From positions 62,001 to 126,000 of the forward strand of contig JANQLV010000050.1 of the NCBI GenBank assembly GCA_028280415.1: a stretch of 64,000 nt of DNA, given 5' to 3'. The stretch's first letter is position 1. Every line of letters starts with the position of its first letter. Positions 1 to 64,000 of the stretch are shown here, in pieces. The position numbers and the translations under genes are program-made. The DNA comes from Saprospiraceae bacterium. GTDB lineage: Bacteria > Bacteroidota > Bacteroidia > Chitinophagales > Saprospiraceae. The notes below the pieces were generated by a model. It did not search any database and was not told the DNA's origin. It worked only from the letters and a program-made list of their open reading frames with translations.

Positions 1-492
1 ATCCGTATCCATATTTGTCCCTTCTACAGCTCCCTGAGCCTGGGTAAGAATCCCGAGTGTAAATATGGGTAGTTCGGCAAAGTATCGGATATAGCCAAAC
101 TCCTGGGTTTTCATTTTCAAACCAAAGGGAATTTCTACATATTGCAATGAATACCTTAAATTCACGCCATCGGGTAAATCGTGATAAACATCATTACTCA
201 AGGTAGAATTCGGCCAGAGGTCGCCACCGAAATCGTGTCTTAGTACCCCTCCCTGATTAAAAGTAAGGCCAAGGCCAAAAGTTAACGCATAGTTCTCCTG
301 AAAATATTTTTCTCCAACCATCCCGATTTTAGGCCCACCGAAGGCCGTTCCATTTCCATTGATCCGATTGTCCGAAGAATTCAGCCAGGTGATGGTAGGA
401 CTAAATTGAATTCCAAACCGGAAATCGCCCTGGCCAAAACCGGTAGAACATAAAAAAGACAAAAAGGCTGCTACAACAACAATTTTTTTCAT
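1..492 (-). CDS. PorT-like outer-membrane beta-barrel protein (partial, 3' end outside window)
   Basis: Only the first 164 codons are in the window; the reading frame is still open at base 1. It starts with a signal peptide (MKKIVVVAAFLSFLCSTGFG) followed by alternating hydrophobic/polar strands rich in Gly, Phe and Tyr, as in the PorT/OMP_b-brl_2 family. The stretch LRYSLQYVEIPFGLK is the kind of strand that family carries. It would sit in the outer membrane. The family is common in Bacteroidota and only some members act in the T9SS, so the exact role is not known. The ATG at 490-492 is the only start that gives a complete signal peptide. Confidence 0.75.
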   Translation of the reverse strand, partial: MKKIVVVAAFLSFLCSTGFGQGDFRFGIQFSPTITWLNSSDNRINGNGTAFGGPKIGMVGEKYFQENYALTFGLGLTFNQGGVLRHDFGGDLWPNSTLSNDVYHDLPDGVNLRYSLQYVEIPFGLKMKTQEFGYIRYFAELPIFTLGILTQAQGAVEGTNMDTD

Positions 493-787
493 CTTATAAA
501 AGTTTTTTGATTTAAGAATTTACAGGATTCAGTGACGGAACAAATTATTTTGACTGTTAAGCCCCAAAAGCAAAACCGGAATCGTTCCATCATAAGGTTT
601 ATACTAGTATTTGCTTGTTTTCGTTTTTTAGGGATAAATGTTACAAAATTGTACCCAGCTTCATCAAAATGCAGAACAATCTTGTACTATTGCATTTTTT
701 TTGCAAACTATCATATCCCCATAACGTATTTAATGATATTTTCGTGACTTGTTTTCACAATAATTACAAAAAACGCAGAAGTGTATA

Positions 788-1819
788 ATGGTATTTTTTA
801 AAAACAGAATTTCCAGCCTTTATTTTCTAGTTATTCTCTGCCTTTTTGCAGGGTTGGTAGCTTGTACAAGGGACAAAGGTAAAAATATTCCCGATGTTTC
901 TCATATCAATGTTGACCTTAACATAAAACGCTTTGATCAGGATTTAATGTCTATCGATAGTAATGATATCAAGCCTGGAATGGATCAATTGATGGCCGAA
1001 TACCCCGTATTCATGCCGGACATATATCTGGCGAAGATACTTCCGGTATTAGCGGATACCAATGTAATGAGGCAATTTCTGACCAGCCCCGGTATACAGT
1101 CTCTTTATGATACCTGTCAGATTGTATTTGGAAATGCAGAAGATATCGAAAAAGAGCTGGAAAGTGCTTTTCGATACTATAAACACTATTTTCCGGATCG
1201 AAAAGTCCCCGAAATCATTTCCTTCTTTTCTGAATACACCCTCGGAACATTTACTTACGAACAGGATATACTCGGGATTGGCTGGGATTTTTACCTTGGA
1301 GCAGACTATCCTAATTACGATCCAAGTTTTTTCCCGAATTATATCAAAAGGAGCATGAATAAAGAACATCTTGTAGCCAAAGCGATAGAAGCAGTTGCCA
1401 CTGACATCGTTGGTTCGAGCAGAGGAGAAAGACTAATCGATATTATGATTACAAACGGAAAAATACTCTACGTGGTGGATCACCTGCTTCCACATACCCC
1501 CGATAGTATCAAATTAGCCTACACTGATGCCCAGGTGGAATGGTGCGAAAATAATGAAAAAGAGCTTTGGTCCTATTTCCTGGTGGATGATCTGCTCTAC
1601 TCCAGTAATTCGCGAGATATTCGTAAACTCGTTTCGCATAGTCCTTTCGGAACTTCCCAAATGCCGCCCGAGGCGCCTGGTCGTTCCGCCAACTGGATGG
1701 GCTGGCAAATCGTGAAAAGCTATATGCAAAGACATCCGGAGACTACTATTAGTGAGCTTTTAGAGATCGAGGAAGCACAGGCTATACTGGACAAAGCTCG
1801 CTATAAGCCAAGGCAGTAA
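788..1819 (+). CDS. gldB: GldB-like gliding-motility lipoprotein
   Basis: A 343-residue lipoprotein: an N-terminal hydrophobic segment ends in a lipobox (GLVAC, Cys about residue 26). Recognisable GldB-type segments are INVDLNIKRFDQDL near residue 40, FFPNYIKRSMNKEH near 180, and a C-terminal part with GRSANWMGWQIVKSYM. GldB is needed for gliding in Flavobacterium and is found in T9SS-bearing Bacteroidota. This fits the T9SS cargo genes elsewhere in the window. No other gld gene is adjacent, so the link to gliding is by family only. The gene stands alone, with 171 bases to the next gene and no clear terminator. Confidence 0.75.
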   Translation: MVFFKNRISSLYFLVILCLFAGLVACTRDKGKNIPDVSHINVDLNIKRFDQDLMSIDSNDIKPGMDQLMAEYPVFMPDIYLAKILPVLADTNVMRQFLTSPGIQSLYDTCQIVFGNAEDIEKELESAFRYYKHYFPDRKVPEIISFFSEYTLGTFTYEQDILGIGWDFYLGADYPNYDPSFFPNYIKRSMNKEHLVAKAIEAVATDIVGSSRGERLIDIMITNGKILYVVDHLLPHTPDSIKLAYTDAQVEWCENNEKELWSYFLVDDLLYSSNSRDIRKLVSHSPFGTSQMPPEAPGRSANWMGWQIVKSYMQRHPETTISELLEIEEAQAILDKARYKPRQ

Positions 1820-1990
1820 AGAAATGTGATTCCCAAGCAAATTTAGAATAATCAGTGGGAGCTAAGCTGGGTGAAATCAAGCGATAAGCTCAACTGGAGA
1901 AAATTTTTGATTTTTTCATAATTTGCTTATTTTGTAATATCCCGATAAAGGAATCGGTTTTATTATTTTTTAATTGGTTATCTGAATTTT

Positions 1991-2944
1991 ATGTCAAAAA
2001 GAAATATTCCTGTTGTTGATCTTTCAAAATTTATAGATGGTAACGCGGAAGAACGAAGTGCATTTGTAAAATCTCTGGGTCGTGCTTTTCACGAGATCGG
2101 GTTTGTCGGGGTGATTAATCACGGTATTCCTAAAGAATTGATTAATGGCTATTATGAAGCCTCCAGGCAGTTTTTTAGCCTTCCGGTTGAAGTAAAGCGA
2201 AAATATGAAGTCCCTGGTTTGGCCGGACAACGAGGTTATACTTCTTTTGGTAAGGAACATGCCAAGCAATCAGAAGTAGCTGATTTGAAAGAATTTTTCC
2301 AGCTAGGTCAGGAAGTAAGCGACAATGATCCGATTAAATCCGAGTATCCGGATAATGTTTCTGTCTTTGAGGCCCCTGAATTTAGCAGATTGGGACGGGA
2401 ATTATATACGGCATTTGAAAAAGCCGGCGCCGAATTGCTAAAAGCCATTGCTATATACCTGGATTTGGGGGAAGATTATTTCAATCAAAAAATTCGCAAT
2501 GGTAACAGTATTTTGAGATCGATTCATTATCCGCCGATTACGCAGGAGCCAGAATCGGCAATCCGGGCAGAGCAACACGAAGATATTAATTTGATAACCT
2601 TATTAGTAGGTGCATCTGCGGGAGGTTTGCAATTATTGACGATGGACAATGAGTGGGTTTCGATCATGCCCGAAGAAAATGAAATTGTGATCAATGTAGG
2701 AGATATGCTACAAAGATTGACTAATAATTATTTGAAATCCACGACGCACAGAGTCGTAAATCCTCCAAGAGAATTGTGGCATTTACCCCGTTTATCCATC
2801 CCTTTTTTCCTCCATCCGAGAAGTACGATGGACCTCACTTGTCTGGATAAATGCGTTACGGAAGAAAGACCTTTGGAATATGAACCGATAACCGCCGGAG
2901 AGTACTTAAATGAGCGATTAAGAGAAATTGGCTTGAAAAAATAA
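1991..2944 (+). CDS. 2-oxoglutarate/Fe(II)-dependent oxygenase, isopenicillin N synthase-like family
   Basis: A 317-residue soluble cytoplasmic enzyme, the usual length for the family. The N-terminal DIOX_N-type region (PVVDLSKF, FVGVINHGIP) is followed by the double-stranded beta-helix core. The iron ligands are readable as H196-x-D198 (EQHEDINLITLL) and H253 (STTHRVVNPP). The 2-oxoglutarate-binding R-x-S is R267/S269 (LPRLSIPFFLHP). The substrate cannot be told from sequence. Similar single-copy oxygenases are common in Bacteroidota and are not tied to beta-lactam synthesis. tatA follows 91 bases later but has its own promoter. Confidence 0.85.
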   Translation: MSKRNIPVVDLSKFIDGNAEERSAFVKSLGRAFHEIGFVGVINHGIPKELINGYYEASRQFFSLPVEVKRKYEVPGLAGQRGYTSFGKEHAKQSEVADLKEFFQLGQEVSDNDPIKSEYPDNVSVFEAPEFSRLGRELYTAFEKAGAELLKAIAIYLDLGEDYFNQKIRNGNSILRSIHYPPITQEPESAIRAEQHEDINLITLLVGASAGGLQLLTMDNEWVSIMPEENEIVINVGDMLQRLTNNYLKSTTHRVVNPPRELWHLPRLSIPFFLHPRSTMDLTCLDKCVTEERPLEYEPITAGEYLNERLREIGLKK

Positions 2945-2982
2945 ACCTTTGAAGCATTTTTTAGTCTAATTTCCAATAATAC

Positions 2983-3015
2983 TTGGACTTTAATGGTTAC
3001 TATATTGTAACTTTG
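2983..3015 (+). promoter_or_regulatory. Bacteroidota-type promoter of tatA
   Basis: The -7 box TAACTTTG (3008-3015) matches the Bacteroidota consensus TAnnTTTG. A -33 TTG lies at 2983-2985, with a 22-base spacer. Transcription would start near 3021, about 15 bases before the tatA ATG. Confidence 0.55.
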
Positions 3016-3035
3016 CATTAATAAAATCTTTAGAT

Positions 3036-3245
3036 ATGGAAATATTGACTTTAGCATTCATACCCGGAGGATACGAATTGATCCTTATTCTTTTTGTCGT
3101 TTTGTTACTTTTTGGTGGTAAAAAGATTCCAGAATTGATGCGTGGTCTTGGTAAAGGCATTAAAGAATTCAATAATGCCCGTGCTACCATCGAAGGAGAG
3201 ATCAAAGAGGGTATGAAAGAAGTAGACACTAAAAAAAAAGACTAG
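3036..3245 (+). CDS. tatA: Twin-arginine translocase subunit TatA/TatE
   Basis: A 69-residue protein with the TatA plan: a short periplasmic N-terminus (from residue 8, [12 protein letters not shown]), one transmembrane helix, the hinge [16 protein letters not shown], an amphipathic helix and a charged Lys/Glu tail. It forms the pore-like part of the Tat system for folded proteins in the inner membrane. tatB/tatC are not adjacent, which is usual in Bacteroidota. It has its own promoter (-7 box 3008-3015) and its own terminator (3261-3296), so it is likely monocistronic. Confidence 0.95.
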
Positions 3246-3260
3246 TATTATAAACGGATA

Positions 3261-3296
3261 AAAGGAAGGCGTTCCTGAGACACCTTCCTTTTCTTT
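3261..3296 (+). terminator. Intrinsic terminator of tatA
   Basis: Inverted repeat AAAGGAAGG (3261-3269) / CCTTCCTTT (3283-3291), followed by a T-rich stretch (TTCTTT). It lies 15 bases after the tatA stop codon. Confidence 0.7.
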
Positions 3297-3564
3297 AGTA
3301 TTATACATACCTCCGCAATATAAAGGTTCTTCAACCTTTGTAAGTGTTTGGTGAATTCTATTTTTAGATTTGTTAATGGTCTTTTTGTAAAAACCTGCCA
3401 GTGCTATAAAACACCTTCCAAAGCCTTTATAAGTAATCAAGCCCGCTAACTTTTGATCTCAATAAATCCTGGAGAATTATAATATGTACTTTTCAAAAGT
3501 TATACACTTTTGAGTCTGATTTTAGTAGAATAGTAATAGGTATAAACTTCGTAAAATCTCTTTT
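3297..3564. other. Gene-free spacer before the ECF42 sigma gene
   Basis: Together with the terminator this makes 319 bases without a gene. I see no convincing ORF, promoter consensus or repeat. An in-frame stop at 3526-3528 limits how far upstream the sigma gene can start. Confidence 0.5.
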
Positions 3565-4851
3565 TTGGAAGAAAAAAACGCAGTTAATAAACTCGTAGAT
3601 CACATTTTCCGGCATGAATCCGGAAAATTGGTAGCCGTTCTGACGAGAATTTTTGGGTCTGAAAACCTGGCTCAGGCAGAAGATCTGGTACAAGAGTCGT
3701 TAATAGAAGCGATCCGGCATTGGACATATAAAGGCATCCCCGAGGACCCCAGCGCCTGGCTATACCGTGTAGCGAGAAATAAAGCCCTCAATCTACTTAA
3801 AAGAGAGCAATTAAAGCATAAGCATAAAAGCAGTATTATTGAATCACTCCATCCCGAGCAAAATATTGAACCAAAACTGGATTTTCTATTTTCCGAAAAA
3901 CAGATTGTCGATGATCAGTTGAGAATGATTTTCACCTGTTGTCATCCTGCGATTTCAGTAGATTCACAAATTGCCCTAGCGCTGAAAACACTTTGCGGAT
4001 TTAGCATAGAAGAAATTGCCCGGGCATTTTTAACCAACAGAGAAAATATCAATAAGCGTTTGGTTCGAGCCAGGCAAAAAATTCGCAAAAACAATATTCT
4101 TTTCATCGTTCCACAAGGACAGGAACTTAAAAAAAGACTGAAAGCCGTATTGGAAACCATCTATTTCCTATTCAATGAAGGTTATAAAGCCTCTTCCGGA
4201 CAAGATTTAATCAGAAATGATGTAGTTGAAGAAGCTATAAGATTAGCAGAAATCGTAGCAAAACATCCGGCTATTACAGATAAAGATGAATGTTTTGCCT
4301 TACTAGCCCTTATGTACTTAAACGCTTCCCGGTTCAAGGCACGACAAAATGCTGCAGGTAACATTATTACGCTGGACAAACAAGACCGAAATCTCTGGGA
4401 AAAGGAAAAGATTCGCAAAGGCTTTAGCAACTTACAGAAATCCAATCCGCATTTCAATACTTCAAAATATCATATCCTGGCGCTTATCTCCGCTTATCAT
4501 TGCGCTGCCAAGACTTTTGAGCGTACCAACTGGCAAGGAATACTTTTCGAGTATGACCGTTTGCTGCAAATCGATAATTCTCCCATTGTTTTACTTAACA
4601 GAGCCATCGCCCTGGGAAAAGCCATAAGCCCCCAAGTGGCTATTGCTTCATTAAAAGAAATAGAGGCAAAGAAACAGTTAGAAAACTACCATCTTTACTA
4701 TTCTGTCAAAGGAAGTTTTCAAATTGAGCTAAAACAGTATCGGGCAGCTATCAAATCTCTGAATAAAGCCTTCCAATTAGCCACTCTTGAACACGAAAAA
4801 GCACTCCTAGAAGATAAAATCAGTTTTTGTCAAAAAAAAATCCCCCGATAG
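3565..4851 (+). CDS. ECF42-type RNA polymerase sigma factor with C-terminal DUF6596/TPR extension
   Basis: A 428-residue protein. Sigma region 2 lies at about residues 10-80 (AEDLVQESLIEAIRHW, WLYRVARNKALNLLKRE). Region 4 is at about 110-165 (IFTCCHPAI, LCGFSIEEIARAFLTNRENINKRL). A long helical C-terminal extension, DUF6596-like then TPR-like (ALISAYHCAA, NRAIALGKA), is the mark of the ECF42 group. In that group the extension, not an anti-sigma factor, is thought to control activity. The start is TTG at 3565: the frame is closed upstream at 3526-3528 and no ATG occurs before region 2. The next gene is a YCII/DGPF protein, the conserved partner of ECF42 factors. Confidence 0.9.
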   Translation: MEEKNAVNKLVDHIFRHESGKLVAVLTRIFGSENLAQAEDLVQESLIEAIRHWTYKGIPEDPSAWLYRVARNKALNLLKREQLKHKHKSSIIESLHPEQNIEPKLDFLFSEKQIVDDQLRMIFTCCHPAISVDSQIALALKTLCGFSIEEIARAFLTNRENINKRLVRARQKIRKNNILFIVPQGQELKKRLKAVLETIYFLFNEGYKASSGQDLIRNDVVEEAIRLAEIVAKHPAITDKDECFALLALMYLNASRFKARQNAAGNIITLDKQDRNLWEKEKIRKGFSNLQKSNPHFNTSKYHILALISAYHCAAKTFERTNWQGILFEYDRLLQIDNSPIVLLNRAIALGKAISPQVAIASLKEIEAKKQLENYHLYYSVKGSFQIELKQYRAAIKSLNKAFQLATLEHEKALLEDKISFCQKKIPR

Positions 4852-4919
4852 AAGTCCCTTTTCACCTTATGAGTTTGTCTCTTGATTGTATTTTTTAAAC
4901 AACCAAAATTTGATGTAAA

Positions 4920-5273
4920 ATGAAAGATTTTTTATTGATTATCAGGACCGAAGGCAGTGTATGGTCAGACCTTTCTCCCGAAGAATTGCAAAGGCATATG
5001 GAACAGGGTGGAGCTTATATTGAAAATTTAATGAAAGAAGGAAAGCTGAAAAACGCTAATCCGATTGATAAAGGTAGTAGAATTATTACAGATAGTAATG
5101 GAACCCTGAAAGACGGACCATTTAATGAGAGTAAAGAATTGATTGCCGGTTATTTCCACATCATCGCTGCAGATATCGACGAAGCAGTTTCTATTGCAAA
5201 AGCAAACCCGATTTTTCAGGATATCCCATCCAAAATTGAAGTTCATCCAATGATGCCAATTGGTGGAAACTAA
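4920..5273 (+). CDS. YCII/DGPF-domain protein, partner of the ECF42 sigma factor
   Basis: A 117-residue dimeric alpha/beta-barrel (ferredoxin-like) protein. It contains the DGPF signature (KDGPFNESKELIAGYFHI) and ends in the strand IEVHPMMP typical of this family. These DGPF proteins are found next to ECF42 sigma genes in many phyla and are thought to be members or targets of the regulon. Their chemistry is not established. The gene lies 68 bases after the sigma stop, in the same direction. The ATG at 4920 starts directly on the first beta strand. Confidence 0.9.
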   Translation: MKDFLLIIRTEGSVWSDLSPEELQRHMEQGGAYIENLMKEGKLKNANPIDKGSRIITDSNGTLKDGPFNESKELIAGYFHIIAADIDEAVSIAKANPIFQDIPSKIEVHPMMPIGGN

Positions 5274-5404
5274 ATGAATTCCGAACTTCCTGCTCTTTTC
5301 CATCTGGAAATATTACAGAGCAAAGACCAATCAAATATCTAAGGTAGAAGTGCCAGTTATCCGGACTCGCACTTTTGCCTCTGTGCGGTAATATATCTAA
5401 ACGT

Positions 5405-5435
5405 TTTGACACCTCGCCAAATGGTACTACTTTTG
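5405..5435 (+). promoter_or_regulatory. Bacteroidota-type promoter of the 5461 lipoprotein gene
   Basis: TTTG (5405-5408), a 19-base spacer, then TACTTTTG (5428-5435): a full match to the TTTG-N19-TAnnTTTG consensus. The transcript would start near 5442, about 19 bases before the ATG. Confidence 0.7.
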
Positions 5436-5460
5436 AATACTCAAAGACAAAGCTTATAGT

Positions 5461-6009
5461 ATGCAAAAGTTAATATTCTGTTTCATTGCCTTATTCGTTC
5501 TATTTTTTGCCTGTAAACAAAATTCCAAGCAGGAGCCCCAGCAAGAAAGTAAGCAGCAGATTTCTACAACAACTGAAGAGCTGCCCGTTTCCACACCTAT
5601 CCCCCCACCTCAAACTCCATCACAGGCAAATGATAAACCTTATAAGAAAATCGATCAGGCAAACACCAAGGATTTAGTCTATCCATCCGAATTTACAAAG
5701 TGGGGAATTCCACAATTTAAAGGAGCAACAATGGAAAATAACATCATGCTGGATGGTCCTCAGGGGCAATATGGCCAAAGAATCAGAATGAACTGCAAAG
5801 CCGAATTTAACACAGTTATGGATTTTTATACAAAGCAATTGGGGAAGAATGACTGGACAGAAAATGAAAATATGAAGCAATCTAAAGAGCAAGATGATAT
5901 CAAATTTTACAGCACTAATTATGAAAAAGATAATCGCACTTTGATGCTTGCGATCACTCAGTTAGCTCCTGGAAATATTTCTGTGCTGCAAATTTTAAAA
6001 GACAACTAG
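5461..6009 (+). CDS. Small lipoprotein of unknown function
   Basis: A 182-residue protein with a lipoprotein signal (hydrophobic LFVLFFAC, lipid-accepting Cys about residue 18). A Gln/Lys/Pro-rich linker (about residues 20-65) follows, then a compact C-terminal domain of about 110 residues. That domain contains FKGATMENNIML, a segment VMDFYTKQLGKNDW, and two terminal strands. The middle part resembles small domains built around an 'increment in fit' pattern (FYTKQLGK..W) seen in many uncharacterised periplasmic proteins, but I do not recognise the family. It has a strong own promoter and is convergent with the FKBP gene. Confidence 0.7.
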   Translation: MQKLIFCFIALFVLFFACKQNSKQEPQQESKQQISTTTEELPVSTPIPPPQTPSQANDKPYKKIDQANTKDLVYPSEFTKWGIPQFKGATMENNIMLDGPQGQYGQRIRMNCKAEFNTVMDFYTKQLGKNDWTENENMKQSKEQDDIKFYSTNYEKDNRTLMLAITQLAPGNISVLQILKDN

Positions 6010-6098
6010 CCGGTTTTCTATAGATTTCATTATTGGGAAACTTAAACCACCATTTAAACATAAAGGCCTTTAAAGCATTGTATGTTGGGAATAGTGCA

Positions 6099-7022
6099 TT
6101 ATTGAATTTTCAGCACTTTAACCTTAAAAACAAGGACAGAGTTTGCAGGAATATTAACCCCCTCTTCTTCAATAGCCATTGGACCATAAGCCAGTTTAGA
6201 CGGAATTAAGATCCAGCCTTCACTACCTTTTTTGAAATAGCCCAAGGCTTCTTCCAAACCTTTAATGGTTCTACCTTTTCCAAATTCAAACTGAAAAGCC
6301 TGTTTGCGTTTGTAGGAAGAGTCAAAAGGGCTGTCATCCAGTAAAAAACCATCGTAATGGAAGGTTATTTTATCACCATCCTTAGGGTAATCCCCTTTCC
6401 CTTTTTTCTTAAGCGAGTAACTTACTCCCGAAGGGAGTCGTTTGGTTTTCAACTTCCTGGCAGATGCGTATTCGTGAATCAGTTTTTTATCTTTTGCAAA
6501 CTGTTTTTTCTGTGCATTTTCAAAGGCTATACGTTCTTTCTCTTCCAATGCGCTCATGTAGCGATCATAAGCTTCATAATCCATGATCTCCAAAACTTCA
6601 ATTTCATAAATCAAAGCGGCATTAGGAGGAATGACTTTACCCACGCCCGGCTTTCCATAGCCTAACTGCGCAGATACATAGAGTATTCCTTTGGCTCCAA
6701 CCCTGAATAAAGGAATACCGCGTTCCCAGCCCCGAATTACTTGTCGGTACCCCAGTTGAAAAATGAAGGGTTCCTTTCCAGATTCATCGAAAACAGTTCC
6801 GTCAACCAAACGTCCCGTATAGTTTACTTTTATATAATCTCCGGCTTTGGGATAATCCCCTCTCCCCTCTTGAAAAAACTGATAATATAATCCATCTCCG
6901 GCACTTTGAGCCTGGATTTCATTTTGATTAATATAAGTCTCTAAATCAATAGAATCCGGGGAATTGGCTTGAGACACCAAGCCATAAAAGCAGCAAATGC
7001 AGAGTATTGAGATTCGTTTCAT
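6099..7022 (-). CDS. Secreted tandem FKBP-type peptidyl-prolyl cis-trans isomerase
   Basis: A 307-residue protein with a signal peptide (about 1-19) and two FKBP domains, at about residues 45-148 and 200-306. The first has YIKVNYTGRLVDGTVFDES, a well-kept core (VIRGWERGIPLFRVG) and LGYGKPGVGKVIPPNAALI. The second has ITFHYDGFLLDDSPFDSS and IKGLEEALGYFKKGSEGWI. A charged helical linker joins them. It likely assists folding of exported proteins in the periplasm. The second domain departs more from consensus (YDGFLL in place of YTGxL), so it may serve as a chaperone domain rather than a catalyst. The short intergenic region to the convergent lipoprotein gene has no strong terminator. Confidence 0.9.
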   Translation of the reverse strand: MKRISILCICCFYGLVSQANSPDSIDLETYINQNEIQAQSAGDGLYYQFFQEGRGDYPKAGDYIKVNYTGRLVDGTVFDESGKEPFIFQLGYRQVIRGWERGIPLFRVGAKGILYVSAQLGYGKPGVGKVIPPNAALIYEIEVLEIMDYEAYDRYMSALEEKERIAFENAQKKQFAKDKKLIHEYASARKLKTKRLPSGVSYSLKKKGKGDYPKDGDKITFHYDGFLLDDSPFDSSYKRKQAFQFEFGKGRTIKGLEEALGYFKKGSEGWILIPSKLAYGPMAIEEEGVNIPANSVLVFKVKVLKIQ

Positions 7023-7277
7023 GGTTCTGATATTAATTCATTTACAAGTATAAAAATAATCAGTCAACAACACATTATAACAAATCCGCATATACAATGC
7101 CAAGCGTATCCGTTTTCGTAGCTTTAATTTTTTTTTAACGCTTGTCATGCATCATTCGGCCAGCCTTATTCAGTTTTAATTAAATTTCAGAAAATACTTA
7201 AACATTGCGAATTATCCTGTATAAACATTTTTTCCGTTTACGCTACGTCTTTTGAACAGATTTTTTATAAACAGAAA

Positions 7278-8108
7278 TCAATTATCATAACGATATAATT
7301 CCAGTTCTTTAATGATATGGATAAGTTTTTCGGCATAGCGTTTATCTGTGGCATATCCGGCTTTTTTCAGACCATGTGCCCATTTTTCATAATCTTTTCC
7401 ATGTTTATGCAGATTCTTATAACGCTTTCCGGAAAGGAGCAAACTATGTGCCCGGAAGCTCTCCCAGGAGTTGGTATATTTTCTAAAAAAGTCTTTATGG
7501 CTATCATCCATAAAATTAGAACAATGTCCTTTTTTGCAAGATTTGGAGAAGCATTTCATCCCAAAATGATTGTTGTTTTCCCGGGACAAGCGGCTCTCCC
7601 CGGCATTGCTTTCTATAAGTCCCTGCGCCAAAGTAATACTTGCAGGAATCCCATATTTCACCATCTCTGATCGAGCTACATCTTTAAAGCGTTCTACATA
7701 GGCTAATTGCCTTTGCTTTTTGAGTGCATGGTCCTTTTTATTCCCATGATAGGTCATATTAGAATACGTATTTCCCCAATCAGATTGAGAAACATTCTTG
7801 TTCTGAGTAACCAGACCAGTACTTATATGTTTTTTATTATCAAAATCCAAAAAGCTGCCAAGCGCACTCCCGAGAGAGAGCTGCCCGGCAGAATTTGGAA
7901 TAATATCCCTAGAATTAAAATGAAATCGAAGATTGAAATCATCTTTCATCAAAAAAAGCATCACCAACAGTAAGAGGCCAATTTTTAGCCCATATTTCCA
8001 CAAACTTTTCAAAATATAATTCAGCATCTTCTTTAAAAATTTGACCCATAGGCCCAATGAAAGTAAATCCCCGATGGAGGGTATAGTTATCTGGATTTGT
8101 TTTCTCAT
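7278..8108 (-). CDS. Membrane-anchored glucosaminidase (GH73-type peptidoglycan hydrolase)
   Basis: The protein has a short cytoplasmic N-terminus, one transmembrane helix (GLKIGLLLLVMLFLM) and a Ser/Asn-rich linker. A C-terminal glucosaminidase/LYZ2 domain covers about the last 145 residues (GIPASITLAQGLIESNAGES, NNHFGMKC, SWESFRAHSLLLSG). The Glu in LIESNAG is the expected catalytic acid. Two Cys pairs near SKSCKKGHC could form a disulfide. It would cleave the glycan strands of peptidoglycan from the periplasmic side. I place the start at 8108 (MRKQIQITIP...). An upstream in-frame ATG at 8174 would add 22 residues with no recognisable role. Confidence 0.85.
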   Translation of the reverse strand: MRKQIQITIPSIGDLLSLGLWVKFLKKMLNYILKSLWKYGLKIGLLLLVMLFLMKDDFNLRFHFNSRDIIPNSAGQLSLGSALGSFLDFDNKKHISTGLVTQNKNVSQSDWGNTYSNMTYHGNKKDHALKKQRQLAYVERFKDVARSEMVKYGIPASITLAQGLIESNAGESRLSRENNNHFGMKCFSKSCKKGHCSNFMDDSHKDFFRKYTNSWESFRAHSLLLSGKRYKNLHKHGKDYEKWAHGLKKAGYATDKRYAEKLIHIIKELELYRYDN

Positions 8109-8270
8109 GGTAAAACTTTTAGAAATGCATATAGATTTAAAACTTTTTGTTAGAAAAAGAGTTTCATAATACAAATTAAAACAAAATGTTTTAATTTTTC
8201 AACTAATGATCCTCCTTTTTTCAATTTTCATTTCTAGAAAATCAAAAACAAGCTCCAGGATTTGAGTCAA

Positions 8271-9899
8271 TTAATCCAAAAATTCTTCGTCAGGAGTGTT
8301 TCGTTTCCGAAAATTATTCAAAAACGTTTTTAACGATTCGTTTAAATCAGCAGGCTTCTCAGAGGAAGATTCATCAGAAGAGCCAAAATAAACTGTAGAA
8401 GAAGGAAAGGCAAAGTCAACACCGAGTAAATCAGCAAGCCGCAAAATTCCCAGAAGCATTTCTTCTTTGACTTTCAGCTCTTCGGCGTAGGAGTCCACCT
8501 GCAAATATACCCGAAACATAATATTGAGAGAAGAAGCATCCAGGGTACGCAAGTGCACATAATAACCTTCTTTATGTGTCCGTGGATGATGAAGGATTAG
8601 TCCTTTCAAACCTTCAATAAATTTTTCGATTTGATCCGGGCTCGTATCATAAGTGACGGTAAGGCTTGTATTCAAAAGGCGCATTATTCTAACGCCCATA
8701 TTGGTAATTGCCAAATTGGCAATAGTACCATTCGGAACAGATATGATAGAAGTGTCCAGGGTTTGTATCCGTGTGGTGCGAAAACCTACTTCCATCACAG
8801 TACCTTCTACACCACTTCCAGTAATATAATCCCCGATTTGAAAAGGTCGATCAAAGAAAATCATTGCCGAACCTATAAGATTCTTTACGGTATCCTGTGC
8901 TGCCAAAGCCAAAGCCAAACCACCAATAGATATCCCAGCGATCAAAGCTGCAATATTTACATCCAGCAAACGAAGGATATGGAAAACTCCGATGATGCTG
9001 AAAATCAACATTAAGGATCGGCGTATAATCGGAATCAATTGCTCATCCATGCGATGCTCCGTCCCTTTTGCAAAATCCATCGCATATTCCATCACGACAC
9101 GGACAATCCGAATCGCTAATACTACCAGAATAATAGTCATAACAATTCGCAAAACAAGTATCGTAATTTCTGCCGCAGCAATAGGTAACTGCAAAACCGG
9201 TACTAAAAGTCTGATTAGCCAAAACAAAAATAACAAGCTGAAAGCCTGAGCCACTTCAACTACTTTTTGTTTATCCCTAATTTCCAGTTTGAAATAACTT
9301 CGAAGGATTTTCCTGACCAGCGGTAATAAGATCCCCGATAAAATTTTATAAAACAACCAGCCAAAAACAACTACAATCAATACGGTCAAATATTGCCAGG
9401 TTGCTAATCCTAAAAATCTGTCTTGCCCCAGCTGCGGAAGCAAAGTAAGCAGTCGATCTGTTCCCAACGGATAAGTCGATTTGTGTAAGCGGGGAATTTG
9501 ATTAACCGTTTCCTGAGAAAAATACCATTTGCCATTGATTTTCTCCAGGTATACATCCGGTAATTCTTTGGGGAAAGGCGTATAGTATGGCTTTTGTGTT
9601 GTACTATCAATAAAATTAGCTTCCTGAGGTAATTGATTCAAGCGAACAAAAAGGCCATTACCATCAAAAACCTGTTTCAACTTGATCGCATTATTAATTC
9701 TGCTCAAGGAATCTTTTGACCGGATTAGAGTCACAGCAGCAATATCCGGCCGATAACTTTCAGGCTGTAAATAATAAAGGTGCACATACATGGTATTGTA
9801 CGGCGTTTCCAGCGTAGGCTCAGGAGCATTAGCAGATTGTGAAAAAGCCGAAGCCCCAAGAAACAAAAGACAAATAATACTAATAATGACTTTTTTCAT
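8271..9899 (-). CDS. MscS-family mechanosensitive channel with N-terminal periplasmic domain
   Basis: A 542-residue protein. A signal peptide (about 1-20) is followed by a periplasmic domain of about 145 residues, several membrane helices (about 165-330) and the MscS core. The pore helix is Gly/Ala-rich as expected (AALIAGISIGGLALALAAQ). It runs into the beta domain (FFDRPFQIGDYI, VEGTVMEVGFRTTRI, ISVPNGTIANLAITN) and a C-terminal alpha/beta domain with an acidic/Ser-rich tail. It would release solutes on hypo-osmotic shock across the inner membrane. The gene stands alone and is divergent from the large T9SS cargo gene. Confidence 0.93.
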   Translation of the reverse strand: MKKVIISIICLLFLGASAFSQSANAPEPTLETPYNTMYVHLYYLQPESYRPDIAAVTLIRSKDSLSRINNAIKLKQVFDGNGLFVRLNQLPQEANFIDSTTQKPYYTPFPKELPDVYLEKINGKWYFSQETVNQIPRLHKSTYPLGTDRLLTLLPQLGQDRFLGLATWQYLTVLIVVVFGWLFYKILSGILLPLVRKILRSYFKLEIRDKQKVVEVAQAFSLLFLFWLIRLLVPVLQLPIAAAEITILVLRIVMTIILVVLAIRIVRVVMEYAMDFAKGTEHRMDEQLIPIIRRSLMLIFSIIGVFHILRLLDVNIAALIAGISIGGLALALAAQDTVKNLIGSAMIFFDRPFQIGDYITGSGVEGTVMEVGFRTTRIQTLDTSIISVPNGTIANLAITNMGVRIMRLLNTSLTVTYDTSPDQIEKFIEGLKGLILHHPRTHKEGYYVHLRTLDASSLNIMFRVYLQVDSYAEELKVKEEMLLGILRLADLLGVDFAFPSSTVYFGSSDESSSEKPADLNESLKTFLNNFRKRNTPDEEFLD

Positions 9900-10516
9900 A
9901 GATTTTTTACCGCTTTACGCGAAGATATTAAATCCTAGAGAATCCTTTTTCTCTTCTATCCTACTTATTCAAAAAATACAATATTAGCCTGTCACAATAA
10001 CCCCATATTCAAGTATATTATAATTTAAAACTAATTCTAATATGCGAATGGAAACAGGGGAAAAATATAATTACCACTTCGCAATTCCCCGGGTCATTCC
10101 AAAACCGTTTTAATTATCCCGAACCGATAGCTTGTGGGTTATACTTGCGTATTACCCATTTGGAACTTGATGTATCAAACTCAAGCTTTTTACCTGGTCT
10201 TTTAAGAACAGTACGGGATAGTATGCCTATTCAGTACCCTGTTATTTGATAGTGATTTTTGAATCGTGTGTAGCTCGATCAGATGTCCTTTGGGATTTCA
10301 GGGTACGAAATAGTGCCAGAGCAAAAATTAATTAACAAAATATTTAAAACAGGAGGAGTTTAGATTTCAAATCTCTAAAACTCCTACCTGAAAAGCAGTT
10401 GATCTTCATGAAAAAATAAAGAGTATTCCGCTGAAAAGCCGGAAACCCAGTACACTTTTATCCGCACTCACTGGATAATAACACATCGTTCACTCTTTAT
10501 CTAAAATTGAAATTTC
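9900..10516. other. Long divergent intergenic region with a leader hairpin
   Basis: There are 617 bases without a convincing gene between the MscS and HYR-protein genes. The clear structure is a hairpin at 10354-10385: AGGAGTTTAGA pairs with TCTAAAACTCCT, with a single-base bulge. It would lie in the 5' leader of the downstream T9SS protein. I found no TAnnTTTG box close to 10517, so the leader may be long. Confidence 0.5.
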
Positions 10517-13500
10517 ATGAATGTAAAAGAACAAAACACACAAATTCTAAAAACCTTGCTGCTATGCCTTTTGATAGCATGCTCAGGGAAGCTTACCGCC
10601 CAGGCACTGGTCTGTGGCAGTGTATCTGTTGCCCTTTCTACTGATAATTGTACGGCTACTATAATGCCCGCCGATATTGTTGAAAACCAAGGAGATTTCC
10701 CGGGGTTTCCAGCTAATTTTAGTGTAGAACTATTTTTCGATACAGCTATGACGATGCCGGTACCAACCAGCCCGGTTTTAACAAGCGCCGAATTGGGTTT
10801 GATGATCATTGCACAAGTAATTTATGATCCACCGGTTGGAGCCGGAAACAACTGCTGGGTAACGATAGGCCCTGTCTCAGATTATGCCATCCCGGATTTG
10901 GATTGCCCGGCCACTGCCACAACGGTAAGTTGTACGGATGATTTACAACCTTCAACTGCGATGGGAGCAGTGCTTGGATTCCCAGTTGGACCAACAGTTA
11001 CGGTGATCGATAATGGCAATAATACCTACACCTTACAAAACTTTGATCCCTGTGGTGATGCTAGTCTGACTTTCATGGATGATGAAATATTGGGAGCCTG
11101 TCCGGGAGGACCTGTTAAAACTATCACCCGTACCTGGACCGTCACCGATGAGAGTAATAATATGACCTCCTGTCAAGAAATCATTATTGTCGAAAGAATT
11201 ACTAATGGTGCCTTGATTGTCTTTCCTCCTGATGTCAATTTGGAATGTGATGCCAGTAACCAGCCCAGTACCGATCCTGCTAATACCGGTTTTCCTACGA
11301 TTAACGGGGTTGATATTGGAAACTTGCCCAATAGCTGCGAATTACAGTCCCTTCCAACGGATATCGTGATCGATCAATGTGGCAATACGTCAATCACTAA
11401 TCGCCAATGGCAGGTTTTCGACTGTATGGGCAATGAAATTGCCCAGGGCAATCAGGTTATAAAAATAATGGATAACATAGCACCCATGATTACCTGTCCT
11501 GCAGATATTACCGTCAGTACCGGACAAAACATTTGTATCGCTTCAGCAAATCTTGCAGCAGCAACTACAAGTGATGCTTGTTCTGCAGTGACAACATCTA
11601 CTTCAGCCAGTAATGGAGTAATCATTGGAAACATTATCACAAATCTTCCTTTAGGAAATACAACTGTTACAATAACAGCAACAGATGCTTGCGATAATGA
11701 AAGTGATTGTACTTATACCATTACTGCGGAAGATCAGGTTCCGCCTACCCCGATTTGCGAAACAGCACATACGGTTTCGCTAACTAATGCCGATCCGACT
11801 GCAGTACCAGCCTTTGTATTCGACGATGGTAGCTATGATGCTTGCAGCGATGTAAGCTTTTTAGTCAGCAGGATGGAGGGCACACAGTGTACGTTTACGG
11901 ATGCAACAAATTTTGACAACTTTGTTCCATTCTATTGCTGCGATATCGGAGAAACAATTATGGTAACCTTACAGGTAATGGATGCTGCCGGTAATACTAA
12001 TAGCTGTATGGTAGAAGTCACGGTTCAGGATAAGATCGATCCATTGATTACCTGCCCGGAAAATAAAGTTCTGGACTGTCATCAGGATCATACGGACCTT
12101 TCTGTCACCGGTCAGGCTACAGCTATAGACAACTGTGCTACAATCGTTCCTACGTTTAATGATTCCGGGAGTCTCAATAGTTGTGGTGTAGGTACAATTA
12201 TTCGTACCTGGACTGCGGATGATGGCAATGGAAATATTTCGAATTGTATACAAACCATTACTGTTGAAAACCAAAGCCCCTTTTTCATTAACATCAATAA
12301 TGATAATGATCCAACTGATGATGTTATCTGGCCAGCAGATATTTCCAGTTCAGGCTGTACTTTGCCTGCTTCCACTGGCGAACCAACAATCCTCAATGAA
12401 GATTTATGTTCCCAGGTGGGTTTTCTGGAACCAGACGATTTTACAATGATAATTGCCAATGGCTGTATCCGAATTTTAAGAACCTGGACCGTCTTTGATC
12501 ACTGCCAGACCAGTGTCAATGGCGGATGTGGAAATGCGACCCTGGACGCTGCCAATATTGCCTGCTGGACTTATACTCAAACTATCGACGTGATTAGTAC
12601 AGATGCTCCGGTAATTACTGCTTGTGATGCTCCGGCTGATTTTTGTTCCTTCGATCCTAACTGTGCAACGGGAACGGCCACTCTTACGGTAACAGCAGAG
12701 GACGATTGCAATGAATTGAATTTTAATTATGAAATTGATCTGGATTATCTCAATAATCCGGGCATTGATATTCCATGGACCGCCGATCCGGGGAACGATG
12801 GAAGCCTTACGGATAACTTCCCATTAGGCACACACCTGATTCGTTGGAAAGTCGAAGATTTTTGTGGCAATTTCAGTATGTGCGAATATCCGTTTACGAT
12901 CAGAGATTGCAAGGCTCCTACGCCCATTGTACTGACCTCAATTGCCCGAAATCTCATGGCCGGATTATGTATGATCGAAGTTGATCCAAGAGAATGGGAT
13001 AATGCAGGTTCTCCAAGTTTTGACAATTGTGGCCCAATCGCCGAATGGCGAATTATCAGTCCTTCACAAAATAATAATGGTTCAACGCCACCGCTTGGAG
13101 CTACTGCTACCTGGACATTCACCGATGCGGGAATACATTCTGTAGACCTGTGGTTAAGAGATGTAAATGGAAACTGGACTTTTGAATCCGTAAATATTTC
13201 GGTACAGGATAATAATGTTCCGCCTTGCAGCAGTCCTCCGGGATATGCCCAGGTCTCTGGTGCCATCCAAAATGAAGAAGGAGAAGAAGTAGAACATGTC
13301 ATGGTAGAAATCACCGGAGACATGGAAGAATCGGAAGAAACCGGAGATGACGGAACCTATCAATTTGACTTACCTATTGAAAATAACTATACTATCAATC
13401 CTGAAAGAAGTGATGATCCGCTTAATGGGGTTTCGACTTACGATATTTTAAAAATCAGTCAGCATATTCTGGAACTGGACCTATTGGATAGCCCCTACAA

Positions 13501-14482
13501 AATGATCGCGGCGGATATCAATCGCTCGGGTGAAATTACCACGCTGGATGTCGTCGCTTTACGAAGACTCATCTTATACATTGATACGACTTTTCAAAAC
13601 AATACTTCGTGGAGATTTGTAGATGCCAACTTCGTTTTTCCAAACCCGGACGATCCTTTTGCAAGTAGTTTCCCTGAAACGTATAGTATCAATAACCTCA
13701 GTGAGAATATGCAGGCGCATTTTATAGGTATCAAAACCGGTGATGTGAATTGTAGTGCTGCCGCCAATGACCTGACCGGGAATAATACGGATCGTACGCA
13801 GGGAGAAGATTTTAATTTCATTATAAAAAACCAAACACTTAAAGCCGGGAACACTTATGAAATCGAATTTATGATGGCCGAAGTAGAAGACTTTCTGGGT
13901 TATCAATTTACATTAGAATTCGATCCTGAGGTTTTAGCATTTGAGCATATAGTTCCCGGAGAACTCGAAGGTATTCAGCAAAATAATTTCGGCTTAGCCC
14001 AGGCTGATCAAGGCATTATTACCAGTAGCTGGAATACGATCAAAGGTATGAACCCGAGTAGGGATAAGGCCTTCGGTATCCGTTTTAGAGCTTTGAAAAA
14101 TACAACGCTCAATTCAGTAATTACTATCAATTCAAAGTATACTGCTGCTGAAGCTTATATTGGAAATAACATTTCGGAAGTTTCGCTGTTGATCGAATCT
14201 GAGCAAAACCCGCTGACGAGCATCTTCCAGCTTTATCAAAATCGTCCAAATCCATTTAAAGAAGAGACTTTGATCAGTTTCTATCTCCCAGAAGCAAACG
14301 AAGGTCGTTTGACCATTTATAATCTTGCGGGACAAATTGTAAAAAGTATTAATGGAGATTTTTCAGCTGGTTATAATGAATTGAGTATTAATCGATCTGC
14401 TTTCAAAGGCAATGGTGTATTCTATTATCGATTAGAAGTAGCCGATCACATTGCTACGAAAAGGATGATACTGCTCGAATAG
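10517..14482 (+). CDS. Large T9SS-secreted adhesin-like protein with HYR-like repeats, dockerin-like and cohesin-like modules
   Basis: A 1321-residue secreted protein. The signal peptide ends near TAQA (about residue 30). It is followed by Cys-rich beta-sandwich repeats of the HYR type, for example MITCPADITVSTG and LITCPENKVLDCH, with many TDxCxN-type motifs. Near residue 915 a carboxypeptidase-regulatory-like segment begins. At about 975-1020 a dockerin-like duplicated helix-loop-helix follows (STYDILKISQHIL, then ADINRSGEITTLDVVALRRL). At about 1100-1215 there is a cohesin-like beta domain (YQFTLEFDPEVLAFEHI). The C-terminus is a T9SS type A sorting domain (FQLYQNRPNPFKEETLISF, YNLAGQIVK, KRMILLE). 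Role inferred: cell-surface adhesion or matrix protein. A terminator follows 34 bases after the stop. Confidence 0.9.
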   Translation: MNVKEQNTQILKTLLLCLLIACSGKLTAQALVCGSVSVALSTDNCTATIMPADIVENQGDFPGFPANFSVELFFDTAMTMPVPTSPVLTSAELGLMIIAQVIYDPPVGAGNNCWVTIGPVSDYAIPDLDCPATATTVSCTDDLQPSTAMGAVLGFPVGPTVTVIDNGNNTYTLQNFDPCGDASLTFMDDEILGACPGGPVKTITRTWTVTDESNNMTSCQEIIIVERITNGALIVFPPDVNLECDASNQPSTDPANTGFPTINGVDIGNLPNSCELQSLPTDIVIDQCGNTSITNRQWQVFDCMGNEIAQGNQVIKIMDNIAPMITCPADITVSTGQNICIASANLAAATTSDACSAVTTSTSASNGVIIGNIITNLPLGNTTVTITATDACDNESDCTYTITAEDQVPPTPICETAHTVSLTNADPTAVPAFVFDDGSYDACSDVSFLVSRMEGTQCTFTDATNFDNFVPFYCCDIGETIMVTLQVMDAAGNTNSCMVEVTVQDKIDPLITCPENKVLDCHQDHTDLSVTGQATAIDNCATIVPTFNDSGSLNSCGVGTIIRTWTADDGNGNISNCIQTITVENQSPFFININNDNDPTDDVIWPADISSSGCTLPASTGEPTILNEDLCSQVGFLEPDDFTMIIANGCIRILRTWTVFDHCQTSVNGGCGNATLDAANIACWTYTQTIDVISTDAPVITACDAPADFCSFDPNCATGTATLTVTAEDDCNELNFNYEIDLDYLNNPGIDIPWTADPGNDGSLTDNFPLGTHLIRWKVEDFCGNFSMCEYPFTIRDCKAPTPIVLTSIARNLMAGLCMIEVDPREWDNAGSPSFDNCGPIAEWRIISPSQNNNGSTPPLGATATWTFTDAGIHSVDLWLRDVNGNWTFESVNISVQDNNVPPCSSPPGYAQVSGAIQNEEGEEVEHVMVEITGDMEESEETGDDGTYQFDLPIENNYTINPERSDDPLNGVSTYDILKISQHILELDLLDSPYKMIAADINRSGEITTLDVVALRRLILYIDTTFQNNTSWRFVDANFVFPNPDDPFASSFPETYSINNLSENMQAHFIGIKTGDVNCSAAANDLTGNNTDRTQGEDFNFIIKNQTLKAGNTYEIEFMMAEVEDFLGYQFTLEFDPEVLAFEHIVPGELEGIQQNNFGLAQADQGIITSSWNTIKGMNPSRDKAFGIRFRALKNTTLNSVITINSKYTAAEAYIGNNISEVSLLIESEQNPLTSIFQLYQNRPNPFKEETLISFYLPEANEGRLTIYNLAGQIVKSINGDFSAGYNELSINRSAFKGNGVFYYRLEVADHIATKRMILLE

Positions 14483-14516
14483 TTAGATTTTTTTTCATGA
14501 GATCAATATGTCAAAG

Positions 14517-14549
14517 AGCCTTCCCTTCGCGGGTAAGGCTTTTTTTATT
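14517..14549 (+). terminator. Intrinsic terminator after the HYR-repeat T9SS gene
   Basis: Stem AGCCTTCCC (14517-14525) pairs with GGGTAAGGCT (14531-14540), with one unpaired base. A T7 run and ATTT follow. Confidence 0.85.
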
Positions 14550-14588
14550 TGCTACTGCATTTTCCTCATATAAACCTGCAAAAAGTAT

Positions 14589-15278
14589 TTAATCATTAAA
14601 AATAAAAAAGCCAAAACCTCCCGGATCGCGAATAATCACATTATCAACAATACCTTCATCATTGAAAGCTGTGATTTCTTCCGAGATCGGAATATTTAAG
14701 TTCCTAATTTTCTGAATAATCTTCGGATTGTCTTCTTTTCCATTGAAGTAAGTAAGGGAGGGGTTGAAAAACAAATGTGGGCAGGCATTGGGTTTCATAA
14801 TACTCAAGCCTATTTTTTCCTTGTTTTCCAAAGCTATCCAGCCTTGCTCCAATGTCCCCATAGTAACCGAAAAACCCAGGATTTGCCAAATATTTAGCGC
14901 CTTTTGCACATCCGTTGTTTCAAGACTCATCCCCGCACAATTTCCCAATACCGAAGCAGGAACTCCAGTGCTTTCCACCGCTACGCCCTGGCCCTCGATA
15001 AGGTAAATCCAGGTTCCGCTTGGATCACTCAGCAAATAACCCCCATCTACTTTCAGGACATGAGTTTGTTTTTCCAGTTCCTCCACTTCACTGGTCCATG
15101 AATCTGCGTATAATTTTACCCCCGCACGAGCAAAGCGATCCGGATTGATCTCTATACAGACTTTTCCATCACTAACCAGGCAAGGGGCAGATTCGGAAAT
15201 GATTTGAAAGTCGAGTTTAGAATAAAAATCCAGGCTTTCTTCAATATTATTGGTTGGAGTTTGGATGATCGTATTCAT
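14589..15278 (-). CDS. Two-domain VOC (glyoxalase/bleomycin-resistance fold) protein
   Basis: A 229-residue protein made of two VOC modules of about 110 residues. The first is NTIIQTPTNNIEESLDFYSK ... WIYLIEG. The second is NCAGMSLETTDVQKALNIW ... FGFFIFND. The beta-alpha-beta-beta-beta pattern and the pairing NIEESLDFYSKLDFQI / DVQKALNIWQILGFSV are typical. Few of the usual metal-binding His/Glu positions can be placed with confidence, so it may be a non-metal VOC protein that binds a small molecule. The substrate is unknown. It stands alone, convergent with the HYR protein gene. Confidence 0.85.
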   Translation of the reverse strand: MNTIIQTPTNNIEESLDFYSKLDFQIISESAPCLVSDGKVCIEINPDRFARAGVKLYADSWTSEVEELEKQTHVLKVDGGYLLSDPSGTWIYLIEGQGVAVESTGVPASVLGNCAGMSLETTDVQKALNIWQILGFSVTMGTLEQGWIALENKEKIGLSIMKPNACPHLFFNPSLTYFNGKEDNPKIIQKIRNLNIPISEEITAFNDEGIVDNVIIRDPGGFGFFIFND

Positions 15279-15523
15279 ATTATAAAAGCGTATGTATATT
15301 TTAAATCATAGAACAAATTCGGGCAAGGGTCGGGAGTTTTGCGAAGACAGTATTTATTATTTTTGAAAGTAATAAAAAAATCCCAAACCTGGCTCTGTGC
15401 AGCATTTAGGATTTTCGAAAAATTTATTAAAAAACTATTCTTATTTCTATAATTCAGTCACATTGGGATACAAAGTTTCACTGAAAATTTATAATCAATT
15501 TCGCGAAACTTCATGCTCAAAAA

Positions 15524-18500
15524 TTACATTTTAACCAACTCTCGTGTAACTGAAAAATCGTCTCCAATAATTCTCAACAAGTATAGACCTTTAGGGAATT
15601 GGCCGACATTCAACTCATAGAGGTATTCTTCAGCGGATTCAATTTGATCTACAGAAAGCCTTTTACCATTAATATCCATTAGTTCAATCTGAGCGCTTCC
15701 GGAAAAATTTCTCAATAAAATATTAGCAGTCCCTGCAACCGGATTAGGATATATGAGTACTTTTTCTGTTTCTAGTTCCGGTTCATCCGTATTGATAATG
15801 ATATCATTCCGTATGAAAAAATCCAGGCTGGTATGTATAATTCCATTGATATCAATCGGTCCGGGTGTACCGGTTCCTTTGACGGTTCCATTGGCATTTC
15901 TGAAAACAGCTGATATCCAATGAACGTGTTGATTATCGGATAATCCATAGTAATCCTGAGGTACAAAAGTAATCTGCCATTTATCTACTTCGCCCGGAAC
16001 CGGGCTCATCTCTCCTACTCCATCATCTTCGCCCCAGTTGCCAACGACATTGTTCCAGGAATTATTCCAGGGGGTAGTTGACTCCACAAAGCTGACTCCA
16101 CTATGCATATAGACTTTATCCGCCCCTATCAACTCTCCATTTCCTTTGCGCGCATTAAATGTAACAGTGATTTCTTCATCTATCAAAAATCCGCTCGGTT
16201 CTATGCTTACGAATGGGCCATCATCTTCGATATTAAAATAGATCGTACTATTGCGAAAGCCCATTCCCTGGTTGATATTATTCTCATCTCTGAAAAACAT
16301 TCCAATTCTAAATGCATCCTCATCAGCTGCCAGACCATAATAATCCGCAGGTGTCAGCGTAATCTCCCAGATATCTTCACTCACCTCTGTCATCTCTCCT
16401 ATCCCATCATCCATAAAAGTTCCAACTACATTTTCCAACTCCGTTCCGGAGGGACTATCCAGTACCAGCCCGGAATGGAAGTACACTTTATTGGCTCCAA
16501 CCAAACCGGCCGTTCCATTGGGGAATGCCTTGGTCGCATCGAAGGTAATCGTGATTTCCTGATTTTTGGTAAATGGAAAAGGATTAATCCGTACCGGGTT
16601 TTCATAAACTTCCACTACGCCTTCCATTCCTTCAGAAAGTCGTTCAGTAGTATAAATATGCCACTGTCCGGCTTTTAGCTCTATTGCTTCGGCTACATTT
16701 GAAACCGTAATTGAATCTCCGGAAAAATAATCATACCAGATGCCGGTTTGAGTAAACTGCGGATCAATATTTTCGGTATCCAAACCAAAGTTTCCGATAA
16801 CTACCAGATCGTTCCCGGGAGTATCATAGACCAATCGTCTGGTGTATCCCGTTTCTTTGTGATTCGTCGCAGCATCGGCCAGAGTTTGTGCTTGGATTTG
16901 ATTTCTAACATCCAGGATTCCCTGGTAAGTACTATAAATATGTCGACGCAGGGGATCTTCATAATACCCCAGGCCATCCAGTCCCCAGGGAAGTGGCTTA
17001 TTTCCGGTACGTCCATTAAAATCAATGTGAATATCATAACCCAACTCATCAAACTGCCAGAGCATCTTAGGTCCGGGGTACAAGAACGTAAAGGCCGCAG
17101 CCATTTTCACTCTTTCGTACATGATCAAGGGGTCTTTTGCATTATAAACACCATTATTAAGCCCTTCGGAAAGTACATGTTCGGCAATTCGTCTCTCATC
17201 ATGACTGTTAAAAAAGGAAACATGGCTTTGTGCATCCATCCCTCCGAATCCTCCGGTATTATTACCTACAGTGATTGGGACATAATCATAGCTCCGGTTA
17301 CGCCACATTTTCATCCCGTAATCTGCTAATTCCTGCTCTTCATCCCAGGGGCCCCAATGCTCCAAAATGATATAAGTTTCGGGGTCCTCCTCCCATATCT
17401 CATCCGTCATTCTTTTCAGAATATCAATACGCGACTGGTCATAATTATCAATGCTTCCTCCTGGTTCATAATTGGTAAATCCTTTAGTAAAATCAAAACG
17501 ATAGCCATCGATATGATACTCCGAAATCCAGAATTTATTTACTCGATCCAAAAATCTTTTAGTGTAATCAGATTCATGATCCCAGTCATAACCCCATTCG
17601 AAGGGACCAACATGATCTTGGTTGAACCAGGGACTATCTTCAGTGGGTGCTCCATTTTCGAAATACAGTTTCACCATCGGATTCTGTCCAAAAGCATGAT
17701 TCATTACCACATCCATTATTACGGCCAGGCCATTCTGGTGTGCTATTTCAATAAATTTTTTCAAATCATTTTTAGGTCCATAGTATTTATCCGGTGCAAA
17801 ATAATAGGCTGGATTATAGCCCCAGGATTCATTACCTTCAAACTCATTGAAGGGCATTAATTCAATGGCATCTACCCCAAGATTTTTGATATAATCGAGG
17901 GTGTCGATCAGATCGGCAAAAGTATGTGTGCCAATAAAGTCTCTGAGCAATAATTCATAAATTACCAGGTGTTCCACATCTGGCCTTTGCCAGTCTGCTT
18001 CGGAAGCGGCCCATTGATATTCCTCTTGCCCGGTTTGTAAAACAGTAGCGTATTGAAACTCCGTACGATCATACACCACAAGATTGGGATAAGTCTCTTC
18101 GCCGATAAAACCATCGTTCCAGGGATCAGCAGCTTTTTCCGCATAGGGATCTCCGATTTTCACATTATCTTCTACCCAATATTGAAAAACATACTCTTGC
18201 ATTGGAGTTAAACCAGTAAGCTCCGCCCAAAGGAATTCTCCGTCGGGTGTGCGCTTCATTTGATGCTCGTTCAGCACTTGCCAATCCGAAAAATCTCCCA
18301 CGACATAAGCATATTCTTTCCCCGGGGCTTCGAGGACAAGTGTAACTTTGGTATCATCATTTTCATCATAATTAATCCCCGGAATAACATCAGCAGGAAG
18401 TTCTGCTACAGGAGAAGGGCTAATAATGATCGCATTAAAGGATTTTATTGCTTCTACTTCTTCTCCAGCTATGGTAGCTGTTACTCTAATGTTTATAACA

Positions 18501-19174
18501 CTGGTTTGGGAAGGGGTATAATTATAAGATATTGAAGTTCCGGAAGAAACCGAAGCTACTTCTGAATAACCACTTCCCTCATCTATCGAAAGGCTCATGG
18601 CGCTAACTTCATCCGAAGCAAAGGCCTCAATAGTCATCGCTTCTCCACTTTCAAGAAAACTCTGATTGGCTATTGGGCTATTAAAGCCAACAAAATTACC
18701 TGCATTCAAATTGATATAGAAATCCAGATTGGGTGTAACGGTACCCCAACTGTAATCGCCGGGAGTGGTCGTACCTTTAATCAATCCATCTGCACTACGA
18801 AAAACACAGGAAATTCGAAATATATTTTCACCATTGGGAACATTAAAATACTCCCGAATTGAAGGATTCAGCTCAATTTCCCACTTATCCGTTTCTCCGG
18901 CGACAAGTGTCATTTCACCAATTCCATCATCTTGTCCCCAATTACCCAGTACATATTGCCAGGCTGTTCCGCTGGGGCTATCGGTTACCACACCGTGATG
19001 AATATAAACTTTTTCTGCCCCGACTAATTCTGCATTTCCCTGAGTCGCATCAAAGGTCAAAGTAACGGACTCATCAGGTCCTGCACTGGTAGGATCAAGA
19101 GATACGATTTGTGCAGTCAGGGAAAAGGAAAGGCATACCAGGGATACCAATAAATAAAATCTACTCATAATCAT
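15524..19174 (-). CDS. T9SS-secreted GH13 alpha-amylase with three repeated N/C-terminal modules
   Basis: A 1216-residue secreted enzyme. Order: signal peptide (1-21); module A (about 22-155); a bacterial Ig-like linker; a CBM48/E-set domain (about 270-350, YVVGDFSDW); the GH13 barrel (about 395-770); two more copies of module A (about 865-975 and 980-1120); and a T9SS type A sorting tail (EKVLIYPNPVAG ... VTRELVKM). Catalytic regions are readable: DVVMNH (488-493), GYRFDF with nucleophile D561, acid/base E605 (IILEHWG), and the NSHD His-Asp pair (658-659). It should cut alpha-1,4-glucans outside the cell. The repeated module (FDATQGNAELVGAEKVYIH) probably binds starch, but this is inferred. 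Confidence 0.93.
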   Translation of the reverse strand: MIMSRFYLLVSLVCLSFSLTAQIVSLDPTSAGPDESVTLTFDATQGNAELVGAEKVYIHHGVVTDSPSGTAWQYVLGNWGQDDGIGEMTLVAGETDKWEIELNPSIREYFNVPNGENIFRISCVFRSADGLIKGTTTPGDYSWGTVTPNLDFYINLNAGNFVGFNSPIANQSFLESGEAMTIEAFASDEVSAMSLSIDEGSGYSEVASVSSGTSISYNYTPSQTSVINIRVTATIAGEEVEAIKSFNAIIISPSPVAELPADVIPGINYDENDDTKVTLVLEAPGKEYAYVVGDFSDWQVLNEHQMKRTPDGEFLWAELTGLTPMQEYVFQYWVEDNVKIGDPYAEKAADPWNDGFIGEETYPNLVVYDRTEFQYATVLQTGQEEYQWAASEADWQRPDVEHLVIYELLLRDFIGTHTFADLIDTLDYIKNLGVDAIELMPFNEFEGNESWGYNPAYYFAPDKYYGPKNDLKKFIEIAHQNGLAVIMDVVMNHAFGQNPMVKLYFENGAPTEDSPWFNQDHVGPFEWGYDWDHESDYTKRFLDRVNKFWISEYHIDGYRFDFTKGFTNYEPGGSIDNYDQSRIDILKRMTDEIWEEDPETYIILEHWGPWDEEQELADYGMKMWRNRSYDYVPITVGNNTGGFGGMDAQSHVSFFNSHDERRIAEHVLSEGLNNGVYNAKDPLIMYERVKMAAAFTFLYPGPKMLWQFDELGYDIHIDFNGRTGNKPLPWGLDGLGYYEDPLRRHIYSTYQGILDVRNQIQAQTLADAATNHKETGYTRRLVYDTPGNDLVVIGNFGLDTENIDPQFTQTGIWYDYFSGDSITVSNVAEAIELKAGQWHIYTTERLSEGMEGVVEVYENPVRINPFPFTKNQEITITFDATKAFPNGTAGLVGANKVYFHSGLVLDSPSGTELENVVGTFMDDGIGEMTEVSEDIWEITLTPADYYGLAADEDAFRIGMFFRDENNINQGMGFRNSTIYFNIEDDGPFVSIEPSGFLIDEEITVTFNARKGNGELIGADKVYMHSGVSFVESTTPWNNSWNNVVGNWGEDDGVGEMSPVPGEVDKWQITFVPQDYYGLSDNQHVHWISAVFRNANGTVKGTGTPGPIDINGIIHTSLDFFIRNDIIINTDEPELETEKVLIYPNPVAGTANILLRNFSGSAQIELMDINGKRLSVDQIESAEEYLYELNVGQFPKGLYLLRIIGDDFSVTRELVKM

Positions 19175-19403
19175 TAGATTATACGGTTATACTATTGAGG
19201 AATAATAAATAAAAATCAGAAAATGTTAGATTGGTAGGTAACCCCAGAAAAGTTACTATGCAAATATCATAAAAATAATTGAAAGATGTTTTGAAAAATG
19301 GACTGACCAGCGGATTGAAATTGTATTTCAGTTGACAAAGCTCTGGTCAATATGCAGAATGTTTTTAAATTTATTGCTTATTGGTAAAAGAGTCTTATAA
19401 TAA

Positions 19404-20336
19404 ATGGCGAACAAAATCCCAAAATTTCAGGATTTAGGTTTTGGTACTAAAATAACCAAATCGGGTGACCGGCTCATTCGACATGACGGATCATTTAACA
19501 TTATTCGAAAAGGAAAAGTAGCCTGGGATGCTTATCAAATGTTTATCGAAATGTCTATGCGGCGATTTACGGTAATATGTTTGTCTGCATTTATCCTGAT
19601 CAATGCTTTTTTTGCCATCCTGTTTTTGTTGGCGGGTATTGATCAACTCAATGGTATTCCAGAGGGCTCTATCGGGAGTGATTTTTTACATGCGCTTTTT
19701 TTCAGTATACAAACATTCACTACTGTCGGATACGGCAACATTAATCCGGAAGGCGTTTCCGCAAATATTATTGCCTCATTATGCGCATTCGTTGGTCTAC
19801 TCACTTTTGCGATAATCACCGGTTTATTTTTTGCCCGTTTCTCCAGACCCCGTTCCCATATTGCCTTTAGCAAAAAGGCCATTCTGACGCCTCACGGAGA
19901 TTTGATGAGTTTCCAATGCCGTATGGTTAACAAACGCAATCATAAAATCACCAATCTTAATGCTCAGGTTGCGATGACCTGGCTGGAAGAAACAGAAACG
20001 GAAACCCGGCGCTTTTATGCAAATCTTCCTCTGGAAAGAAAAACTATTGTCCTATTTCCACTCAACTGGACATTAGTGCATCCGATTACAGAAAGCAGTC
20101 CGCTTTACGGGAAATCGTTGAATGATTTAAAACGCTTACAAGCAGAGTTTCTAGTCATGACTACCGGTTTCGATGAAAGTTATAACCAGGTCATCCATTC
20201 TAATACCTCTTATATTTGTTCCGAACTTGCTACAAACGTACGTTTCAAGCTTATGTATACTTCCTCTACCGATGAAGATGAAATAACGATACTGAATCTC
20301 GACGATTTAGATGAGTTAGTTCCTTTGGGAAGTTAA
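19404..20336 (+). CDS. Inward-rectifier (KirBac-type) potassium channel
   Basis: A 310-residue inner-membrane channel. It has a slide-helix region (VAWDAYQMFIEMSMRRF), TM1 (about 52-78), a pore helix with the selectivity filter TVGYG (107-111), TM2 (about 121-143) and a C-terminal Ig-like cytoplasmic IRK domain (about 150-300). SRPRSHIAFSKKAILTPH and KRNHKITNLNAQVAMTW are typical of the IRK domain. It conducts K+ in response to lipids, pH or ligands. The gene ends head-on with the next gene: the two stop codons share TTAA at 20333-20336. Confidence 0.95.
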   Translation: MANKIPKFQDLGFGTKITKSGDRLIRHDGSFNIIRKGKVAWDAYQMFIEMSMRRFTVICLSAFILINAFFAILFLLAGIDQLNGIPEGSIGSDFLHALFFSIQTFTTVGYGNINPEGVSANIIASLCAFVGLLTFAIITGLFFARFSRPRSHIAFSKKAILTPHGDLMSFQCRMVNKRNHKITNLNAQVAMTWLEETETETRRFYANLPLERKTIVLFPLNWTLVHPITESSPLYGKSLNDLKRLQAEFLVMTTGFDESYNQVIHSNTSYICSELATNVRFKLMYTSSTDEDEITILNLDDLDELVPLGS

Positions 20337-20854
20337 GCTTTACAAAAGAGTGCAAAATTTTCGGGATTTGTATAAATATCATGTCCTTCATTAGAGATAA
20401 TTTGATAATCCAGTTGCATTTTTTCAAACCAGTCTCTTTGGGGGCGATAAGGATCATCCACACCGTAGAATAGCTTGATCTTACATTGGGGCTTTTCCGT
20501 TTCATACCTAAGACGGGTTGATGAAACAGCACAAAGTCTCTCTATATTCAAACCCTTCATGGCTGCTTTCCAGGCAATCAGACCTCCAACACTAAAAGCC
20601 AGAACATCTGCTTTTCCTTTTTCATTTTCGAGTAAATACTCAACCGCGCGATCAATACCCCCTTCGACAAATTGACGATGAATATTTTCCTGTACGCCAT
20701 CAAGTGTATCTATTTCTCCAATAATCCTTGAGTCGTACATTATCATTTCAAAACCGGCCATCAGTCCAATCTTGTATTGCTCCAGCCAGGGCATATTTTT
20801 CCAGCCCCATAAATCCGAGAGTACCAATAATCTTTTTTTAAGATTTTTTTTCAA
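20333..20854 (-). CDS. Small alpha/beta hydrolase
   Basis: A 173-residue single-domain alpha/beta hydrolase, shorter than most. The nucleophile elbow is GFSVGG-like (LAFSVGGLIAW, Ser about 98). The acidic residue lies in YGVDDPYRP (about 140) and the His in NEGHDIY (about 158). The usual oxyanion-hole HG motif at the N-terminus is replaced by SDLWGWKNM. No signal peptide is seen, so it is cytoplasmic. The substrate is unknown. It is convergent with and overlaps the Kir channel gene by four bases. Confidence 0.8.
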   Translation of the reverse strand: MKKNLKKRLLVLSDLWGWKNMPWLEQYKIGLMAGFEMIMYDSRIIGEIDTLDGVQENIHRQFVEGGIDRAVEYLLENEKGKADVLAFSVGGLIAWKAAMKGLNIERLCAVSSTRLRYETEKPQCKIKLFYGVDDPYRPQRDWFEKMQLDYQIISNEGHDIYTNPENFALFCKA

Positions 20855-20976
20855 AATACAGGGTAACCTTTATAAGTCTTACAAAATAAACGAATGAACA
20901 TCTTAGGATAGTAATAAAGTCGAGAACGTTTTCCATCTCAATTAAAAGCTTGCTTTGATTAATCCTTGTTAACCCA

Positions 20977-20998
20977 GCTCAGTGGTACGTCACTGAGC
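20977..20998 (+). promoter_or_regulatory. Perfect hairpin just upstream of a small secreted-protein gene
   Basis: GCTCAGTG (20977-20984) pairs exactly with CACTGAGC (20991-20998) around a 6-base loop. It ends 18 bases before the ATG at 21017, so it could be a leader hairpin controlling translation or an operator for a dimeric repressor. Confidence 0.45.
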
Positions 20999-21016
20999 CT
21001 AAAAGCCAATTAGATT

Positions 21017-21349
21017 ATGAAAAACATCATTAGAAGCATCTCCCTTATTCTATTCATTTTTACAGTTTCTTTTCTTCCAAGTAATACCAATGCCGCATCT
21101 GGTCTTTACATATCCAGTTCTTCCGATCACTTTTTTAGTAATGTGTACTCATGGAGTGCTGAGCCCGGAGCAGTTAATTATACAGTTGATTTAGTCCAAA
21201 CCGAAAATGGTCAGTGTACCAATCTTGAAACAAGCGCTACGCAAATTTGCCTGTTAGGCATGCCCGTCGCGACTTATAATGTAACTGTACGCGCTGAGTT
21301 AACTAATGGAAATTCTTTTATCATCATAGAGGAAGTATTGGATTTATAA
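21017..21349 (+). CDS. Small secreted protein with one fibronectin III-like domain
   Basis: A 110-residue protein: a signal peptide (about 1-27, ending NTNAASG), then a single beta-sandwich of about 80 residues. Its pattern VYSWSAEPGAVNYTVDLVQ ... TYNVTVRAELTNG follows the Fn3 plan (W in strand B, 'PGA..Y' turn). Two Cys (GQCTN, TQICL) could form a disulfide. No enzyme motif is present. Function unknown; presumably periplasmic or outer-surface. It has a hairpin directly in front of its start. Confidence 0.65.
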   Translation: MKNIIRSISLILFIFTVSFLPSNTNAASGLYISSSSDHFFSNVYSWSAEPGAVNYTVDLVQTENGQCTNLETSATQICLLGMPVATYNVTVRAELTNGNSFIIIEEVLDL

Positions 21350-21610
21350 GTATTAGAATTTATTTAATTTTTAGTTTTTCTGTTTACCGCATTTTTAAAA
21401 TAAACGCTCCTGTAAAAGCTGACAAGATATGAAAGGTTCAGGATTTTATATTTGACTCTTGCCGATACTTTTTCAGTATCGATGTAAGCTACCGGGGCAT
21501 TATTTTTAAATCAAACCTCCGCTTTCAAATCTTATTATGGAAGCTATTTAATACCATATCAAACTAAGAGTCAATAGTGTTGCTTATGGCCGGTGGAATA
21601 ATGCTGCCGG

Positions 21611-23026
21611 TCATTTTTTTTCCACTTTTTCCAGTAACCATTTTTTCAAGCGGACATTCCTGGCATTTCGGATATCCTGCTCCAATTTTGAAGTATCTTT
21701 GTTCCTCGATTTATGATTTACCATTTTGCGAGTAAATCGAGTAAAATTCAAATAGCCATCCATAATCTGCTCTGAAACAATTTTATGACTGCGTATGTAT
21801 TTTTCAAAAGTATTGATCTGTGCAATTGATAAATTATAATAACTAATATCCTGTAAAAACAATTCGACATAGGTACGAATTAAGAGTGTTTTCGAGAGTA
21901 CAATTTGCAGAGGTTTACTAAAAGAGTAGTTGTAAATCAAATTGATGGCTGCCTCGTATTCTCCTTTTCGGAAATTCCATATGGCAAAACTCAGGGTGAT
22001 CGCATCTTCCCGGATGCTTTTATTGAGGTGTGTACCGTACTGATTAATAAATGATTTTGTCCATTCAAATTCCTTACACCCTGTTCCGATCATTACAATA
22101 TTATTGAATGTTGTTTCCGAAAGTTCATTATTCACCAAAATGAAATTGTAGTTCAAGCCTATCTTATACAGCTCCAATAATTCATGAATATATTTTGACC
22201 CGCCTTTATTAATGAGTCTGGTACAGAAATTCAATAATAAATGAAGAATATTCCTCTGATCTTCGAAGTCGATTTTTCCCATATTATTGATAAACAGCCG
22301 TTTTACTTTCTCGATTTCTTCGATACTTTCAGCTTCTTCCTGCATATCCAGAATTTTAGCATAAATATTCACCAGAAAATTGGACCATTCGGTTTTTTCA
22401 ATAGCCATGTCCAGATATTGAATTTCATATTGCTCAGAAAGGGCTCGTGTTCGTTCTTTTATCGCACAGGCAAGTTTAAGTTTTGACAGAACGAAAAAAC
22501 TGTCAAGACTGGTCATTGCATCTTCTAGATAGTTCATGGCATGCTGCTGCCGGTTAGTTGCCGGATGTGAGTAAAATTGCAGGTTTATTTCCTGACTATT
22601 TTTAAAATAGGCTTCATCTCTGTAGGTAGATGTATTTAACTCCTCGAGTAATTGCATGGTCTTTTTTTGAAACAGATTATAAGCATTTCCTTTTCCCAGG
22701 CTTTTGGCAAGCAATTTTTTATATAAAAAAGTATCCTCTTTGAGTAGTTCCACAACAATGAAATTTTCCAATAAATTGGAGAGTCGATGAAAAAGTAATC
22801 GAATACGTTGCACATCATATTTCGAATCGGGAAACAATTTTTTAGACAAATATTCCTGACTTAGTTTTGGAGCATCAAAATCCGGATAAAAGGGTCGGAG
22901 AATCTCATATAATTTTACCAGATGTTTGTTATGGTTATAATAAGGTGATTTGACAAATTTATAAAACCATCGAAACTGATCCACAGATAGCGATTTCAGC
23001 AAAGTAAAAAGCTTATTATCATTCAT
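21611..23026 (-). CDS. Large helical protein of unknown function
   Basis: A 471-residue protein without signal peptide or membrane segments. It is predicted all-helical, with a repeating pattern of hydrophobic and charged residues that resembles helical-repeat scaffolds. The N-terminus (LLKSLSVDQFRWFYKFVKSP) and the following PYYNHNKHLVKLYEILRPF look like a conserved Bacteroidota family I have seen in Saprospiria but cannot name. No catalytic motif is visible. It stands alone; the 500-base region upstream may hold a structured RNA on the opposite strand. Confidence 0.7.
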   Translation of the reverse strand: MNDNKLFTLLKSLSVDQFRWFYKFVKSPYYNHNKHLVKLYEILRPFYPDFDAPKLSQEYLSKKLFPDSKYDVQRIRLLFHRLSNLLENFIVVELLKEDTFLYKKLLAKSLGKGNAYNLFQKKTMQLLEELNTSTYRDEAYFKNSQEINLQFYSHPATNRQQHAMNYLEDAMTSLDSFFVLSKLKLACAIKERTRALSEQYEIQYLDMAIEKTEWSNFLVNIYAKILDMQEEAESIEEIEKVKRLFINNMGKIDFEDQRNILHLLLNFCTRLINKGGSKYIHELLELYKIGLNYNFILVNNELSETTFNNIVMIGTGCKEFEWTKSFINQYGTHLNKSIREDAITLSFAIWNFRKGEYEAAINLIYNYSFSKPLQIVLSKTLLIRTYVELFLQDISYYNLSIAQINTFEKYIRSHKIVSEQIMDGYLNFTRFTRKMVNHKSRNKDTSKLEQDIRNARNVRLKKWLLEKVEKK

Positions 23027-23154
23027 TTTTCGAAATTATCATTTCATCATAAATTATTGAATAACTGTTATTTATGATCAAAATTTAATCATTTTGGAGT
23101 GTAATTTAGAAATTATCTTTTATTTCTTTCCAAAAAAGCATTATTAATTCATTA

Positions 23155-23510
23155 TATATTTGAAGTGTACAAAGGAAATAGAATTTTATTACAAAGAAAT
23201 ACGGTTAAATTCTCTGTATAACCCCGTGTAGTTTTCACTGAAATTTAAACTGCACCGCCCTCAAAAGTAAAATACCAGGAGGCAAAAAACACCCTGGCAA
23301 AAGCCAGTTGAATCTTTGGCAATCAAGCTCTCATTATTAAAACGAGCTGCACCTTCCCCGGGTGCAGTGCGTACCTTGTCTCAGATTCTAATCAAAAGTT
23401 ATTTAAGAAAATAACCCCAATTTCACCAGATCCCATCCGGTTTTCGTAAGTCCGGATTAGCAGGGCCTCACTATGCTGTCAAAAGCACTAGTGAGGCGTT
23501 TCTGGTCTTA
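23155..23510 (+). ncRNA. Candidate structured RNA in a gene-free stretch
   Basis: The stretch 23027-23534 has no protein gene. A -7-like box TATATTTG lies at 23155-23162. It is followed by a series of hairpins: CTGGC-aaaa-GCCAG, CTGCACC/GGTGCAG and ATCCGG/CCGGAT. Last comes a strong stem at 23465-23497 (GCCTCACTATGC pairing with GCA-c-TAGTGAGGC) before a T-rich tail. No match to RNase P, tmRNA, 6S or SRP RNA was recognised. It may be an unknown small RNA or simply structured DNA. Strand is inferred from the promoter-like box and the T-rich end. Confidence 0.3.
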
Positions 23511-23534
23511 TTTCATCATTTATTCAGACTGGAT

Positions 23535-24371
23535 TCAGATATTCGTTATGCGTTTGTATAACTGTTGGGTTTCTGGTAATGGACCAATGCCAAATTCTTC
23601 ATCCAATACTTTTTGGCACTGGCGATAAATTTTAATCGCCATCGGACGATTTCCTTTCTCCAGATAAGCTTCCATTTGAATGCGGTAAGCATCTTCCCAG
23701 GCATGATCAATCTGTAATATCTTTTGGGCCAGGCGGATGCTCTCCAGTGGATTTTCTTTTACCAATAATTCACTTAGGCTAATCAAAGCATTCAGGGCCG
23801 CGAGCTGCAAACGTTCTCGTTCTTCAGTGGACCAATCTTCGTAAAGCCGGTTGGGGAGATAGATTCCTTCGTAAAGCTCAATAGCTTCATAATAAGCTTT
23901 GCGGGCAATGGCTGAATTATTAAGCAAGTGTTGATTTGCAATAGCCAGTAACTGATCCATCGCTTCAGTATCGATCCAGATTTCATCCAGTTTGAGTTGA
24001 TAACTCACACCCTGTCGATTGATGAAACGTGCTTCTGAACGACTCTTGCGGCCAGGCTCTAAAACCTTATTGATCCCGTGCATAGCCACCTTGAAATTCT
24101 GTTGACCGGATTTGGTTTCGGCATTGCCCCAGATATAATCGATGATTTGTTCTTTATGCAAGGCGTGGCGATGACGATTGGTAATAAAAAACTGAAATAG
24201 CTGAATAGCTGCATCACGGCCCCAGTCTTTTTGACTGATGGCCGCTCCAGAACGCCAAACCTGAAAACCTCCGAGGGTTTTCACCCGGATTTCCGCATGG
24301 CTTTTTTTGGACAGGATAGACTCGATTCGGGATTCCGGATTAGGCACAGGTTTACTTTTTAAGTTGATCAA
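23535..24371 (-). CDS. BTAD-domain transcriptional regulator (SARP-like)
   Basis: A 278-residue regulator. An N-terminal winged-helix DNA-binding domain (about 28-125; VKTLGGFQVWRSG, WGRDAAIQLFQFFITNRH, LHKEQIIDYIWG) is followed by a bacterial transcriptional activator TPR-like domain (about 130-278; YEGIYLPNRLYEDW, DEEFGIGPLPETQQLYKRI). It lacks the ATPase or sensor modules of larger relatives. Its first 20 bases overlap the end of the phasin-like gene, so the two are almost certainly co-transcribed and translationally coupled. Position suggests control of the adjacent lipid-synthesis genes, but no target is proven. Confidence 0.88.
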   Translation of the reverse strand: MINLKSKPVPNPESRIESILSKKSHAEIRVKTLGGFQVWRSGAAISQKDWGRDAAIQLFQFFITNRHRHALHKEQIIDYIWGNAETKSGQQNFKVAMHGINKVLEPGRKSRSEARFINRQGVSYQLKLDEIWIDTEAMDQLLAIANQHLLNNSAIARKAYYEAIELYEGIYLPNRLYEDWSTEERERLQLAALNALISLSELLVKENPLESIRLAQKILQIDHAWEDAYRIQMEAYLEKGNRPMAIKIYRQCQKVLDEEFGIGPLPETQQLYKRITNI

Positions 24372-24864
24372 CCTTTTCGTTTAATCTGGCAACTTCACCG
24401 GAAAGGGATTCCAGTTTCTCCAGAATTTTTTTGGAGTCGGATTTGGAAGAAGAAAGCCAGGAGTCAACATCGAATTTCTGGCCAATTTCTTCTTTAACCT
24501 GACTAAGCTGATCCTGTATTTGATCCTGTATCTGAGCAACTTGTTTCTTTGGATCTTTGATGGTTTCAATTACCATTTTGGGTGCTTCGGTAGCCATCTT
24601 TTTCCAAAGATCAAAACTCTTGGCCAAAATCCCCTTTTGCTCTTCCGGACTTTTATTTTCCATCGCCTGAATCGTTAGATCCTGCAATTTGCTTTGGATA
24701 AATTTCACCACTTCTTCAAATTCGGAAAAACGCTTTTCATCTCCACCTTGCACATGTCTAATATTACCGCGCCATTGCACTTGAGCTTCACCTTTTTCGC
24801 TTTCAAAGATTTTTTGCGTAAAGCGTATCATAAAGGATGCTGTTTCTTCTTTTCTATTGGACAT
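24352..24864 (-). CDS. Phasin-like coiled-coil protein
   Basis: A 170-residue soluble protein. The N-terminal beta-rich segment (about 8-45; SFMIRFTQKIFESEKGEAQV, WRGNIRHVQGG) is followed by long amphipathic helices (about 45-135). A C-terminal heptad coiled coil (KILEKLESLSGEVARLNEKV) ends the protein. The helix-plus-coil layout resembles phasins that coat polyester or lipid granules. No firm family match, so 'phasin-like' is an inference from layout and from the lipid genes next door. It is the first gene of a two-gene unit with the BTAD regulator, and diverges from the WS/DGAT gene across 313 bases. Confidence 0.7.
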   Translation of the reverse strand: MSNRKEETASFMIRFTQKIFESEKGEAQVQWRGNIRHVQGGDEKRFSEFEEVVKFIQSKLQDLTIQAMENKSPEEQKGILAKSFDLWKKMATEAPKMVIETIKDPKKQVAQIQDQIQDQLSQVKEEIGQKFDVDSWLSSSKSDSKKILEKLESLSGEVARLNEKVDQLKK

Positions 24865-25177
24865 CTTTTATAGATTTATTTTATAAGCCAATATAAAATA
24901 ATGAATTGACTAAAACTAATTTATACAAAAACAGATCACTCGCTTTTCAGAATTCAAATTAGTCTGATCACTCTAAGCAAAGCAGAAAAACAGTTTGTAT
25001 TATTGGGATAAAGAAAGTCTAACCTTTCTAAATAGGTTCTGATCGAAATACTTTTCTCCGGGAAGAGCTGTACAGTTTAAAGCTAAATTAATATATTGAG
25101 TTAGTTTAAAAACAAAAGGCATATTCAAATCATCCTTATCAGGCTCTTAGAACAGAAAGCCTTATCTATAAGGTTCA
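24865..25177. promoter_or_regulatory. Divergent intergenic region with direct repeat GATCACTC
   Basis: This 313-base region separates the phasin-like/BTAD unit from the WS/DGAT gene. The octamer GATCACTC occurs twice in the same orientation, at 24934-24941 and 24966-24973, with a period of 32 bases (about three helical turns). Regulators with a BTAD/SARP domain are known to bind direct repeats, so this may be an operator. No TAnnTTTG box was found close to either start. Confidence 0.35.
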
Positions 25178-27049
25178 ATGCTTTTTATAAAAATTTTACA
25201 AGTCAATAAAATCAGGACACAGGTGCTAGATAAAATTTTTCAACAACTTAAAAAGTCGCCGGATATCAAAGCTATCTCCGGTATGGACGCTACCTTTTTG
25301 TATATAGAAACCCCTACCAGCCCTATGCACATAGGAAGTGTGGCAGTGATAGAAGGCTCATTGGAATTCGAAAAATTTAAAGCAACCATCCAGTCCAGAA
25401 TCCATATGATCCCTAAATTGCGGCAGCGGCTCGTATATGTCCCGATGAGTATTGATTATCCCTATTGGGTAGATGATCCGCATTTTGATATCGACATGCA
25501 CATTCAGCATATTGCGCTGCCCAAGCCCGGCAACTGGAAAACCTTACGCAAGGTTGCTTCCCAAATTTTTAGTGAGCCTCTGGATCAGTCCCGGCCACTT
25601 TGGTCTTTTACCTTTGTCGAAGGCCTGGATGATATTCCACAAGTCCCCAAAGGCTCGGTTGCCGTGATCTCAAAAGTACATCATGTTGCTATTGACGGTG
25701 TAGGGGGCGCAGGCTTATTAAGCCTTATTTTTGATTTTACTCCCGAAGTAAAAGATATTCCCGAACCACGTCCTTTTAAACCCAAACCTTTGCCCAATGA
25801 ACTGGCAATGATCCTTAAAAGTACTATGAGCTTTGTGGAAAAGCCTCTGAAATTTCCCAAACTTATCAGTGAAGCATTAACGGCATCTTTTAAAGCGGGG
25901 GTGCTCACCCGGGTAAAAAAAATCGACTTACCTGCCGCTCCGTTTTCAGCTCCTCCAACACCACTCAACGGAATCATTTCGCCCAAAAGAAAATGGAATA
26001 CCGCCATTATTTCTCTGGAAAGAATTAAAGCTTTGAAGAATATTATGCAGACTACGCTCAATGATGTGATGCTGGCAATCTGCGCCGGAGCATTACGACG
26101 TTATCTGCTGGAAAAAGAAAAGCTTCCGATCAAACCACTGGTGGCCATGGTGCCCATATCGACCAGATCAAAAGAAGAGGACAAAGAAGAAGGTAATAAT
26201 ATTTCTTCGATGCTGGTTCAGTTGGCAACAAACATCGAAGATCCGATCAAACGACTGGAGGCTATCCACGAAAATACAGTTCGCGGAAAATCTTATCAAG
26301 GGGCCATTGGTGCAAAAACATTAGCCAATATGGCGGAGGCCATTCCTTTTGGTGTTGCCAACCAGGCGGCAAGATTGTACTCCCGTTTTCAAATTGCGGA
26401 AATGCATCGCCCGGTTTTCAATGTAACGATTACCAATGTACCCGGCCCGCCTATACCCTTATTCCTCAACGGCCATAAGCTGCTTTCTATCATGGGAATG
26501 GCGCCAATCATTGACGGAATGGGATTAATCATTACAATTTTTAGCTACGATGGTCATGTAACCATCAGTTCAACCTCCGATGCCAATTCTATGCCTGATA
26601 TCGATAGATTTAGCCGTTACATCCGGGAATCAGTTAATGAACTGGAAACAGCCATTTTAAAAATCAAAAACAAAAGGGCAAAGACAAAAAAAGTAGTAAA
26701 AAAAGCAGCTTCTGATGCCTTGTTTACTCATATACGTAAAGCTTTAAAGGTCAATGCTCAGTTTATAAAACCCAATAACGGCCTATTTTTATTTAATGTG
26801 ACTGGTGAAGCTCCTGCAACCTGGAAAATTGATCTGAACAAATCTCCTGGAGTAGTCCGCAAAGGAACAGCCAAAGACCCGGATGTTACTTTCACTATTG
26901 CTGATCAGCATCTGGTGCGCATAGGCGAGGGTAAACTCAATCTTCAAACGGCGTTTATACAGGGGCGTTTAAAAATCGATGGCGATTCGGCAAGAGCCAT
27001 GAAATTAGGCACGATCCTCTCGAAGTTACCCAAGATGGGTGAGCTGTGA
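25178..27049 (+). CDS. Wax ester synthase/diacylglycerol acyltransferase fused to SCP2 domain
   Basis: A 623-residue bifunctional WS/DGAT. The N-terminal half starts with the family opening SGMDATFLYIETP (about 34) and holds the catalytic HHxxxDG motif as HHVAIDG (168-174). The second half has the family's usual NDVMLAICAGALRRYL and NVTITNVPGPPIPLFL segments. It ends with an SCP2 sterol-carrier domain (about 515-623; KIDLNKSPGVVRKGTAKDPD, FIQGRLKIDGD), which is not part of most WS/DGATs. It should transfer acyl-CoA to diacylglycerol or a fatty alcohol. The SCP2 domain may hold or deliver the lipid substrate. The first ATG in frame is used; the family core begins about 33 residues later. It ends 14 bases from the convergent gpsA. 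Confidence 0.93.
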   Translation: MLFIKILQVNKIRTQVLDKIFQQLKKSPDIKAISGMDATFLYIETPTSPMHIGSVAVIEGSLEFEKFKATIQSRIHMIPKLRQRLVYVPMSIDYPYWVDDPHFDIDMHIQHIALPKPGNWKTLRKVASQIFSEPLDQSRPLWSFTFVEGLDDIPQVPKGSVAVISKVHHVAIDGVGGAGLLSLIFDFTPEVKDIPEPRPFKPKPLPNELAMILKSTMSFVEKPLKFPKLISEALTASFKAGVLTRVKKIDLPAAPFSAPPTPLNGIISPKRKWNTAIISLERIKALKNIMQTTLNDVMLAICAGALRRYLLEKEKLPIKPLVAMVPISTRSKEEDKEEGNNISSMLVQLATNIEDPIKRLEAIHENTVRGKSYQGAIGAKTLANMAEAIPFGVANQAARLYSRFQIAEMHRPVFNVTITNVPGPPIPLFLNGHKLLSIMGMAPIIDGMGLIITIFSYDGHVTISSTSDANSMPDIDRFSRYIRESVNELETAILKIKNKRAKTKKVVKKAASDALFTHIRKALKVNAQFIKPNNGLFLFNVTGEAPATWKIDLNKSPGVVRKGTAKDPDVTFTIADQHLVRIGEGKLNLQTAFIQGRLKIDGDSARAMKLGTILSKLPKMGEL

Positions 27050-27063
27050 ATCCTGCGACTTCA

Positions 27064-28065
27064 TTAACCAGGGTCCGCTTCCGATCCGGACTCCTGGCGA
27101 ATTAAACCCCGGAATGCATCTTTTACGGTTGCCCCTTCATTGACTACTTTGTACACTTCAGCGGTTATCGGCATCGGGATATTATATTCTTTAGCCAGTT
27201 CCATTACGACACCGCAGGTTTTTACGCCTTCTGCAACCATCGACATCTCTTCGATGATCTCATTAAGTGTCCTACCTTGCCCTAGCTGAAAACCTACATG
27301 TCGATTACGGCTCAAACCACTGATACAAGTAGCGACTAAATCTCCCATCCCCGTCAAGCCCGCAAAAGTTTCTGGTCTCCCTCCCATAGCTACTCCGAGC
27401 CGGGTCAGTTCTGCAAGTCCGCGGGTAATCACCGCAGCCCGGGTATTGTCACCTGCGCCTGCACCATCTCCCATTCCCGCAGCAATCGCAATGACGTTTT
27501 TTAGCGCCCCTCCCAACTCACAGCCAACCACATCATCATTCGTATATACTCTAAATAATCCGGTAAGAAATACTTTTTGCAAAGCAATAGCAATAGTATC
27601 ATCAACCATAGCAATTACACTGGCCGCAGCCTGACCAGCAAGAATCTCTCTGGCGAGATTCGGCCCGGTAAGTACTCCTGCCGGATGTCCGGGCATTACC
27701 ATTTCAATAATCTCGGTCATTCGCATTTTCGTGCCCTCTTCCAGCCCCTTGGAAAGACTCACGATTGGTACCCATGGGCGGATATAAGGCTTTGCATCTT
27801 CTAATACATAACGAAAACTTTGCGAGGGGACTCCCATAACCACCACGTCAGCATCCACCACAGCTTCCTTGATAGAAGTTGTTGCCCTTAATGATTCCGT
27901 AAGTTTTGCTCCGGGTAAGTACTTTTCATTCCGATGGTATTGATTGATTTCTTTCACTGTCCCAGCATTTCTCGCCCACATTTTGGTAGGAGTATTCTGA
28001 GAAGTAAGGGAAGCCACAGTAGTCCCCCAGGATCCGCCACCGAGTAGGCCAATGCGTAATTTCAT
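27064..28065 (-). CDS. gpsA: NAD(P)-dependent glycerol-3-phosphate dehydrogenase
   Basis: A 333-residue enzyme that reduces dihydroxyacetone phosphate to sn-glycerol-3-phosphate, the entry point to glycerolipids. The Rossmann motif is IGLLGGGSWGTTVASL. Family-typical segments are VVMGVPSQSFRYVL, IVSLSKGLE, GPNLAREIL, GALKNVIAIAAGMGDGAG and LTGMGDLVATC. Length is normal. It lies downstream of the acyltransferase fusion on the same strand, with 72 bases between them that hold an inverted repeat, so the two may be co-transcribed. Confidence 0.97.
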   Translation of the reverse strand: MKLRIGLLGGGSWGTTVASLTSQNTPTKMWARNAGTVKEINQYHRNEKYLPGAKLTESLRATTSIKEAVVDADVVVMGVPSQSFRYVLEDAKPYIRPWVPIVSLSKGLEEGTKMRMTEIIEMVMPGHPAGVLTGPNLAREILAGQAAASVIAMVDDTIAIALQKVFLTGLFRVYTNDDVVGCELGGALKNVIAIAAGMGDGAGAGDNTRAAVITRGLAELTRLGVAMGGRPETFAGLTGMGDLVATCISGLSRNRHVGFQLGQGRTLNEIIEEMSMVAEGVKTCGVVMELAKEYNIPMPITAEVYKVVNEGATVKDAFRGLIRQESGSEADPG

Positions 28066-28090
28066 AGATATCCGCTTTTCAGTATTCGCT

Positions 28091-28119
28091 ATTCGCTATT
28101 CGAATATCGAATAGCGAAT
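28091..28119. repeat. Short palindromic repeat of an ATTCGCTATTCG family
   Basis: Perfect 12-base arms ATTCGCTATTCG (28091-28102) and CGAATAGCGAAT (28108-28119) with loop AATAT, preceded by another copy of the half-unit. It sits between the acyltransferase fusion and gpsA. A related inverted repeat lies at 35356-35394, so this may be a REP-like element; it could also act as a transcription attenuator. Confidence 0.6.
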
Positions 28120-28137
28120 GAGCGAAGTATTATTAAA

Positions 28138-31100
28138 TCACTTCTTGATCTTTATTTTTTGCCCGTCCGGATGTTTTCCATTGACAGTAGTTTTATACTC
28201 TTCCTGTCCAAGTTCTTTTAAAAACAAACCTCTGACTTTTGCAATATGACTATTCAGTTTTTCCTTTTTCCAGCGTCTGGTCGAGACCGGAGGCAAAGCA
28301 ATCACCTCAATGGCTGCTGACCTGAAAACGTTTGTTCCTTTCGGCATTGCATCGTGTGCGTTGCGAATAACTACCGGCACGATCGGGACGCGTGCCTGCA
28401 TCGCGAGATGAAAGGCTCCTTTTTTGAATGTTCCCAGTTTATAATCCTTACTGCGAGTACCTTCCGGAAAAATAATAATAGAAGTCCCGGTTTTGAGTGC
28501 TTCTACCGCTGGTTTCATAGCTTCTATTGCTTTTTCCCGATTTTTACGATCAATAAAAATCACTCCAGCGGCCATCATAAGCTGTCCGATAATCGGAAAG
28601 TTTTTCAGTTCTTTTTTAGCAATACCCGTTGCATCTTTTCGAATCAGTTTTGAAACAATAAAAAGATCGGCACTACTTTGATGATTAAAAATAAAGACCG
28701 CAGGACGCTTCGACCAAAGATGTTCTTTTCCTTTTACGACTAATTCGATTCCAGCTGCGGCAATTACAAAATCCCCTACTGAAGCCATCAGGGAATTGAC
28801 CCCTTCCTGCCAGTCCAGGTTAAATGCACCTTTAGTAATCCCGGATATAACAGCCGGCAGCAAACTGCCCAGAGCCAGGCCCGTCCGTAAAAAACCGGAA
28901 ACGCCCGGACGCCCCTCGTCATTGAAACGGAAGACCGGCCAGTTATTTTTAAAAGCCAGTGCAGATAGTTTAGTGTCCGGATTGACAGGACGGGGATTTC
29001 CTACGATTTCCAGTAAAGGCGCATCGGAAGCACTATCCGTATAGAAATAGCTTTTGGAAAGATCAAGATTATGTTCTTTGCACAATTCCTTAGCGGCATA
29101 AGCTTTCCCTTCTCCCCAACAAGCCGGTTCGACAATATTCCCTGTGAACTTTCCCCGGTTCACTTCCATCCTTGTACACATTACATGGTGGATATTCAGA
29201 TCTCTCGCAATCGGATTTACCTGATATGGTGTCGCTGCAGAAATAATCGCAACAGTATGCCCTTTAGCCAGGTGGGCATTGACCAAGGCTCTTGATTCCG
29301 GATAAATTTCATCCGCCAGATGTTTTTGGTAAACTTCTTCACCAACCTCGATAAAAACATTTTCTTCAACTCCTTTCACACCCTGCGCGCCCACCGCCGC
29401 CAGTCCGGCAAAATTGCCATTTCCCATCGCATATACCAACACTCCGGCAAATTGAGCTACAATTTCACTGGTGGTCATTTTTCCACTGAATAAACGGGTT
29501 TGGAAAAATTCTTTTGCCGAAAAGTTTTTGATAAGGGTACGGTCCAGATCGAAGAAAGCACCGACATGCGAACCAGATTCCCCTTCCATCACTGCTTTGG
29601 TAATTGCTTCAGTCTTTGAGCCGGGTACAATTTCGCGTTCAATTGGCACCGTAGATATATCCGTCACGGGTTTGGCCAATATGATTCCCTGCAAAACCTT
29701 GATACGTTCCGCAATTTCATTTAAACGGTCTAAAAAAGACTGGATTTCTTTTACCTTGGGATTCGATTCCGAAGGAATCAATCCCAGGTTTTGTATCAAA
29801 CGAATGCCATTGATCAAAAAGGGCGCTCGTACAGATTCTACTCGTTGTATTCTTCCTTGCCAATGCATTTCTTCACTCAAAAAAAGGCAATCTTCAATAA
29901 AGGCTTTTTCCTCGAAGGGCCGTCCCGGGCGCCAGTTTTGTAAAGCATAAGCAACTACCCGATAGGCTTCAATATAGGTAGAGAGTACCACCGGAGCAAT
30001 AATAATCTTTTGCTTTTCCAAAAAAGCAAGCTTTTTTGCATTAGTCATCTCGATAATACTCAGCCAGTCAGGAGTCAAAATATCCAGATTCGCTTCTACC
30101 TCATTGGTAAATTCTAATTTCCGGGAATAGAAAAATTCAAATTTAAACAAAGAGCGGAGCGCCATTATCTCCTTCCAGAAAACCTCCTGCCTCAATGCTG
30201 TTTTCACTGAAGAGGTTTTTAGTAATGCCAGTTCGATAAAGGCCCGTTGATACAAATGATGCACTGACATATTCGCATAATAAGTTGCCTCCAGATAATT
30301 CTCAGAATTAAGCACGTATTTTGCATCCAGTGATTCGCCACGTTGCAAGATTATCCTTGCTCTCTGTAATAGGTTAATGGCTTTTTGCACGGTTTCCCCC
30401 ATTGCTTTACCCCGGTCTACCAGAGCATCAGGTTTATATTTTTCAATAAACTGCATTTGATCGACCACACTATTTTCAATCATTCTCTTGTTTAACGAAA
30501 ATTTACTAAGCAGTGCAATACAAATCAGGGAGGTAGTTGTAACCGGAGTAATTTGATTGATCCGATGTACCAATTCTAAAGCGAAGCGGGGCAATTGTCC
30601 GGAATAATTTTTTGTATTATGCCCTTCGGTAATGAGTTCTACAGAGTTATCGGCATTGATCGCTACTGGTGAACCAAAACGAATGGATATCTTGCCAAAA
30701 TTATCATCCATCTTTCTGACATAGTTTAAAAACCATTTCAGACTTTCCGGACTTTTAATTTTCCCTCTACCTTCGAGGGTCATATCTTTTACATCGGGTA
30801 TAAGATCATAAACGATGGAAACCGGCACATACTTTACTTCCTGATGAGAATCCTCTTCCGCTTCACGGATATATTTCAGGATACCAACTTTTGGCCAAAC
30901 CAGTTTTCCGGTACGCGACCTCGTTCCTTCGATAGCCCACATAAAATGTGCTCCATCATTCACTAAAGATGCGATGAAATGCCTGAGTGAAGCTTTATAG
31001 ATCAAATCATCTTTGAAAGATCGTCGAATAAATATCACTCCATTTTGACGGGCTAATTGCCCAAAACCCATAAAATCCATATTGATACCTGCAAAAGTAT

Positions 31101-31440
31101 AAGGAAAGGGTATCCCATGCCTGCCCAGCGTAACGGCGAGGACAAACATATCTAAATAGGTTTTATGAGTCATCACAAAAGCAATAGGATGGCGGCGAGC
31201 GAGCCTGGTCAACTCTTTAATCTCCTGGGGATTGACATCAATGGTTTTCTTGTAAGCTCTTCCAAGAATGTACTGAGATATTTGTAGACCCAGAATATTA
31301 AAAAGTGGCTGGTGCAAAGTTTGCAATTCTTTCAGACAGGCATGGGCTTCCTTATATACCTGATCATAAGGTTCTCCGATTTGCTCGGCAATATCTATCA
31401 GCTTCTTTTGAAATTTCGGATCATTTATAAGGTTTTCCAT
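28138..31440 (-). CDS. Trifunctional-type glycerolipid acyltransferase: GPAT, HAD-IB phosphatase and PlsC in one chain
   Basis: A 1100-residue fusion. Part 1 (about 60-300) is a GPAT of the PlsB/DHAPAT type: H92-x4-D97 (HKTYLD), GVIFIRR, then EGTRSRTGK (171-179). A helical linker (about 310-600) follows. Part 2 (about 625-820) is a HAD-IB phosphatase with D631-L-D633, a Ser at ISAATPYQ, K779 and DSASD (802-806). Part 3 (about 850-1085) is a PlsC: H920-x4-D925 (NHQSSAD), FIDRKNR and FPEGTRS (991-997). It could acylate glycerol-3-phosphate twice and, if the HAD acts on phosphatidate, release diacylglycerol. The HAD substrate is inferred. gpsA lies downstream on the same strand. Confidence 0.92.
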   Translation of the reverse strand: MENLINDPKFQKKLIDIAEQIGEPYDQVYKEAHACLKELQTLHQPLFNILGLQISQYILGRAYKKTIDVNPQEIKELTRLARRHPIAFVMTHKTYLDMFVLAVTLGRHGIPFPYTFAGINMDFMGFGQLARQNGVIFIRRSFKDDLIYKASLRHFIASLVNDGAHFMWAIEGTRSRTGKLVWPKVGILKYIREAEEDSHQEVKYVPVSIVYDLIPDVKDMTLEGRGKIKSPESLKWFLNYVRKMDDNFGKISIRFGSPVAINADNSVELITEGHNTKNYSGQLPRFALELVHRINQITPVTTTSLICIALLSKFSLNKRMIENSVVDQMQFIEKYKPDALVDRGKAMGETVQKAINLLQRARIILQRGESLDAKYVLNSENYLEATYYANMSVHHLYQRAFIELALLKTSSVKTALRQEVFWKEIMALRSLFKFEFFYSRKLEFTNEVEANLDILTPDWLSIIEMTNAKKLAFLEKQKIIIAPVVLSTYIEAYRVVAYALQNWRPGRPFEEKAFIEDCLFLSEEMHWQGRIQRVESVRAPFLINGIRLIQNLGLIPSESNPKVKEIQSFLDRLNEIAERIKVLQGIILAKPVTDISTVPIEREIVPGSKTEAITKAVMEGESGSHVGAFFDLDRTLIKNFSAKEFFQTRLFSGKMTTSEIVAQFAGVLVYAMGNGNFAGLAAVGAQGVKGVEENVFIEVGEEVYQKHLADEIYPESRALVNAHLAKGHTVAIISAATPYQVNPIARDLNIHHVMCTRMEVNRGKFTGNIVEPACWGEGKAYAAKELCKEHNLDLSKSYFYTDSASDAPLLEIVGNPRPVNPDTKLSALAFKNNWPVFRFNDEGRPGVSGFLRTGLALGSLLPAVISGITKGAFNLDWQEGVNSLMASVGDFVIAAAGIELVVKGKEHLWSKRPAVFIFNHQSSADLFIVSKLIRKDATGIAKKELKNFPIIGQLMMAAGVIFIDRKNREKAIEAMKPAVEALKTGTSIIIFPEGTRSKDYKLGTFKKGAFHLAMQARVPIVPVVIRNAHDAMPKGTNVFRSAAIEVIALPPVSTRRWKKEKLNSHIAKVRGLFLKELGQEEYKTTVNGKHPDGQKIKIKK

Positions 31441-31820
31441 ATATGCTGCTTCCTATATGAAGATACTATTGAGGATTATCTAAAGATAGACAAAATATGA
31501 AAATTGAACCTAAAGCGCTGCTCTGGAGTCCGTTTTTTCCAAACAGATTTTATAATTTAATTAACAGTCTCTCCATTTGTTGCCTAAATAACTGTTTTTC
31601 AGCCTTCTACAGGCTATGAATACCTCTTCAAGAAGATTATTAAACTCTTTTTGTTGTAAAAAACTAAACCTGTCCTTCTTTTTGACGTTCTAATTATCCA
31701 ATACCAATTTTAAAAAAAGCAAATTATATTTTTTAAAATGTAAAAAAGAAATAACTTAGTATCTTCAAGTGCCCATAAAACCTAATAATGATCTAAACTT
31801 AAAGAACAGAATCTTTAATC
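31441..31820. other. Divergent intergenic region, nothing recognised
   Basis: 380 bases between the acyltransferase fusion and the alpha/beta hydrolase. Strongly AT-rich with A/T runs near 31700-31750. I see no ORF, clear promoter consensus or strong repeat; it must contain both promoters. Confidence 0.5.
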
Positions 31821-32603
31821 ATGGGGAAAACAGAGGAAGAAAATATAGTAGCGCGACCATCATTATTTTGGTTGTTGACGGAAGGAGGAAGAGCCATTAC
31901 CGAGTTGGGTATGTCAATTCCTTATCGAAAGTTTTTTGCGCGTAAAGATCAGGGAGATGGCCATCCGGTGATGACATTACCGGGTTTTATGGCTTCGGAA
32001 TCCTCTACCTCTCCTATAAGAAATTATATTGATCAACTAGGCTATACGCCTTATACCTGGAACTTGGGCCGCAATACTGCCAAAGTCAAGTTTTTAAAAT
32101 TACTCGTTCACAGAATAGAGGAAATTTACGAAATACACGAAGAACCTGTAAGTCTGATTGGTTGGAGTTTAGGAGGTGTTTTTGCCCGGCAAATCGCTAA
32201 AGCAAAACCCGGAATGGTTCGACAAGTTATCACCATGGGCTCCCCTTTTCGGGGTATTCATCAGCCCAATAATGTAGCCTGGGTTTACAATCTGGTTTCT
32301 GGTGGCAAGCGCATTAAAGATTTAGACCCTATCCTCTTTGAAAATATTCCACTCCCCGCACCGGTTCCCACTACTGCTATTTTTACGAAAGAAGATGGCA
32401 TAGTCCCCTGGGAACTGTGCATGGAAGAAGAAGAGACAGAGATTCATCAAAATATTCAGGTAAGAGGCAGTCATCTCGGTTTAGGTGTCAATCCTACGGT
32501 TTTTGATATCATTGCCGATCGCCTTTTGTATTCGGAGGAAGACTGGGAACATTTCCGACCGAGAAATATCGTAAAAGATCTTCTTTTTTACCCTTCTTTG
32601 TAG
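31821..32603 (+). CDS. Lipase-like alpha/beta hydrolase
   Basis: A 260-residue cytoplasmic protein with a lipase/acyltransferase-type alpha/beta hydrolase fold. PVMTLPGFMAS carries the oxyanion-hole region. The nucleophile elbow is GWSLGG (Ser about 116). The acid is in TKEDGIVPWE (about 191) and the His in RGSHLGLGVNP (about 215). The elbow and the 'GSPFRG' segment (TMGSPFRGIHQP) resemble triacylglycerol lipase-like and LCAT-like proteins. No signal peptide, so it would act on intracellular lipid. It lies next to the lipid-synthesis genes and may mobilise stored lipid or act as an acyltransferase; this is by context only. Confidence 0.85.
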   Translation: MGKTEEENIVARPSLFWLLTEGGRAITELGMSIPYRKFFARKDQGDGHPVMTLPGFMASESSTSPIRNYIDQLGYTPYTWNLGRNTAKVKFLKLLVHRIEEIYEIHEEPVSLIGWSLGGVFARQIAKAKPGMVRQVITMGSPFRGIHQPNNVAWVYNLVSGGKRIKDLDPILFENIPLPAPVPTTAIFTKEDGIVPWELCMEEEETEIHQNIQVRGSHLGLGVNPTVFDIIADRLLYSEEDWEHFRPRNIVKDLLFYPSL

Positions 32604-32650
32604 ATTAGTTATAAAAGGTAATTTAATTTTTTTGGACAGAATTTTGAATA

Positions 32651-32693
32651 CAAAAAAATGGCATTTCCGGACTAACTCGTCTGGAAGATGCCA
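32651..32693 (-). terminator. Minus-strand intrinsic terminator without an obvious gene
   Basis: TGGCATTTCCGGAC (32659-32672) pairs with GTCTGGAAGATGCCA (32679-32693), with one bulged base and one G-T pair. On the minus strand the stem is followed by seven T residues (A run at 32652-32658). It therefore looks like the end of a transcript coming from the right, where no minus-strand gene is known. Confidence 0.55.
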
Positions 32694-32762
32694 CAAAATC
32701 AACTGGTGTTTCTTCAGCCGATCTATCAGATCGGAGATATCCCCATGGGACCAATATTTTTT

Positions 32763-32802
32763 GGAAGTGCTTTTTAGATTAAAATATCTTGAAAGCACTT
32801 CC
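32763..32802. repeat. Long inverted repeat GGAAGTGCTTT
   Basis: GGAAGTGCTTT (32763-32773) pairs perfectly with AAAGCACTTCC (32792-32802). The inner AGAT/ATCT pair extends the stem. Confidence 0.65.
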
Positions 32803-33227
32803 GATTTTCACGGTCTTTGGATAAGCTTTAGGGAACTTATCTTGCAACGATTTCTCAGACTTAGTTTTTCATGTTATTTAATAAATCCAAGTATTAAAGT
32901 AGTTTCTGCGTTATCTGCAATGTATAATGTGTAATGTGTTTTTATATGTTTTACACTTATTAATACCAGTAGCTAAATAAAAGTATACCCTCTTTTCGAA
33001 GATTTTTTAAAAAAAAATTTTATTCCCCCGGAATTGCTTTGAAAAACACATGGCTAAAACATAAAAACAAAGCATAATATATGGTATGATTTATGTTTAT
33101 AAAGTTTTAACCAACTTCCTTATTTCCAAATTAACAAGCTCCTTATAATGTAAGACATACGTCAACATTATCTTCAAACCTCCATGCTCCAAAGCTCATT
33201 AATTACATTTTAAAATTTGAAGATAAA

Positions 33228-33806
33228 ATGGAGACATCTAAAATCATTATTTCAAATCGATATGATGAATTAATCAGTCGATTTAAAAATGCTGATTCTG
33301 AAGCCGTACGATTTATGTACAAAAAATTTCTGCCGGATGTTATTGCCTTCATTACCAAAATAGGTGGTAGTGAGGAAGATGCCCGGGATGTTTTTCAGGA
33401 AGCAATTATGGCTTTGTTCAAACAAGCCAAGGCGAATAAGCTCGAGCTTAGAGCAGATTTAAAGACTTATCTGCTGGCAATATGCAAAAATCAATGGTTC
33501 AAGTCCATTCGCAAAAACAGTAAAATCGATGCTTTAATCCCGGATTTTGATCCTTCGGATTTGGATCAGGACTTGAATAAAGCACTGGAAAAAGCCGAAC
33601 AATACCGGTTGATTTATAGCCATATCAAGAAAATGACTCCGAGTAACCAGGCTATTTTGACCATGCATTTGCAGAAATACAGCACGGAAGAAATCGCTAA
33701 AGCACTTAATTTCAGTCCGGCTTACGTGAAAAAAAGAAAATTTATCAGCAAGAGGGACCTCCTGGTTTCCATAAAAAAAGATCAGCGATTCCAGGAATTA
33801 TTATAA
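33228..33806 (+). CDS. ECF RNA polymerase sigma factor
   Basis: A 192-residue sigma-70 family protein with region 2 (about 18-90; DSEAVRFMYKKFLPDVIAFI, DARDVFQEAIMALFKQAKA, YLLAICKNQWFKSIRKNSK) and region 4 (about 130-185; MTPSNQAILTMHLQKYSTEE, IAKALNFSPAYVKKRKF). Helix-turn-helix is plausible. The region-2 sequence resembles Bacteroidota ECF factors that work without a classical FecR anti-sigma factor. The next gene, 30 bases on, encodes a 56-residue acidic protein that may be its partner. Confidence 0.9.
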   Translation: METSKIIISNRYDELISRFKNADSEAVRFMYKKFLPDVIAFITKIGGSEEDARDVFQEAIMALFKQAKANKLELRADLKTYLLAICKNQWFKSIRKNSKIDALIPDFDPSDLDQDLNKALEKAEQYRLIYSHIKKMTPSNQAILTMHLQKYSTEEIAKALNFSPAYVKKRKFISKRDLLVSIKKDQRFQELL

Positions 33807-33836
33807 TGAACAAAAGCCGAAAAACAACTTTAAAAT

Positions 33837-34007
33837 ATGACAACGACAAGCAAAAATGAATTAACAACGGATGATGATCAAGAATCACAAAATAAAACTA
33901 CTTCCGAAGAGCAAATAGAGCATACTATCGAAGAAGTAGCCGGTGATGCTGATTTCATTCAGATAGCAACAATTCTTGAAATGATCAGGTCAGAAGAAGA
34001 AAACTGA
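33837..34007 (+). CDS. Small acidic protein downstream of the ECF sigma factor
   Basis: A 56-residue, strongly acidic, Thr/Glu-rich protein, disordered at its N-terminus. It has one predicted amphipathic helix at the C-terminus (FIQIATILEMIRSEEE). It starts 30 bases after the sigma stop on the same strand. No family recognised. Possible anti-sigma-like regulator, or a coding-length coincidence; base use fits a real short gene. Confidence 0.5.
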   Translation: MTTTSKNELTTDDDQESQNKTTSEEQIEHTIEEVAGDADFIQIATILEMIRSEEEN

Positions 34008-34550
34008 TTTCAAGCCCCAAAAGACGACTACCAGGTACTCCTATTATACTTTTATCAAGCTTGATAATTCAGACAGATAATAACGATCTCAGACTGTTCC
34101 CGATAAGCCTTTTATAGTTTCCATTTTATCTCAAACCATGGCAGAACAGTCTGCTACCGAATATCTTATCTGAAAAGGCCTCGATAAAAGAAGATATGCA
34201 GGAGTTCTATGAGAATTCCAGCAGTCAAGTGGCTGGTTTCTATAGCAAATCAAGGAGCATTGGGACAGGTTTTCAAGCAATTTCAGGAGGCTGAGCGGGG
34301 AAGTATTCTTCAAAATACCTGTTTATAGCTTCTGTAAGCTACTATTGCCCGGATTGGCAATAGCAATTCCATTCCCAATGTTTTTAAATGTCTTTCCGTA
34401 CGCATAAGAACATCCAGTAAATTATCTTTGTAATAATTTTTTAAGCTTTTGTTCAAACATTAGTTTTTCAATAACGTTTCATAATTTTATTGGAATAAGT
34501 AATTAATTCACGATCTGCCAATCGGCAGTTAATAGATCAAAAAAGGAAAA
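34008..34550. other. Gene-free stretch before yaaA
   Basis: 543 bases. A perfect 14-base palindrome TATCAAGCTTGATA lies at 34053-34066, shortly after the small acidic gene. No protein gene, recognisable promoter or structured RNA was identified. A short open frame around 34115-34293 lacks a start codon. Confidence 0.5.
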
Positions 34551-35312
34551 ATGATTGTTTTATTATCTCCTGCCAAGAGTCTCAATTTAGAGCCCATTAA
34601 TGTTAAGTCAACTACTCAACCTCGACTATTGGAAGAAAGTGAGTCTTTAGTCAAGGTCCTGCGCAAGAAATCTGTCAAAAGCATAAAAGCACTGATGAGC
34701 GTCAGTGATAAAATTGCCGAGCTTAATGTTGAACGTTTCAAGGCTTTCGAAACGCCATTTACCAAAAAGAATGCAAAACCAGCCGTCATGACCTTCAATG
34801 GAGATGTCTATACCGGTTTGAAAGCCGATACTTTTGATCAGGAGGACCTGAAATTCGCTCAGGGACATATTCGGATTCTATCAGGACTTTATGGTCTTCT
34901 TCGCCCAATGGACCTAATGCAGGCCTATCGCCTGGAAATGGGAACCGCCCTCAAAAATGGCCGAAAGAAAAATCTTTATGAGTTTTGGGATAACAAAATC
35001 ACTGATCTTATCAATCAGGACCTTAGCAAATCCGGATCGGATATTGTGCTCAATCTGGCTTCTAAAGAATATTTCAGTTCCGTTAAGCCCGCTAATATTA
35101 AAGGTACAATTGTGAGCGTTGATTTCAAGGAAAACCGGAACGGTGTTTTTAAAGTCATTTCTTTTAATGCTAAAAAAGCCAGAGGAACAATGGCGCATAA
35201 AATCGTTAAAAACAAAATTACAACTGTAAATCGACTGAAGCGCCTGAGCATTGACGGATATAAATTCAACAAAGAACTTTCTGAAGAACATCGCCTAGTT
35301 TTTACAAAATAG
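34551..35312 (+). CDS. yaaA: YaaA (DUF328) peroxide-stress protein
   Basis: A 253-residue protein beginning with the family signature MIVLLSPAKSLN. Further marks are MTFNGDVYTGLKAD, GLYGLLRPMDLMQAYRLEMG, LASKEYFSSVKP and KKARGTMAHKIVKNK. In E. coli YaaA lowers intracellular free iron and protects DNA during H2O2 stress. It binds DNA and has a fold with a helix-hairpin-helix. Length and ATG start are as in the family. Single gene; no operon partners. Confidence 0.96.
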   Translation: MIVLLSPAKSLNLEPINVKSTTQPRLLEESESLVKVLRKKSVKSIKALMSVSDKIAELNVERFKAFETPFTKKNAKPAVMTFNGDVYTGLKADTFDQEDLKFAQGHIRILSGLYGLLRPMDLMQAYRLEMGTALKNGRKKNLYEFWDNKITDLINQDLSKSGSDIVLNLASKEYFSSVKPANIKGTIVSVDFKENRNGVFKVISFNAKKARGTMAHKIVKNKITTVNRLKRLSIDGYKFNKELSEEHRLVFTK

Positions 35313-35355
35313 TTCAACACATCAACTAATCTTAGCCCGCAGTTCGACTTTGATT

Positions 35356-35394
35356 ACTCGAATTTCGTGTATTATCGAATTTCGCTATTCGAGT
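35356..35394. repeat. Inverted repeat of the ATTCG family, second copy
   Basis: ACTCGAAT (35356-35363) and ATTCGAGT (35387-35394), with an inner CGAATTTCG and TTCGCTATTCGAG segment. It shares the core CGCTATTCGA with the repeat at 28091-28119 and lies between yaaA and the NA37 gene. Confidence 0.5.
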
Positions 35395-35479
35395 TGCAAG
35401 TAATGAAAATCGATAGTGCCTGACGAAAATCCCCACAATTTGGTATATTAGAGTTTCATAAGTTCCTAACCCGATAACT

Positions 35480-36517
35480 ATGGATCTCTACATTGATAAA
35501 ATCGTCATCCACGAACTGGAAAAGCAAGCCGACTCCGGTGATGTTCAAGTGTTCCTTTCAGATCATCTGATCCCGGTCAATAATCAGTCTGAAACGCTGA
35601 TTCACACGCTCAATGATACTTTTGTTTCCAAGAGTGATTTATTACATGGCTCACTGAGTTCGCCCGAAGATGCGCTCTTCCCGGGTTACTTGCAGAATTT
35701 AGCAGAAAACGAATTTACCGAGGAAGCCTTCCTCTCGTTTTCACAGGATACGATGCGCGCCTTACAGGATATTTTGCAAGGGGTAATCGGAGCTAAAGGG
35801 GGGTATCTGGTTTTTTCAGAATATGAACATTTTGAAACGAAAATGCTCGGAATTTTTCTGGTCCGGGACAAAGAAGGTATTTTCTTCAAAAGAAATAAGA
35901 AAGGACAAACATTTGAACTGCATACCATCTTACACCTGGATACAGATCGCCTGGCAATGGCTTGTCGGATCACTTTAGATAAATTTCAAAAAAACAGCGG
36001 CCGCTTCGTCGATCTGATTAAGCATGCTAAAAGCCAGAAAGAGATTTCCGAATATTTTATCAACTGGATCGGTTTGGACGAGCCACAAAGTAGTAAAGCG
36101 ATTACACAAACCTTTATGAATGTACTCGATAAACTTCCGCTTCCAATTGATGAGGACACAGGTCAACCAATGGAAGAGGAACAGTTTCACCATCAAGTCA
36201 TGGCCTATGCCGTGCAAAGTCCACAAAAAACAGTTGAGTTAGAGAAATTCGATCGACATTTCTACGGTGAAGAGCCTATCATGCAAAACTATCTCAAAGA
36301 AAATCACATCGAACTGGATGATGAGTTTCGAGTGGATAAAGGTACGATGAAAAAGCATTATAATTATCGAGCCTCTGCCGAAGGTATTTCTGTTAGTTTT
36401 TCCAAAAATGATTATGCAAGCGGTAAAGTGAGCATCAAAGGAGATAATCTGGTAATTGACTGTCCTGAATTGGTAGAAAAACTGATGGACATGCTCGAAG
36501 ATGACGGTACCTGGTAA
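35480..36517 (+). CDS. 37-kDa nucleoid-associated protein (NA37/YejK-like)
   Basis: A 345-residue cytoplasmic protein of the NdpA/YejK family. Readable family marks include MDLYIDKIVIHELEKQ at the start, ILQGVIGAKGGYLVFSEYE, LGIFLVRDKEGIFFKRN and LHLDTDRLAMACRITL (about 155-170). The C-terminal half has FINWIGLDEPQSSKAITQ and a final beta-rich YNYRASAEGISVSFSKND. YejK binds the nucleoid in E. coli; its exact action is not known. The stop lies 5 bases before the TIR-protein start, so the two form one transcription unit. Confidence 0.9.
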   Translation: MDLYIDKIVIHELEKQADSGDVQVFLSDHLIPVNNQSETLIHTLNDTFVSKSDLLHGSLSSPEDALFPGYLQNLAENEFTEEAFLSFSQDTMRALQDILQGVIGAKGGYLVFSEYEHFETKMLGIFLVRDKEGIFFKRNKKGQTFELHTILHLDTDRLAMACRITLDKFQKNSGRFVDLIKHAKSQKEISEYFINWIGLDEPQSSKAITQTFMNVLDKLPLPIDEDTGQPMEEEQFHHQVMAYAVQSPQKTVELEKFDRHFYGEEPIMQNYLKENHIELDDEFRVDKGTMKKHYNYRASAEGISVSFSKNDYASGKVSIKGDNLVIDCPELVEKLMDMLEDDGTW

Positions 36518-36522
36518 GTTTT

Positions 36523-37683
36523 ATGATGGATGCAATAGATATTTTCATTGCCTATTCCCAACAGGACAGGGATTTAATGGAGCAATTCAAAAAACAGCTT
36601 TCAGCCGCCGAGCGGATCGGTCTTGTTGATAGTTGGCACGATGGTGAAATAGAGGTCGGTACAGATCGGGAGCTGGCTGCAAAAAAAGCCATGGAAAAAG
36701 CAGAGATTGTAGTGCTTTTACTCAGCGCCAATTTTTTTGCCTCCGAATATTTATACGAAAAAGAAATGACTCAGGCGCTTTCTTTGGCAGAAGCGGGCAA
36801 AGCTACGCTTATTCCCGTCCTGTTAAAAGAGTGTACCTGGCAACTGAGTCCGATTGCCAAACTAAAAATACTCCCCGAGAATGCCATTCCCATCACCAAT
36901 GATTACTGGAAAACTACTGACCGGGCCTTCAAACAGGTAGTCGATCAAATCATTCACATCAGTAATAAAATTCGCAAAGCGCAAGGCAGTCCGGAACTTC
37001 CTTATAAGCCTGCCAGGCAGGAGGATAAATCCCGTTCTCCCCTTCAGGAAACGGCTACTGCAACCAGCCCTGCTGAAAAAACAGATACTTCAAAAACACC
37101 GCTCTGGAAAGTCGCTCTATACGCATTTTTGGGTTTGGGAGCTTTTGCATTGGTATCTCTTCTCATTAATCTATTTTTTCAGCAGCCGGACAAAAAAGAT
37201 ACTGCCGCTCAAACAGAAGCCAGAACAGCAGAGGAAATGAGTCAAAAAGAGGAAGCCAAGCAGACCGCTACTGCTCCATTTCCAAGCATTAAAATTGGTC
37301 AACTGGAATGGTCCGCACAAAATATTGGATCGGAAGCAAAGGAATTCTGGTGTCCGCAAGGACTAGCAGAAAATTGCACTACTCAGGGGAAATTATACAA
37401 TTATAAAACTGCTAAGAATATTTGCCCGGATGGCTGGCGTTTGGCCACTTCTGATGACTGGTTGTCTCTCGATGCCGAAGCTATTAAAAGGCTCCATCTA
37501 ACCCGTAGCGGCTTCTCTTACCGGGGAACCTATATGTTTTACGAACAAAAGGGCTTTTATCACACAGGGGAATACTCCGGCGGGGATGAAGTCTGGGTAA
37601 TTGAATATAGTGGTAATGAAAAAGCTCTTTATAAAAACAGACGTTATTCTTTTGCCGGCATGTCCTGTCGCTGCGTCCGCTAA
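36523..37683 (+). CDS. TIR-transmembrane-FISUMP protein
   Basis: A 386-residue protein of three parts. A TIR domain (about 3-145; IDIFIAYSQQDRDLMEQF, VVLLLSANFFASEYLYEKEM) carries Glu81 at the position expected for the NAD-hydrolysing residue. A linker and one membrane helix (about 194-219; LWKVALYAFLGLGAFALVSL) follow. The extracytoplasmic C-terminus (about 255-386) is a FISUMP/major-paralogous domain (IGQLEWSAQNIG, NICPDGWRLATSDDW, AGMSCRCVR). The likely layout is sensor outside, TIR effector inside. Two Met codons open the gene (36523, 36526). Possible defence or cell-death protein; NADase activity is inferred, not shown. Confidence 0.88.
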   Translation: MMDAIDIFIAYSQQDRDLMEQFKKQLSAAERIGLVDSWHDGEIEVGTDRELAAKKAMEKAEIVVLLLSANFFASEYLYEKEMTQALSLAEAGKATLIPVLLKECTWQLSPIAKLKILPENAIPITNDYWKTTDRAFKQVVDQIIHISNKIRKAQGSPELPYKPARQEDKSRSPLQETATATSPAEKTDTSKTPLWKVALYAFLGLGAFALVSLLINLFFQQPDKKDTAAQTEARTAEEMSQKEEAKQTATAPFPSIKIGQLEWSAQNIGSEAKEFWCPQGLAENCTTQGKLYNYKTAKNICPDGWRLATSDDWLSLDAEAIKRLHLTRSGFSYRGTYMFYEQKGFYHTGEYSGGDEVWVIEYSGNEKALYKNRRYSFAGMSCRCVR

Positions 37684-37834
37684 CAATGCTTCCCGGTATT
37701 TGGCTGGAATAATTCCTATATTTGTATCGAGAGTAATCTTTTCATTTACATACTATTTTGAGTTCCCAGATTAATATTCGGCTGTGTTCGGTATCAGAGC
37801 TGAAACAGCTACATTGCAATAAATTTTACAATAT

Positions 37835-39730
37835 ATGTTCTTTTTAAAAACAAGAAGCATTGCAGTGCTTTTTACGCTAATCTTTTGCTTAACCAGCTTC
37901 GTATATACATTTGCCCATAGCGGCCCATTCGTTCAAGAAGATAAAGTAGTAATCCTGAATAGTGTCCAAAAAATAAGTTTTTTTATAGATAAGAAAAATG
38001 AACTCCAGGCTAAACTCACGGTCAAACAAACTGCCAAGTCACAAACAAATCTTCAATACAGATTTAAACGGTATATCTTCTTTGACAACTATTCAGAGGT
38101 AAGGGAAATACGCGAGGTTTTAAGTAAAAAAATGGGCAAAAAAATCAAGCCTATCATCAGCGATTATGAATCAGACGGTATTTTTCACTCGGACTTAAAA
38201 CTGTGCTATTTTGAGCATAGCTTTTTTAAAAACGGAGATACCTATACTTATCGTTATGAAAAAGTATTCAAAGATCTCAAATTTTTAGAGTCCTTATATT
38301 TCAATGATTCCTACCCTATTCAAAACAGTACATTAATCATCGAAATTCCCGACGGTGTTTCAGTTGATATCCGTGAATTAAATTTTGACAAGGAAAAGCC
38401 GAGCTACGAAAGCTTTAAAGAAAAAAATAAAACCATTCATACTTATTCTCTTTCGGATGTTCCGGCGGCGTTTAAATTCTCCGGAGCCCCCCGAAGAAGC
38501 AAATTCAATGCGCATTTGATCCTCATCCCAAACGCATATGAGGTAAATGGCAAAACGGTGAAACTGATCGAAGATGTAAACGACCTGTATAAATGGTACA
38601 CCTCAATCGTTTCAACAACCGAAAATAACAATAGTGACCTAAAAGCAATTGTGGAAGAGCTTACCGAAGGCAAAACGGATGATCTGGAAAAGATCAAAGC
38701 GATATACTATTGGGTACAAGACAATATCCGTTATATTGCTTTTGAATACGGTATTATGGGTTTCAAACCGGAAGCTTGTCAGGAAGTATATAAAAATAAA
38801 TACGGGGATTGTAAAGGTATGGCAAATCTGACTAAAGAGATGCTCAGGCTGGCCGGCTACGATGCCCGTTTAACCTGGTTAGGTACGGCAGATGTACCCT
38901 ACGATTACGATATCCCTTCACTGGTTGTAGATAACCATATGATTTGTACCGTTATCCTGAACGGTGAAAAAATATTTCTCGATCCCACCGAGAAGTACTC
39001 TGATTTGTACAATTATGCTTTCCGGATTCAAGGACAACAAGCGCTGATCGAAGATGGAGAAAGTTTTATGATCGAAAGAATTCCTTCTTTGGAAGCTGAT
39101 CATAATAAAGAAATTTCGGAGGTCACTTTCACGATTGATAAAGAACAAATCAAAGGAAAGGGAAAGCTGACTTTTCAGGGAAATCGAAAAACTTATATCT
39201 TCTACAGGCTTTCCAGCCTCCCGCAGAAAGCCTGGGAAGAATATTTAAAAAACTATATTGGAAATGCCGATAAGAACGTTAAAGTGAAGCTTTTGACCGA
39301 AGCCAATCTCAATAACCGGGATTCGGATTTTGTCTTAAATTATGAGCTAGATATGGAACATCACGTCATCGATTTGGGAGAAGAATTATACGTCAATCTG
39401 GAATACGATTATCCTTTTAAAAATTTTAAAATATCCGATGAACGGAATGTCCCTTATGAATTTTCGGGTAAATATTATATTGAAAATATTTCGAAACTAA
39501 AAATCCCGGAAGGTTGGGAAAGTACTTACCTGCCAGAAGCCATTAAAAATAATAAGGAGCATTATACGTTTGAACTTTCTTTTAAAGAAGAAAATGGAGA
39601 AGTGATTTATCATAAAAAAATCGCTATCAAAGATGCCTTCCTCGATGTCGAGAACTTCGAAGACTGGAATAAAACTATCGAGCAACTCAATACTTTTTAC
39701 GGAGATCAAATCATTTTAAAAAAGCAATAA
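37835..39730 (+). CDS. DUF3857 and transglutaminase-like protein with intact catalytic triad
   Basis: A 631-residue exported protein: a signal peptide (about 1-28), a DUF3857 beta domain (about 40-235), a transglutaminase-like core (about 265-400) and a DUF2569-free C-terminal beta domain. The triad reads C326 (KYGDCKGMANL), H368 (VVDNHMIC) and D383 (FLDPTEKYSD). It probably acts on proteins or peptidoglycan-linked peptides in the periplasm. No substrate is known. The next gene, 6 bases later, is a longer paralogue that lacks the Cys, so they are a co-transcribed pair. Confidence 0.88.
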   Translation: MFFLKTRSIAVLFTLIFCLTSFVYTFAHSGPFVQEDKVVILNSVQKISFFIDKKNELQAKLTVKQTAKSQTNLQYRFKRYIFFDNYSEVREIREVLSKKMGKKIKPIISDYESDGIFHSDLKLCYFEHSFFKNGDTYTYRYEKVFKDLKFLESLYFNDSYPIQNSTLIIEIPDGVSVDIRELNFDKEKPSYESFKEKNKTIHTYSLSDVPAAFKFSGAPRRSKFNAHLILIPNAYEVNGKTVKLIEDVNDLYKWYTSIVSTTENNNSDLKAIVEELTEGKTDDLEKIKAIYYWVQDNIRYIAFEYGIMGFKPEACQEVYKNKYGDCKGMANLTKEMLRLAGYDARLTWLGTADVPYDYDIPSLVVDNHMICTVILNGEKIFLDPTEKYSDLYNYAFRIQGQQALIEDGESFMIERIPSLEADHNKEISEVTFTIDKEQIKGKGKLTFQGNRKTYIFYRLSSLPQKAWEEYLKNYIGNADKNVKVKLLTEANLNNRDSDFVLNYELDMEHHVIDLGEELYVNLEYDYPFKNFKISDERNVPYEFSGKYYIENISKLKIPEGWESTYLPEAIKNNKEHYTFELSFKEENGEVIYHKKIAIKDAFLDVENFEDWNKTIEQLNTFYGDQIILKKQ

Positions 39731-39736
39731 AATAAT

Positions 39737-41887
39737 ATGAAGCTAACAAACTTATTAGCACTTATATTACTCTTACTGGCCTTTCAAGGGAAGGCACAAA
39801 AAAACAATGATCGCAATGTCCTTCATCCGTTTTTTGGAGCAAAAGACAAAGATTTCGATATTAATGAGGCTCCGGAAGAATGGAAATCCGAACCCGTCGT
39901 CTTACTTTGTCAAAAGATAAATGTGCGCTTCACAAGAAGAAAAAGCGGCGCCAGGACGATCAAAGGAGCCCTTAGAAAGCGTATCCTTATCCAGGATAAA
40001 GCAGCCCTGGAAGAGTTTTCCGAATTTTACTATAGTAATACGGAAAATCTTGGCTTACAAATCATTAAACCAAACGGTACAGTAAAAGATATTAATTTTG
40101 AGGATGCAGTAAAGGTAGAAACGGATGTTCCCCGCTTTTATCGGGATAGTTATTCATCCAGTGAATATTACAAAGTAGCTCTTCCTAATCTCGAAGTCGG
40201 AGATATTCTGGATTTCTTCAAAACGTTTCAAGACGATGGTGTGCAGACCGAACTCATCAATCCAATTGCTAATGTTTATCCTACCGTTTATCAGGAAATT
40301 ATTTTTGATGTAAAAGGCTGGAGTTTTTTCTACAATACTTTTAACGGTGCGCCGGCATTTAGCAAAAAAGCGGTCAAAAACAAAAAAGGAAAAGACAGTG
40401 GTATGACTCGCTTTATCATTACGGATAATAAACGAGAAGCCATGAAAGAAGAGCGTTGGAGTTTTTCTTATCTCTCTGAGCCCATCTTCAAAATCATGGC
40501 CGTCCCTACAAATGCTAAAATTGGAACCAAACGACTTAAAGAAACTATAGATACCAAGTTTAATGTCAAAAATGTCTTCAAGGCAAAAGTCGATGAAGGG
40601 GAAAATTTGTATAAAGAATCTTCGTTGAAAACCTATATCAAGACTACCTTGAAAGGCCTGAAAGTCAAAAAAATGCCCGTCAAAGAAAGAGTAGAAGTGA
40701 TCTATAATGCGATCCGTTACAATTTTATGCATTTAGCAACTTCTCCTATACCAGCTCAGGGAGGATTTTCAAGATACGATAATTATGTAGCGATGCGCAG
40801 TGATGTTTTCATTGCTACATTTATTAATACTTTGAAAAAACACGATGTCGAAGCTTATCCGGTCGTGGTGACACCAAGGTTTTTCGGAGGCATCGATGAA
40901 GTGATCAACGAAAGGGAAATAGAGTTTGGGGTATACGTCCCAGCAACGAAAAAGTACTACTGGACGGTTGATAGCCATCGTTGTGTAGGTGATAATTATA
41001 CCCGGGCAAGTGGTGCCGAAGGCTATCGTTTTTCTAAAGAAAAAGGCTTCAAAAAAATTAACCTTCCTCCTTCTTCAGCTGAAGATAATATTATTGCCAA
41101 TGACATTGAAATCACAATTAAAGAAGATAATAGTTTGAGCTTCATCGGTAGTCGTTCTTATAGTGGAACATATAAACGTTACTATAATACCGCATTACTT
41201 TTACAGACAAATTTCATTTCAGAAGACAGATATTATTTTAGTACAGACCGGGAAAAAGAAAAAATAGATCGTGAGAAAACAAAGGCCAAAACATCAGCAA
41301 AAAGCCGGACCAGCAAACGCGTCAGAAAATGGCGGGAAATTTCCCGCAAGCGAGCTGAGGAACTTAGTGATCGCAAGCAAAAATTTCTTACGGATTGGCT
41401 CAAAGAGGATTATGAACTGGAAGAGTTACAAAGCTTTACGGTTACTTCCTTTGGCCGGTTTCCGGAAGCAAACAGTCTGGAAGCAGCTTTTGAATTCACT
41501 TCTAATGGTTATTTGAAAAAAGCCGGTCCCAATCTGGTTTTCGAAGTTGGAAAATTGATCACCGGGCAGGTTGAGCTCGATGAAGAAGAAATCAACGAAC
41601 GGCAAGCTCCTATTGATATGGAATACGCACGTACGATTAGTAATACTTTTTCAATTACCCTGCCCGAAGGTTATCAGGCGAGTGGGCTCAATGGTCTGAA
41701 TATGAATGTAGACAATCCTTATGCGGCATTTATTAGTACTGCCAGCCAGGAAGGTAATATACTTACCATCGAAACCTCAAAGATTTATAAGAAGGATCAT
41801 TTTGCAAAGGAACATTGGCCGGAAATGGTTAAAATGCTCGAAGCCGCTTATGACTTTTCACAAAAGAAAATTATTTTGAAAAAATAA
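39737..41887 (+). CDS. DUF3857/transglutaminase-like paralogue lacking the catalytic Cys
   Basis: A 716-residue exported protein: a signal peptide (about 1-20), a DUF3857-type domain (about 60-240), a transglutaminase-fold domain (about 310-435) and a C-terminal beta-rich domain. Where the upstream paralogue has the GDCKGMA nucleophile, this one reads RSDVFIATFINTLK. The Cys is replaced by Val357 and the His/Asp positions are not kept (INEREIEFGVYV, YWTVDSH). It therefore looks catalytically dead and may be a partner or substrate-binding subunit. A Lys/Arg-rich charged stretch (about 500-545) is unusual for an exported protein. It follows the active paralogue by 6 bases. Confidence 0.85.
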   Translation: MKLTNLLALILLLLAFQGKAQKNNDRNVLHPFFGAKDKDFDINEAPEEWKSEPVVLLCQKINVRFTRRKSGARTIKGALRKRILIQDKAALEEFSEFYYSNTENLGLQIIKPNGTVKDINFEDAVKVETDVPRFYRDSYSSSEYYKVALPNLEVGDILDFFKTFQDDGVQTELINPIANVYPTVYQEIIFDVKGWSFFYNTFNGAPAFSKKAVKNKKGKDSGMTRFIITDNKREAMKEERWSFSYLSEPIFKIMAVPTNAKIGTKRLKETIDTKFNVKNVFKAKVDEGENLYKESSLKTYIKTTLKGLKVKKMPVKERVEVIYNAIRYNFMHLATSPIPAQGGFSRYDNYVAMRSDVFIATFINTLKKHDVEAYPVVVTPRFFGGIDEVINEREIEFGVYVPATKKYYWTVDSHRCVGDNYTRASGAEGYRFSKEKGFKKINLPPSSAEDNIIANDIEITIKEDNSLSFIGSRSYSGTYKRYYNTALLLQTNFISEDRYYFSTDREKEKIDREKTKAKTSAKSRTSKRVRKWREISRKRAEELSDRKQKFLTDWLKEDYELEELQSFTVTSFGRFPEANSLEAAFEFTSNGYLKKAGPNLVFEVGKLITGQVELDEEEINERQAPIDMEYARTISNTFSITLPEGYQASGLNGLNMNVDNPYAAFISTASQEGNILTIETSKIYKKDHFAKEHWPEMVKMLEAAYDFSQKKIILKK

Positions 41888-41899
41888 AATCCAGATAGA

Positions 41900-41942
41900 A
41901 GGTATTGAATGATAAAGTTCGGTGATCTATCATTCAATACCT
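41900..41942 (+). terminator. Strong inverted repeat after the DUF3857 pair
   Basis: AGGTATTGAATGATA (41900-41914) pairs perfectly over 15 bases with TATCATTCAATACCT (41928-41942), leaving a 13-base loop, 12 bases after the stop codon. There is no T run, so it may be a terminator-like or mRNA-stabilising hairpin, or an operator for the following gene. Confidence 0.5.
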
Positions 41943-41960
41943 CCTTTAACGGTTAGCAGT

Positions 41961-42473
41961 TTGGAAAGGCCAAAACTAAATATAAAACCAGCTCCCATTG
42001 ACAGGCTTATCGAATCACTGGGAATAGTAGCCCTGATACTGCTAATCGGAATACCTGCCTATTATTTTAGTGAGCTTCCCGATATGATCCCGCGCCATTA
42101 TGGTATCGATGGTACACCCGATAGTTTTAGCAGTAAAAAGGTTATCTGGACATTGCCAATAGTAGGTACAATTCTGTTTGTTGGATTATACTGGATTAAT
42201 AAATACCCGCATAAGTTCAATTACACCCAAAAAATTACAAAAGATAACGCGGAAAAGCAGTACAAAAATGTAATGCGTATGATTCGGATACTCAATAGTT
42301 TGATCGCTTGTATTCTGGCTTATATTTCGTTCTCTACTGTAAAAACAGCTCTAGGCAAACAGAGTGGTTTAGGGCTTTATTTCATTCCGATATTCCTGTT
42401 GCTAATATTTACTGTAATCGGATATTATCTCTGGACTTCCATGAAAAAAAACAAATCAGAATCTTCGAATTGA
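41961..42473 (+). CDS. DUF1648-domain inner-membrane protein
   Basis: A protein of about 170 residues with four hydrophobic segments: LGIVALILLIGIPAYYF, VIWTLPIVGTILFVGLYW, ILNSLIACILAYISF and LYFIPIFLLLIFTVIGYYLW. The DUF1648 hallmark is LPDMIPRHYGIDGTPDSF. These proteins sit in the inner membrane; their function is not established. I prefer the TTG start at 41961 (MERPKLNIKP-type). A GTG at 41922 also keeps the frame open, but it lies inside the inverted repeat at 41900-41942. Confidence 0.8.
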   Translation: MERPKLNIKPAPIDRLIESLGIVALILLIGIPAYYFSELPDMIPRHYGIDGTPDSFSSKKVIWTLPIVGTILFVGLYWINKYPHKFNYTQKITKDNAEKQYKNVMRMIRILNSLIACILAYISFSTVKTALGKQSGLGLYFIPIFLLLIFTVIGYYLWTSMKKNKSESSN

Positions 42474-42643
42474 AGAAGAACAGTCTATTCGTTAGAATCA
42501 GGGCTTATCGATAATACGGATAATCGTATTTTCTTTTTCTTGCATTGAGTTTGAGTTGTTTCACCCTAAAACAAAGACAAATTCATTTTTGCAATCCTTG
42601 TAGGACTCCCATAATTTCAAAGATCAATCAAAGCACATTAAAA

Positions 42644-42672
42644 GGAAGAGGAATTACTTCTTCCGTTTTTTT
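42644..42672 (+). terminator. Candidate terminator of the DUF1648 gene, overlapping the ygiQ end
   Basis: GGAAGA (42644-42649) pairs with TCTTCC (42659-42664), followed by G and seven T residues (42666-42672). It overlaps the last codons of ygiQ, where the Lys-rich tail makes the T run on this strand. Confidence 0.4.
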
Positions 42673-44570
42673 CTATACTTCTTCATTACCCGATCATTGT
42701 GGCGTCCGTTTAGGATAGTACGCTTATTATGTTTTTTCTTATCACCTATGAGCTTCTCGATAAGATCTTCGCGACCAATAGATTTGAGTTTTTCACGAAT
42801 CATATTGTGATTTTCGCGCTTGTGCCAAAAAAAGAATAAATGCTGGCGTTTTTTCTCTTTAGAGGTCCGCGCAGTATAAACCGGACGGAGCGTATAAGGG
42901 TGCAAACCGGTGTAGTAGATAATAGTCGCTACGGTCATCGGGGTGGGTGTAAAATCCTGCACCTGTTCGAGTTTAAAGCCCATGTCTTTCGTTTCCGCAG
43001 CCAGATTAGCCATCTCTTCTTCGGTAGAGCCGGGATGGCTGGAAATAAAATACGGAATCAAAGGCTGATTCAAGCCATGCTTTTTATTATAATAGTCGTA
43101 TTTCTTTTTAAAATCATAAAAATGCTTAAAAGAAGGTTTGCGCATAATCTTCAGGGTTTCATCCGAAGTATGTTCCGGAGCGACCTTTAAACGTCCACTG
43201 ATATGGCAAGTGACAAGTTGTTCCATATATTCATCGCCACTACCATCAGAATTCTTATTATAGGAATCTGCTAAAAGATCGTAGCGAATACCACTGCTGA
43301 CAAAAGCTTTTTTTACCTCAGGATGCGCATCTACTTTTTTATAAATATTTGTCAAAGCTTCGTGGCTGGTATCCAGATTACTGCAAATAACTGGATGGAT
43401 ACAGGATGGTGCTACACAGCGATCACAGATCGATTGATCTTTGCCTTTCATGCGATACATATTCGCTGAGGGCCCACCAATATCACTGATATACCCTTTG
43501 AAATCAGGCATTTTCGTTACCTGATCTACTTCCTTCAATATCGATTCCTCGGAACGGCTGGCAATAAATTTCCCCTGATGTGCAGAAATTGTACAGAAGC
43601 TACATCCTCCAAAACAACCCCTGTGCATATTAATTGAAAAGCGAATCATTTCATAAGCTGGCACCGATCCTCTTTTATTGTATTTCGGATGCGGCGTCCG
43701 GGTATACGGCAGGTCAAAAGAAGCATCGATCTGCTTTTCGGTCATCGGTGGATATGGGGGATTAATAATCAGATGATGATCTTCACAGCCCTGAATCAAA
43801 CGCCTCGCTTTTACTTTGTTTGATTCCTGTTCGATATGCTTGAAATTAGCTGCGAAACTGCGTTTGTCCCGCAAGCATTTTTCATGTGATGCCAGGTGAA
43901 AGTCTTCCCATTTTTTATTTACCGGAAGTGGTTCATTTCTGGGATGGAGCACTGCTGTTTGCGGTATAGTCTTCAGAGATTCAAAAGGCACCCCCCTTTT
44001 TAATAAACGAATCAGTTCCCGTAATGGCAGCTCCCCCATTCCATATACAATCATATCTGCCCCGCTCAGGCTCAGAAAATTGGGAAACAGCTTATCTGCC
44101 CAATAATCATAATGCGTCACCCTTCGTAAAGAAGCTTCTATCCCACCTACAACCACCGGAACATCCGGGTATAATTTTTTCAAAATCTCTGTATATACCT
44201 TCCCGGCATAATCGGGGCGAAAACCTGCCGAGCCTCCTGGTGTGTAGGCATCTGTTGATCGCTTGCGTTTCGAAGCCGTATAATGGTTAACCATCGGATC
44301 CATACAGCCAGAAGTAACCCCAAAAAAGAGTTTTGGTTTTCCAAACTTCTTAAAATCCCGAAGGTCATCCTTCCAGTTAGGCTGCGGTACAATAGCTATT
44401 TTTAGCCCTTCGCTCTCAATTATGCGCCCAATAACCGCCGTACCAAAAGCGGGATGATCAACATAGGCATCGCCAGATATCAGAATGACATCCAGTTCTT
44501 CCCAAGCTCTCAGCTCTATTTCTTTTCTGGTAATTGGCAACCAGTCTGTTACAGGTCGACGCTGTTCCAT
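42654..44570 (-). CDS. ygiQ: YgiQ-family radical SAM protein
   Basis: A 638-residue protein of the UPF0313/YgiQ family. The N-terminal B12-binding-like region begins WLPITRKEIELRAWEELDVI, with DPMVNHYTASKRKRSTDAYT following. The radical SAM Cys triad is C319-x3-C323-x2-C326 (HRGCFGGCSFCTISAHQG). RLKVAPEHTSDETLKIMRK and TPTPMTVATIIYYTGLHPYT are strongly conserved in the family. The Lys/Arg-rich tail (RVMKKYRKKRKK) is common as well. A [4Fe-4S]-dependent radical reaction is expected; the product is unknown. A TATCTTTGCA promoter lies just upstream. Confidence 0.95.
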   Translation of the reverse strand: MEQRRPVTDWLPITRKEIELRAWEELDVILISGDAYVDHPAFGTAVIGRIIESEGLKIAIVPQPNWKDDLRDFKKFGKPKLFFGVTSGCMDPMVNHYTASKRKRSTDAYTPGGSAGFRPDYAGKVYTEILKKLYPDVPVVVGGIEASLRRVTHYDYWADKLFPNFLSLSGADMIVYGMGELPLRELIRLLKRGVPFESLKTIPQTAVLHPRNEPLPVNKKWEDFHLASHEKCLRDKRSFAANFKHIEQESNKVKARRLIQGCEDHHLIINPPYPPMTEKQIDASFDLPYTRTPHPKYNKRGSVPAYEMIRFSINMHRGCFGGCSFCTISAHQGKFIASRSEESILKEVDQVTKMPDFKGYISDIGGPSANMYRMKGKDQSICDRCVAPSCIHPVICSNLDTSHEALTNIYKKVDAHPEVKKAFVSSGIRYDLLADSYNKNSDGSGDEYMEQLVTCHISGRLKVAPEHTSDETLKIMRKPSFKHFYDFKKKYDYYNKKHGLNQPLIPYFISSHPGSTEEEMANLAAETKDMGFKLEQVQDFTPTPMTVATIIYYTGLHPYTLRPVYTARTSKEKKRQHLFFFWHKRENHNMIREKLKSIGREDLIEKLIGDKKKHNKRTILNGRHNDRVMKKYRKKRKK

Positions 44571-44907
44571 TTTTAAAAATTGATTCTTTTTGCAAAGATA
44601 TAACTATATAATGACAGAAATGTTGATTTTAAAAAAATCCCTTTTCTAATTAAATAGTCAAAACTTATTGCTTCGCTTGTAGAAGAAGTGGAATGCTCAA
44701 GTGCAAATATTGTCACACAAGTTTCTGTTACTTCGGAATAGCCTTGGTTTGTCGTGTAAAAAGAGGCTTAGAATTTTAGCATTTTATGGGTATAAATACC
44801 ATTCACTTCCCGACTCATGCAAGACAGTGTACACGTTTAGCATGTGTTGGCATTTTTCGCTTTTGTTAGCTGTCGTGTTTTTATTCAGAAAGTATTGTAA
44901 TTAAAAT
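44571..44907. other. AT-rich spacer between ygiQ and the SDR pseudogene
   Basis: 337 bases. The TATCTTTGCA promoter of ygiQ lies at the left end. No ORF of interest. The segment near 44850-44890 (GTTGGCATTTTTCGCTTTTG) reminds me of spacer sequences around transferred gene cassettes in Bacteroidota, but I cannot support that. Confidence 0.4.
44593..44600 (-). promoter_or_regulatory. -7 box of the ygiQ promoter
   Basis: TATCTTTG on the minus strand (44600-44593), followed by CA, is a strong match to the Bacteroidota TAnnTTTG box. Transcription would start near 44586, 16 bases before the ygiQ ATG. No clear -33 TTTG is visible. Confidence 0.45.
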
Positions 44908-45700
44908 TTATAAGGTGTCAAATGGTTTGGGTTGTATCCCGTCAATATCTGTAAAATCATATTCTTTTGCCAAATGAGCAGCAACTAAAACCTGTCCGGT
45001 TTTACTAATTACATTTTTATCCAAAGCTAATGCTGCAATAGCTCTTCCAATAAATTGAGCTGATTCTTTTTTGGGATTTGGTTTTTTTCTCTTGTCAGCA
45101 ATATATCCTGGATACAATGACACACAGGTAATATTACTTTTTTTCAATTCTACGGACATATCTGCTGCCATTTTATCGACTGCTGCTTTTGCAACACCAT
45201 AAATTACATTACCATAATACTTGCGACTTGCATAGAAAGAGATATTAACAATTAAGCCGTTTTTCTGCTCCAACATTAATTGAGTAGCAAATACACTTGC
45301 AACATAATTTGAACGTACTCCTACTTTATTCATCTCATCCCAAAGTTCAAGCGGTTGCTCCCAAAAAGGTGCTTTCCAGCGAAATCCTTTATACGCGTTT
45401 CTATTCCTAAGTCTTTGATATCCTCCCCAAGCATTATTTACCAATAATATCCAATCTGCCTTCCTCTTTTTTGATTAAATCAAAAACAGCTTTTACTTCA
45501 TCATCATTTTCGTGATTACATTCAACTGCTATTCCCTTCCCTCCGGCATTTGTAATTTCTTTGACATCTTTTTCTTTAATTGTTCTTCCGGTCACATAAA
45601 CCGTTGCTCCTGCTTCTCCCAAGCCTATCGCAATTCCTTTTCCAACGTTTCGAGTTCCCCCAGTAACTAAAGCAATTTTTCCCTTTAGTTGTGTCATCAT
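44908..45700 (-). pseudogene. Frameshifted short-chain dehydrogenase/reductase (DHRS1-like SDR)
   Basis: Two overlapping frames together make one SDR of about 263 residues. The first (45700-45434) has the NAD(P)-binding ALVTGGTRNVGKGIAIGLGE and stops right after EGRLDIIGK. The second (45444-44908) continues with LVNNAWGGYQRL, IVNISFYAS, the active-site YGVAKAAVDKMAAD (Tyr-x3-Lys) and VSLYPGYIADK. Reading GRLDI directly into LVNNAWGG restores the family's usual sequence and needs removal of one base near 45443-45449. The gene is more AT-rich than its neighbours. It may be a true pseudogene, a recent mutation or a sequencing error. Confidence 0.8.
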
Positions 45701-45800
45701 TCCTTTTATTACTTATTTGTTCTTGCAGATAATATATTAAGTGTAACATTATCAAATTATTAGCCTGGCAATAGCTTGATAATTCGCTCAATTTGATCAG

Positions 45801-48368
45801 TTATTGTAAAATTAGCTGCTGCACTCTTGTAAACGAGTCACTACTCAAGCGGATATAATAAATCCCTTTTGCCAGATTAGAGACATCGGCATTTATTCTT
45901 TGTGTTCCGACTCCCAGGCTTTCATTACTTAAAGTTCTAATCTGACGTCCGTTTATATCCAATATTTCTATAAGAACTTTCTGATTTTCCCTGTTTTCAA
46001 AATCCAGACTAAACGCACCACTGCTCGGATTTGGAAAGAGCTTGACCTCTATATCCTGAACTATATTTTCATTAGAAAGCGGTTCTTCCAATAGATCTCT
46101 TTGATAAGCACCATTTCCATGGCTGGCAATTCTTAGTTTGCGATTTATGGGAGATATTTTTAAATCAAAAACCATGATCGCATCTGGCAAACCTTCCTGA
46201 TAGGCTTCCCAGGTTGCACCTCCATCTGTCGAAGCAAATACGCCAAAGTCATTTCCTACATAAATGTGATTAGGAAGAAGTGGATCAACAATAACCGCGT
46301 TGGTAGGAATGTCCGGTAAGGTCCCGGTAATATCCTGCCAGCTCGCGCCGTAATCCTGTGTTTTAAAAACATGTCCCGTTCCAAAACCGGAATAAGTAAT
46401 ATAGGCTGTCGCTTCATCCGTCGGGTCAACAGTCATATCCATTGGGAAGCGATCCGGTAAATCTTGTGTGATATCCGTAAAATTATCCCCACCATCTACT
46501 GTCACAAAAACGTGCCCGCGATTACCGTTCAAGGGTGCAGTTGCCAAGTATAATACATCTTCATTCTCCGGAGCAACTTCCATGCTCAGGATTGGATTTC
46601 CATTATCAATATTTAAAGCCTGCAAATTCCAGGAGCTTCCAAAATCAGTGGATTTACCAACCGAGGCAGAGCCTGAATACAAAACATCCCCATTACTTGG
46701 AGCTAATACATAAGGGGCAATAAAGGCCGGAGCATTATTAACTGTAGCAATGGGTATCCCCGAAAAATTCTGATCATCAAAGGTCCTTCTGACATTCAGG
46801 TTTTGAGAGGATACAAAATAGGCATTGGGATTGTCTACAGATGCCGCGGTCCAACTCCCATCCCCTCCATTTTTCAAAGTCCAGGTCAGATCACCATTCC
46901 ATTTAATCGTTCCGTTATCCTGTAAACCGCCAATGAAAAAATCCTCGTCAACGGGCGAAACTGATGCCCCGTTATAAAACTGAGCCGTTTGATAAGAACC
47001 GTTGGCACTGCGCCAGGTCAAACCTCCATCTTCCGAACGATGCATTCCACCATCACTGGCTACGTATACGACATTGGCCTCGGTAGGATGAAAAACTACA
47101 TCATGTGCATCTGAGTGAACAAAATTCTCACCTCCATCCGGACCTTCTATTGGCGGATTCGGGAAACCGATTCCACCAATTGTTTCCTGTACAATGTTAT
47201 TACCTCCATCCTCCGACACCCAAATTTCGATTCCGATGGCCACCAGGTAATCGGGATCGTTGGGATCTACTGCCACATCATGCGAAAACCATCCCTGCCA
47301 TTTAGAGTAGTCCGTCGTATTTCGAATTTCCCAGGTTGCGCCAAAATCAGTTGATCGACACAGCCAGGTAGCACCGTCTGAAAAACCAAAACCATTGCCA
47401 ATACTCGCATAAATTATGTCTTCATTGGACGGCGCCATTGCCAATTGGCCTTTTCCATTATAATTATTCGGCAAATTGTTTTCGATCTTCGTCCAGTCTC
47501 CACCTCCATCTGTGGAACGATAAATTCCAAAGCCCGGCGATTGGAAGTTCCCGCAAACAACCACTACCATATTCGGATCATCGGATTTAACAAGAATATC
47601 GGTCGCCATCGGTACATTCAACATTTGATTCCAGGTAGTGCCTGCATCTGTGCTTTTGTACACCCCTTCGGTCGTAGCTGCAAAAACAATATTGGGATCA
47701 GAAGGCGGTATCTTAATCGCCCAAATGCCATGGTTTTGATTGTATGACCAGTCCAGGCTTTTCGTCCAGCTCTGTCCTCCATCAGTAGATTTCAGGATAC
47801 CCATCCCCCAGCTACCCCGGGTATTTCGGTAAGCAGCACCAGTGCCTGCAGCATTATAGTTATAAACCTCTCCGGTTCCAACATACATAGTCATGGAATC
47901 TCCCGGGGCAAAAGTAATCGAACTAACGCCAAGTATTGGTTGCCCAAGATCGAGCTGTTCCCAGGCAGCAACGCCCATACCAGCCGAATAAGTTCTCCAC
48001 AAACCACCGCTTGCCGAGCCTGCGTACATAGTATTGGGATTTTGAGGATTAAAAGCCAGAGCCAGCGTTCTTCCTCCGCGATTGTGTGGTCCCATGGTTT
48101 CCCAAGGATCCGTTGTGACCGTTCTGGTTGATGCACTGGTCGCACTTTGCATTTTCGCCCAGGCAGCGTAATAGGCGTTTTCGGGCATATTCTTATCCGG
48201 ATAAGCCTGACGGTCTCCATTAAACAATAAAGCCTGATAAGCTCCGGATACACCTGCTTCTTCGCCTTGAGTCTTTGCTGTTTTTTCAAAACGATTATAA
48301 AAAAACAGCGCCGTAATTATCAATACTCCAGCAAAGGTTAAAATTGTAAGGGAATTACTTTTTTTCAT
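45801..48368 (-). CDS. Secreted BNR/sortilin-like beta-propeller protein with T9SS tail
   Basis: An 855-residue protein. An N-terminal hydrophobic signal/anchor (about 7-26) leads into many BNR (Asp-box) repeats across about 70-765, such as SADGGQSW-type and ILKSTDGGQSWTKSLDWSYN, YRSTDGGGDWTKIENNLP, VFASTDGGATWEAYQEGLP. It closes with a T9SS type A sorting domain (DIEVKLFPNPSSGAFSLDF, GIYYIRLSSDSFTRVQQLI). BNR propellers in the family include sialidase-like and sortilin-like proteins. No catalytic residues are recognisable here, so an adhesive or binding role is more likely. It is on the outer surface or secreted. Confidence 0.92.
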   Translation of the reverse strand: MKKSNSLTILTFAGVLIITALFFYNRFEKTAKTQGEEAGVSGAYQALLFNGDRQAYPDKNMPENAYYAAWAKMQSATSASTRTVTTDPWETMGPHNRGGRTLALAFNPQNPNTMYAGSASGGLWRTYSAGMGVAAWEQLDLGQPILGVSSITFAPGDSMTMYVGTGEVYNYNAAGTGAAYRNTRGSWGMGILKSTDGGQSWTKSLDWSYNQNHGIWAIKIPPSDPNIVFAATTEGVYKSTDAGTTWNQMLNVPMATDILVKSDDPNMVVVVCGNFQSPGFGIYRSTDGGGDWTKIENNLPNNYNGKGQLAMAPSNEDIIYASIGNGFGFSDGATWLCRSTDFGATWEIRNTTDYSKWQGWFSHDVAVDPNDPDYLVAIGIEIWVSEDGGNNIVQETIGGIGFPNPPIEGPDGGENFVHSDAHDVVFHPTEANVVYVASDGGMHRSEDGGLTWRSANGSYQTAQFYNGASVSPVDEDFFIGGLQDNGTIKWNGDLTWTLKNGGDGSWTAASVDNPNAYFVSSQNLNVRRTFDDQNFSGIPIATVNNAPAFIAPYVLAPSNGDVLYSGSASVGKSTDFGSSWNLQALNIDNGNPILSMEVAPENEDVLYLATAPLNGNRGHVFVTVDGGDNFTDITQDLPDRFPMDMTVDPTDEATAYITYSGFGTGHVFKTQDYGASWQDITGTLPDIPTNAVIVDPLLPNHIYVGNDFGVFASTDGGATWEAYQEGLPDAIMVFDLKISPINRKLRIASHGNGAYQRDLLEEPLSNENIVQDIEVKLFPNPSSGAFSLDFENRENQKVLIEILDINGRQIRTLSNESLGVGTQRINADVSNLAKGIYYIRLSSDSFTRVQQLILQ

Positions 48369-48927
48369 ATGAATTGCTTTATTACTTTATATAGCTTTTG
48401 GACATGGATGTAAAGTTATGCAGAGTAGACTCCGCAGAAACACAAAGTCAGACTTTCTACCATTTATCAAATCCAATATTCGAAAAGCTTTTCAACAAAA
48501 TAGGGAAATTGCTACAAAGCCCGACAACAATAAAACACTTATTGGGTATTTGGAAAACGGCTGACAAATTCTTCAACTTTTCATGCTCCGAGCAAACCCT
48601 ATTTGTAATAGACAAAAGTGAAATCCAGACATTTCGTAAACAGTGACAATTCCCTTTACTACTACTCAAAATGGAAGAAAGATTGTGTAAAATAGCTCAA
48701 CGTCAAAAAAAGGACAGGGAATCATTCCTTTAAAATCCATCAGGAGCGCAAATAAGCTCAACTTTTTATTTCTCACTTTCATTTTTTTTTGTATATTTAA
48801 GAAAAGTGTTTTCAGATTGCTGCTAATGATTTTCAGCAGAATCGCTTCGATTGATATGCGCATTGAATAGTTCGCGATTCTCCTTGTTCCGTTTCAACTC
48901 ATTGTTCATTTATAAATCTAATCGCCT
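48369..48927. other. Gene-free stretch between the BNR protein and the CBS protein
   Basis: 559 bases. I see no convincing gene, strong repeat or promoter match. The region is AT-rich in its second half and carries a long T run at about 48783-48792. Confidence 0.5.
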
Positions 48928-49356
48928 ATGCTAAACGAACAAGTACGCAGAATTATGACCAAAGACCCCATCGTCGTTAGCCCTGAGGATATAGTGCGAG
49001 ATGTATCCAATATGATGGTGGCTAAGAAAATCCAGCAAATACCTGTGGTAGAAAAGGGTAAGCTGGTAGGATTGATTACTTCCTATGACCTGTGGCGAGA
49101 CTTGAAGGGTTCTCCGGACAGTGAAAACAGAAAAGTCAGAGAAGTAATGAACACTAACGTACTTAAGATCGCACCAAAAGACAAAGTAGGTACCGCCGCC
49201 GAATTGTTCATTGACCGCCGTTTCAAAACTTTACCCGTAGTCAATCTACGCAATGAACTTAAGGGAGTCGTTACTGCTTTTGATGTAATCAAGCATGTAT
49301 TCAAAAAAGAATACCCAAATCCTATCCTTTACCGGGATGTATTGCTAACAGATTAA
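48928..49356 (+). CDS. Stand-alone tandem CBS-domain protein
   Basis: A 142-residue soluble protein made of two CBS domains (about 1-60 and 68-132): VRRIMTKDPIVVSPEDIVRD, KKIQQIPVVEKGKLVGLITS and VREVMNTNVLKIAPKDKVGT, RFKTLPVVNLRNELKGVVTA. Such CBS pairs bind adenine nucleotides and work as energy or redox sensors on other proteins. No effector domain is attached and neighbours are unrelated. A strong terminator follows 7 bases after the stop, so it is a single-gene unit. Confidence 0.92.
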   Translation: MLNEQVRRIMTKDPIVVSPEDIVRDVSNMMVAKKIQQIPVVEKGKLVGLITSYDLWRDLKGSPDSENRKVREVMNTNVLKIAPKDKVGTAAELFIDRRFKTLPVVNLRNELKGVVTAFDVIKHVFKKEYPNPILYRDVLLTD

Positions 49357-49363
49357 TCAAATT

Positions 49364-49405
49364 TCCGCCACTCCTCTTCACTCGCCGAGCAGTGGCGGAT
49401 AACTT
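49364..49405 (+). terminator. Terminator after the CBS-protein gene
   Basis: TCCGCCACT (49364-49372) pairs exactly with AGTGGCGGA (49391-49399), followed by TAACTTTT. Confidence 0.6.
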
Positions 49406-49480
49406 TTCCTATTTCAGTAATTCATTACTTTTTAAGAACACAGCTTTTGCAAATACTGAGATAGTCTCTCGTTCGTGTTT

Positions 49481-50542
49481 TTAGTTTCTAAAAAACAGCG
49501 TATCCCGTACAAACTCTGTATCTGTTAGGGTATTCAAAAAAGTAATTATTGCTTCCTTGTCATTTTCATCCAAATCTATTCCAAGGCGACCATCCTGAGC
49601 GACAAAAATTTCATCAATCGTTTCGTAATGAACCATTCCGTCATCATAATGATCCAGTACTTCCTTTAAGGTTGAGAATCTTGCATTGTGCATATACGGA
49701 GCCGTCAAAGCAACATTTCTCAAACTTGGAACTCTAAATTTACCAATATCCGACTCCAAAGCTGTAATTTGGTTTCTTCCGGTATCCGCAAAGGTTGAGT
49801 CCAAGCCATTATTCCTATAGGAAAAATCCGTAAACAATTCTCCTGCGTGGCAAGAAGCACATTTTTCTTGAAAAATTTCCATCCCCTCTAGTTCCAGTAC
49901 ACTAAACGATGCTCCTTCATTTCGTACATACTGATCGTATTTGCTATTTGCAGAAACCATCATATTAGTAAACTGGGACAATGCATGTAGTGCAAAAGGA
50001 AGCGTGATCTCTTCTATGCCAAAAGCATCTCTAAACATTCTTTTGTATTTCTCTTTAGCATTTAGTTTAGCTACTACGTTTTCTACCGTTTCGTCGAACT
50101 CAAATGGTGCTTCTATAGCATTGATCGGTACAAAATCTAAATGAGTAACACCCCCGTCCCAGAAGAACTCCGGAAAAAATGCCATATTCGTCAATGATGG
50201 CGCATTCCTGATACCGAGCCGGTTATCGACTCCAACACTCAGAGGATGAATAGGAGAATCAGCAAATGCAGTTGCCTGAATATGACAATTATTACAGGAG
50301 ACCGAACCATCTCTTGAAAGAATCGGATCGTAAAACAATTCTTTCCCTAATTCAAACCCTTCTTCGGTCACAGGGTTATTATCAAAAGTATACCTTGGTT
50401 GTGGAAAATTCTCCGGCACAACAAACTCATATCGATCAATAGGATCAATGGGTTCATCATCATCCGAACAAGAAGTGCATATCAATAATAAAAAACAGGC
50501 CCAGTACAACACCGGGCTTGTCCAAAGACTACGCTTTTTCAT
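49481..50542 (-). CDS. MauG/MbnH-type di-haem cytochrome c peroxidase lipoprotein
   Basis: A 353-residue exported protein. A lipoprotein signal ends CTSCSDDDE. Two haem-binding sites follow: C83-N-N-C86-H87 and C228-A-S-C231-H232. PYMHNARFSTL (about 282-292) is the typical distal-ligand segment. This is the di-haem peroxidase/MauG fold. The next gene upstream (9 bases) is a MbnP-type protein. In methanotrophs the related MbnH oxidises a Trp of MbnP to kynurenine for copper binding, so the same pairing is likely here. It would work in the periplasm or be anchored to a membrane. Confidence 0.9.
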   Translation of the reverse strand: MKKRSLWTSPVLYWACFLLLICTSCSDDDEPIDPIDRYEFVVPENFPQPRYTFDNNPVTEEGFELGKELFYDPILSRDGSVSCNNCHIQATAFADSPIHPLSVGVDNRLGIRNAPSLTNMAFFPEFFWDGGVTHLDFVPINAIEAPFEFDETVENVVAKLNAKEKYKRMFRDAFGIEEITLPFALHALSQFTNMMVSANSKYDQYVRNEGASFSVLELEGMEIFQEKCASCHAGELFTDFSYRNNGLDSTFADTGRNQITALESDIGKFRVPSLRNVALTAPYMHNARFSTLKEVLDHYDDGMVHYETIDEIFVAQDGRLGIDLDENDKEAIITFLNTLTDTEFVRDTLFFRN

Positions 50543-50551
50543 ATTCCTATA

Positions 50552-51418
50552 CTATTGATGTACATGATCTAATTCAAAAACATTCACTAACTTTTCTGCA
50601 AATGGTTTACCTAAATCAGGTCGATGAATAGCATAAGTAGTTGAAAAATCTATTCCTTTTAACAACTCTTCAAAGTTGACATTGATATGAGCCTCGGGAT
50701 TCAGCCCGTCTTCTATCCGGATATTTGAATCAAAATCAAGTTCAATGATTTTGATATTGTTTACAAATTTTGGATCTTCTCCTGGCTCGGGCTCTACATC
50801 TTTCCAGCCTCCTACGTGAATAGCATAAGTTCCTTCCAATGTCTCATTACCGTTCCCCCAATCTACATATTCCTGTCCTGAGTTTGAAGCATTTCCTTCA
50901 ACACCAAAACCAATGTATCCAGCATTCCAATTCCAAAACCAGGCTCCGTTTGCAGGATCGAGTACACCACCAGCTGCCCCTTCTTGCACACCAGACTCAT
51001 CTACCCCAACTGTAAAACGAATTTTATCATAAGTTCCCGCCTCAATATCCTTTAAATTGATCACATTGGAATTAGGGGTAGTGGATATTACATGATAATA
51101 TCCGGTCACCTCATCTGCATTAGCGGATACATTTAGCGGGTCAAGGTGTTTGATCCCATCAGGACCCTCCAATTCTATAGCGCTGATATAGTAAGCAAAG
51201 AGTGATATATTATATTCCTGACCATCAGTATCCATGTAGTCAAAAGTCTTGTCTCCATAATCTTTTATGGAAATGCTTTGATCCCCAAGTTTATTATCAA
51301 AAAAAACGGACAATACACCGGGGTTCTTAGTCGAATCTTCATCGTCTTTATTACAAGCTGAAAAACTAACAAAGGAAATCGCAAAAAATGCAAAGAGGAT
51401 TTTATGAAATGGTTTCAT
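50552..51418 (-). CDS. MbnP-like copper-binding lipoprotein
   Basis: A 288-residue lipoprotein (lipobox FSFSAC-like, Cys22 in SFSACNKD). The core has family marks SLFAYYISAIELEGPDG, GTYDKIRFTVGVDESGVQEG and the Trp-rich segment NGAWFWNWNAGYIGFGVEG (W160, W162, W164) that carries the oxidised Trp in MbnP. A C-terminal AHINVNFEELLKGID and final DHVHQ also appear typical. It is one gene with the di-haem peroxidase (9-base gap) and a Cys-rich small protein upstream. Copper binding is inferred from family and context. Confidence 0.88.
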   Translation of the reverse strand: MKPFHKILFAFFAISFVSFSACNKDDEDSTKNPGVLSVFFDNKLGDQSISIKDYGDKTFDYMDTDGQEYNISLFAYYISAIELEGPDGIKHLDPLNVSANADEVTGYYHVISTTPNSNVINLKDIEAGTYDKIRFTVGVDESGVQEGAAGGVLDPANGAWFWNWNAGYIGFGVEGNASNSGQEYVDWGNGNETLEGTYAIHVGGWKDVEPEPGEDPKFVNNIKIIELDFDSNIRIEDGLNPEAHINVNFEELLKGIDFSTTYAIHRPDLGKPFAEKLVNVFELDHVHQ

Positions 51419-51526
51419 TATTATTTTTATTTATTTTTAAAAAATACTCCGTATATGCAAACATGGTTTACATAAACAAATTAGAATTCTTTTTTGAAGA
51501 CTGTTTCAAAAACAGCCTTTTAGAAA

Positions 51527-51916
51527 TTAGCAAGAAATGCCGGATGGTACTTCCGGTGGTTGGAGTATTTTAAAAAAATAATCAGAATGGTACAAAGGGC
51601 TGTCAAAAGCTTTAATGAGTTTATTATGGATAGCTTCAACATCCAGAATGCCCAAAGATAAATAATCGGAAAAAGCAATTTTTAACTTAAATTGATAGAC
51701 CAGGTGATTGAGGGGTACATCCTCATCACGCTCCTCTTCCAATTGCTTGGAAAGATAACATTTACCGTTGCATTGTTTTTCTGGTTTCTTCCTGTTTACA
51801 CAAAAATTTTCTATAATATAAGTCTGATTACCATAGAAATATACAATGGTAAGCACATCCCTACATCCAAAGGAGATGAATAAAATGGTGAGAAATATGG
51901 CAAGCCTCTCTTTCAC
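51527..51916 (-). CDS. Small Cys-motif protein upstream of the MbnP/MbnH pair
   Basis: A 129-residue protein with an N-terminal hydrophobic segment (about 4-18), then a short region with FCVNRKKPEKQCNGKCYLSKQL (three Cys, Lys-rich). No known domain. The CNGKC pattern and the position in front of MbnP/MbnH suggest a metal-related role, perhaps copper delivery, but this is inference. It ends in SGISC, another Cys. About 108 bases separate it from the MbnP gene, so an operon is possible but not certain. Confidence 0.65.
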   Translation of the reverse strand: MKERLAIFLTILFISFGCRDVLTIVYFYGNQTYIIENFCVNRKKPEKQCNGKCYLSKQLEEERDEDVPLNHLVYQFKLKIAFSDYLSLGILDVEAIHNKLIKAFDSPLYHSDYFFKILQPPEVPSGISC

Positions 51917-52045
51917 AAAACAAATTTACCCTTTTGTCGGGACTATAACATCTTTGTTTTTGTTTATGTTTTGTCATATTGGATGAATTTAATGCTACAT
52001 TAGGTAAACAAGATTTGTAAGCTAAACCCAAGAGGATATAAAACG

Positions 52046-52768
52046 CTAGGTATTGCTCAAAGAGCTAAGTAATCGTTCTTGTTCAATTGAACCGTTCAAC
52101 ATATCTTCATATCGAATCTGCATCGAGCCATTTCCACTAAGAATCGAAGTGATGCTGGTAGTCCGAACGATATTCTTTCGATTCATGACCATATCGTATT
52201 CGGGATTTCCTTCTCCTGCACTTTTGTGAAAACTCAATACTGCTCCCTGATCAATTTCCTGATTTTGAGCGAGCCATTCTTCAAACCAAAGCATTCTTTT
52301 TTGCTGCCATTCCTCCGGGTATAAAGTATAAGATGCCCAAATATGTGGCTCATTCATACTCAATTCAATGATATGCTTCTGTTGTGCATCCCAGCGCAAT
52401 TCGTATAAGTGTCCTTTATCAATAATAATCATCGTAAAAGGTTCCATTCCCTCAAACTCAAATTCTTTAAAAAAAGCACTGGCATTCGTATAGGTAAAAA
52501 AACGGAGTGCCATTATGCCCCGGCTTAGTCTATATGGTGGTTGATGTTTGTGATTCCGAAAAGCTCCATTCAGGATACAAACCAATTGTTGCTGATCAGA
52601 GATCGCAATCCAGCTTCCTTTCGCTAGCGCATCCCTGGGAAAAAGCACGGTCTTTCCATTAAATACTTCCCAGGCCATTTCCGTCGCGGAACGTTTGGGT
52701 GATTCATCCCGGTTTGAAGTAAAAATAAAATTATCGTTCACCATTGGAACATAAGTCACTGTACACAC
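52046..52768 (-). CDS. NRDE/TANGO2-family protein
   Basis: A 240-residue cytoplasmic protein that starts directly on the NTN-like catalytic Cys (MCTVTYVPM) and carries the family signature FTSNRDESPKR. NGKTVLFPRDALAKGSWIAI, ILNGAFRNHKHQPP and SRGIMALRFFTY follow. The family's enzyme activity is not well established; a role in lipid or haem handling has been reported for eukaryotic TANGO2. Length is normal. Stand-alone gene. Confidence 0.92.
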   Translation of the reverse strand: MCTVTYVPMVNDNFIFTSNRDESPKRSATEMAWEVFNGKTVLFPRDALAKGSWIAISDQQQLVCILNGAFRNHKHQPPYRLSRGIMALRFFTYTNASAFFKEFEFEGMEPFTMIIIDKGHLYELRWDAQQKHIIELSMNEPHIWASYTLYPEEWQQKRMLWFEEWLAQNQEIDQGAVLSFHKSAGEGNPEYDMVMNRKNIVRTTSITSILSGNGSMQIRYEDMLNGSIEQERLLSSLSNT

Positions 52769-52817
52769 AGGCTTATTTTTTAAAATTAATGAATCTGTCC
52801 GTTTAGCCCATCTGCTC

Positions 52818-53041
52818 TTATAATCTATAGGTTATACCCCAGAGTAAAATTGCCCCCTGCCGCAATTCCAATGCCTGATGGGTCGACATCGAGACCGCGC
52901 TTCGAATTCCCAGTAAAAAAACCGTGGGATATTGCTGTACCTCAATACCTGCTTCCAGATATTTTGCCTGGCTATCCTGTGCTCGTACACTGTAAAAAAT
53001 ACGAGATGCAGAAAAAGGAATAAACCTATTTCTTTGATCAT
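52818..53041 (-). pseudogene. Remnant of a small outer-membrane protein gene
   Basis: One frame (from ATG at 53041) gives a good signal peptide MIKEIGLFLFLHLVFFTVY. After that only the next frame makes sense: AQDSQAKYLEAGIEVQQYP, then TVFLLGIRSAVSMSTHQALELR, which has barrel-strand character. Removing two bases near 52983-52984 fuses them into FFTVYAQDSQAKYLEAG with a clean signal-peptidase site. The open frame then stops soon after, so the barrel is truncated. A once functional OMP gene is inferred; no intact copy is nearby. Confidence 0.5.
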
Positions 53042-53308
53042 CTGATACAGCTGTTTTTATCTTTGAATATCGATAATCAAGCATAGCGCATCGAATAAAT
53101 CAACGCTAAATTAAGCTTTTTCATTACTTTGCTTAAACCACATGTCATTAAATGTATTAGCACAGACTAGGATTTCAAGGTTGCAAGCCAAAGAAATTTG
53201 TACCTTTACTCGTACCAGATTAATTTCATTTTGTGCTACAGAATACTTATGGTATTAAATAATATAAACTCCAAAGCGTTAAAATAAACCTGAAATAATA
53301 AAGATATT

Positions 53309-53815
53309 ATGAATTTAGTCCAGGGTACCCTTGCTGTCCTTAATGATGCGAAACACTTTCTTGAGCAAATCAATACCGAGCAGTATAATCAGTCGATCTC
53401 TCTGATGTCTGACTCTACTATTGGCCAGCATACCAGGCATTTCATTGAATTTTATCAATGCCTAATCACTCAGGCCAATACCAGAAAAATCAATTACTGC
53501 CTGCGGAAAAGAGATATAACTATAGAACAATCCCCGGAAGCTGCACTTGCGGCTATTAATATTATTCTAAGAGATTTTAATGCCCTGGATTTTGAAAGAT
53601 CGGTTTTATTGAGTAGCTCCAAAGAAGGTATTTATGAGATTAGAAGCACAGTAAGCCGGGAGCTTTATTATAACCTGGAACATTGTATTCACCACCTGGC
53701 ACTCATTCGGGTGGCGATTAATATTATTGCACCAAACATTCGACTTCCAGAGCATTTTGGTATTGCTCCTTCGACTCTCCAACACCGCAGATTAGTCAAT
53801 CAACAGATACACTAG
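53309..53815 (+). CDS. DinB-fold protein of a three-gene operon
   Basis: A 168-residue helical-bundle protein with a DinB-type metal site: H41/H44 (TIGQHTRHFIEFY) and H125, H128, H129 (YYNLEHCIHHLALIR). DinB-like proteins use a three-His metal site and many are thiol-dependent transferases or hydrolases. The operon is tight: its TAG overlaps the GTG of the ATP-grasp gene by one base. The function in the pathway is not known. The upstream region contains no clear promoter consensus. Confidence 0.8.
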   Translation: MNLVQGTLAVLNDAKHFLEQINTEQYNQSISLMSDSTIGQHTRHFIEFYQCLITQANTRKINYCLRKRDITIEQSPEAALAAINIILRDFNALDFERSVLLSSSKEGIYEIRSTVSRELYYNLEHCIHHLALIRVAINIIAPNIRLPEHFGIAPSTLQHRRLVNQQIH

Positions 53816-54876
53816 TGAAAGATTTCTGGCTAAAACTCCGACAATCTTCTTTTTACATCAAATGGACCAATTGGGAATATTATCCGATTTATATTGCCAA
53901 TATCCCTACCGTCTTTTTCTGGTTGTACTTTGGTATCCGTTCACGTTCTCTTTTCTTTTTCAGCGCAGTTAATCCGGTTATTGAGACAGGAGGTGTGATG
54001 GGAGAATCTAAGATTAACATTTTGAATCGACTACCTCCTGAAACGATTCCAAAAACAGTTTTTATAAAAAAAGAAGAAAGAGATATCGGGTTGGTACAAT
54101 CAAAAATCAAGGCGAGCGGTATTCGGTTTCCTTTGATTGCCAAACCCAATATCGGGGAACGCGGTTTTTTAGTGGAAAAACTGGATGATCAGCAAGCACT
54201 AAAAGATTACCTTCAAAAAGTCAATGTAGATTTCATGATTCAGGAATTTGTCGATCTTCCTACCGAAGTAAGTGTACTGTATTATAAAATGCCCGGTGCT
54301 CAACAAGGCACAATTACTTCTGTTTGTATCAAAAAAATACTAAGTGTAAGCGGTGATGGGTTTTCCAGTATCGAGCAATTGATGCAAGATTATCCAAGAG
54401 CCAGATTTCAGCTGGAACGATTCAGGAAAAGGTATCCGGAATTACTTATGGCCGTCCCGGCCAAAGGTGAAGTTGTAGAGCTGGAACCCATAGGCAATCA
54501 TTCCAGAGGAACGACTTTCCTGAATGGAAATCAACATATTGATCATCAATTAACAGCTGTTTTTGACTTACTTGCAAAAAATATGCAAGGCATTCATTAC
54601 GGTCGTTTCGATATGAAATGCAAGAGTATGGATTTACTTAAAAAAGGAAAAGCTTTCAAGATTCTGGAGTTCAATGGTATTGCCAGTGAACCTGCTCATA
54701 TCTACGATCCGGATTATTCGGCCTGGCATGCTTATCGGGATATTTTTCAACACTGGAAAATTATTTATCATATCGGGAAAGCGCAAAGGCAAAAGGGGAT
54801 TCAGCCAATGAGCTGGAAAGAAGCTTACCGAAGCCTAAGAGAATATTTTCGTTATATAAGACTCGCCAATCAGTAA
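53815..54876 (+). CDS. ATP-grasp ligase of a three-gene operon
   Basis: A 353-residue protein. An N-terminal membrane-like segment (about 20-45; YIANIPTVFFWLYFGIRSRS) is followed by an ATP-grasp domain (about 100-310) with RFPLIAKPNIGERGFLVEKL (ATP-binding Lys), DFMIQEFVDLPTEVSVLYY and the metal-binding ILEFNGIASEPAHIYDP. It resembles D-Ala-D-Ala ligase-like proteins common in Bacteroidota, but no peptidoglycan gene is near. GTG start. It is 1 base overlapped with the DinB gene and 3 bases before the LysE exporter gene. It may join amino acids or similar acids, inferred from context. Confidence 0.85.
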   Translation: MKDFWLKLRQSSFYIKWTNWEYYPIYIANIPTVFFWLYFGIRSRSLFFFSAVNPVIETGGVMGESKINILNRLPPETIPKTVFIKKEERDIGLVQSKIKASGIRFPLIAKPNIGERGFLVEKLDDQQALKDYLQKVNVDFMIQEFVDLPTEVSVLYYKMPGAQQGTITSVCIKKILSVSGDGFSSIEQLMQDYPRARFQLERFRKRYPELLMAVPAKGEVVELEPIGNHSRGTTFLNGNQHIDHQLTAVFDLLAKNMQGIHYGRFDMKCKSMDLLKKGKAFKILEFNGIASEPAHIYDPDYSAWHAYRDIFQHWKIIYHIGKAQRQKGIQPMSWKEAYRSLREYFRYIRLANQ

Positions 54877-54879
54877 ATC

Positions 54880-55491
54880 ATGAGTCTCTTGATCTATTTT
54901 ACCATTGCTTTGATTTTAAGTTTTTTAGGTTCTTTACCAATAGGCCTCATCACACTCACGATTAGCCAAAAGACGATTGAGAAAGGAAGAAAATCCGGCT
55001 TGTTAATTGCCTCGGGGGCTCTGATCATGGAATTCGTTTATACTTATATTGCTTTGATCAGTCTGGATATTTTTACAGAAAACACAGCTATTGGCAATTA
55101 TATTAAAACCTTTGCAACAATCGTTTTCTTTGCTTTGGGGTTTTATTATTTATTTAAAAAAAGTAGAACGCAGAACATCTCTGCAAAGGATTACGATTAT
55201 TTCGATTTCCTAAGAGGTATTATCGTAGGTATGATGAATATGCTTATTATTCCTTACTGGATTTTTTTTGGTCTCTGGCTCGAAGCGAACCATCTTCAAT
55301 TTGACCGGCAAGCTTGTATTATCATATTTTCCGCAGGTGCTGCCATCGGTGCATTTATTGCCTTTTGGCTTTATATTTTGCTCAGCGAATTCATCATCAA
55401 AAAAACCAAAATCATCCATCGCTATACCAATAAAGCTGTCGGTATTTTAATGCTTGGTCTAGGAGTGACTCAACTTATTCGCCTTCTATAA
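54880..55491 (+). CDS. LysE/RhtB-family exporter of a three-gene operon
   Basis: A 203-residue inner-membrane protein with about six transmembrane helices. The N-terminal LSFLGSLPIGLITLTISQ is typical of the LysE family. ASGALIMEFVYTYIALIS and FLRGIIVGMMNMLIIPYWIF follow. It would export an amino acid or a small peptide. It starts 3 bases after the ATP-grasp stop, so it belongs to the same transcript and probably exports that ligase's product; this is inferred from position. Confidence 0.88.
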   Translation: MSLLIYFTIALILSFLGSLPIGLITLTISQKTIEKGRKSGLLIASGALIMEFVYTYIALISLDIFTENTAIGNYIKTFATIVFFALGFYYLFKKSRTQNISAKDYDYFDFLRGIIVGMMNMLIIPYWIFFGLWLEANHLQFDRQACIIIFSAGAAIGAFIAFWLYILLSEFIIKKTKIIHRYTNKAVGILMLGLGVTQLIRLL

Positions 55492-55611
55492 AATATCTTT
55501 CCGGAGGACTGATTTTTCTAATCAAAATAGATCCGATTTTCACTACCAGTTTCAAGCAATGTATCCCTCTTTCCAAAATTGTTAAAAAACGCCCATTGTG
55601 TTCGCATTAAT

Positions 55612-58600
55612 TTAATTTTCAATTTCTCTCAATTTTAAAACCATATCATCCTGCTCCACCATCGTTCTTTCTTTGATGTAAATTTTTTCAATGATGCCGG
55701 CAGTAACCGAAGTAATAGTCGATTCCATTTTCATAGCTTCAATAATAAATAAAGGCGTATTGATTCCTACTTCCTGTCCTTCCTTTACGAGTATTTTAGA
55801 AAGATTTCCTTGTAGTGGCGCGCCTACTTCATTAGCTTCGGAAGCTTTTTGATGTACGGCTATTTCCGATTCTATTGAACGATCTTTTACTTCAATTGAG
55901 CGCGTCTGACCATTAAGGCTAAATAGTACCAATCTTACGCCCTGCTCATTGGCCTCGGTCATATTGAGGTATTTAATCAAAATCGTTTTTCCCGGATCGA
56001 GCTCCACCAAAATCTCTTCATTGGGCTTTAAACCGTAGAAAAAAGGACGCGTTGGTAAATTTCGAACGGCGCCATATTTTTCAAAATGTTCAAAATAGTC
56101 TTTGTATACTTTTGGATAAAACTGATGCGAAATAAAATCCGAAAATTGAACCTGCTCTCCGAAGTCTTTTTGGAACTGGGTAAAGGCACTGTCAAAATCA
56201 ACGGGTTTTAAATGTGCATTGGGGCGTTCGGTATACGGCTTTTCTTCTTTGAGGATAATCGCTTGTAATTGCTCCGGGAAGCCTCCCGCAATCTGTCCCA
56301 AATCCCCTCGCATCAATGCTTTCACACTATCCGGAAAGGAAAGGCTTGCCCCCCTTTCCAGGATATCTTCCTTGCTCAGATTATTGGCTGTCATAAACAT
56401 TGCCATATCCCCCACAACTTTTGAAGAAGGGGTCACTTTGACGATTCCTCCGAAAAGATCATTGACCATTCGATAGTTTTTCTTAATGGTATCAAACTGA
56501 TCTTCCAGCCCCAGACCTCTGGCCTGAGGTCGAAGATTGGAATATTGACCACCAGGGATTTCATGCTCATAAACCTCCGCCGAACCGGCTCTCAATTCAG
56601 ATTCAAAGGGATAATAATAACGCCGGACAGCCTCCCAGTAATTTGAAAATTGATTGAGCGATTGCAGATCAATATTGCTGGCACGTGCCTGGCCTTCCAG
56701 CATCGCAACCATGGAATTGAAGTTAGGCTGAGCCGTTAACCCAGACATCGAACTGATTGAAACATCCACTACATCTACACCTTGCTCAATAGCTTTCAAA
56801 TAAGTCGTTGACTGGATGGACGAAGTATCATGTGTATGCAAATGCAGTGGAATATCAACCACCTTTTTAAGCTCCGGGATCAATAACTCAGCAGCATAGG
56901 GTTTTAGCAAACCGGCCATATCTTTGATGCCCAGGATATGCGCTCCGGCATCTTCCAGTTGCTTCGCCAGATCGAGATAATACTGAAGGGTAAACTTCTT
57001 TTCATTCGGAGCAAGGATATCCCCCGTATAGCAGATACAGGCTTCTGCCAGAGATTGCGTTCGCTCTCTAACTGCCCGGATGCTGGTCCTCATGGCTTCA
57101 ACCCAATTGAGAGAATCAAAAATCCGAAAAACATCCATTCCGCTTTTTGCAGCCTGCTCGACAAAGGCTTCAATTAAATTATCGGGATAAGCAGCATAAC
57201 CTACTGCATTGGAGCCCCGCAATAACATTTGCAACAAGGTATTTGGTATTGCTTCCCGCAAAGCGGTCAATCTTTGCCATGGATCCTCTTTTAAAAAACG
57301 CAGCGCAACATCAAAGGTCGCACCGCCCCAAACTTCCATAGAAAACAGATCCGCTCCGTGATGCCGGGCATAGCTTTCGGCTATTTTCAGCATATCAAAA
57401 GTCCGTACCCGGGTAGCAAGCAGCGATTGATGCCCATCCCGGAAGGTAGTATCCGTAAAGTGAATTTTTTGTTCTTTTTTAAGCCATTCACAAAACTTCT
57501 CCGGCCCCAGCTCATTCAACAAATCTTTGGTCCCTTTCGGATAAGGCTTCGATTGATCAAAAGAAGGTACTTCTGCTTTTAGGAATACCTGACGATCATC
57601 AACATATTTAACATCCGGATTTTTATTAACGATAACTTCTGCCAGGTACCGAAGCATTTTAGTCCCCCGATCTTTCCAGCCTTGCGGTTTGAGTAAATCC
57701 TGATTCTCGCCGATAAATTTTACCGTTGCTTTTCCATTCTGGAAAGTTTCATTTTGTAAGAGGTTAAGCAGAAAACCAATATTGGTTTTCACTCCACGAA
57801 CCCGAAACTCGCGTAAGGCTCTATGCAATCTTTGGCTGGATTCATTAAGTGTTCTTCCCCAGGCTGTTACTTTGACCAGCAGGCTATCAAAAAAGGGAGA
57901 AATCTTAGCTCCCGGATAAGCACTACCCGCATCCAGTCGAATACCAAAACCGGAGGCAGAACGATAAGCGATCAATGTACCATAATCGGGTTTAAAATCC
58001 TTGGATGGATCTTCGGTAGTAATCCGGCACTGAATCGCATATCCCTTGCAAATGATATCCGCTTGTTCACCAATCCTGATTTTGGGGTCAGAAAGCGGAT
58101 AGCCCATCGCAATCAGTATCTGCGAACGAACAATATCTATCCCCGTCACTTCTTCTGTGATGGTATGTTCTACCTGTATTCGGGGATTGACTTCAATAAA
58201 ATAAATACTTTCATCTTCATCTACCAAAAACTCTACGGTTCCGGCATGGGTATAATTTACGTGGCGGGTGATCTTTAGTGCATAATCATACAAAGCTTGC
58301 CGGGTCGATTCCTTGAGATTCATCGACGGAGCGACTTCCACCACTTTTTGAAATCGTCTTTGTACAGAACAATCCCTTTCGAAGAGATGAACCAGATTAC
58401 CATGTTTATCTCCCAGGATTTGTACTTCGATATGCTTGGGGTTTTCAATATATTTTTCCAGAAAAACCGTATCGTCTCCAAAAGCCGTCCTGGCCTCTCC
58501 TTTCGCCTCCTGATATTCTGTAGCTAAAGCTTCTTCGGAACGCACTACCCGCATACCTCTCCCACCCCCTCCGGCGGCGGCTTTGACCATCACCGGAAAC

Positions 58601-59076
58601 CCGATTCTACGCGCTTCTTCCAATGCAACTTTTTCATCCGTCAGCGCTTTTTGGCTATCTTCAATCAAGGGCACTCCTACTGTCCGGGCCAGTTTTTTGG
58701 CCGCTACTTTGTCTCCCAGGTTTTCCATTACCTCCGGAGCAGGTCCGACAAAAATAATCCCTTCTTCTCTGCATCTGCGGGCAAAATGTACGTTCTCGGA
58801 AAGGAAGCCATAACCGGGGTGTATTGCATCAATGTTATAAGTCTTGGCAACATTTATCAAAGCCTCAATATCCAGATAAGGTTTGAGTGGATCATCTTCA
58901 TCGCCGATTTGATAGGCTTCATCTGCTTTATAGCGATGTAAAGAATAACGATCTTCAAAAGTAAAAACAGCAACCGTTCTGATTTTTAATTCTGATGCTG
59001 CTCGCAAAATACGAATAGCAATTTCTCCTCTGTTGGCCACGAGGATCTTCTTGACAGGTGTAATAGGTGTGGTCAT
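55612..59076 (-). CDS. pyc: Pyruvate carboxylase
   Basis: A 1154-residue enzyme that makes oxaloacetate from pyruvate, bicarbonate and ATP. Order: biotin carboxylase (about 8-455; KILVANRGEIAIRILRAA, AAGGGGRGMRVV, FIEVNPRIQVEHTITEEVTG), carboxyltransferase (about 535-830; FTDTTFRDGHQSLLATRVRT, HLHTHDTSSIQSTTYLKA), a PC-specific region, and a C-terminal biotinyl domain with biotin-accepting K1116 in IIEAMKMEST. Full length for a single-chain PC. It links glycolysis to the TCA cycle and supplies anaplerosis for gluconeogenesis and for the amino-acid pool. Stand-alone gene. Confidence 0.98.
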   Translation of the reverse strand: MTTPITPVKKILVANRGEIAIRILRAASELKIRTVAVFTFEDRYSLHRYKADEAYQIGDEDDPLKPYLDIEALINVAKTYNIDAIHPGYGFLSENVHFARRCREEGIIFVGPAPEVMENLGDKVAAKKLARTVGVPLIEDSQKALTDEKVALEEARRIGFPVMVKAAAGGGGRGMRVVRSEEALATEYQEAKGEARTAFGDDTVFLEKYIENPKHIEVQILGDKHGNLVHLFERDCSVQRRFQKVVEVAPSMNLKESTRQALYDYALKITRHVNYTHAGTVEFLVDEDESIYFIEVNPRIQVEHTITEEVTGIDIVRSQILIAMGYPLSDPKIRIGEQADIICKGYAIQCRITTEDPSKDFKPDYGTLIAYRSASGFGIRLDAGSAYPGAKISPFFDSLLVKVTAWGRTLNESSQRLHRALREFRVRGVKTNIGFLLNLLQNETFQNGKATVKFIGENQDLLKPQGWKDRGTKMLRYLAEVIVNKNPDVKYVDDRQVFLKAEVPSFDQSKPYPKGTKDLLNELGPEKFCEWLKKEQKIHFTDTTFRDGHQSLLATRVRTFDMLKIAESYARHHGADLFSMEVWGGATFDVALRFLKEDPWQRLTALREAIPNTLLQMLLRGSNAVGYAAYPDNLIEAFVEQAAKSGMDVFRIFDSLNWVEAMRTSIRAVRERTQSLAEACICYTGDILAPNEKKFTLQYYLDLAKQLEDAGAHILGIKDMAGLLKPYAAELLIPELKKVVDIPLHLHTHDTSSIQSTTYLKAIEQGVDVVDVSISSMSGLTAQPNFNSMVAMLEGQARASNIDLQSLNQFSNYWEAVRRYYYPFESELRAGSAEVYEHEIPGGQYSNLRPQARGLGLEDQFDTIKKNYRMVNDLFGGIVKVTPSSKVVGDMAMFMTANNLSKEDILERGASLSFPDSVKALMRGDLGQIAGGFPEQLQAIILKEEKPYTERPNAHLKPVDFDSAFTQFQKDFGEQVQFSDFISHQFYPKVYKDYFEHFEKYGAVRNLPTRPFFYGLKPNEEILVELDPGKTILIKYLNMTEANEQGVRLVLFSLNGQTRSIEVKDRSIESEIAVHQKASEANEVGAPLQGNLSKILVKEGQEVGINTPLFIIEAMKMESTITSVTAGIIEKIYIKERTMVEQDDMVLKLREIEN

Positions 59077-59608
59077 ATTTACTAAAAATCTAAATTAGAA
59101 AGTTCCGAATTATAGTGTCATATATTTTTTTCTACTACAGTCAACTTCAGGTCCAGTATAGGTTGGTACTCGATTTCTCCTTATTACAAAGGAGTACTCA
59201 TACCACAAATCACCGAGCTCTGTATATTCAAGTAAACAGTAGTAATTATTGGCTTTCCTTATTAATCAGCTTAAAGCTCACAATATGTAATGTATCTTGA
59301 TTAAATCAAACTGAAAACAGACCTGTCTCATATTATACCAGGACGCACTCAATTTGGCGTTATTGGACATAACTTGATTCATCCAGAAAGGGCCAGGTTG
59401 AATCTTATCTGACAGATGTAAATCTAAGTCACTTAAGAAAAGTATATAATCTGTCAATTACGAGTAGAACAAATATAATCAAGAACTGGATTAAATGTAA
59501 AGTCCAGCTAAATATTTTTTTATACGGAAGTAAAGAAAATCAGTGAACGGGCTTAAACTATACTAAAAATTGCAAATGTCCGAATTCTTTACATTTGGGG
59601 CTATCCTG
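59077..59608. other. Gene-free stretch between pyc and the START protein gene
   Basis: 532 bases, AT-rich. No convincing ORF, promoter match or strong hairpin was found. The pyc promoter should be at its left end. Confidence 0.5.
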
Positions 59609-60238
59609 CTAATTGCTCAACAGCTTTCTAAAGTTGGAGAGTGAAGTTGTTGGTCCCCGATCGACGGCCAGATTAACCAGCCAGTCAGGTATCTTTCCGG
59701 CAGGGTCGGTTTTTAAGTAATAGGTAAGATGAATGACATGATCGGATGTTTCTTCAAATTCCCAGCGATTATAATGATTGATAATTCTTACGACATCCTC
59801 TTCCTCTTGTTTAAAATCAGGAACGGAGGTAGTCGTTATAATCGTCTTTCCTGAATGGTGATCTTTTCTTACTACGGATCTCATATAGGCATCCCGATCA
59901 CTCAAGGGCCAGGGAAAATCAAATTTGTAATAAGCAATACTTTCCAGGTCGCTAAGCTTTTCCGCCATTTTCGAATCCGAACATTTGAACACCCAATCCC
60001 TGTATAGTTCAGCGGTATCCAGCAATTTCAATATGCTTTTAATCGTTGTTTTTTTGAAAGACATAGTGAGTTTCAGTTCTTTCAAATTAGAACCTTCAAT
60101 ATCACGCGTATAGACTTTAATCCCTTCTTTTTCTTTTTTAAACTTCCAATTCAATTTTCCAGCAGATCGATCGGAGAATTCTGCAGGAAAGACGAACATA
60201 AAGCATGGAAGAAGTACCCATGTAAATATAAGCTTCAT
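59609..60238 (-). CDS. Exported START-domain lipid-binding-type protein
   Basis: A 209-residue protein: a signal peptide (about 1-20; FTWVLLPCFMFVFPAEF) and then a START/SRPBCC-type domain to the end. Family-like segments are EGIKVYTRDIEGSNLKELKL, LDTAELYRDWVFKC, YYKFDFPWPLSDRDAYMRSV and VIHLTYYLKTDPAGKIPDWL. The 'PWPLSDRD' element and 'G.IPDWLVN' helix are seen in StAR-like proteins. It would bind a hydrophobic ligand in the periplasm. Ligand unknown. No operon partner. Confidence 0.88.
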   Translation of the reverse strand: MKLIFTWVLLPCFMFVFPAEFSDRSAGKLNWKFKKEKEGIKVYTRDIEGSNLKELKLTMSFKKTTIKSILKLLDTAELYRDWVFKCSDSKMAEKLSDLESIAYYKFDFPWPLSDRDAYMRSVVRKDHHSGKTIITTTSVPDFKQEEEDVVRIINHYNRWEFEETSDHVIHLTYYLKTDPAGKIPDWLVNLAVDRGPTTSLSNFRKLLSN

Positions 60239-60513
60239 TTCTTCAGGTTGAGGTCAAAATAAATTAATCCGATTGATAAACGCATCAACGGCCTTGTTAG
60301 TTTAAGATGCAATTATCTTAACGCTCCCCTATCTAGTACTTAGATTATTTAAGACACAGTTATCAAACTACAGGAATCGTGCTATATTTTGTAAAAACAT
60401 GAAATGACGGCATTTTAAGCAAAAAATCATACAAATTTAAAGTAAATCAACTTTGCATTGTAACCTTTTCCTTTTAAACGTTACTATATTAACAGAACCA
60501 TAAATCAAAGATC

Positions 60514-61062
60514 ATGAAAAACGATCCACATGGCGTCTTTTTAGAGTTATATCAAAAAATCCACGCTTCTTTCGTTCGGTATTGCAGCAGCAAATCCTAT
60601 GGGATCATGGATACGGAAGATTTAGTACAGGAGGCTATTTTGATAGCACTGAAAAGATTTGATCAGATCAGGGATAAAGAGAAGCTGCTTTCTTATCTCA
60701 TTGGAACAGTTAATAATATTATCAGAAATAAAAAAAGGCAACAACGATTCCGGGGAGAATGGAACGAACACCTGCTCGATCACCTGGAAAGTAAAGCACC
60801 AAGTCCTGAAATCGCGGCAGATATCCACTTTTTGCTGAAAGCAATGGAACAGCTCCCCGCCAAGCAGCAGGAAGCGCTTATACTTTTTGAGATCAGCGGA
60901 TTTAGTATTCGGGAAATTAGTCTTATTCAGGAGAGTAGTGAATCCGCCACGAAAACCAGGCTTAGCCGAAGCCGGCAAAAGCTAAAAGAACTATTAAGCG
61001 ACCGAAAATCTTCTAAATCTCTTTCTGCTACACTGGCAGCTTATGCTTCCGTAATCCTGTAA
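60514..61062 (+). CDS. ECF RNA polymerase sigma factor
   Basis: A 182-residue sigma-70 family protein. Region 2 (about 12-80; YQKIHASFVRYCSSKSYGIM, DTEDLVQEAILIALKRF, SYLIGTVNNIIRNKKRQQ) is followed by region 4 (about 105-165; LPAKQQEALILFEISGFSIR, LIQESSESATKTRLSRSRQK). It has no C-terminal sensor extension. A 55-residue gene starts 4 bases after the stop, which may be a partner. A CAACTTTG-like box lies at about 60449-60456 but is one base off the consensus. Confidence 0.9.
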   Translation: MKNDPHGVFLELYQKIHASFVRYCSSKSYGIMDTEDLVQEAILIALKRFDQIRDKEKLLSYLIGTVNNIIRNKKRQQRFRGEWNEHLLDHLESKAPSPEIAADIHFLLKAMEQLPAKQQEALILFEISGFSIREISLIQESSESATKTRLSRSRQKLKELLSDRKSSKSLSATLAAYASVIL

Positions 61063-61066
61063 TACC

Positions 61067-61234
61067 ATGAAAAGACTTATCAATACCAGTCAAACTTTTA
61101 GGGCCATTCGACAACTACCTTTAGAAATTTCTTATAAACAGGTAGAAGCATGGATTCGCAGTCAGCAAATTGAGTCTCGCCCTCTTAGTCTACTCAACAA
61201 ATTGAAGCATTGGTGGAAGCATTGGTGGCAGTAA
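61067..61234 (+). CDS. Tiny basic protein behind the ECF sigma factor
   Basis: A 55-residue, basic, Trp-rich protein. The middle segment IRQLPLEISYKQVEAWIRSQ resembles the start of longer proteins that follow ECF sigma genes in Saprospiria and may act as anti-sigma partners. The C-terminus (LKHWWKHWWQ) ends abruptly. It starts 4 bases after the sigma stop. It may be a short or truncated member of that family, or a coincidence. Confidence 0.5.
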   Translation: MKRLINTSQTFRAIRQLPLEISYKQVEAWIRSQQIESRPLSLLNKLKHWWKHWWQ

Positions 61235-61371
61235 CCTTCAAACTTATTCAATAACTATATCAGAGTAATCCAGGCATACATTTCAGCTTAAACCTCGAAT
61301 GTATCATACTTCTTTCTGCTTTCCGCAGAATCGAAGACTGGCATTGCTATGCTTTAAATCAAACATTCAAT

Positions 61372-62082
61372 ATGAACCACAAAAAAGAATTCTTGAAATT
61401 CACCACTAAGCACCTGAATCAATCTTCCAGCAGTATAGAAGATTATATTCGTAAAACACATCACAGAAACTGGTCTCTGAATAACTTCACTCCCAGCGTT
61501 ATAGAAGAACGCCAGTTGAATGTTGCCCAGATGGACGTATTCTCCCGGTTAATGGTGGATCGGATTATTTTCCTCGGAGTCCCTATCGACGATTATGTAG
61601 CCAATGTAATTCAGGCACAGCTATTATTCATGGATTCACTGGATTCCGACAGAGATATACAAATCTATATCAACAGTCCGGGAGGTTCCGTTACTGCCGG
61701 TTTGGGTATTTTTGATACTATGCACTTCATTACCCCGGATATTGGCACCATCTGTACCGGAGTATCGGCCTCGATGGCCTCCGTAATTCTGTCCTCCGGT
61801 ACTCCGGGCAAACGTACCTGCCTGGAACACGGGCGGGTAATGATCCACCAGCCTTCCGGAGGTATGCAAGGACAGCTATCGGATTTGGAAATCAATTATA
61901 AGCTCTATAAAGAAATGCAGCATGAGTTGTATAATATTTTAAGTGATAACACTGGTCAAACATACGAGCAAATCGAAAAAGATTGCGATCGGGATCATTG
62001 GTTTAGAGCCCCAGAAGCGAAAGCTTATGGACTGGTTGATGAGATTCTGCTAAGAGAAAAGAAAATTGCTCAAAACAGATAA
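61372..62082 (+). CDS. clpP: ATP-dependent Clp protease proteolytic subunit
   Basis: A 236-residue ClpP. The catalytic triad reads S134 (GVSASMASVIL), H159 (VMIHQPSGG) and an Asp near 204 (EKDCDRDHWF). IYINSPGGSVTAGLGIFDTM is the substrate-channel strand. The N-terminus is about 20 residues longer than in E. coli, with a Ser-rich, Lys-rich leader. It forms the two-ring chamber that works with ClpX/ClpA-type unfoldases. clpX is not adjacent. A strong terminator follows. Confidence 0.97.
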   Translation: MNHKKEFLKFTTKHLNQSSSSIEDYIRKTHHRNWSLNNFTPSVIEERQLNVAQMDVFSRLMVDRIIFLGVPIDDYVANVIQAQLLFMDSLDSDRDIQIYINSPGGSVTAGLGIFDTMHFITPDIGTICTGVSASMASVILSSGTPGKRTCLEHGRVMIHQPSGGMQGQLSDLEINYKLYKEMQHELYNILSDNTGQTYEQIEKDCDRDHWFRAPEAKAYGLVDEILLREKKIAQNR

Positions 62083-62097
62083 ACAGTACCTATAACA

Positions 62098-62132
62098 AAA
62101 AAGGCTTCAGAAAATTTCTAAAGCCTTTAGTT
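62098..62132 (+). terminator. clpP terminator
   Basis: AAAGGCTT (62100-62107) pairs with AAGCCTTT (62121-62128), and the inner AGAAA/TTTCT pair extends the stem, with one mismatch. It lies 17 bases after the clpP stop. Confidence 0.65.
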
Positions 62133-62478
62133 ATAGGGAGAAAATATTAAATTCCTGAGATTATAAATTTGTTAAGGAGCATTGCTTACAAAGTAATGAA
62201 AAAACTAAAAACAGGGATTTAACAAGCTTCTAATCAATTTAGACCAGAGAACTTAAGAATCTCTTGATAAAATGTTTTTTGGGTGTAAGTATAAGATCAC
62301 AGCACTCTCTGGAAAGCTGATATTTATTGGTTGTCTAGAATTATACAGGACATTACACGACCCGTTAAAGGTCATATATTCTGAATGGATATCGTTACTG
62401 ATATCAGACAAAACTTTACTCATTTGCGACATAGAATATTTAAAAGCCCTTTTTGATCTTTAATCAATTCCCCGAAAA

Positions 62479-62509
62479 TTTGGATAAGCCATTAAGTACC
62501 TGTAATTTG
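62479..62509 (+). promoter_or_regulatory. Possible promoter of the histidine kinase gene
   Basis: TTTG (62479-62482), a 20-base spacer, then TAATTTG (62503-62509), which has one T less than the TAnnTTTG consensus. The leader to the ATG at 62614 would be about 100 bases. Confidence 0.3.
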
Positions 62510-62613
62510 GACATCTACACATTGTCAGAGCTAGCTTGAACATTAAAATCACTTTTCGGGTTTATTATTAACTTAAATGAATTCCGAAAAGTACGATCTT
62601 GATTTGCTCCCTT

Positions 62614-64000
62614 ATGAAAAACCACTGCCTTACACTCTGCTTATGTGTGCTTATGGCTTGTGCCTTATCTGCACAAACTAAAGAAGCGATTATTGATTCA
62701 CTATTCACAGAATTACAAGGTGAAAGTAGTGATACAGGACAGGTGAAATTACTCAACCAGTTAGCTTCCTTTTACAGAAATATCAATCTCGATTCGGCAG
62801 ATGTCTATGCCCGGAAATGCCTTGTTCTATCCAGAAAAAGCAATTTGGTAGATTTTGAGATCAAATCATCATATTTGCTTGGAGTCATTCGAAGAATGCA
62901 GGGACAGAAAAACGAGGCACTCGCCTTCAATCAAAACAGTCTTGTTCTATCCAAACAAGAAGAAAACTGGCGCTGGGTTGGTTCGAACTGTAGCGCTATC
63001 GGCAATACCTACAGTAGCATGGGCATTTATGATACGGCCATGATTTATTATTTCAATGCTGTCGAAGCTTACCAAAAAAGCCCTTTCCCGGCAAAAGCTG
63101 CTAATGTATATAACAATCTCGGCAATATGCTTTATAAACAAAATAAAGACAAATTGGCGATTGAGTATTTGAAAAAGGCCTTGAAAATTTATCGAGAGCA
63201 GGATGAAATGGGTTCAGCCGCTATGACTTTAATGAATCTGGGCCGCCGGGAGAAAAATGATAGTCTGGCACTGGATTTCTTCCGGCAATCTCTGGAAATC
63301 CACGCTTCTAATAACGATTTGCAAGGCGTGGCCAGTGTCAATATGAATATTGGTTCGCACTATATGAGGAAACAACAGTACGAAGCAGCCCTTCCCTATT
63401 ATCGGGAGGGATTACGTGTATGTAAAGAGGTTGGTCATCGGAGTAAGATGGCTACGGCACATAGTTCTCTGGGCAAGATTTATTATCGCCTGGAACAACC
63501 TTTAAAGGCCATTAAACATTACGAGGCGGCACTGGAGCTTTCCGAGCTTTCCGGCTTTAGAGAAGAGGAAAAGGAGACTTATAATAACTTGTCCCTATTG
63601 TACGGACAACAACAAGATTACGATAAAGCTTACCAATATTTAAAGATGTCCAGAGATATTGGTGACTCCCTTTTAAACAAACAAAATCTGATTATCACCT
63701 CTGAACTGGAAGCTAAATTCGATGCCAAACAAAAAGAAGTTGCTTTATCTCTGCAACAACTGACTATAGAAAGGCAAAAGAATGAGAGCAACCGGCTTTT
63801 GGTTGGCGGAACACTATTACTTTTAGCAGTAACTGCCATTTTTCAATATCATTATTTTAATCAAAAAAGAAAAAAACAGGAAGCCTTGATTGCACTGGAA
63901 AAGCAACAAAGCGAAGCGGAAAATCTTCGACAATTAGATGAATTGAAAACGCAGTTTTTTACAAATATTTCTCATGAGTTACAAACTCCACTCTCGATGA
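62614..64000 (+). CDS. TPR-containing sensor histidine kinase (partial, 3' end outside window)
   Basis: The first 462 codons are in the window; the gene runs off the right edge. A signal peptide (about 1-22) is followed by TPR-like repeats in the periplasm (about 40-360; NTYSSMGIYDTAMIYYFNAV, NLGNMLYKQNKDKLAIEYLK, SSLGKIYYRLEQPLKAIKHY). Then come one membrane helix (about 400-420; LLVGGTLLLLAVTAIF), a coiled segment and the start of the kinase domain. The phosphoacceptor H454 sits in FFTNISHELQTPLS, a variant of the usual SHExRTPL. Such proteins in Bacteroidota are often hybrid two-component sensors. Its signal is unknown. ATG at 62614 gives a normal signal peptide. Confidence 0.85.
   Translation, partial: MKNHCLTLCLCVLMACALSAQTKEAIIDSLFTELQGESSDTGQVKLLNQLASFYRNINLDSADVYARKCLVLSRKSNLVDFEIKSSYLLGVIRRMQGQKNEALAFNQNSLVLSKQEENWRWVGSNCSAIGNTYSSMGIYDTAMIYYFNAVEAYQKSPFPAKAANVYNNLGNMLYKQNKDKLAIEYLKKALKIYREQDEMGSAAMTLMNLGRREKNDSLALDFFRQSLEIHASNNDLQGVASVNMNIGSHYMRKQQYEAALPYYREGLRVCKEVGHRSKMATAHSSLGKIYYRLEQPLKAIKHYEAALELSELSGFREEEKETYNNLSLLYGQQQDYDKAYQYLKMSRDIGDSLLNKQNLIITSELEAKFDAKQKEVALSLQQLTIERQKNESNRLLVGGTLLLLAVTAIFQYHYFNQKRKKQEALIALEKQQSEAENLRQLDELKTQFFTNISHELQTPLSM

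Follow-up and report, generated by a model that had tools for sequence, protein, structure and literature searches.

A probable neutral-lipid storage locus with coat-like proteins and a candidate SARP-type regulator in a Saprospiraceae bacterium

Homologues of WS/DGAT occur in 3% of Bacteroidota genomes, where the proteins measure 613 ± 15 aa and carry an SCP2 domain, and a 1-acyl-glycerol-3-phosphate acyltransferase/hydrolase adjoins the SCP2-fused gene, according to the accessible text of PMC10351704. In rhodococci and mycobacteria, a conserved Kennedy-pathway operon atf9-plsB-plsC(HAD) is described in the available part of PMC4850399. Moreover, droplets are tied to DNA by the MLDS/MLDSR system in Rhodococcus jostii (PMC5504291, accessible text).

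The window analysed here is a stretch of 64,000 nt from Saprospiraceae bacterium GCA_028280415.1 (contig JANQLV010000050.1, positions 62,001-126,000, forward strand), and it harbors a group of six genes (Table 1) that probably serves the storage of neutral lipid, most likely triacylglycerol, with a droplet-coat programme of its own. The list of open reading frames places all six genes at the positions given in a first-pass annotation, whose family assignments also held, the term phasin-like being weak by sequence alone; the overlap that it described between the phasin-like gene (PHA) and the BTAD gene is seen over 20 bases and depends on the TTG start call. The window carries most of the conserved fat-droplet gene set, not all; other coat-like genes lie outside it. 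No RNA families or tRNAs were found in a search of the window.

Table 1. Features of the locus, in positions of the window
Feature	Coordinates	Strand	Remarks
BTAD (SARP-type) transcriptional regulator	23535..24371	-	278 aa with TTG start; PF03704 over cut-off
PHA, phasin-like protein	24352..24864	-	170 aa; conserved N-terminal block and C-terminal coiled coil
Divergent promoter region between PHA-BTAD and WS/DGAT	24865..25177	.	no TGTAAC direct repeat
WS/DGAT fused to SCP2	25178..27049	+	623 aa; TIGR02946 and PF02036
gpsA, glycerol-3-phosphate dehydrogenase	27064..28065	-	NF009098
GPAT (about 1-585), HAD-IB (628-838), PlsC (897-1080) fusion	28138..31440	-	1100 aa
LIP, lipase-like alpha/beta hydrolase	31821..32603	+	260 aa

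The WS/DGAT resembles those of PMC10351704 in phylum, length (about 613 aa), C-terminal SCP2 domain and acyltransferase/hydrolase neighbour, and Lacinutrix, named in that paper, was also found here. An SCP2-fused WS/DGAT with such a neighbour is therefore already known in Bacteroidota, and the first-pass remark that storage of this kind is not widely described for the phylum was only partly right. In contrast to that account, as far as its accessible text goes, the GPAT part of the fusion, gpsA, coat-like proteins, BTAD, ArsA and a putative operator are present here. The accessible text of PMC7572474 holds nothing on this locus. As in the actinobacterial operon, WS/DGAT, GPAT, AGPAT and HAD are encoded together, with HAD proposed as phosphatidate phosphatase; however, PlsB and PlsC-HAD are separate there and a single GPAT-HAD-PlsC protein is encoded here, with SCP2 on the WS/DGAT, gpsA, coat genes and the BTAD regulator in addition (PMC4850399, available part). 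Moreover, the operon genes are co-directional with WS/DGAT in actinobacteria, whereas the fused ORF of the window lies on the opposite strand. The likeness to MLDS/MLDSR is functional, by description, and consists in a droplet protein with its own regulator in one operon; MLDS has an apolipoprotein motif and MLDSR binds a 16-bp palindrome, as described in the accessible text of PMC5504291, whereas here a BTAD protein goes with a direct repeat of 11-bp period.

The WS/DGAT, the sole match to this family in the genome, scores 452.7 bits against TIGR02946 in the profile search (cut-off 309.95) and 67 bits against SCP2 PF02036 (cut-off 21.3). GpsA, the second of two genome copies, reaches 519.9 bits against NF009098 (cut-off 436), and the fusion, whose gene precedes gpsA in the same orientation, matches GPAT_C PF19277 (182.5 bits, cut-off 25), HAD-IB TIGR01490 (167.8 bits, cut-off 98.3) and AGP_acyltrn TIGR00530 (150.3 bits, cut-off 102.95). 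The residues that we take to be catalytic are invariant: H168, H169, D173 and G174 in the stretch H168-G174 of WS/DGAT (HHxxxDG, the motif of the family), H92/D97 of the GPAT HX4D, D631/D633, S734, K779, D802 and D806 of HAD and H920/D925 of PlsC, all in 20-row alignments including the window, as well as S116, D192 and H218 of the hydrolase in a 17-row alignment including the window. GpsA would provide glycerol-3-phosphate, and its acylation to phosphatidate would fall to the GPAT and PlsC parts of the 1100-aa fusion, whose intervening HAD domain probably takes off the phosphate; the WS/DGAT domain would attach the third acyl chain, its fused SCP2 domain may hold or pass lipid, and the alpha/beta hydrolases probably free fatty acids again. 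We take the M. tuberculosis set plsB2-plsC(HAD)-Rv2484c(DGAT)-lipQ (Rv2482c-Rv2485c) to be a parallel. As the first-pass annotation had proposed, a complete path from dihydroxyacetone phosphate to triacylglycerol is encoded, provided that the HAD domain acts as phosphatidate phosphatase, a role likewise only inferred for the actinobacterial homologues (PMC4850399, available part).

Internal stop codons had been indicated in some GPAT relatives; in the five such cases retrieved together with their GPAT gene (G017, G032, G070, G109 and G118) they were rejected, as the ORFs are open over 1078 to 1101 aa. A plasmid-borne WS/DGAT was also discarded (42 records, none at 80% query coverage, best identity 36%), and a transfer reading for the Chloroflexi (names from MAG titles) and Myxococcales copies was set aside, a quick tree placing them outside the Bacteroidota rows.

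The WS/DGAT family is named for both activities, and the main product could be wax ester or a mixture instead of triacylglycerol; this is unlikely, as the conserved neighbours are glycerolipid enzymes, namely the GPAT-HAD-PlsC fusion and the second gpsA. It is still less probable, indeed very unlikely, that the genes form an alternative membrane-glycerolipid route, with the WS/DGAT in another acyl-transfer role and no storage droplet. No PlsY match is present in this genome, so that the GPAT domain could serve phospholipids, but the Bacteroides ihuae control also has no PlsY match and the absence is not special. Moreover, a second gpsA and a separate 575-aa acyltransferase-domain protein (on C25) could do the housekeeping, the absence of a strong fusion match from 87 of the 120 family genomes indicates that the family does not need the fusion, and coat-like genes accompany WS/DGAT.

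PHA is the candidate coat protein of the window. It scores 13.5 bits against Pfam Phasin PF05597 (E 0.076), under the gathering cut-off of 28.8, and is for this reason classed as phasin-like only; its profile similarity to phasins spans 38 coiled-coil columns. In this genome, a separate cluster located 4.9-8.5 kb beyond the window end holds two further coat-like families (PHAS2 and PHAS100) together with another hydrolase and an ATPase of the ArsA/Get3 type. PHAS100 was rejected as a Pfam Phasin member, having no profile similarity to phasins. The ATPase matches PF02374 with 325.2 bits (cut-off 24.3) and has ArsA/Get3 as its nearest solved chains; it was seen at just 5 of 120 loci, of which two share a contig, and is thus treated as accessory rather than as a constant member of the cassette. 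The helix-hairpin-helix end of PHAS2 was not retained as proof of DNA binding, since a complex I subunit and a reaction-centre chain rank first among the solved structures that it matches, ahead of DNA polymerase beta, and such binding is kept as a possibility. PHA, PHAS2 and PHAS100 probably coat the droplet, to which the ArsA/Get3 ATPase perhaps delivers the phasin-like proteins.

Elsewhere in the phylum, outside this family, WS/DGAT has a true Pfam phasin as its neighbour (L173, L176, L179 and L185, 64-83 bits), a small SCP2-like gene is also present there (23.2 bits in L173; 18.5 bits, under cut-off, in L179), and the ArsA gene of L177 overlaps the WS/DGAT start. These phasins and the weak phasin similarity of PHA could suggest that the coat-like genes serve polyhydroxyalkanoate granules. 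However, PhaC_N is found in 12 of the 120 family genomes but not in this one, on which ground the reading was rejected, and 24 of the 25 PHA-bearing genomes have no match, the exception being a partial one of 28.5 bits in G101; we find this reading hardly credible. The granule protein of its own that had been attributed to the locus is instead supported by the co-occurrence of PHA with WS/DGAT and by the lack of a polyhydroxyalkanoate synthase match in this genome.

Conservation was followed in 120 Saprospiraceae-family genomes, 395 phylum genomes and the 80 nearest named WS/DGAT loci. The first-pass annotation had made its reading depend on the genes being neighbours in relatives, and conservation was found: at least one partner gene is retained at 64 of the 80 loci, and none at 16, including L109, L114, L123 and L140 with long flanks. 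Although rearranged, the neighbourhood is kept in Saprospiraceae, in a Cytophagia MAG (L129) and in Flavobacteriaceae, among them the record of Lacinutrix jangbogonensis strain PAMC 27137. Among the 120 family genomes, WS/DGAT is over cut-off in 35, with one further split copy (G106), strong matches to the GPAT fusion occur in 33 (31 of these with WS/DGAT), and the hydrolase is present in 38, including 35 of the 36 WS/DGAT genomes. PHA is found in 25, all with a WS/DGAT match (Fisher p 1.4e-17, uncorrected for kinship), and PHAS100 in 26, namely the same 25 and G068. In the phylum set, PHA was found in 6 of 395 genomes, each of them among the 22 that match WS/DGAT. In G016, a genome of the same genus, WS/DGAT, hydrolase, PHA and PHAS100 are all missing. 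Because the neighbourhood is conserved and the genes co-occur, the gene set is not a chance assemblage.

The regulator matches BTAD PF03704 with 57.9 bits (cut-off 22.1), and at 44 of the 80 loci its gene lies 3' of PHA in the same orientation. SARPs have an OmpR-type winged-helix DNA-binding domain; the match of this protein to Trans_reg_C is weak (15.2 bits, cut-off 26.2), as is that to the AfsR model (E 1.7e-7, under its cut-off), and a PDB profile comparison gave TPR chains only. The coat genes are preceded by a conserved direct repeat, TGTAAC-N5-TGTAAC (17 bp, period 11 bp), in most cases followed by TTTG at a distance of exactly 14 bp. A script located the repeat there at 35 of the 37 loci whose coat gene could be tested, and in the remaining two it stands before a later ATG. 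Allowing one mismatch at most, the 80 loci (1,287,919 bases) hold 74 matches, 67 of them no more than 400 bp upstream of cassette genes; the 25 permuted hexamers tried for comparison gave 1-16 matches, with 0-5 in such upstream positions. TTTG stands exactly 14 bp on at 36 of 50 exact sites, the random background for offsets 13/14 being 1.6%. In this genome, a single exact site, before PHAS2, is present in the 1,594,155 bases scanned (22%). A regulator site was sought at the window's own PHA/WS/DGAT promoter, and no repeat was found there at up to two mismatches; several relatives carry the repeat in this divergent promoter region.

These data suggest that the repeat is the likely operator of the BTAD regulator. 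This protein, whose gene accompanies PHA, probably switches on the coat genes via TGTAAC-N5-TGTAAC, which would stand in for the -33 element. The regulator of its own that the first-pass annotation had assigned to the locus is therefore supported, with the twist that the putative operator precedes coat genes, here outside the window, and not WS/DGAT or GPAT. The repeat could be real and yet be bound by another factor or belong to a promoter element, BTAD acting elsewhere: it is absent before BTAD (0/45) and rare before the enzyme genes (WS/DGAT 8/77, GPAT 0/42, gpsA 1/18, LIP 0/49). However, of the 29 loci that lack BTAD/PHA/PHAS genes a single one has any match, at one mismatch, against the 35 of 37 above; L167, which belongs to another family, likewise has a site in the BTAD-PHA interval; and SARP sites are described as direct repeats of 11-bp period over the -35 region (PMC10972967, accessible text). 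We consider such a reading rather unlikely, though less so than a wax ester product. With BTAD as the probable activator, the system shares with the Streptomyces SARP regulators the BTAD domain and promoter-proximal direct repeats of 11-bp units; those control secondary metabolism, whereas here the repeat stands before Bacteroidota coat genes with a TTTG-type promoter element (PMC10972967, accessible text).

More tentatively, and with more doubt than confidence, a dedicated SARP-switched lipid-droplet programme of Bacteroidota can be proposed. BTAD would turn on a coat operon PHAS2-PHAS100-P126-ArsA/Get3-hydrolase via the TGTAAC repeat, PHA would sense droplets and restrain or free BTAD as reported for MLDSR, PHAS2 would tie droplets to the nucleoid via a lysine-rich linker and its helix-hairpin-helix end, and the Get3-like ATPase would bring coat proteins to the droplet. 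If true, Get3-like delivery to droplets would be a bacterial parallel to tail-anchor targeting. The triple GPAT-HAD-PlsC fusion lets the phosphatidate phosphatase question be assayed in a single protein, and a named strain record exists for one of the carriers, Lacinutrix jangbogonensis PAMC 27137. A short DNA site and a candidate regulator are now available outside actinobacteria, and coat-like proteins are named for neutral-lipid storage in Bacteroidota, where the open-licence literature, in its accessible text, gives the enzyme and one neighbour. A list of neighbours thereby becomes a testable system.

Open reading frame listing and family profile searches placed all six genes where the first-pass annotation had them, in the families it had named. 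The phasin-like label is less secure: the gene (hereafter PHA) exists at that place, but its match to the Pfam Phasin profile falls under the cut-off. Profile searches located an SCP2 domain at the C-terminus of the WS/DGAT and resolved the 1100-aa protein (GPAT fusion) into GPAT, HAD-IB and PlsC in that order, and the motif residues expected for the families are invariant in alignments of relatives. The genome (7.10 Mb in 81 contigs; the window is C66:62001-126000) has a single WS/DGAT match, whose closest named relatives, by search and tree, belong to Saprospiraceae MAGs (80% identity). The window also encodes an alpha-amylase-like protein that carries a Por secretion tail and, just past the gene for a 37-kDa nucleoid-associated protein, a protein combining TIR and Fib_succ_major domains.

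Among 120 genomes of the family, this one included, WS/DGAT scores above cut-off in 35, and a 36th (G106) carries the gene split over two contig ends. Strong matches to the GPAT fusion (>130 bits; the next best score is 82.6) occur in 33, 31 of which are among these 36, the exceptions being G010 and G068. WS/DGAT occurs without the fusion in G033, G051, G072, G074 and G102, whose enzymes, at 471-488 aa, are too short for the SCP2-fused form. Hydrolase matches were found in 38 family genomes, including 35 of the 36, and PHA in 25, every one with WS/DGAT (Fisher p 1.4e-17, uncorrected for kinship). A further coat-like family, PHAS100, is present in 26, namely the PHA-bearing genomes and G068. 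In the phylum set (395 genomes), 22 match WS/DGAT, 17 of them above cut-off, and the six with PHA all lie within these 22 (hypergeometric p 1.5e-8); two of the six matches are weak, the G240 protein being a true Pfam phasin (100 bits) and that of G221 being 74% identical to it. Counting against conserved company, the same-genus genome G016 has no match to WS/DGAT, hydrolase, PHA or PHAS100.

The neighbourhood itself is conserved: of the 437 confirmed candidates the 80 best named loci were compared, and 64 of these have at least one partner within the locus DNA examined (GPAT in 47, hydrolase, PHA and BTAD in 45 each, gpsA in 19). When only the 30 loci of 21.7 kb or more are counted, GPAT is present in 24, hydrolase in 22 and PHA in 21. 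The 16 partner-free loci include several short ones, but also the long L109, L114, L123 and L140. PHA and BTAD are adjacent and co-directional in 44 of the 80 (median gap 6 bases; 13 overlaps), and a common order is PHA-BTAD-PHAS2-PHAS100-LIP-WSD facing GPAT, LIP being the hydrolase and WSD the WS/DGAT. Four Flavobacteriaceae loci (L145, from Lacinutrix jangbogonensis PAMC 27137, L146, L150 and L151) hold PHA, BTAD, PHAS2, PHAS100, WS/DGAT, hydrolase, GPAT and gpsA in differing orders. The WS/DGAT gene of a Chloroflexi MAG is adjoined by the gene for a 1105-aa protein, part of which resembles BTAD (L127:3130-6447).

PHAS100 (about 90-200 aa) and PHAS2 were recognised from coiled-coil proteins lying between BTAD and hydrolase in relatives. 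PHAS2, mostly 175-320 aa, has a PHAS100-type core, then a linker rich in lysine and alanine and, in most cases, a C-terminal helix-hairpin-helix; for this end (e.g. L113:7756-8514), complex I subunit and reaction-centre protein O chains outscore DNA polymerase beta. In this genome both families lie beyond the window, together with an ArsA/Get3 ATPase (325 bits, Pfam). Of 120 loci, 5 have an ArsA-like gene close to the cassette, and two of these five are one and the same contig. Neighbours were inspected in 15 phylum loci, with Pfam run on selected neighbours. Five of the 15, all from other families, show related arrangements: in L177, ArsA overlaps the WS/DGAT start, and in L173, L176, L179 and L185 a Pfam phasin adjoins WS/DGAT. 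A small SCP2-like protein also occurs in these five, as though the SCP2 domain carried by the window's WS/DGAT had its own gene there; it scores above cut-off in L173 only, the likeness in L176, L177 and L185 being judged by eye.

Features of the Saprospiraceae genome (L152 is its locus past the window)
Feature	Coordinates	Remarks
Alpha-amylase-like protein	window 15524-19174	
Six-gene locus	window 23535-32603	BTAD(-), PHA(-), WS/DGAT(+), gpsA(-), GPAT fusion(-), hydrolase(+)
37-kDa nucleoid-associated protein	window 35480-36517	
TIR-domain protein	window 36523-37683	
Second cassette part	C66:130858-134478 = L152:4858-8478	co-directional run, 4.9 to 8.5 kb past window end: PHAS2, PHAS100, basic 126-aa protein, ArsA/Get3 ATPase, second hydrolase
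Direct repeat	L152:8533-8549	before PHAS2

Aligned PHA/WSD intergenic regions of relatives share GTTACA-N5-GTTACA, which is TGTAAC-N5-TGTAAC read towards the coat genes. At up to one mismatch it has 74 matches in the 80 loci (1,287,919 bases), and 67 fall in the 400 bp ahead of a cassette gene. For 25 permuted hexamers the corresponding figures were 1-16 matches each and 0-5 upstream of cassette genes. With a site shared by divergent genes counted for both, the repeat precedes PHAS2 in 32/34 cases, PHAS100 in 10/42 and PHA in 10/44, as against WS/DGAT in 8/77, gpsA in 1/18, GPAT in 0/42, LIP in 0/49 and BTAD in 0/45. In 37 loci the DNA reaches far enough upstream of the first coat gene, and 35 of these have a site on the coding strand; in the other two it lies some 75 bp ahead of a later ATG, the coat ORF start having been called too early there. 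Among loci without BTAD, PHA or PHAS genes, 1 of 29 has the repeat, with one mismatch. In L167, from another family, a site lies between BTAD and PHA. The -7 element of Bacteroidota is TAnnTTTG, and TTTG follows the second half at exactly 14 bp in 36 of 50 exact sites (against 1.6% at random for offset 13 or 14). In the 1,594,155 bases of this genome scanned (22%), the one exact site precedes the PHAS2 start by 71 bp and has its TTTG at 13. PMC10972967 describes SARP sites as direct repeats of heptamers close to the -35 region, the classical unit being 11 bp. In the PDB the BTAD profile matched no SARP structure, and the DNA-binding domain of the BTAD protein scores under the Pfam cut-off. The TGTAAC repeat is a likely, predicted switch site for BTAD. 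Since it stands mostly before coat genes and rarely before enzyme genes, the putative targets of BTAD look to be the coat genes more than the enzyme genes, which amends the simpler view of BTAD governing the entire locus.

The coat-like genes were also considered as a polyhydroxyalkanoate granule system. PhaC_N, the synthase domain, has no match in this genome and matches 12 of the 120 family genomes, only one of them (G101, 28.5 bits) among the 25 with PHA, and this reading was rejected. The cassette is probably not the only glycerolipid route here: a second gpsA is 35% identical to that of the window, and of ten PF01553 matches the GPAT fusion accounts for two and a 575-aa protein (C25:72394) for one; on its domain content, the latter is a candidate lysophosphatidate maker for membranes. 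Neither this genome nor the Bacteroides ihuae control gave a match to PlsY.

Published work already covers Bacteroidota WS/DGATs that carry a fused SCP2 and have an acyltransferase/hydrolase as neighbour (PMC10351704). The likeness to MLDS/MLDSR (PMC5504291) is functional only. In the accessible portions of the open-licence literature, nothing was found on the coat families, on ArsA, on the predicted operator or on the triple fusion as such. In the proposed pathway, GpsA, GPAT, PlsC, probably HAD (a phosphatase-type step likewise a proposal in actinobacterial relatives, PMC4850399) and then WS/DGAT would lead to triacylglycerol. The SCP2 domain would probably hold or move lipid, and the hydrolases would probably mobilise stored triacylglycerol, while PHA, PHAS100 and PHAS2 would probably form the droplet coat, for which BTAD would probably be the switch.
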